Shown: in pieces, positions 1 to 20,743 of the stretch
Numbering within the stretch: the stretch's first letter is position 1
Layout: the number at the start of each line of letters is the position of its first letter
Source: a virus
DNA: 20,743 bases
Reading direction: 5' to 3' (one strand)
Virus record (IMG/VR): IMGVR_UViG_3300029261_000187
Span: 1-20,743 of that record
Program-made: the position numbers and the translations under genes
The notes under the pieces: model-generated
Seen by the model: the letters and a program-made list of their open reading frames with translations, nothing else
What the model was told of the DNA's origin: nothing
Database searches by the model: none

Positions 1-2
1 GT

Positions 3-2366
3 AGTGTAGAGAGAGGTGTTGAGAGCAACACACCCTATGGCTTAATGATGATGAAGCGGAGTGTTGATGTTGTATCAGCATCTTGTGATAGATTCGTGAT
101 AGATGCACTTAGCGGCGCAACCACCAAGTCACCCTACTCAGCCACATTACTCAACAGTATGGACAGTGAGGTCTCTGCCTATGTAGCCCTAAAGGGTTGT
201 GTGGATAGTGTGTCAGGCACAACATCACTAACCAAACTAGCTATGAAGATTGGTGGTGCCTTGGAAGATCAGTTCAAGCTCGACTTCTTTAAGCAGCAAG
301 ATCAATTCATCTTCGATAAGATTTATAAGAAGGTGACTTCTCAAACCACTAACCGTTATTACCGCCGTTATAATCTCTTGAGGGAACTTACACGCCTAGA
401 GCTAACTGTGGCAGAAGCTTGGAACAAGCATGAGAAGATGTCGCTAGGATGTAAACTTGTTGACTTGGTTATTCAGCAGACAGGCCTTATCAAGATTGAG
501 ACACAGACAGTAGGTCGTAACAAGACGATCCTGATGGTTAGAGCTACAGAGGGTACTCTGGATTGGATCACTAAGGTAAACGCGCGGGGTGAAAGTCTTT
601 GCTATAGCTACGGTCCCTGTGTGATCAAACCTAAGGATTGGACTACTCCCACAGATGGTGGTTACTACTCGACTGAGTTGTTTAATGTCCCTCTGATCAA
701 GACCTCAAATCTCAACTACTTTGAGGACATGCAGTATTACCCGATGCCTGAGGAATATTCAGCGATCAACACACTGCAAGGTTCCAAGTTCCAAGTGAAC
801 CGTCCAATCCTAGAGTTCATGCAGGAATGTTGGGAAACAGGCTTGTCTTGGGGTGGCTTGGTTAGCCGTGAGGATAGCCCCCTTCCCCCATTTCCATTCA
901 GCCCTGACAAGGATGTAAAGAACCTTGGGGAGGCTGACACAATCAGGTTCAAGGATTGGAAAAAGGCAGCGACACGGGTGTACCAGTTCAATGCCCGTTC
1001 AATGTCTAAGCGTCTCGCAACAATTCGTACCCTACAGATTGCAGAGAAGTACAAGGATTTCGATGAGTTCTTCTTTGTGTACCAGAATGACTTTCGGTTT
1101 AGGAAATACGTCACCAGTGCCTTCCTTAGCCCTCAGGGGGCTGATCCAGCTAAGGCACTGCTTCACTTCTCTAAGGGGCGGCGGTTGGGCGTGAGAGGAT
1201 CATTCTGGTTAGCAGTGCAGGGTGCTAATACATTTGGTCAGGATAAGATTACCCTACAGCAAAGGAATGACTGGGTAATTGAGAATACAGATTGGATCAT
1301 CAAGTGTGCTGAAGACCCAATGACCCACAAAGAATGGTGTCATGCTGACAAGCCTTGGCAGTTCCTAGCCTTCTGCTTTGAGTGGCAGGGCTTTAGTATT
1401 TTGGGCGAAAATTTTGAGAGCCGATTACCCATTGCTTTAGACGGGTGTAACAACGGTATCCAACATCTTTCTGCATTGGCTAGAGATTTTCGCGGTGGAG
1501 AGGCCACTAACTTAATGCCCAGCGCAATGCCTAACGACATCTACCAAGAGGTGGCTGATGCCTGTGTGCGTGAGCTACAGCAGCGCGATGACCATATGGC
1601 AACGAAGTGGTTGGAGTTTGGTGTCACTCGCAAGACAACCAAGCGTCCAGTGATGGTCGTTCCCTACGGTGGTAAATTGTATAGCTGCCGTGGCTACATA
1701 GAAGAGTTCATCCATGATCAGATTGAGGCAGGGAAACCTGACCTCTTTGAAGGCAAGTTCTTTGACGCCAGTAATTACCTCTCTCGCATCCTTTGGGAAG
1801 CAATCAGTGAGGTGGTGGTGTCAGCAAGAGAGGTAATGGATTGGATACAGAAGGTATCTTCTCTAGTAACAAAGGAAGGCTACCCCATGACATGGAACAC
1901 ACCCACAGGCGGGTTCGTTAGTCAGAACTATGAGGCCTTCATAAGCAAGAGGGTGACCACACACATCGATGGTGTGCTGGTGAAGCCACAATTCCGCGAG
2001 GTTAATAGCGGCAAACTTGATAAGCGAAGATCAGTTAACGGGTCTAGTCCTAATTTTATTCATGCTTTGGATGCGTCAGCAATGACGAAGACCATCAATT
2101 TATGCAGACAGAGAGGACTAACCGACTTCTGTATGATCCACGATAGCTATGCGGTTCATGCGGGTGAATTATCCAATGGTCAGAATTGTACTGATGTATT
2201 GTTTGCATCTCTGCGCGAGGCTTTTGTGGATATGTATACAAACCATAACCCCCTAGACAATCTCAGGGAAACTATAATGGAAGTTGTTAAAGATGTACCA
2301 CATCCACCAGCGAAAGGCACCTTGGATATCAACAAGGTATTACTCAGTGAGTTCTTCTTTTCTTAA
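3..2366 (+). CDS. 1: T7-type single-subunit DNA-directed RNA polymerase (5' end outside window)
   Basis: Transcribes the phage middle and late genes from phage-specific promoters. The reading frame is open to the left edge. The 14 in-frame codons before the Met at 45 resemble the T7 N-terminal region around residues 35-47, so the Met at 45 is probably internal and some tens of residues lie upstream (T7 is 883 aa; 787 codons are visible here). Numbering from that Met: motif A has Asp466 (T7 Asp537) followed by GIQHLSALARD; motif B has Arg529, Lys533, Arg534 and Tyr541 with T7 spacing (627, 631, 632, 639); motif C is His699-Asp700-Ser701 (T7 811-813). The C-terminus SEFFFS mirrors the T7 'foot' SDFAFA. 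The specificity-loop region (about 632-655) keeps the Arg of T7 R746 at 636 but differs at other base-reading positions. Identity is certain; the true start is not in the window. Confidence 0.97.
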   Translation, partial: SVERGVESNTPYGLMMMKRSVDVVSASCDRFVIDALSGATTKSPYSATLLNSMDSEVSAYVALKGCVDSVSGTTSLTKLAMKIGGALEDQFKLDFFKQQDQFIFDKIYKKVTSQTTNRYYRRYNLLRELTRLELTVAEAWNKHEKMSLGCKLVDLVIQQTGLIKIETQTVGRNKTILMVRATEGTLDWITKVNARGESLCYSYGPCVIKPKDWTTPTDGGYYSTELFNVPLIKTSNLNYFEDMQYYPMPEEYSAINTLQGSKFQVNRPILEFMQECWETGLSWGGLVSREDSPLPPFPFSPDKDVKNLGEADTIRFKDWKKAATRVYQFNARSMSKRLATIRTLQIAEKYKDFDEFFFVYQNDFRFRKYVTSAFLSPQGADPAKALLHFSKGRRLGVRGSFWLAVQGANTFGQDKITLQQRNDWVIENTDWIIKCAEDPMTHKEWCHADKPWQFLAFCFEWQGFSILGENFESRLPIALDGCNNGIQHLSALARDFRGGEATNLMPSAMPNDIYQEVADACVRELQQRDDHMATKWLEFGVTRKTTKRPVMVVPYGGKLYSCRGYIEEFIHDQIEAGKPDLFEGKFFDASNYLSRILWEAISEVVVSAREVMDWIQKVSSLVTKEGYPMTWNTPTGGFVSQNYEAFISKRVTTHIDGVLVKPQFREVNSGKLDKRRSVNGSSPNFIHALDASAMTKTINLCRQRGLTDFCMIHDSYAVHAGELSNGQNCTDVLFASLREAFVDMYTNHNPLDNLRETIMEVVKDVPHPPAKGTLDINKVLLSEFFFS

Positions 2367-2392
2367 TAACTAGGAGCTTCCACTTGTGGATG

Positions 2393-2410
2393 TAATAATG
2401 GACACTATAG
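2393..2410 (+). promoter_or_regulatory. Phage RNA polymerase promoter, T7/SP6 type (P1)
   Basis: The 18 bases TAATAATGGACACTATAG fit the -17 to +1 layout of T7 promoters. They match the T7 consensus at -17 to -13 and at -7 to +1, and differ only at -12 to -8. The last ten bases (-9 to +1, GACACTATAG) are identical to the SP6 promoter core. +1 would be G2410, 28 bases before the next start codon. A second copy differing at two positions lies at 13258-13275. A host sigma70 reading (TTGTGG at 2384, TATAGT at 2406, 16-base spacer) is also possible but weaker. Confidence 0.8.
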
Positions 2411-2437
2411 TCCCTATAAACCAAAAAAAGGTAGAAC

Positions 2438-2611
2438 ATGAATGTCGAGGCCGTAGCTGCCCTGATGATTATGCGTGGGCAACAAGTGCCTGTCGATATG
2501 ATCATTAGGCTCCAAGAAATGGGTCACAATTTCGATGCGTTTGAAAAGATGCACACAAAGAATGACCGATACACAAATAACCTAAATGACGAAACCACTA
2601 AGGATAAATAA
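2438..2611 (+). CDS. Small hypothetical protein, 57 aa
   Basis: Starts at ATG 2438 behind a purine-rich AAAAAAAGG ribosome site and stops at TAA 2609-2611, whose last base is the first base of the SSB start codon. This coupling, with the upstream phage promoter, supports a real gene. It would be the first gene read from P1. The protein begins MNVEAVAALMIMRGQQ, is helical in character with no cysteines and no membrane segment, and ends in a hydrophilic, Asn/Asp/Lys-rich tail. In T7 this interval holds small host-takeover genes, but I recognise no homolog and assign no function. Confidence 0.75.
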   Translation: MNVEAVAALMIMRGQQVPVDMIIRLQEMGHNFDAFEKMHTKNDRYTNNLNDETTKDK

Positions 2612-3222
2612 TGGCTATAACTACACCTAGAGGCACAGCAATGTGGGCTAAACTTTTCACACCTGACTACAAGTTTACAGATGTTGGAGAGTACAGTGTG
2701 GCACTCACTATTGGTGCTGACCAAGCCGCTGACATTCTGTCTAAGATTGACAGTCAGTTAGCATACTCGCTTGAGAAAGCGTTGAAAGAGAACCCCACCA
2801 AAAAGGGTTCGATCAAGCCAGCATCACCCCCTTACAAAGAAGTCTTTGATGATCAGGGTAATGCCACTGGTGATATCGAATTTAAATTCAAACAAAAAGC
2901 AGTAGTGCAGACCAAAAACGGTCCACTTAAAAAGAAGCCAGCCATCGTCGATGCAAAGGGTAAACCTATTCACGAAGCCATCGAAGTTGGTAACGGTTCT
3001 GTAATGAAAGTAGCCTTCGATATGTACCCTTACTACACCGCGATGGCGGGTGCAGGGGTATCGTTGAAGCTGACAGCAGTGCAGTTACTAGAAGTCAAAG
3101 GCGGTTTTAAGTTCGACGTTGAGGATGGCTATGAGTTTTCCGAAAGCGATGTGAAACAAGACGATGAATACTTCCAACAAGATGAAGCCCCAAAAGAAAC
3201 AGATAACTCTGGGGACTTCTAA
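2611..3222 (+). CDS. 2.5: Single-stranded DNA-binding protein, gp2.5-like
   Basis: Coats single-stranded DNA at the fork and coordinates polymerase and primase-helicase. At 203 aa it is somewhat shorter than T7 gp2.5 (232). It shows the family pattern: an N-terminal beta-rich part with PRGTAMWAKLFTPDY and GEYSVALTI, a central IEFKFKQKA strand, then IVDAKGKP, GSVMKVAFDMYPY and VSLKLTAVQLLEV, matching the OB-fold strands of T7 gp2.5. The last roughly 25 residues are strongly acidic and end in SGDF, like the T7 tail ending DGDF, which contacts gp5 and gp4. ATG 2611 overlaps the stop of the upstream gene by one base. Its 3' end overlaps the endonuclease gene by 59 bases. Confidence 0.93.
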   Translation: MAITTPRGTAMWAKLFTPDYKFTDVGEYSVALTIGADQAADILSKIDSQLAYSLEKALKENPTKKGSIKPASPPYKEVFDDQGNATGDIEFKFKQKAVVQTKNGPLKKKPAIVDAKGKPIHEAIEVGNGSVMKVAFDMYPYYTAMAGAGVSLKLTAVQLLEVKGGFKFDVEDGYEFSESDVKQDDEYFQQDEAPKETDNSGDF

Positions 3223-3583
3223 AGATACTAAATTTCGATCAGGTTTAGAGCGCAACCTAGCTTCTGACCTCGACAAAAAATGTACCGACTACACGTATGA
3301 ACAAGAGCGGATACCTTACTTTGTTGAGCGCAAGTACGTTGCTGATTTTATCTTACCCAATGGCATAATCGTAGAGGCCAAAGGCTGGTTCAAGTCTGCT
3401 GATCAGAGGAAGATGAGAAACCTCAAGGACCAACATCCAGACCGTGAATTTCGGTTTGTTTTCCAGAGGCTCAATTCCAAAGTTCAAGGAAGTACAATGA
3501 CTTGCGCCGATTGGTGCGAGAAGTATGGCTTCCTGTATGCAGAAACTTTTGTCCCAAAGGAGTGGGTAAATGAGAAAGATTAA
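3164..3583 (+). CDS. 3: Endonuclease I (Holliday-junction resolvase), gp3-like
   Basis: Resolves branched DNA and helps break down host DNA. The 139 aa match T7 endonuclease I (149 aa): FRSGLE with Glu29 (T7 Glu20), then Asp61, Glu71 and Lys73 with the exact spacing of T7 Asp55, Glu65 and Lys67 (ADFILPNGIIVEAKG), followed by a QHP motif and a C-terminal PKEWV like T7 PAEWI. The place of T7 Glu35 appears to be Thr44, though acidic residues lie close by. The start is uncertain: ATG 3164 gives a 59-base overlap with SSB, while ATG 3182 would give an N-terminus closer to T7 length. Neither has a clear Shine-Dalgarno sequence, so translational coupling is likely. Confidence 0.94.
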   Translation: MNTSNKMKPQKKQITLGTSKDTKFRSGLERNLASDLDKKCTDYTYEQERIPYFVERKYVADFILPNGIIVEAKGWFKSADQRKMRNLKDQHPDREFRFVFQRLNSKVQGSTMTCADWCEKYGFLYAETFVPKEWVNEKD

Positions 3584-3992
3584 TCTGATTGTCGTTCACT
3601 GTTCAGCCACCAAGGTTGATCAGGAGTGTAACGCAGCGGTAATTGACAAGTGGCACCGTCAGCGTGGCTGGCGAAAGATCGGCTACCACTACGTCATTAA
3701 TCGTAGCGGTCTGCTTGAGACAGGGCGTGGCCTTGAAGAGGTTGGCGCACACGTTAAAGGCAAGAACAAAAACAGTATTGGCATCTCTATGATCGGTGGT
3801 CTTGATGCCAATGGTGACCCTGAGTGTAATTATACTAAGGAGCAATGGAAACAGTTGGATGAGTTGGTTGGTAAGCTACAAGTTGATTACCCAGATGCTG
3901 ATGTAGACGGTCACAATTCGTTTGCCGCTAAAGCATGTCCCTGTTTCAATGTAAAAGAATGGTTGAAGAACGAGAAGAAAGCTCTTTCATAG
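3570..3992 (+). CDS. 3.5: N-acetylmuramoyl-L-alanine amidase (phage lysozyme), gp3.5-like
   Basis: Cuts the amide bond between N-acetylmuramic acid and L-alanine in peptidoglycan for host lysis. At 140 aa it aligns along its whole length with T7 lysozyme (151 aa). Zinc ligands His10, His115 and Cys123 and catalytic Tyr39 and Lys121 are all present, each offset by exactly seven from T7 His17, His122, Cys130, Tyr46 and Lys128. Typical blocks are VVHCSATK, GYHYVI, NSIGISMIGG and KACPCF. AAGGAG at 3558-3563 is a strong ribosome site seven bases before ATG 3570. The gene overlaps endonuclease I by 14 bases. T7 lysozyme also binds and inhibits its RNA polymerase; the N-terminal tail here is seven residues shorter, so that second role is unproven. 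Confidence 0.96.
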   Translation: MRKINLIVVHCSATKVDQECNAAVIDKWHRQRGWRKIGYHYVINRSGLLETGRGLEEVGAHVKGKNKNSIGISMIGGLDANGDPECNYTKEQWKQLDELVGKLQVDYPDADVDGHNSFAAKACPCFNVKEWLKNEKKALS

Positions 3993-5578
3993 GGCATCAG
4001 GCCTGTCCTAACTGCCCGTCGAGCGATGGGTTTAGTGTTTACGATGACGGGCATGGTTATTGTTTTGTGTGTCACCATTATGTCCACGGTGACGGTAGTA
4101 ATATTCAAAAACGTGAGGTGAAAATGGCAACTACTGAGTTAGTTGAGCGGGACAGCTATGTCCCTTTGAGCAAACGTAGACTTAGCGAAGAGACTTGTAA
4201 GAAGTGGGACTACTTTCTCGCTGATTTCAATGGCAAGAAGTGCCATGTCGCTAATTACAAAGACGCACAAGGACAGACCGTGGCTCAGAAGCTGCGGTTT
4301 GCTAACAAAGACTTTCTTTTTATAGGTGATACCAAGGCAGCTACCCTATTCGGGCAGCACCTCTGGTCCGATGGCGGTAAGATGGTTACCGTAGTCGAGG
4401 GCGAACTAGATGCCTTGTCACTGCAACAAACAATGAAGAGTTGGCCCGTTGTCTCCATACCTAATGGGGCAGCGGGTGCAAAGAAATCAGTGCAGAAAAA
4501 TTTGGAGTGGCTTAACAAGTTCGATAAAGTTAATTTCTGTTTTGACAACGACGATGCTGGTAGAAAAGCAGCAAAAGAATGTGCCGCGCTGCTGCCACCA
4601 TCTAAGAGCCGCATAGTTAATCTGCCCTTAAAGGATGCCAACGAAATGTTGGTAGAGAATAGGACAGAGGAACTGGTCAGGGCTGTCTGGGATGCCAAGG
4701 AATCTAGACCTGATGGTATCTTGAATGGCTCTGACCTGTGGGATGAGATCAACCTGATCAACAACGATCAAAGTTGGTCATACCCCTACCTTGGTATTAA
4801 CGAGAAGACCCAAGGATTACGCAAGGGGGAGATCGTAACGGTCACCGCTGGTTCTGGGATTGGCAAGAGCCAACTGTGCCGTGAGTTTGCTCACCACCTG
4901 TTAACTCAGGGTGAGACGATAGGAATCGTAGCCTTAGAGGAGAGCATCAAGAGAAGCGCACTAGGCCTGATGGCTATAGCAGCTAACAAACCACTTCACC
5001 TCAACGTAGAGGTCACACCAGAGGAGAAGCTAGAGGCATTTGAGAGTACCCTAGGTACTGGACGGGTCTTCTTGTACGACCACTGGGGTTCGACTGAGGC
5101 TGACAACCTCTTGGACAAGATACGTTACTTAGCGAATGGATGTGGCTGTGGTTTTATTGTGTTGGATCACATCTCAATCGTTGTGTCATCAGGTATGGAA
5201 GGTGGCGATGAGCGTAAGCTGATTGACAAGTTGATGACACTTCTACGTGGCCTGTGCGAGGAGCTAAAGATCGGCCTCATTCTTGTCAGCCACCTCAAGC
5301 GTCCAGATGGTAAAGGGCATGAGGAAGGTAGCGTAACAAGTTTGAGCCAACTCAGAGGCAGCGCAGCAATCGGTCAGTTATCAGATATGGTTATTGGCTG
5401 TGAACGAAACCAACAAGATGCTGAGAACAGCAACATCACGACTGTTCGTATATTAAAAAATAGATGGACGGGAGAGACAGGCATAGCAGCCCACTTGGAA
5501 TACGACAAACAAACTGGACGAATGAACGAAGTATCACTTGGTGATACAGAAACTTTCAATACAACAGAGGACTTTTAA
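3959..5578 (+). CDS. 4: DNA primase-helicase, gp4-like
   Basis: Unwinds the fork and makes primers. Domain order as in T7 gp4: an N-terminal zinc-binding domain (CPNC then CFVC, with a conserved SSDG and DDGHGYC between), a TOPRIM primase core (VVEGELDALSL near the middle, then FDNDDAGRKAA), and a RecA-like helicase with Walker A GSGIGKS (Lys at 4865-4867) and IVLDHISIVVS. The last residues, TEDF, resemble the acidic T7 tail ending DTDF that docks on the polymerase. I chose ATG 3959 because the distance to the first cysteine then matches T7 (539 aa against 566). An upstream in-frame ATG at 3935 would add eight residues; neither has a good ribosome site. It overlaps the amidase gene in another frame. 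Confidence 0.95.
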   Translation: MVEEREESSFIGHQACPNCPSSDGFSVYDDGHGYCFVCHHYVHGDGSNIQKREVKMATTELVERDSYVPLSKRRLSEETCKKWDYFLADFNGKKCHVANYKDAQGQTVAQKLRFANKDFLFIGDTKAATLFGQHLWSDGGKMVTVVEGELDALSLQQTMKSWPVVSIPNGAAGAKKSVQKNLEWLNKFDKVNFCFDNDDAGRKAAKECAALLPPSKSRIVNLPLKDANEMLVENRTEELVRAVWDAKESRPDGILNGSDLWDEINLINNDQSWSYPYLGINEKTQGLRKGEIVTVTAGSGIGKSQLCREFAHHLLTQGETIGIVALEESIKRSALGLMAIAANKPLHLNVEVTPEEKLEAFESTLGTGRVFLYDHWGSTEADNLLDKIRYLANGCGCGFIVLDHISIVVSSGMEGGDERKLIDKLMTLLRGLCEELKIGLILVSHLKRPDGKGHEEGSVTSLSQLRGSAAIGQLSDMVIGCERNQQDAENSNITTVRILKNRWTGETGIAAHLEYDKQTGRMNEVSLGDTETFNTTEDF

Positions 5579-5815
5579 ATGGGTAACACAGTACAATTAG
5601 ATATTGAGTTAGAGACTGCCTTCACACCTGAGGGTATAGAGATTTATCCATACGTTGATGACAGTGATGTCTCCGAAGCTGTAATGAGTATAGATTGGGA
5701 CAGTATATATGAGGTCACAGTTGAGTGCGCTCAAGATTGTGAGTCACTTGCTACGGCTGCTGATGAGCTAGAGGTTATGGCTGATCGAATACGTCAGTAT
5801 ATTCTTGACAACTAA
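5579..5815 (+). CDS. Hypothetical acidic protein, 78 aa
   Basis: ATG 5579 directly follows the helicase stop codon, with GAGG eight bases upstream, so it is probably translated from the same message. The protein is strongly acidic, with Asp/Glu spread over its length, a short hydrophobic strand-like start (MGNTVQLDIELETAF) and a helical C-terminal half (about residues 50-78). It has two cysteines (Cys50 and Cys54) and no membrane segment. It sits between helicase and DNA polymerase, where podoviruses often carry small unknown genes. The acidity would suit a DNA mimic or a partner of a basic protein, but that is speculation and no function is assigned. Confidence 0.8.
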   Translation: MGNTVQLDIELETAFTPEGIEIYPYVDDSDVSEAVMSIDWDSIYEVTVECAQDCESLATAADELEVMADRIRQYILDN

Positions 5816-5860
5816 AGCATCCACTTATGCAACCAGTTACTCCTGAGAGAGGGCTACCAA

Positions 5861-7651
5861 ATGAGACTTCTATTTGACATAGAGACTGACGGTCTTGAAC
5901 CTACCTTGATCCATTGCATAGTAGCTAAGGATGTAGATACTAAGTTTGTCTACAGGTTCTATAAGGATATGCTTAATGACGGTGCCAAGCTTCTGTCTAC
6001 GGCTGATGAACTAATAGGCCACAACATAATGGGTTATGATGTACCTGTTATGGAGAAGTTTTACCCTGACCTTTTCGGGGATCGTTTACAGTGTAAACTA
6101 ACTGACACCTTAGTTCTGTCTCGACTGTTGTGGCCCGACCGCCGTGAAAGAGATTTCAAACTTCACAGGGAAGGGAAGCTGATACCAAAACTCATTGGTT
6201 CACACGGCCTAAAGGCGTGGGGCCAGCGTCTGGGGGACGCAAAGGACAGTTTTGGTGAAGACACTGATTGGCAAGAGTTCAGCATGGAAATGTTAGACTA
6301 CTGCGAACAAGATGTGGAGCTAAACTACCGTCTCTACCAGCTATGTTTAAACCAGCAAGGCAGCGACGATGCCATTGGATTAGAGCATGACATACATGCA
6401 ATATGTATGAAGCAGACAGAGAATGGTTTTCCTTTGGATGAGAGAAAAGCTGTAATCCTTTACTCCCGTCTAAGCACACGAAGACAGGACATCTACAATG
6501 AGTTGGTAGATACCTTTGGGTCATGGTGGGAACCTGTAGGCGTAGTCACCCCCAAGCGTAGTATCAACTACAAGTCAGTAGACAGGCAGTCAGTGTGGAA
6601 GGATGCACCCTACACCAAGATCAAGAGGGTCACGTTCAACCCAGCTAGTCGGCATCACATAGCTCAGAGGCTCACACATAAGTACGGCTGGGAGCCTCAG
6701 TTATTCACTGAGACTGATGAGGCTAGGGTAGACGATAAGGTCCTAGGTTCGTTGGAGTACCCAGAGGCCAAGCTGTTAGCTGAATACTTATTGATCCAGA
6801 AAAGGATTGGTCAGTTAGCAGAGGGTAACCAAGCGTGGCTCAAGCTGTCTAAGGATGGCAAGCTACACGGCAGGGTAAACACTATGGGATGTGTGACTTC
6901 ACGCTGTACCCATAGCAACCCAAACACTGGTCAAGTTCCTAGTGTCAATGCCAAGTATGGTTGGGAGTGTCGTGAGTTGTTTCATGCCCCTAAGGGCTGG
7001 CGGCTCATGGGGTGTGATGTTTCTGGTTTGGAGTTGAGAACCTTAGCCCATTACGTTTCTGCGTGGGACGATGGCAAGTATGCTGACATCCTATTGGAGG
7101 GTGACATTCACCAAGCCACGGCAGACGCTACAGGCCTGTCGAGATCGAACGCAAAAACATTTCAATACGCTCTCCTATATGGTGGGGGTGATGAGAAAAT
7201 AGGTTCTATTGTTGGTGGTGGTAAGAAGGAAGGTGCTGCGCTCAAGCGTAAGTATTTCAAAGCTACCCCAGCCATCAAGAAGCTAAGGTCAGCGGTACAG
7301 GACAAGGCCAAGCAAGGCTACATCAAGGGCATCGATGGTAGGCGTGTGCCTATTAGACATTCCCATGCTGCACTCAATTCTCTTTTACAAAGTTGCGGTG
7401 CAATATTGTGCAAGCGTTGGGTGGTCCTGTTCCATACGTTGTTACAGAAAAAAGGCTTTGTGGAAGGCGTTGACTACCAACAGGTGGCTTACGTCCATGA
7501 CGAAGTACAAGTGTTAGTGAAAGAAGAGGTGGCAGATGACATTGGACTACTCTGCATCGAAGCAATTAAACTTTCTGGACAGTATTACTCCATCAGACTT
7601 CCACTCAGCGGAGAGTACAAGGTCGGAGCAAACTGGGCGGAGACACACTGA
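5861..7651 (+). CDS. 5: Family A DNA polymerase with 3'-5' exonuclease, gp5-like
   Basis: Replicative polymerase, 596 aa against 704 in T7. Exonuclease domain: Asp6 and Glu8 (FDIETDG), TLVLSRL, GSHGLKAWGQRLG and Asp151 in YCEQDVELNYRLY. Polymerase domain: motif A Asp386 (CDVSGLELRTLAHY), motif B Arg428, Lys432 and Tyr436 (RSNAKTFQYALLYGGGDEKIG), motif C His546-Asp547-Glu548 (YVHDEVQV). Tyr436 is the equivalent of E. coli Pol I residue 762. Between FGSW (219-222) and APYT only about two dozen residues lie where T7 has its roughly 60-residue thioredoxin-binding insert, so this loop is much reduced. GAGAGAGGG upstream is a strong ribosome site. The 3' end overlaps the next gene by 116 bases. Confidence 0.97.
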   Translation: MRLLFDIETDGLEPTLIHCIVAKDVDTKFVYRFYKDMLNDGAKLLSTADELIGHNIMGYDVPVMEKFYPDLFGDRLQCKLTDTLVLSRLLWPDRRERDFKLHREGKLIPKLIGSHGLKAWGQRLGDAKDSFGEDTDWQEFSMEMLDYCEQDVELNYRLYQLCLNQQGSDDAIGLEHDIHAICMKQTENGFPLDERKAVILYSRLSTRRQDIYNELVDTFGSWWEPVGVVTPKRSINYKSVDRQSVWKDAPYTKIKRVTFNPASRHHIAQRLTHKYGWEPQLFTETDEARVDDKVLGSLEYPEAKLLAEYLLIQKRIGQLAEGNQAWLKLSKDGKLHGRVNTMGCVTSRCTHSNPNTGQVPSVNAKYGWECRELFHAPKGWRLMGCDVSGLELRTLAHYVSAWDDGKYADILLEGDIHQATADATGLSRSNAKTFQYALLYGGGDEKIGSIVGGGKKEGAALKRKYFKATPAIKKLRSAVQDKAKQGYIKGIDGRRVPIRHSHAALNSLLQSCGAILCKRWVVLFHTLLQKKGFVEGVDYQQVAYVHDEVQVLVKEEVADDIGLLCIEAIKLSGQYYSIRLPLSGEYKVGANWAETH

Positions 7652-7931
7652 CCCAAATGTCACAGGAGACATAGCAGAATACTACTCAATAACTTACCTT
7701 TTAGATCAGGGGCTTCATGTCTATAGAAACGCTTGTTGCACAGGTCCCGTTGATCTTATTGCTATGGATGGAAGCGGGGCCATCACTCTTATTGATGTTA
7801 AAACTATACGACCAGAGAGGGATTATAATGTCGCCTCTGTTCGTTCACCTTTGCAGAAAAAGCTCGGCGTTCAACTCCTTAGTTTTGACGCTACGACACG
7901 GGGCTTTAGCTGGAAAAATCATCGTGATTAA
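7536..7931 (+). CDS. Putative PD-(D/E)XK nuclease-like protein, 131 aa
   Basis: The conserved part starts about residue 41. GDIAE (Glu48), GPVDLIA (Asp73) and LIDVKT (Asp87-x-Lys89) have the order and spacing of the catalytic Glu...Asp...(D/E)xK of PD-(D/E)XK nucleases such as archaeal Holliday-junction resolvase-like and group I intron-type endonuclease families. ATG 7536 has GAGG six bases upstream; the only nearby in-frame alternative is TTG 7542. No usable start codon exists after the end of the polymerase gene, so the first 39 codons are read from polymerase coding DNA in another frame. Overlapping ORFs in the third frame are less convincing. A role in recombination or DNA processing is inferred from fold and neighbours only. 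Confidence 0.75.
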   Translation: MTLDYSASKQLNFLDSITPSDFHSAESTRSEQTGRRHTDPNVTGDIAEYYSITYLLDQGLHVYRNACCTGPVDLIAMDGSGAITLIDVKTIRPERDYNVASVRSPLQKKLGVQLLSFDATTRGFSWKNHRD

Positions 7932-7952
7932 CTACTTGCATATGTGGAACAA

Positions 7953-8642
7953 ATGAGTAGACGTAAAAAAGAACTGAAAAATAAATTCACAACTGAACGT
8001 GAGATCAACAGAACCCAACTGGTCGCAATGACTGACAAGCAGAAGGACTACATAAACTGCATACATACCCATGATCAGATCATCTCTGTGGGTTGTGCTG
8101 GAACAGGTAAAACTTATGTAGCTGCCACCATAGCAGCAGACTTATTTCGGCGCAAAAAAATCAGCAAGATTGTACTGACACGGCCCAACGTGGCCTCTGG
8201 TAGATCACTTGGATTTTTTAAAGGTACTATAGAAGAGAAGATGGAGCCGTGGGTGGCACCATTTACTGAGGTTCTAAAGAAGCATCTAGGTGATGCGTCC
8301 TTTGAGATTGCACGTAAGAACCAAGACATTGAGATCGTACCTCTTGAGGTAATGCGTGGCCGAAGTTTCAACGAGGCCTTCGTAGTTTTAGATGAGGCAC
8401 AGAACACCACCATTGGTGAGATGAAAATGTTTCTTACCCGTATTGGTGAGGGGACAACATTAATCATCAACGGTGACATTGCTCAGAGTGACCTCAAGGA
8501 AACCAGTGGTCTTGCCAAGGTCATCCACATGACCAAGCGGCACTCAATGCCCATACCAATAATAGAGTTCACAGAAGATGATATCGTTAGGTCCGACATC
8601 TGCGCGATGTGGATCAGGGCGTTCAACAAGGAGGGCCTGTAG
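7953..8642 (+). CDS. phoH: PhoH-like P-loop ATPase
   Basis: A PhoH-family ATPase, common in marine phages; its role in infection is not settled. Numbered from ATG 7953 (229 aa): Walker A GCAGTGKT at 47-54, Walker B FVVLDEAQN with Asp147-Glu148, and the family blocks KIVLTRPNV, GRSFNEAF and LIINGDIAQSDL. The first 30 residues are basic and Lys/Arg-rich. GTG 7944 could add three residues. Ribosome site is weak (GGAA). It starts 21 bases after the nuclease-like gene and ends two bases before the next ATG-containing overlap. The name comes from E. coli phosphate-starvation genes, but nothing in this sequence shows phosphate control. Confidence 0.93.
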   Translation: MSRRKKELKNKFTTEREINRTQLVAMTDKQKDYINCIHTHDQIISVGCAGTGKTYVAATIAADLFRRKKISKIVLTRPNVASGRSLGFFKGTIEEKMEPWVAPFTEVLKKHLGDASFEIARKNQDIEIVPLEVMRGRSFNEAFVVLDEAQNTTIGEMKMFLTRIGEGTTLIINGDIAQSDLKETSGLAKVIHMTKRHSMPIPIIEFTEDDIVRSDICAMWIRAFNKEGL

Positions 8643-8804
8643 ATGGCTGCACGTAAACAACCACCACCATTAAAAGAAAAGACATGCCCAAAGTGTGAGG
8701 AACTAACCAAGGTTTTATGGGACCTTCGCCGCCTAGCTAACTTTGGAAACGACCAGTTCAATATGGTTGTACGCATGAAGATTGATGAGGTCCTATGTCA
8801 ATAA
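8643..8804 (+). CDS. Small hypothetical protein, 53 aa
   Basis: ATG 8643 directly follows the PhoH stop codon; GGAGG at 8630-8634 is a good ribosome site. The protein starts MAARKQPPP, has one CPKC pair (Cys15 and Cys18) and a basic helical middle (LTKVLWDLRRLANFG). A single CxxC could be half of a zinc site, which would need a dimer. It overlaps the next membrane-protein gene by ten bases. No homolog recognised. The tight coupling and ribosome site support a real gene. Confidence 0.65.
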   Translation: MAARKQPPPLKEKTCPKCEELTKVLWDLRRLANFGNDQFNMVVRMKIDEVLCQ

Positions 8805-8983
8805 CTTTTGCCCTGCATTTAATTGTTTCATGTGCGTTCTTTGTCGTTTCGATGGCCTTGAGTTTCAAGTTCATTGTCGAGGCTGTGCTTGAGTACAAAC
8901 AAGTAACGACTGGTATTAAAGTAGTAACAGAAAGGGAAAGCCGTGAAGCAGAAGATAAAGAAGACGGTTCTACTGGATGGTGA
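8795..8983 (+). CDS. Small membrane protein, 62 aa, unknown function
   Basis: ATG 8795 has GATGAGG upstream and overlaps the preceding gene. Residues 3-23 form one hydrophobic segment (ALHLIVSCAFFVVSMAL), followed by a short helix and a charged, Glu/Lys/Arg-rich C-terminal tail of about 20 residues. The final 41 bases overlap the exonuclease gene in another frame. One membrane segment plus a charged tail fits several small phage proteins, including some holin or spanin parts, but nothing specific identifies it. Confidence 0.65.
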   Translation: MSITFALHLIVSCAFFVVSMALSFKFIVEAVLEYKQVTTGIKVVTERESREAEDKEDGSTGW

Positions 8984-9716
8984 CATCCTTGTTTACCAAG
9001 CAGCCACAGTATGTGAGGAGCCTGTTGATTGGGGTGACGGTCTCTGGACCCTACACGCCCATGAACAGGACGCCTTAGCATCCTTCATCAGCCAGTATGC
9101 CACGGTGTGGGAAGGTACTAACGCTGATGATGTAAAGATATTCATCACAGGTCCAAAGAACTACAGGAAAGATGTTCTCCCAGACTACAAGGGTAACAGG
9201 ACAGACAAGCGTAAGCCCCTGCTACTGAAGTGGTTACGTGAACATCTCCTAGAGAACTATGACGCCATCATGCTTGAGAACATTGAGGCTGATGATGCCA
9301 TAGGTATCTACTCAAGCATTACAAACTGCGTAATTGTAAGTAAAGATAAGGACCTCCTTACAATCTCAGGAACGCATTGGGATAAAGACAAAGGCTTCTT
9401 TGAGGTTACCCAAGAGGAAGCAGACTACAATCTTCATATGCAAATCTTAACAGGTGATGCGACTGACAACTATAAAGGTTGTGCAGGAGTAGGCCCAGTG
9501 AAGGCAGCTAAAATATTAGCACAGGACATGGACCCTTGGGATGCCATTGTTGGTGCTTTTGACAAGGCTGGCTTTGGAGAGAGTGAGGCCATCGTACAGG
9601 CCAGATGTGCGCGTATCCTTCGACCAAATGAATATAACTTTGATACAAAAGAGGCCCAACTGTGGACACCAAAGACAACATCAACAAACCAGATCATTAC
9701 ACCAACGGCGGCATAG
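8943..9716 (+). CDS. 6: 5'-3' exonuclease (flap-endonuclease family), gp6-like
   Basis: Degrades host DNA and removes RNA primers in T7-like phages. At 257 aa it is a little shorter than T7 gp6 (300). Metal-binding acids appear in order: Asp12 and Asp14 (LLDGD), Glu115-Asp117-Asp118 (EADDA), Asp135 and Asp137 (SKDKD), Asp172 and Asp175 (GDATDN). The basic YKGNR at 82-86 is the typical arch motif, and GCAGVGPVKAAKIL (179-192) is the helix-hairpin-helix-type DNA-binding motif. GTG 8943 lies just after AAAGGGAAAG, a good ribosome site. It overlaps genes at both ends (41 and 55 bases). Confidence 0.94.
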   Translation: MKQKIKKTVLLDGDILVYQAATVCEEPVDWGDGLWTLHAHEQDALASFISQYATVWEGTNADDVKIFITGPKNYRKDVLPDYKGNRTDKRKPLLLKWLREHLLENYDAIMLENIEADDAIGIYSSITNCVIVSKDKDLLTISGTHWDKDKGFFEVTQEEADYNLHMQILTGDATDNYKGCAGVGPVKAAKILAQDMDPWDAIVGAFDKAGFGESEAIVQARCARILRPNEYNFDTKEAQLWTPKTTSTNQIITPTAA

Positions 9717-9889
9717 AGTGCATCGACTACATGAAGGATAACATGACGCCCATTATGTACATGGGGTACTTGGAAGGGGCCACTAAGAAGTACCTTCATA
9801 GGTATCGGTACAAGGGCCAGCCTGTCGAGGACCTAAAGAAAGCACGGTGGTACTTACATGCACTTATCAAAGAGATGGAGGGTAAATGA
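9662..9889 (+). CDS. DUF3310 family protein (T7 gp1.7-related family)
   Basis: The 75 aa show the DUF3310 pattern: NKPDHYTNGGIECIDYM, then GYLEGATKKYLHRY and EDLKKARWYLHALI. The family includes proteins related to T7 gp1.7, reported as a nucleotide kinase, and is often annotated that way; whether this short version has activity is unknown. GTG 9662 has AGAGG eight bases upstream and lies inside the exonuclease gene (55-base overlap). It opens the nucleotide-metabolism block, which supports a role in nucleotide supply. Confidence 0.85.
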   Translation: MDTKDNINKPDHYTNGGIECIDYMKDNMTPIMYMGYLEGATKKYLHRYRYKGQPVEDLKKARWYLHALIKEMEGK

Positions 9890-10137
9890 GCTTCACCATT
9901 ATTAGTCAAGCAGGGTGTCGCTATTGTCGCATGGCACTCGTCCACCTTCAAATCACAGATCGAGGTGCAAAAGTTTATGACATCGATGATCGACCTTGGC
10001 TCAAGACCTTGATGGGTCAGGCAGGGTTAAAATCAGTACCCCAAATCTACAGTCCCCAAGGTGATCACATCGGCGGCTTCGATGAGTTGGTGGAGTGGAA
10101 GGGTTACAGTCAAGCAGGAGCAAGATCATCCAAGTAA
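9886..10137 (+). CDS. Glutaredoxin
   Basis: A small dithiol reductant of the thioredoxin fold, 83 aa. The active site is CRYC at 11-14 after the first strand (FTIISQAGCRYC), with the cis-proline at Pro52 (KSVPQIY) and the GGFDEL glutathione-binding turn at 63-68, all at the usual distances. ATG 9886 overlaps the preceding stop (ATGA) and follows GGAGGG. It precedes thyX, mazG and the ribonucleotide reductase gene. Class II reductase needs an external dithiol to recycle its C-terminal cysteines, so serving that enzyme is a reasonable inference, as for T4 NrdC. Confidence 0.93.
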   Translation: MSFTIISQAGCRYCRMALVHLQITDRGAKVYDIDDRPWLKTLMGQAGLKSVPQIYSPQGDHIGGFDELVEWKGYSQAGARSSK

Positions 10138-10772
10138 AATTACTAGACAGTATGGGGTCTGACCTAACAGTTTGTAATGCAGCACGGGTGAGTTTTGGTA
10201 AGCAGACTGATTGGAACCCTGAGTTGCAAGGATTATGCACTAACCTGTTACCTAGGGACAGTAACCTAATCAGGTTCCTAGCCAAGCATGGTCACTACAG
10301 TCCTTTCGGACATTCCTTTGCCAGCTTTTTCGTCAAAGCACCCATCTACGTTCATGCACAGCTTTTGAAGCATAAGTTTTTGAGAGCCAATACCATCAGC
10401 CGTAGGTACGTGGACAGTGAGCCTGAGTTCTATGAGCCTGAGGTGTGGAGAGGCAGGGCTGCTAACGTCAAGCAGGGTAGTAGTGATGAAGAGGTTAAGG
10501 ATGTGAATGTCAGGACAATCCACAACGTCATCTTAGGGGTCTACAAGCACCTATTAGACAGGGGTGTTTGTCCAGAACAGGCGAGAGGTATCTTGCCCCA
10601 ATCCACCTACACTGAGTGGTGGTGGTCTGGTTCCTTAGATGCTTGGGCTGACATGGCCCGACTGCGCTGCAAGCCTGATGCTCAAGCTGAAACAAGATTT
10701 GTCGCAGAAAAAATTAGCACAGCTATGGAAGAGAAATTCCCTGTTAGCTGGCAAGCCCTGATGGAGAACTGA
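10095..10772 (+). CDS. thyX: Flavin-dependent thymidylate synthase ThyX
   Basis: Makes dTMP from dUMP using FAD and methylene-tetrahydrofolate. Family features from the GTG start: VKLLDSMGSDLTVCNAARVSF near the N-terminus, a GHYSPFGH block (66-73), and the signature region KHKFLRANTISRRY at 92-105, which fits RHR-X7-S with both arginines replaced by lysine; Ser102 is kept. The C-terminal LRCKPDAQAETR matches the ThyX LR...AQ.E.R motif. The start is uncertain: GTG 10095 (225 aa, 43-base overlap with glutaredoxin) has no clear ribosome site, whereas AGGAG at 10116-10120 lies seven bases before ATC 10128, where homologs usually begin. ATG 10152 would cut a conserved strand. Confidence 0.92.
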   Translation: MEGLQSSRSKIIQVKLLDSMGSDLTVCNAARVSFGKQTDWNPELQGLCTNLLPRDSNLIRFLAKHGHYSPFGHSFASFFVKAPIYVHAQLLKHKFLRANTISRRYVDSEPEFYEPEVWRGRAANVKQGSSDEEVKDVNVRTIHNVILGVYKHLLDRGVCPEQARGILPQSTYTEWWWSGSLDAWADMARLRCKPDAQAETRFVAEKISTAMEEKFPVSWQALMEN

Positions 10773-10773
10773 C

Positions 10774-11169
10774 TTGGCGAAATGGGATATAAAGAAAATA
10801 GAACAGGCGTTTAGTAAAGGAACTACAATCTACCAAGATCACATAGCCCCCGCCCTCACCTTGAATGACTACCAGAACAGGGCGCACAAGACAGCCATAT
10901 ACCCTGTGAACAAAGGCTTAGAGTACCTGATTACAGGCCTAGCAGCAGAGGTTGGTGAGGTCTCAGGGAAGGTAGCTAAGTACTACCGCAAGGACGGTGA
11001 GTTCCCAAAGCAAGATGTACTGGATGAACTGGGGGATGTACTCTGGTTCGTTGCTGAACTTTCAACATTACTAGGCTCACCTCTAAGCAAAGTGGCGATG
11101 GGTAATATAGACAAATTAGCGTCACGCAAAGAGCGCGGCGTTCTCAAAGGTAGCGGAGACAATCGATGA
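10774..11169 (+). CDS. mazG: MazG-like nucleotide pyrophosphohydrolase
   Basis: All-alpha NTP pyrophosphatase family, 131 aa, one MazG domain. The metal-binding motifs are EVGE (Glu59, Glu62) and, after a basic KYYRK stretch, DELGD (Glu85, Asp88) with LWFVAEL following. Such proteins remove non-canonical nucleotides or adjust the dNTP pool; in marine phages an effect on host (p)ppGpp has been proposed but is debated. The start is TTG 10774, with GGAG seven bases upstream, one base after the thyX stop. The 3' end overlaps the reductase start by four bases (ATGA). Confidence 0.9.
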   Translation: MAKWDIKKIEQAFSKGTTIYQDHIAPALTLNDYQNRAHKTAIYPVNKGLEYLITGLAAEVGEVSGKVAKYYRKDGEFPKQDVLDELGDVLWFVAELSTLLGSPLSKVAMGNIDKLASRKERGVLKGSGDNR

Positions 11170-13133
11170 CTAATAATTATACACCTGACACACGCGCACA
11201 GGTAATCACACGCAGAACATACAACCGCCCTTTGAATAAAGAAGGCACTGAGTTTGAAAGCTGGGGCCAAACAATAGATCGTGTAGTATCACACCAACGC
11301 TGGTTGTGGGAACGCGCAAAAGGTGGGGAATTAAATCAGCTTGAGAACCATGAGCTAGAAGAGTTAAGAGAACTCTTTATGAAACGAATTGGCTTAACAT
11401 CAGGGCGCACACTATGGCTTGGTGGTACTGACGTAGCGAAGCACAGAGAGGCCTCACAGTTTAACTGTAGCTTTGCGCGGGTCGAGACCATCCACAATGT
11501 AGTTGATGGCTTCTGGCTCCTCCTACAGGGGTGTGGCGTAGGCTTTGAACCAATCACTGGGAACTTGAATGGCTTTACCAAGCCAGTAAAAATTGAGACA
11601 GTACGATCCACACGGGACAGCCGTGGTTATGACAACAACAATGAACATTATGTTGGAGATAGCTGGCGTCTAGAAGTGGGAGACAGTGCAGAGGCTTGGG
11701 CTAAGAGTGTTGGTAAGCTCTTGGCTATGAAAAAGCCTGTAAAGAAGATCATCCTAGACTTCACACAAATCCGACCCGCTGGTGAACGCTTGTCTGGTTA
11801 TGGTTGGATTAGTTCTGGGGATGCGACAATCTCTGTGGCCTTCAAAGCTATTGCAGAACTATTAAACAAACGCGCTGGGCAACTCTTAACGTGTATGGAT
11901 ATCTTGGATGTTATGAACTGGCTAGGCACATGCTTATCTAGCCGCCGTAGTGCTGAGATTGCCTTGATGTCTTATGGTTCTCCTGAGTGGAGGAAGTTTG
12001 CTAGAGCTAAGAAAGACCACTGGATAGACAACCCACAGAGAGCGCAGTCTAATAACAGTCTTGTGTTCTATAAGAAGCCTAGCTTGGACGAACTGACAGA
12101 AATCTTTGATATCATGGAAGACGCTGGGGGATCAGAGCCAGCCTTCATTAATGGAGAAGAAGCCACGCGCCGTGCGCCTTGGTTTGCTGGCGTAAATCCT
12201 TGTGCAGAGATACTTTTAGGTAATGCAAATTTTTGCAATTTAGTAGAGTTTGACCTTAACAAGGTTAATGGGTGGGACTTTAAAGAAGTTGAGGATTCAC
12301 TGCGTATCTTAGCACGGGCAAACTACCGACAGACCTGTGTGAACCTAGACGATGGTATCCTTCAAAGGTCATGGCATGAGCTAAATGAGTTCCTTAGACT
12401 TACAGGTGTGGGCTTAACAGGTATCGTTACTTGGGAACACCATGAGAGCGGTTGGCATCTACAGCAGTTGCGTAAGGCAGCACAGATGGGCGCACATTCA
12501 ATGGCTGACGAACTAAAGCTACCGCGCTCTAAGGCAGTAACCACAGTCAAGCCAAGTGGAACCCTTTCAAAGATAATGTCAACTACTGAGGGGGTGCATA
12601 AACCGTTAGGTAAATACATCTTTAACAATGTGAGGTTTAGCAAACATGATCCACTTGTGGAAATACTCAAGGCGGGTAATTACAGGGTTTGGACTGATCC
12701 TTATAGCGATGACGCTGTGCTTGCTACCTTCCCTGTTGCTTATGATAATGTTGAATTTACCAATGTAGACGGTAAAGAAGTTAACATGGAAAGTGCTGTT
12801 GATCAGCTAAATCGTTACAAGAAAATGATCACCTATTATGTTGACCACAACTGTTCAGTCACGATCAGTTACTCACCAGATGAAGTACCAAGTATCATCC
12901 AATGGTTGCGAGTAAACTGGGATAACTATGTGGGGGTGAGCTTCATCTACCGAAACGATCCTACCAAGACTGCGGAAGATTTAGGCTACCCATATCTCCC
13001 ACAGGAAGTTGTAACCAAGACAACCTTTGATGCTTATTCAGCTTCACTGCTACCCATCAATATAGACAATGCCAACACCCTTGAAGAGTTTGAGGACGAA
13101 GGCTGTGCAACGGGGGCTTGCCCAATCAAATGA
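11166..13133 (+). CDS. Class II (adenosylcobalamin-dependent) ribonucleotide reductase
   Basis: Reduces ribonucleotides to deoxyribonucleotides with a B12 cofactor. The 655 aa look like the monomeric Lactobacillus leichmannii triphosphate reductase (739 aa). Key residues keep that spacing: Asn344, Cys346 and Glu348 in NPCAEI (N406, C408, E410), redox pair Cys101 and Cys357 (C119, C419; the 11-residue gap to the thiyl cysteine is identical) and C-terminal Cys647 and Cys652 (C731, C736). PSGTLSKIMSTTEGVHK is the usual substrate-phosphate block. No second-subunit gene follows, as expected for class II. It is coupled to mazG by ATGA and to the next small gene the same way. The enzyme requires host or environmental cobalamin. 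Confidence 0.94.
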   Translation: MTNNYTPDTRAQVITRRTYNRPLNKEGTEFESWGQTIDRVVSHQRWLWERAKGGELNQLENHELEELRELFMKRIGLTSGRTLWLGGTDVAKHREASQFNCSFARVETIHNVVDGFWLLLQGCGVGFEPITGNLNGFTKPVKIETVRSTRDSRGYDNNNEHYVGDSWRLEVGDSAEAWAKSVGKLLAMKKPVKKIILDFTQIRPAGERLSGYGWISSGDATISVAFKAIAELLNKRAGQLLTCMDILDVMNWLGTCLSSRRSAEIALMSYGSPEWRKFARAKKDHWIDNPQRAQSNNSLVFYKKPSLDELTEIFDIMEDAGGSEPAFINGEEATRRAPWFAGVNPCAEILLGNANFCNLVEFDLNKVNGWDFKEVEDSLRILARANYRQTCVNLDDGILQRSWHELNEFLRLTGVGLTGIVTWEHHESGWHLQQLRKAAQMGAHSMADELKLPRSKAVTTVKPSGTLSKIMSTTEGVHKPLGKYIFNNVRFSKHDPLVEILKAGNYRVWTDPYSDDAVLATFPVAYDNVEFTNVDGKEVNMESAVDQLNRYKKMITYYVDHNCSVTISYSPDEVPSIIQWLRVNWDNYVGVSFIYRNDPTKTAEDLGYPYLPQEVVTKTTFDAYSASLLPINIDNANTLEEFEDEGCATGACPIK

Positions 13134-13279
13134 CAATCTTTCTCTGGTGGCTCGTAGGGGCCGTACTGGGGTTGTGCCTAGGCTTCTTGATTGGAGTCTG
13201 GGCGTACCATCAATCCAAGTATTTAACAGACCTCTATAGAACAGATGCCCATTCGTTTAATAAAGGACACTATCGGTAA
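13130..13279 (+). CDS. Small single-span membrane protein, 49 aa
   Basis: ATG 13130 overlaps the reductase stop (ATGA), the coupling used by several genes here, and the stop is TAA 13277-13279. Residues 4-26 form one strong hydrophobic segment rich in Trp, Leu and Gly (FLWWLVGAVLGLCLGFLIG). The tail is hydrophilic and slightly basic, which suggests an N-out, C-in placement. The second phage promoter lies within its last codons. It could be a holin-like or accessory lysis protein, since none else is visible, but size and topology alone do not prove this. Confidence 0.65.
   Translation: MTIFLWWLVGAVLGLCLGFLIGVWAYHQSKYLTDLYRTDAHSFNKGHYR
13258..13275 (+). promoter_or_regulatory. Phage RNA polymerase promoter, T7/SP6 type (P2)
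   Basis: TAATAAAGGACACTATCG matches P1 at 16 of 18 positions; the differences are at -11 and -1. It lies in the 3' end of the small membrane-protein gene and directly before the virion gene block, where T7 has late promoters. +1 would be G13275, only ten bases before ATG 13285, so the leader is very short and the ribosome site GGTAAG would begin at +1. The C at -1 is unusual for this family and may weaken it. Confidence 0.7.
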
Positions 13280-13284
13280 GACAC

Positions 13285-13470
13285 ATGAATATAATAGATA
13301 TTGAAAGCCAAAAGCTTACTAATGCTTTGATACTTAGGAATGAGTTAAAAAAGATATTCTCAGATACTCTTCCCAGAACAGAGCTTTCTAGCTTTCAACT
13401 TGGGAAACTTGTTGGAAGCCAAATGGTCTTAGATAAGATCGATGAAATACTAAAAATAGAAAAAGGTTAA
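13285..13470 (+). CDS. Hypothetical protein, 61 aa
   Basis: ATG 13285 follows GGTAAG; it is the first gene behind promoter P2. The protein is predicted helical (MNIIDIESQKLTNALILRNELKKIF, then a Pro break, then SQMVLDKIDEILKIEKG), with mixed charge, no cysteine and no membrane segment. Its place before the gp7.3-like gene and portal suggests a virion-assembly or late role, as with T7 genes 6.7-7, but no homology is recognised. Confidence 0.75.
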   Translation: MNIIDIESQKLTNALILRNELKKIFSDTLPRTELSSFQLGKLVGSQMVLDKIDEILKIEKG

Positions 13471-13476
13471 TTGCTT

Positions 13477-13710
13477 ATGTGCTTTGGAAATAAATCCCCA
13501 GCCGCGCCAGTAACCCCAAAGGTTACAGCAAGCCCCGCAGCGGGGCCAAAGAATAATAATCCAGAATTAGAATTAGCAGCGGTGGATACAGATTCCTCCG
13601 AAAAGAACAAGCAGCGAAAAGGTAAACGAGGCTTGCGTGTAAGTCAGAAAAATAACGCAATCGGAACACCAACCAACGGTGCTGTTTCCCTTAATATACC
13701 TGTAAAATAA
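13477..13710 (+). CDS. gp7.3-like head-tail/virion protein
   Basis: Small basic, low-complexity protein of 77 aa from ATG 13477 (TTG 13471 would add two residues). It begins MCFGNKSPAAP, continues with an Ala/Pro/Asn-rich middle, and ends with a Lys/Arg-rich GKRGLRVSQKN and a final NGAVSLNIPVK. T7 gp7.3 ends in a comparable pattern (GKKSLSV...GGINI) and lies in the same place, just upstream of portal; many podoviruses carry a short protein with this MC...LNIP frame. A role in tail assembly or host adsorption is inferred from that. Confidence 0.7.
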   Translation: MCFGNKSPAAPVTPKVTASPAAGPKNNNPELELAAVDTDSSEKNKQRKGKRGLRVSQKNNAIGTPTNGAVSLNIPVK

Positions 13711-13722
13711 GGAGTATTTTGA

Positions 13723-15264
13723 TTGGCGTATAGTGATCAAAACAAGACAGTAGCTAGTCGCTATGCCCATCTAATGACTACGCGAGAAAGCTATTTAAGA
13801 CGAGCGCGAGATGCTGCAAAGCTAACCATACCATCTTTAATACCACCAGAGGGTCACTCAGAATCCACAGTATATGAAACGCCTTATCAAGCAATCGGAG
13901 CAAGGGGTGTAAATAATTTAGCCTCAAAACTTCTCATGGCTTTACTGCCACCAAACAGCCCCTTTTTTAGATTAACAATAGATGACTTTGACATCCTTGA
14001 GGTTGCTGGTGCAGAAGCGCGTGGGAAAGTAGAAGAGGCCCTAGCTCGTATTGAAAGAACAGGGATGGCAGAGATTGAATCTCTGGCCCTGCGTGTCCCA
14101 TCCTTTGAATTATTAAAACATTTAATCGTGGGTGGTAACGGTTTACTTTATATGCCCAAAAAGGGTGATGTTAAGTTCTACCGCCTAGACCGTTACGTTG
14201 TAAAACGTGACTACATGGGCAATGTTCTTGAGATCATTACCAAGGAGAGCGTCAGCCCTATGATGCTACCTGAGAAAGCCCAAGAAATTATTGGTGACGA
14301 TGGAGATGCTGCCAAAAATATCGACCTGTATACCTGTGTGAAGAGAACCGACAAAGGTTGGGATATTCACCAAGAGGTTATGGGCGAGGTTATTGAAGGC
14401 ACAACAGGCTCCTACCCTAAAGACAAAAATCCATTTATCCCACTGCGCCTTAACCGAATTGACGGTGAAGATTATGGGCGCGGTTATGTAGAGGAATACA
14501 TTGGTGACCTAAAGAGCTTAGAAGCCCTTACACAGGCCATCGTTGAAGGCTCTGCCGCCTCTGCCAAAGTCCTATTTATGGTAGCCCCTAATGGTACAAC
14601 TAAGGCCCGTGTCTTAGCTGAAAGTCCAAACGGTGCTATAGTTCAAGGCAATGCCCAAGATGTATCAACACTACAGGTTAATAAGTTTAACGACTTTCGT
14701 GTAGCCTTAGAAACCATCAATACTATTACTGAACGGTTATCGTTTTGTTTCCTATTAAATAGTTCAGTTCAGCGAAATGCAGAACGTGTCACGGCTGAAG
14801 AGGTCAGGTACATGGCACAAGAATTGGAGAGTGCCTTAGGTGGTGTGTATTCAATCTTGAGCCAAGAGTTCCAACTACCTCTGGTTAAGCTTTTACTAGG
14901 CCGACTTGAGACTGCTGGTAAAATGCCAAAGATGCCTAAGGATACTGTGAAGCCACAGATCGTTACAGGCATTGAAGCCCTTGGTCGGGGTCAAGACCTT
15001 AACAAACTAGCTCAGATGCTACAGTACCTCCAGCCATTAGGCCCTGAGGTCCTGCAAAAGTATATGAACGTGGGTGATTACATTGACCGCCTCGCTGCCT
15101 CTTTGGGTATCGATACAGGTGGCTTAATTAAAACAGATGAACAGATGCAGCAAGAAACAGAAGCTCAACAACAACAGATGATGCAATCGTCAGTTATGGG
15201 CATGGCTGAGAAGGCTGCACCTGCAATGGTAAAAGGCATGGCTGACGCCAGCCAAGAACAATAG
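13723..15264 (+). CDS. 8: Portal protein (head-tail connector), gp8-like
   Basis: Forms the dodecameric ring at one head vertex through which DNA enters and leaves. The 513 aa are close to T7 gp8 (536) and follow its pattern: N-terminal RYAHLMTTRESYLRRARDAA, then GARGVNNLASKLLMALLPPNSPFFRL, IVGGNGLLYM, DGEDYGRGYVEEYIGDL, NAERVTAEEVRYMAQELE, and a Gln-rich C-terminal tail. TTG 13723 is the start, eight bases after AAGGAG at 13709-13714; the next Met is too far inside. It is followed after ten bases by the scaffold gene. Confidence 0.95.
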   Translation: MAYSDQNKTVASRYAHLMTTRESYLRRARDAAKLTIPSLIPPEGHSESTVYETPYQAIGARGVNNLASKLLMALLPPNSPFFRLTIDDFDILEVAGAEARGKVEEALARIERTGMAEIESLALRVPSFELLKHLIVGGNGLLYMPKKGDVKFYRLDRYVVKRDYMGNVLEIITKESVSPMMLPEKAQEIIGDDGDAAKNIDLYTCVKRTDKGWDIHQEVMGEVIEGTTGSYPKDKNPFIPLRLNRIDGEDYGRGYVEEYIGDLKSLEALTQAIVEGSAASAKVLFMVAPNGTTKARVLAESPNGAIVQGNAQDVSTLQVNKFNDFRVALETINTITERLSFCFLLNSSVQRNAERVTAEEVRYMAQELESALGGVYSILSQEFQLPLVKLLLGRLETAGKMPKMPKDTVKPQIVTGIEALGRGQDLNKLAQMLQYLQPLGPEVLQKYMNVGDYIDRLAASLGIDTGGLIKTDEQMQQETEAQQQQMMQSSVMGMAEKAAPAMVKGMADASQEQ

Positions 15265-15274
15265 ACAGTGGTAA

Positions 15275-16024
15275 ATGGCTGAAACTTTAAATACATTCCA
15301 ACCCCAACCAGCGGAGAACCAAGCTCACATTGATGAGATGGTTAAGAAAGCTGACAACCTGTCAAATCCAGAACCTCAGGAGGGCCGACCAGATTGGCTA
15401 CCTGAGAAGTTCAATTCGGCAGAAGATATGGCGAAAGCCTATTCACAATTAGAAACAAAGATGGCTTCCCCAGAAGATACTTCTGAGGCTCCTGAGGAGA
15501 TTGCGGAGGCACGGGAGGCTGTCGAAGGTCTAGGCTTAGACTTCAATGCGATGACTGAAGAGTTTTCAGCAGAAGGTGGTCTAACAGAAGATACTTATAA
15601 AAAGCTACAAGATGCGGGTATCCCATCAAATGTAGTTGATGCCTTCATCGACGGTCAGATGGCTGTCGCTGATAATATTAGAAATGATGCTTTTTCCCTA
15701 GTTGGGGGTGAAGATAACTACACTGGTATGGTGGAGTGGGCGGGACAAAACTTATCAGAACAAGCTATTGGTAGTTTTAACAATGCTATTGATGGTTCTG
15801 ATCCCCACGCTTCTAAGTTAGCCATACAAGGCTTACACGCTCAATACCGTATGGACACTGGCAGTGAGCCTTCCCTGATCACAGGTCAAGCAGCCAGTAC
15901 GTCCTCAGGGGCCTTTAACTCTGTAGCTGAATTAACTCAGGCTATGGGTGACCCAAGGTATGGGCGAGACCCCGCATACCGTAAAACAGTGTCAGATCGA
16001 TTGGCACGAAGTTCGGTATTTTAA
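15275..16024 (+). CDS. 9: Capsid assembly (scaffolding) protein, gp9-like
   Basis: Directs prohead assembly and then leaves the head. The 249 aa are acidic, Glu/Ala/Gln-rich and mostly helical. The N-terminus has the usual RPDWLPEKFNSAEDMAKAYSQLE block of phage scaffolds, and the C-terminal part (MGDPRYGRDPAYRKTVSDRLARS) is basic, as in T7 gp9, where the end contacts the capsid protein. T7 gp9 is about 307 aa. The position between portal and capsid confirms the call. ATG 15275 has only a weak ribosome site (GTGGTAA). Confidence 0.93.
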   Translation: MAETLNTFQPQPAENQAHIDEMVKKADNLSNPEPQEGRPDWLPEKFNSAEDMAKAYSQLETKMASPEDTSEAPEEIAEAREAVEGLGLDFNAMTEEFSAEGGLTEDTYKKLQDAGIPSNVVDAFIDGQMAVADNIRNDAFSLVGGEDNYTGMVEWAGQNLSEQAIGSFNNAIDGSDPHASKLAIQGLHAQYRMDTGSEPSLITGQAASTSSGAFNSVAELTQAMGDPRYGRDPAYRKTVSDRLARSSVF

Positions 16025-16034
16025 AGAGTAATTC

Positions 16035-16049
16035 GTTTACACTGTAAAC
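16035..16049 (+). repeat. Perfect 6-bp inverted repeat in the capsid leader
   Basis: GTTTAC-ACT-GTAAAC, then CCTTTTA. As RNA this is a short hairpin with a three-base loop. It could act as a weak terminator, an RNA-processing or stability element for capsid mRNA, or a protein-binding site. The same 15-base palindrome, read on the other strand, occurs inside the polymerase gene at 6084-6098. The rest of the 164-base leader (16025-16188) is AT-rich with no ORF and no clear copy of the phage promoter. Confidence 0.35.
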
Positions 16050-16188
16050 CTTTTACGAACCTAAAAAGCTATATACATCCCACCGAATAATCTTGGCCCT
16101 ATGCGTAGGACAACCTTGGTGAAAGATGTGGTGTGCGCTGCTGATTAGAATTTTAAATCAACAAAACACACAAAGAAAGACTACTAAA

Positions 16189-17190
16189 ATGGCATTTCCT
16201 ACCGACCAAACGGTCTCACGGATTGGGCAAAACAACGCTACTGGCGATGTTCGCTCATTATTCCTTAAACTCTATGCTGGTGAAGTTCTCACCGCATTTG
16301 AAGAACGTAACATCTTTATGCCGCTGCACCGTACTCGTACAATCAGCAACGGTAAGAGCGCACAGTTCCCTATGACGGGTACTGCAAGTGCAAAATACCA
16401 CACACCTGGTCAATTAATCCAAGGTGATATCATCAAGAAAGGTGAGCGCACTGTAACCGTTGACGATCTCTTGATCTCAACACAGTTTATTGCCTCAATC
16501 GATGAAGCTATGACGCATTTTGATGTGCGTAGCATCTACTCCAAAGAAGCTGGCTTGGCCTTAGCAAACGAAGCAGACAAAAATGTCGCTCGTATCATTG
16601 CCCGTGCAGCCTTAATTAACGACGCAACTGAAGCAGCAGCCGCTGGCTTGACTACCTTTGATGGTGAAGTGTTCACTGCAAACGTAACTGTCGGTAACTC
16701 TGCCGCATCTGGTAACGATTTCGTTGCTGCAATTTATGCAGCCTTGGAAGAGTTCGATACCAAAGACATCACTGGTGACAAGATTTGTGTACTGCCGCCA
16801 GCGCATTACTACAAACTGTTCGGTGCTGGTCAGGCCGTGGGTAACCTTGGTTACATGAACCGCGACATTGGTGGTACTGGTTCACAAGCAACTGCAACGG
16901 CTCCAATTATTGGTGGCGTACAGATTGTTATGTCTAACCACATTCCAACAACTGACGAAAGCACTACTGGCTTAACACAAGACCCGCTTTCACGCGCTGG
17001 TGCATACAAAGCTAATTACTCAAGCCTCAAGGGTTTGATCTTTAGTGCCGATGCAGCCGCTACCGTGAAGCTGATGGACCTTGGTGTTGAGTCTGAATAT
17101 CAGATTGACCGTCAGGGTACATTGATGGTTGCCAAGTACGCGATGGGTCACAACATCCTTCGCCCAGCTTGTGCAATCGCACTCATTTAA
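16189..17190 (+). CDS. 10: Major capsid protein, gp10-like
   Basis: Builds the icosahedral head (HK97 fold). From ATG 16189 it is 333 aa, close to T7 gp10A (345). The N-terminus MAFPTDQTVSRIGQNNATGD, then LFLKLYAGEVLTAFEERNIF and GKSAQFPMTGTASAKYHTPG, are characteristic of podoviral capsids; the C-terminal half has the GVQIVMSNHIP strand. An upstream in-frame ATG at 16126 would add 21 residues of non-capsid character (MWCALLIRILNQ), so I rejected it. The ribosome site is only AAAGAAAGA. No frameshift extension like T7 gp10B is apparent: a terminator follows within seven bases. Confidence 0.96.
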   Translation: MAFPTDQTVSRIGQNNATGDVRSLFLKLYAGEVLTAFEERNIFMPLHRTRTISNGKSAQFPMTGTASAKYHTPGQLIQGDIIKKGERTVTVDDLLISTQFIASIDEAMTHFDVRSIYSKEAGLALANEADKNVARIIARAALINDATEAAAAGLTTFDGEVFTANVTVGNSAASGNDFVAAIYAALEEFDTKDITGDKICVLPPAHYYKLFGAGQAVGNLGYMNRDIGGTGSQATATAPIIGGVQIVMSNHIPTTDESTTGLTQDPLSRAGAYKANYSSLKGLIFSADAAATVKLMDLGVESEYQIDRQGTLMVAKYAMGHNILRPACAIALI

Positions 17191-17196
17191 ACTCTT

Positions 17197-17233
17197 AGGG
17201 GAGCCTCTTATTTTAGGGGTTCCCCTTTTTTTT
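17197..17233 (+). terminator. Intrinsic transcription terminator after the capsid gene
   Basis: Stem AGGGGAGCCTC (17197-17207) pairs with GGGGTTCCCCT (17216-17226) over 11 bp with two G-U pairs and an eight-base loop, followed at once by a run of eight T. It is placed exactly like T-phi of T7, which lies just after gene 10 and lowers transcription of the tail genes relative to capsid. Confidence 0.92.
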
Positions 17234-17250
17234 CATTTTAAGGATACAGC

Positions 17251-17826
17251 ATGACTACACCAACAACTCAGTTAGAGGCTGTCAACGTAATGATGTCCTC
17301 TATTGGTGAGGCCCCTGTAAGCTCCCTAAGTTCTGGGTTGATTGACGCAGAGCTTGCTGAAACCATCCTAGGAAATATTAACCGTGAGGTTCAGTCTCAA
17401 GGGTGGAACTTCAATAGGGAATACAACTACCCTCTAACCCCTGACGCTAACTTTAAGATCACAGTCCCTACCAATTCAATGCGTGTTGATGGTTCTGTAG
17501 ATACAACAACAGAGGTTATAACTCAGCGTGGTACTGATCTCTATAATAAGGTTGCTCATAACTACATTTTCAAAACTTCTGTAAAAGTAAACATCACGTT
17601 TATGTTGGGCTTTGAAGAAATACCAGAAGTAGCTAGGCGTTATATAGCCCTCCGCGCTGCCCGTGTGTTTCAAGACCGTACTATCGGGGCCTCTGACCTT
17701 CACGCTTTCGGACAACGTGATGAGCAAGAGGCTCTCATGGAATTACGAGAGTTAGAGTCAGACCATGCAGATTTAAACATCTTCAACAACTCTGATGTGT
17801 ACGCCACAATAAACAGGAGAGGTTAA
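17251..17826 (+). CDS. 11: Tail tubular protein A, gp11-like
   Basis: Adaptor ring between the portal and the tail nozzle. At 191 aa it matches T7 gp11 (196): LEAVNVMMSSIGEAPVSSL at the N-terminus, ILGNINREVQSQGWNFN, a central beta region, then EIPEVARRYIALRAARVFQDR and a helical acidic end. AAGGA at 17240-17244 is a good ribosome site before ATG 17251. The gene follows the capsid terminator, so its expression depends on read-through. Confidence 0.95.
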   Translation: MTTPTTQLEAVNVMMSSIGEAPVSSLSSGLIDAELAETILGNINREVQSQGWNFNREYNYPLTPDANFKITVPTNSMRVDGSVDTTTEVITQRGTDLYNKVAHNYIFKTSVKVNITFMLGFEEIPEVARRYIALRAARVFQDRTIGASDLHAFGQRDEQEALMELRELESDHADLNIFNNSDVYATINRRG

Positions 17827-17828
17827 AA

Positions 17829-20198
17829 ATGGCTCTTCTTAGTGGTTCCATACCCAACCTAATCAATGGGGTATCACAACAACCTACTAGCCTTAGGTTA
17901 GCTACACAGGCACAGGCACAAGAGAACGCTTTATCAGGTGTTGTTAAAGGTCTTCAAAAACGCCCTCCAACAGAGCATGTGGCTTATGTACAAAACGTAC
18001 CCACGATTTCTTACACTACAGCCTTTTTTCATACCATGCGTCTACAGGACCTTGATGGAGTTTTACGTCCTTACTTTGTAATCATTGGTGACTTAGGCAT
18101 TAGTGTTTATAACTCATTAGGCGTTCAGCAGACTGTTACAGATAGTACAGGTGGGTTTGGTTACTTCTCTGGTATCTCCAACTATAGTAGTGACCTTAGT
18201 GCCACGACTGTTGCTGATTTTACCTTCATTTTAAATAGAACTAAAAAAGTTAAAAAAGGTACGACTGCCACAGCCCCTCTGAAACATGAGGGTATGATTG
18301 TTATTAAGCAGGGTGATTATAGTACAGACTATAAGGCCAGCATAACTTTCAGCGGCACAACATATACAGCCACATACTCTACAAGAGATAGTAGTAGTGT
18401 AGCCCACGAAGTTGATGCTAAAACAACTAACATTGCTACCAATTTAAAGAGCCAGCTAGAGGGTGCAGTCCCCGCTGGTTTTACTTTTGAGTTAATTGAT
18501 AATGTCATTTACATCACTAGGGCTGATAACACAGAGTTCTCTATGTCTGCCTCAGACAGCCACGGTGATACCCACACTGAGTCACTTAAAGGTGCTATAG
18601 GAAGCCTCAAAGACCTACCAAGTAAAGGTAAAGTGGGCTTCATCATTAGAGTTAATGGTGACACATCAAAGAACCAAGATGATTACTTTGTTAAGTTACA
18701 AGCACCAGATGCTGGTGGTGATACTGTATGGAAAGAAACCGTTGGTCCCGCCGTTCTAAAAGACTTCGATAGTTCCACAATGCCTCACAGATTGGTGAGA
18801 AATGCTAATGGTACTTTTACCTTTAGCACAGTGTTATGGGATGAGCGTAAGGCAGGGGATGATGACACAAACCCATACCCTAGCTTCTCTAACTATGATG
18901 CAACTGAGTATGCAGATGGTCAGTTTAAAATTAACGATATATTCTTTTACAAGAACAGATTGTGTTTTCTTTCAGATGAGAACCTAATTTGTAGTGAAAG
19001 TGGTAGCTTCTTTAACTTCTTCCAATCAACAGTCCTTACTGTTCTTGATGACGCAGCCATCGATGTGGCTGTCAGCAACAGTACAGTTAGTATTTTAAAG
19101 TATGCAGTACCGTTCAATGAGAGCTTAATTCTGTTTTCTGATTTGACCCAGTTTAAGGTTACCAACGAAGACATCTTTTCAGCCTCTACAATTTCGATAG
19201 ACGTTACCACACAGTTTGAAGCCTCCCTAAACTCAAGGCCAGCCGCTGCTGGTAAGTATGTTTTCTTTCCTACCTTAAAAGGTTCATGGTCGGGAGTGCG
19301 TGAGTACTTCGTACAGGGAGACAATGACACTAACGATGCCGCCGATATTACTTCACACGTACCTGAGTACCTGTCGGGTAAAGTTACGCAGCTAGTGGCT
19401 TCACCCAACGAAGACATATTGCTAGTACGCACCGCTGGTGACCGAAAGCAGTTCTATATATATTCTTATTACTGGCAGGGTGCAGATAAGCTACAATCCT
19501 CTTGGTCTGTTTGGAAATTTGGGAGTAACGTCCTAAACATTGAAATTGATAATTCACTCATTTACCTTCTTGTTCAACGTGGAGAAGGTATTGCTATAGA
19601 GACATTAAATTTAAGTACAGATAATGCAAAATTAGATACTACCTATTTCGGTATCAATCTAGACAGGCGTTTTAAGAGAACAGCCTCAACTGATGCAGTT
19701 CCTTATACTGGTGGAACTGCTGTTTCCTGTACAGGTAATATCCTTAATGAACTTTCGGGTGAAGTTGCTACTACTTTAGATGGAATAGACGATGGCAATG
19801 GTTCGTATACAACAGCCCCAGAGGTTGTTTATACAGGTATTCCTTATACGTTCTTATATGAGTTCTCCCCTATAATTCTGAAGCAAGACGAAAAGCCTGT
19901 CAGTATTGGTAGACTTCAAATCAAATACTTAAACGTACTATTTGACGATACATCTTACTTCAACACCAGCGTCTCACGGCAGGGACAAGCTGCATCAATA
20001 AAAACATTTGTTGGAACAGCCTTAGACAGCAGTAACGTCATTGGTACTTTGGGTATTAAGAGCGGATCGATAGCCATACCAGTTATGGCTCAAAGCTCAA
20101 ACGTAGCTATTAAACTTTACAGTTCCACATTTCACCCAGCTACTTTTCAAAGTGCAGAGTGGGAAGCTACTTATCATATGAGAAGTAAAAGAATATAG
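17829..20198 (+). CDS. 12: Tail tubular protein B (nozzle), gp12-like
   Basis: Forms the hexameric nozzle of the short tail. The 789 aa equal T7 gp12 in length (794). The N-terminus MALLSGSIPNLINGVSQQPT, followed by ALSGVVKGLQKRPP, matches T7 closely, as does TVADFTFILNR; the rest is beta-rich, with FKINDIFFYKNRLCFLSDENLICSES typical of the propeller part. AGGAGAGG precedes ATG 17829, two bases after the gp11 stop. The end overlaps the gp13-like start by one base (TAGTG). Confidence 0.95.
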   Translation: MALLSGSIPNLINGVSQQPTSLRLATQAQAQENALSGVVKGLQKRPPTEHVAYVQNVPTISYTTAFFHTMRLQDLDGVLRPYFVIIGDLGISVYNSLGVQQTVTDSTGGFGYFSGISNYSSDLSATTVADFTFILNRTKKVKKGTTATAPLKHEGMIVIKQGDYSTDYKASITFSGTTYTATYSTRDSSSVAHEVDAKTTNIATNLKSQLEGAVPAGFTFELIDNVIYITRADNTEFSMSASDSHGDTHTESLKGAIGSLKDLPSKGKVGFIIRVNGDTSKNQDDYFVKLQAPDAGGDTVWKETVGPAVLKDFDSSTMPHRLVRNANGTFTFSTVLWDERKAGDDDTNPYPSFSNYDATEYADGQFKINDIFFYKNRLCFLSDENLICSESGSFFNFFQSTVLTVLDDAAIDVAVSNSTVSILKYAVPFNESLILFSDLTQFKVTNEDIFSASTISIDVTTQFEASLNSRPAAAGKYVFFPTLKGSWSGVREYFVQGDNDTNDAADITSHVPEYLSGKVTQLVASPNEDILLVRTAGDRKQFYIYSYYWQGADKLQSSWSVWKFGSNVLNIEIDNSLIYLLVQRGEGIAIETLNLSTDNAKLDTTYFGINLDRRFKRTASTDAVPYTGGTAVSCTGNILNELSGEVATTLDGIDDGNGSYTTAPEVVYTGIPYTFLYEFSPIILKQDEKPVSIGRLQIKYLNVLFDDTSYFNTSVSRQGQAASIKTFVGTALDSSNVIGTLGIKSGSIAIPVMAQSSNVAIKLYSSTFHPATFQSAEWEATYHMRSKRI

Positions 20199-20656
20199 TG
20201 ATTACATTTACAAACTCTACATTTAGAGACTGCCATGAACTAGCACCTGTAATGAGACTTGTGGATGTAAAAGAGGTGAAGGACGCAGGGGGCTTAGACC
20301 CTTATCAAGCATTACTTACCTCTATTAACTTAACAGGTATCTCAAACACAATCAGAGTTGATAATGATATAGTAGCTATGTGTGGTGTTGTAGATGTTGG
20401 TAAGCATGGCGTCCCGTGGATGCTAGGCACAGACGCCTTAAAGAAAAACGCTAAGAAATTGCTCCCTTTGTCCAAGCAGTGGATTGAAGATAATTGCAGT
20501 AAACATGAGCTATTATACAACTATGTATCTGCGGATAATCTAAGTTCTATTCGGTGGCTTAAATACCTCGGCTTTTCTTTAATCAGATACATCCCACTAT
20601 ACGGTGCGGGTAAAGCCCCCTTTTATGAATTTGTCAGGATAAAACAAAATGTGTGA
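20198..20656 (+). CDS. gp13-like internal protein with acetyltransferase (GNAT) fold
   Basis: The 152 aa sit where T7 has gene 13 (138 aa). Several blocks look like a degenerate GNAT fold: IVAMCGVVDVGKHGVPWMLGT (strand region), a helix, then NLSSIRWLKYLGFSL, the usual GNAT C-terminal strand-helix motif. The acetyl-CoA pyrophosphate-binding loop (Q/RxxGxG/A) is not clear, so catalysis is doubtful. In T7, gp13 is needed for infectious particles. The start is GTG 20198, overlapping the gp12 stop by one base. Confidence 0.78.
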   Translation: MITFTNSTFRDCHELAPVMRLVDVKEVKDAGGLDPYQALLTSINLTGISNTIRVDNDIVAMCGVVDVGKHGVPWMLGTDALKKNAKKLLPLSKQWIEDNCSKHELLYNYVSADNLSSIRWLKYLGFSLIRYIPLYGAGKAPFYEFVRIKQNV

Positions 20657-20743
20657 CCCAACACTTATGGCGGTTGCTTCATTTGCAATGAAGGCTCAAG
20701 CAGCCCAAGCGGAGTATAACGCTAAATCAGATGCAGCAATTCA
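20649..20743 (+). CDS. 14: Internal virion protein B, gp14-like (3' end outside window)
   Basis: Thirty-one codons from ATG 20649 to the right edge, overlapping the previous gene by eight bases. It begins MCDPTLMAVASFAMKAQAAQAEYNAK. T7 gp14 starts MCWMAAIPIAIS and continues with similar Ala/Gln-rich helix; the Met-Cys start is common in this family. T7 gp14 is ejected into the outer membrane as part of the DNA-translocation channel. The call rests on position and this short start. Confidence 0.75.
   Translation, partial: MCDPTLMAVASFAMKAQAAQAEYNAKSDAAI

Follow-up and report, generated by a model that had tools for sequence, protein, structure and literature searches.

The window analyzed here is the whole of an IMG/VR virus record of 20,743 bases, itself a fragment. 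It encodes, in order, an RNA polymerase, a single-stranded DNA-binding protein (SSB), an endonuclease, an amidase, a primase-helicase, a DNA polymerase, a PhoH-like protein and a 5'-3' exonuclease, followed downstream of the exonuclease by a glutaredoxin-like protein, ThyX, MazG, a class II ribonucleotide reductase, and head and tail genes (Table 1). The amidase, MazG and the head and tail genes were assigned from position and resemblance, the one exception being a weak match to gp13 at positions 20198-20656. The succession of RNA polymerase, SSB, endonuclease, amidase, primase-helicase, polymerase and exonuclease is that of an autographivirus. The window phage is an uncultivated T7-like (autographivirus-type) phage, and the gene under study encodes its replicative family A polymerase. 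Between the primase-helicase and polymerase genes lies an open reading frame (ORF) for an acidic 78-aa protein (positions 5579-5815), which has no match in Pfam and PHROG scans and which is evidently fast-evolving, since it is only 58-59% identical in nine contigs of the same clade whose polymerases are 89-91% identical. Another ORF (7536-7931) overlaps the 3' end of the polymerase gene, has weak matches to the YraN family and to PHROG 5018, and possibly encodes a small nuclease.

Table 1. Features of the replication region and of neighboring genes in the window.
Feature	Position	Strand	Basis
T7 gp2.5-type single-stranded DNA-binding protein	2611..3222	+	Pfam SBB_T7 2.2e-14
Acidic C-terminal tail of SSB, last 20 aa, net -7, ending GDF	3160..3219	+	
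T7-type primase-helicase, likely fork partner	3935..5578	+	Pfam DnaB_C, Helic-prim_T7_N, Toprim_2
Acidic C-terminal tail of helicase, last 20 aa, net -4, ending EDF	5516..5575	+	
Family A DNA polymerase with 3'-5' exonuclease domain, T7 gp5 homologue, 596 aa	5861..7651	+	
Short thumb-tip segment FGSW...APYT; predicted beta-hairpin replacing T7 thioredoxin-binding loops	6515..6616	+	
Thumb hairpin, first stem strand (aa 221-229)	6521..6547	+	AlphaFold2 model, block pLDDT 84
Thumb hairpin, second stem strand (aa 251-258)	6611..6634	+	AlphaFold2 model
Short fork-facing segment LRSAVQDKAKQGY, 13 aa (28 in T7)	7283..7321	+	Multiple alignment
Glutaredoxin-like protein, assigned to ribonucleotide reductase, not polymerase	9886..10137	+	Pfam, PHROG, distribution
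Adenosylcobalamin-dependent ribonucleoside-triphosphate reductase (class II)	11166..13133	+	TIGR02505, 561 bits, cut-off 340

The polymerase matches Pfam DNA_pol_A (5.4e-42) and PHROG 17 DNA polymerase (1.3e-147), and T7 gp5 structures rank first for it both by sequence and by fold. As expected of a T7-like family A polymerase, it is homologous to T7 gp5 over its full length and its exonuclease and polymerase motifs are intact; residues D6, E8, D386, H546 and D547, among others, are invariant across the window polymerase and 35 relatives. The closest named relatives are Roseobacter phage CRP-125 (49.5% identity, the highest among the matches listed), other roseophages, LUZ100 and the pelagiphages, with the HTVC019P polymerase at 44.3% identity. 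Ten IMG/VR contigs encode polymerases that are 89-92% identical to that of the window (nine full-length at 89-91%, one partial at 92%).

A preliminary description of this DNA had reported about two dozen residues between the motifs FGSW (aa 219-222, nt 6515-6526) and APYT (aa 249-252, nt 6605-6616) of the polymerase, where T7 has a much longer segment, between flanks that align well. Both observations hold: we count 26 residues in the window polymerase versus 59 in T7 gp5, and the flanks do align. Most of T7's thioredoxin-loop segment is absent, in four gaps totalling 33 residues at T7 positions 270-313. All ten close contigs have a thumb segment equal in length to the window's, which rules out chance or a sequencing artefact. 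Thus, the window polymerase lacks the roughly 70-residue thioredoxin-binding domain that characterizes the thumb of T7-type polymerases and resembles the phiKMV type, in which this domain is absent from a fold that is otherwise T7-like. The segment has a net charge of +5, and 18% of other stretches in the same protein are equally basic. We discounted basicity as a special feature of the hairpin: the corresponding segment is net positive in 45 of 48 polymerases, yet in only 12 of the 48, the window's not among them, does it fall in the top tenth of its own protein.

As the preliminary description had proposed, we predicted the structure of the polymerase and overlaid it on T7 gp5. The AlphaFold2 model, for which the alignment input was the window polymerase and 35 IMG/VR relatives, has a mean pLDDT of 91.9, superposes 591 of 596 residues on 2ajq_F (Z 42.5, rmsd 2.5 A), and has a two-stranded hairpin at the tip of the thumb. 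With at most five residues unpaired with 2ajq_F, most of the window hairpin would, as modeled, have to overlie T7 residues. A small inner strand pair (233-235 with 244-246) is also modeled. Block pLDDT values across aa 221-260 are 84, 72, 67 and 89, which makes the stem secure but not the tip. The second strand of the stem coincides in part with the stretch for which the family profile finds its match at the end of the thioredoxin-binding domain of T7.

Homology between the short hairpin and longer inserts was assessed by comparing a profile of 14 short hairpins with 19 other inserts, each of which was shuffled 1000 times. The inserts of T7, DSBP2, BB8 and Lo5R7ANS outscore all 1000 of their shuffles and that of phTUNSm all but 2, while TH16 (22 shuffles as good) and the IMG/VR relative L014 (39) match marginally. 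The other 12 of the 19 inserts, including those of PCS4, Mak and phiCbK, do not stand out (at least 84 shuffles as good). For T7 and BB8 the profile alignment spans nothing but the last strand, and we accordingly limit the probable homology between the short hairpin and the T7 insert to that last strand. A stem of strands, and the sequence of at least one of them, look to be common to the window and T7 polymerases, with caps that look different. Another relative, L048 (5001-6848), carries a different insert of 48 residues, modeled as strands at 233-243 and 267-276 with a short helix between them, and this insert does not match the profile of window-type hairpins.

The thumb is not the only site at which T7 has more residues. 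In the multiple alignment T7 has 112 residues more than the window polymerase, 33 of which fall in the thumb segment; the remainder comprises 15 at the fork beta-hairpin (T7 574-588), 15 at 143-157, 19 at 191-209, and others that are scattered. The suggestion that the loss is local therefore does not stand, given that only 33 of the 112 residues lie in the thumb and that the fork hairpin with Trp579 is also missing. Conversely, no more than 4 residues of the window polymerase lack an equivalent in T7, which rules out relocation of the insert to another place in the protein, a possibility that had been raised at the outset. W579, in the beta-hairpin that faces the fork, falls within the gap at T7 574-588, and K587, K589, R590 and R591 come next; the stretch K587-R591 is called the "basic patch". 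This arrangement of a fork beta-hairpin with W579 and following basic residues is lacking from the window polymerase. The fork segment is 13-14 residues long in all 25 aligned IMG/VR relatives and 14 in E. coli Pol I. A form of 28-30 residues ending in WKR[RK] is present in six of six Studiervirinae sampled, and the T7-type fork hairpin is confined to these six rows of the alignment; RHEph21 and TRX32 have an unrelated 46-residue version at the same site, and longer fork stretches of other sequence occur in PS32B.1 (29) and phiKMV (44). The fork loop of T7, together with a lysine cleft, is described as required for strand displacement and for processive coupled synthesis (PMC8835902).

T7, with thioredoxin supplied by its host, is the textbook example of a simple replisome, and the thioredoxin-binding domain of T7 holds two basic loops. 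T7 gp5 is described as binding thioredoxin 1:1, with processivity raised about 80- to over 100-fold (PMC8472574, PMC3997047). We infer that the window polymerase probably does not bind thioredoxin. No match to a phage thioredoxin was found in the window record, a 20.7-kb fragment, or in three records close to its clade (28-44 kb), possibly fragments as well. It is conceivable that the short hairpin still binds a thioredoxin-fold protein, the host's or the phage's, through its stem and with an interface smaller than that of T7, and the match between the end stretch of T7's domain and the short-hairpin profile is consistent with this. So is the presence, in P60, Syn5, S-TIP28 and S-CBP42, of a thioredoxin-like gene that overlaps the start of the polymerase gene or lies within about 300 bases upstream of it. 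Since such a gene accompanies a polymerase with a short thumb in P60 and Syn5, a short thumb may still work with a thioredoxin fold in the P60 lineage. The P60 and Syn5 genes lie at L086:7603-7866 and L090:10475-10771, respectively, with one small ORF before the polymerase in Syn5, and their products, which score just under Pfam's thioredoxin cut-off, are possible phage-encoded partners of the polymerase. A search with the P60 thioredoxin-like protein (E 1e-3) found none in S-CBP2 and SS120-1, whose polymerases are also >60% identical to P60's. For the window, binding of a thioredoxin-fold partner is unlikely in our view: 33 of the 59 residues of the T7 segment are gone, the window and near-clade records have no thioredoxin match, and neither glutaredoxin nor thioredoxin is matched in 6 of the 10 named phages with a short thumb, although a host thioredoxin would escape such a search.

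We then compared the length of the thumb segment, taken as the interval from FGSW to FNP, across polymerases. The interval is shorter than 50 residues in 32 of 48 phage polymerases (22 of the 26 IMG/VR rows, of which the window is one, and 10 of the 22 named phages), counts that are no census, as the 25 IMG/VR relatives are a chosen subset of 75 with a usable polymerase ORF and all 75 were found by their likeness to the window. By alignment column count, only L041 of all 75 attains T7's length. The interval spans 62-73 residues in all six Studiervirinae sampled (T7, DSBP2, PCS4, Mak, TH16 and phTUNSm) and 7 residues in E. coli Pol I; outside the Studiervirinae, long inserts are found in BB8 (63 residues), Lo5R7ANS (67) and phiCbK (82). 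phiKMV and SP6, whose flanks align badly and whose branches are long, were counted as long and no inference was drawn from them, and P-SSP7, with its polymerase annotated in two pieces, and the Desulfovibrio phage ProddE, because of an intron, were left out of the length count. In ProddE (L096), this intron is annotated within the polymerase gene, and in Pseudomonas phage TL the annotated parts of the polymerase flank a gene for endonuclease VII.

A maximum-likelihood tree of 49 rows was built from 557 columns, with the thumb columns excluded. The window and T7 share one 17-row group (support 96/93) with L021, HTVC019P, L014, P60, Syn5, phiCbK and BB8, and the three close contigs on the tree group with the window at 100/100. 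Thirteen of 46 inner branches are open, several deep forks are weak, bootstrap values had not fully converged, and long branches lead to phiKMV, SP6, PS32B.1, L072 and the outgroup E. coli. Fitch parsimony assigns the short state to the window-T7 ancestor at thresholds of both 50 and 60 and to the root, assigns the long state to the T7-BB8 ancestor, and has the long fork hairpin arise at the ancestor of the Studiervirinae, on the path to T7. Under squared-change parsimony, the reconstructed length is 44 residues in the ancestor of the window and T7, 54 in that of T7 and BB8 and 65 in that of the Studiervirinae. Lengths and parsimony together indicate that the longer inserts have more than one origin.

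These reconstructions bear on the terms "loss" and "shortened" that the preliminary description had used. Because parsimony puts the short state at the window-T7 ancestor, albeit on a tree with several weak deep forks, "shortened" is probably the wrong word, and it is T7's segment that was enlarged. As far as the sequences tell, T7's loops are probably a gain near the ancestor of the Studiervirinae and BB8, the short form being ancestral. The opposite course, in which an ancestor had T7's thioredoxin-binding loops and the window's lineage deleted them, draws on the long inserts of BB8, Lo5R7ANS and phiCbK outside the Studiervirinae, on the matches of the T7, DSBP2, phTUNSm, BB8 and Lo5R7ANS inserts to the short-hairpin profile, and on the interpretation by Magill et al. 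(2017), who describe the absence of the domain in phiKMV viruses as a tolerable deletion (PMC5653853). We consider such a secondary loss quite improbable, given the short window-T7 ancestor and root, the 7 residues of E. coli Pol I at the thumb interval, and the restriction of the T7-type fork hairpin, likewise, to the six Studiervirinae rows.

The preliminary description had also hinted that the phage glutaredoxin might partner the polymerase. The glutaredoxin-like protein of the window scores 20.5 bits against Pfam Glutaredoxin (cut-off 22.9) and matches the PHROG 22 thioredoxin domain at 3.5e-9, and the three records of the window clade score above the Pfam cut-off. Its gene sits among thyX, mazG and the reductase gene and does not adjoin the polymerase. 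In a sample of 36 records (12 IMG/VR and 24 named), a glutaredoxin-family match is present in six of six records with an above-cut-off class II reductase and absent from 29 of the 30 others, an association (Fisher p 3.6e-6, relatedness uncorrected) that spans four lineages when the three window-clade records are taken as one. The seventh carrier is phiCbK, for which a glutaredoxin-type domain fused to a reductase subunit has been described (PMC3556154). L052 matches the reductase more weakly (265 bits) and lacks a glutaredoxin match. P60 gives no support for the reductase link, because its glutaredoxin-family match is the thioredoxin-like gene that adjoins the polymerase and is not near the reductase. 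An account of roseophage genomes mentions glutaredoxin in all ten phages and cites the T4 glutaredoxin as an electron donor for the T4 reductase (PMC11092137). Replacement of thioredoxin by the window glutaredoxin as processivity factor, which the presence of a glutaredoxin-family gene in the window, its clade, CRP-125 and SIO1 might suggest, is hardly credible and was rejected on its distribution across the 36 records: the matches coincide with the class II reductase (6/6 vs 1/30), a glutaredoxin match is missing from 7 of the 10 named phages with a short thumb, and LUZ100, HTVC019P, HTVC011P, HTVC103P, RHEph21 and TRX32 combine a short thumb with neither a glutaredoxin nor a thioredoxin match.

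The helicase and SSB of the window end in ...NTTEDF and ...NSGDF, respectively, and both therefore have the acidic, aromatic-ending C-terminal tails of a T7-type replisome. We scored such tails among IMG/VR relatives as those with a net charge of -2 or lower and an aromatic residue within the last three positions, using as background other ORFs of at least 150 aa, each background containing the other tail class. By this measure, 34 of 39 distinct helicase tails (63 loci) qualify versus 33 of 241 other ORFs, and 19 of 19 distinct SSB tails (27 loci) versus 47 of 259 other ORFs, relatedness being uncorrected in both comparisons. The tails are therefore found in phages that lack the loops and fork hairpin of T7. 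SIO1 has a short-thumb polymerase and a helicase without an acidic aromatic tail. The T7 SSB tail is thought to regulate SSB itself, and Hamdan et al. in 2005 reportedly found that the thioredoxin-binding domain of T7 also binds helicase and SSB. T7 sites known to take the tails belong to the elements that the window polymerase lacks, and the tails may serve other ends. In accounts of the T7 system, helicase tails bind positive patches on the polymerase (PMC8472574, PMC7699545), the SSB tail binds the thioredoxin-binding domain (PMC7699545), processivity falls threefold when the helicase tail is removed, and stimulation between helicase and polymerase is mutual (PMC8472574).

Taking these observations together, we think it reasonably probable that the window encodes a family A replicative polymerase that works without T7's thioredoxin clamp and that helicase and SSB hold at the fork. 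Between the two thumb helices would sit a hairpin of two strands, about 38 residues long, a site that T7-group phages would have enlarged with loops gripping host thioredoxin; the lineage of the window phage most likely never had such loops. By itself the polymerase would have modest processivity, and it would be kept at the fork through coupling to the ring-shaped primase-helicase and to SSB, whose acidic, aromatic-ending tails would contact basic surfaces of the polymerase, possibly including the thumb hairpin. We can fairly infer that processivity comes by another route than in T7, and window-type viruses may keep their polymerase on DNA in another way. T7's clamp is probably the exception, as most of the compared relatives outside T7's group have a short thumb.

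A broader and more tentative proposal, to which we give somewhat less than an even chance as a whole, is that the thumb stem is an exchange site for caps (the short PK hairpin, the stem with a helix in L048, and the thioredoxin loops of T7), that the tails predate their T7 binding sites, and that many marine T7-like phages have a thioredoxin-free replisome with an undescribed tail-docking site. Absence of the domain has already been published for phiKMV-like phages, and the window polymerase is a further example of such absence. Among the open-licence PMC papers listed in our searches we found no mapping of the gain or loss of thioredoxin loops in marine autographiviruses, and nothing on polarity, on the joint absence of the fork hairpin or on the tails having persisted. 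Replication much like that of T7 is expected of cyanopodoviruses that encode a polymerase (PMC9860041), and a preprint suggests that studies of T7 may apply directly to viral communities (PMC13228545). If the thioredoxin loops and fork hairpin are additions of the T7 group, such transfer from T7 to marine viruses needs testing, and the polymerase family offers a natural series of thumb tips with which to do so.

Among known systems, T7 gp5 (PDB 1t7p, 2ajq, 6n7w) shares with the window polymerase its family, fold, domain order and gene neighborhood, and T7 likewise has acidic, aromatic-ending helicase and SSB tails; the window polymerase differs in that its thioredoxin-binding segment is short by 33 residues and its counterpart of the W579 fork hairpin by 15. 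The gene order of the window is also that of T7, LUZ100 and CRP-125, with other genes interspersed. The polymerases of phiKMV viruses, which are described as having error-prone replication and raised sequence variation (PMC5653853), lack the domain as the window polymerase does but are distant from it in sequence, and the phiKMV alignment is unreliable here. The thumb tips of CRP-125 (34 residues) and HTVC019P (23) are unlike the window's in sequence. CRP-125, like the window, has a glutaredoxin match, thyX, mazG, a class II reductase and phoH, whereas HTVC019P has a two-subunit reductase and no glutaredoxin match. In P60 and Syn5 the thumb tip of the polymerase is 31 residues long and has a P[KR]R...Y...AP[FM]CK pattern resembling that of the window, but just upstream of the polymerase, where these phages carry a thioredoxin-like gene, the window has the unrelated acidic 78-aa ORF.
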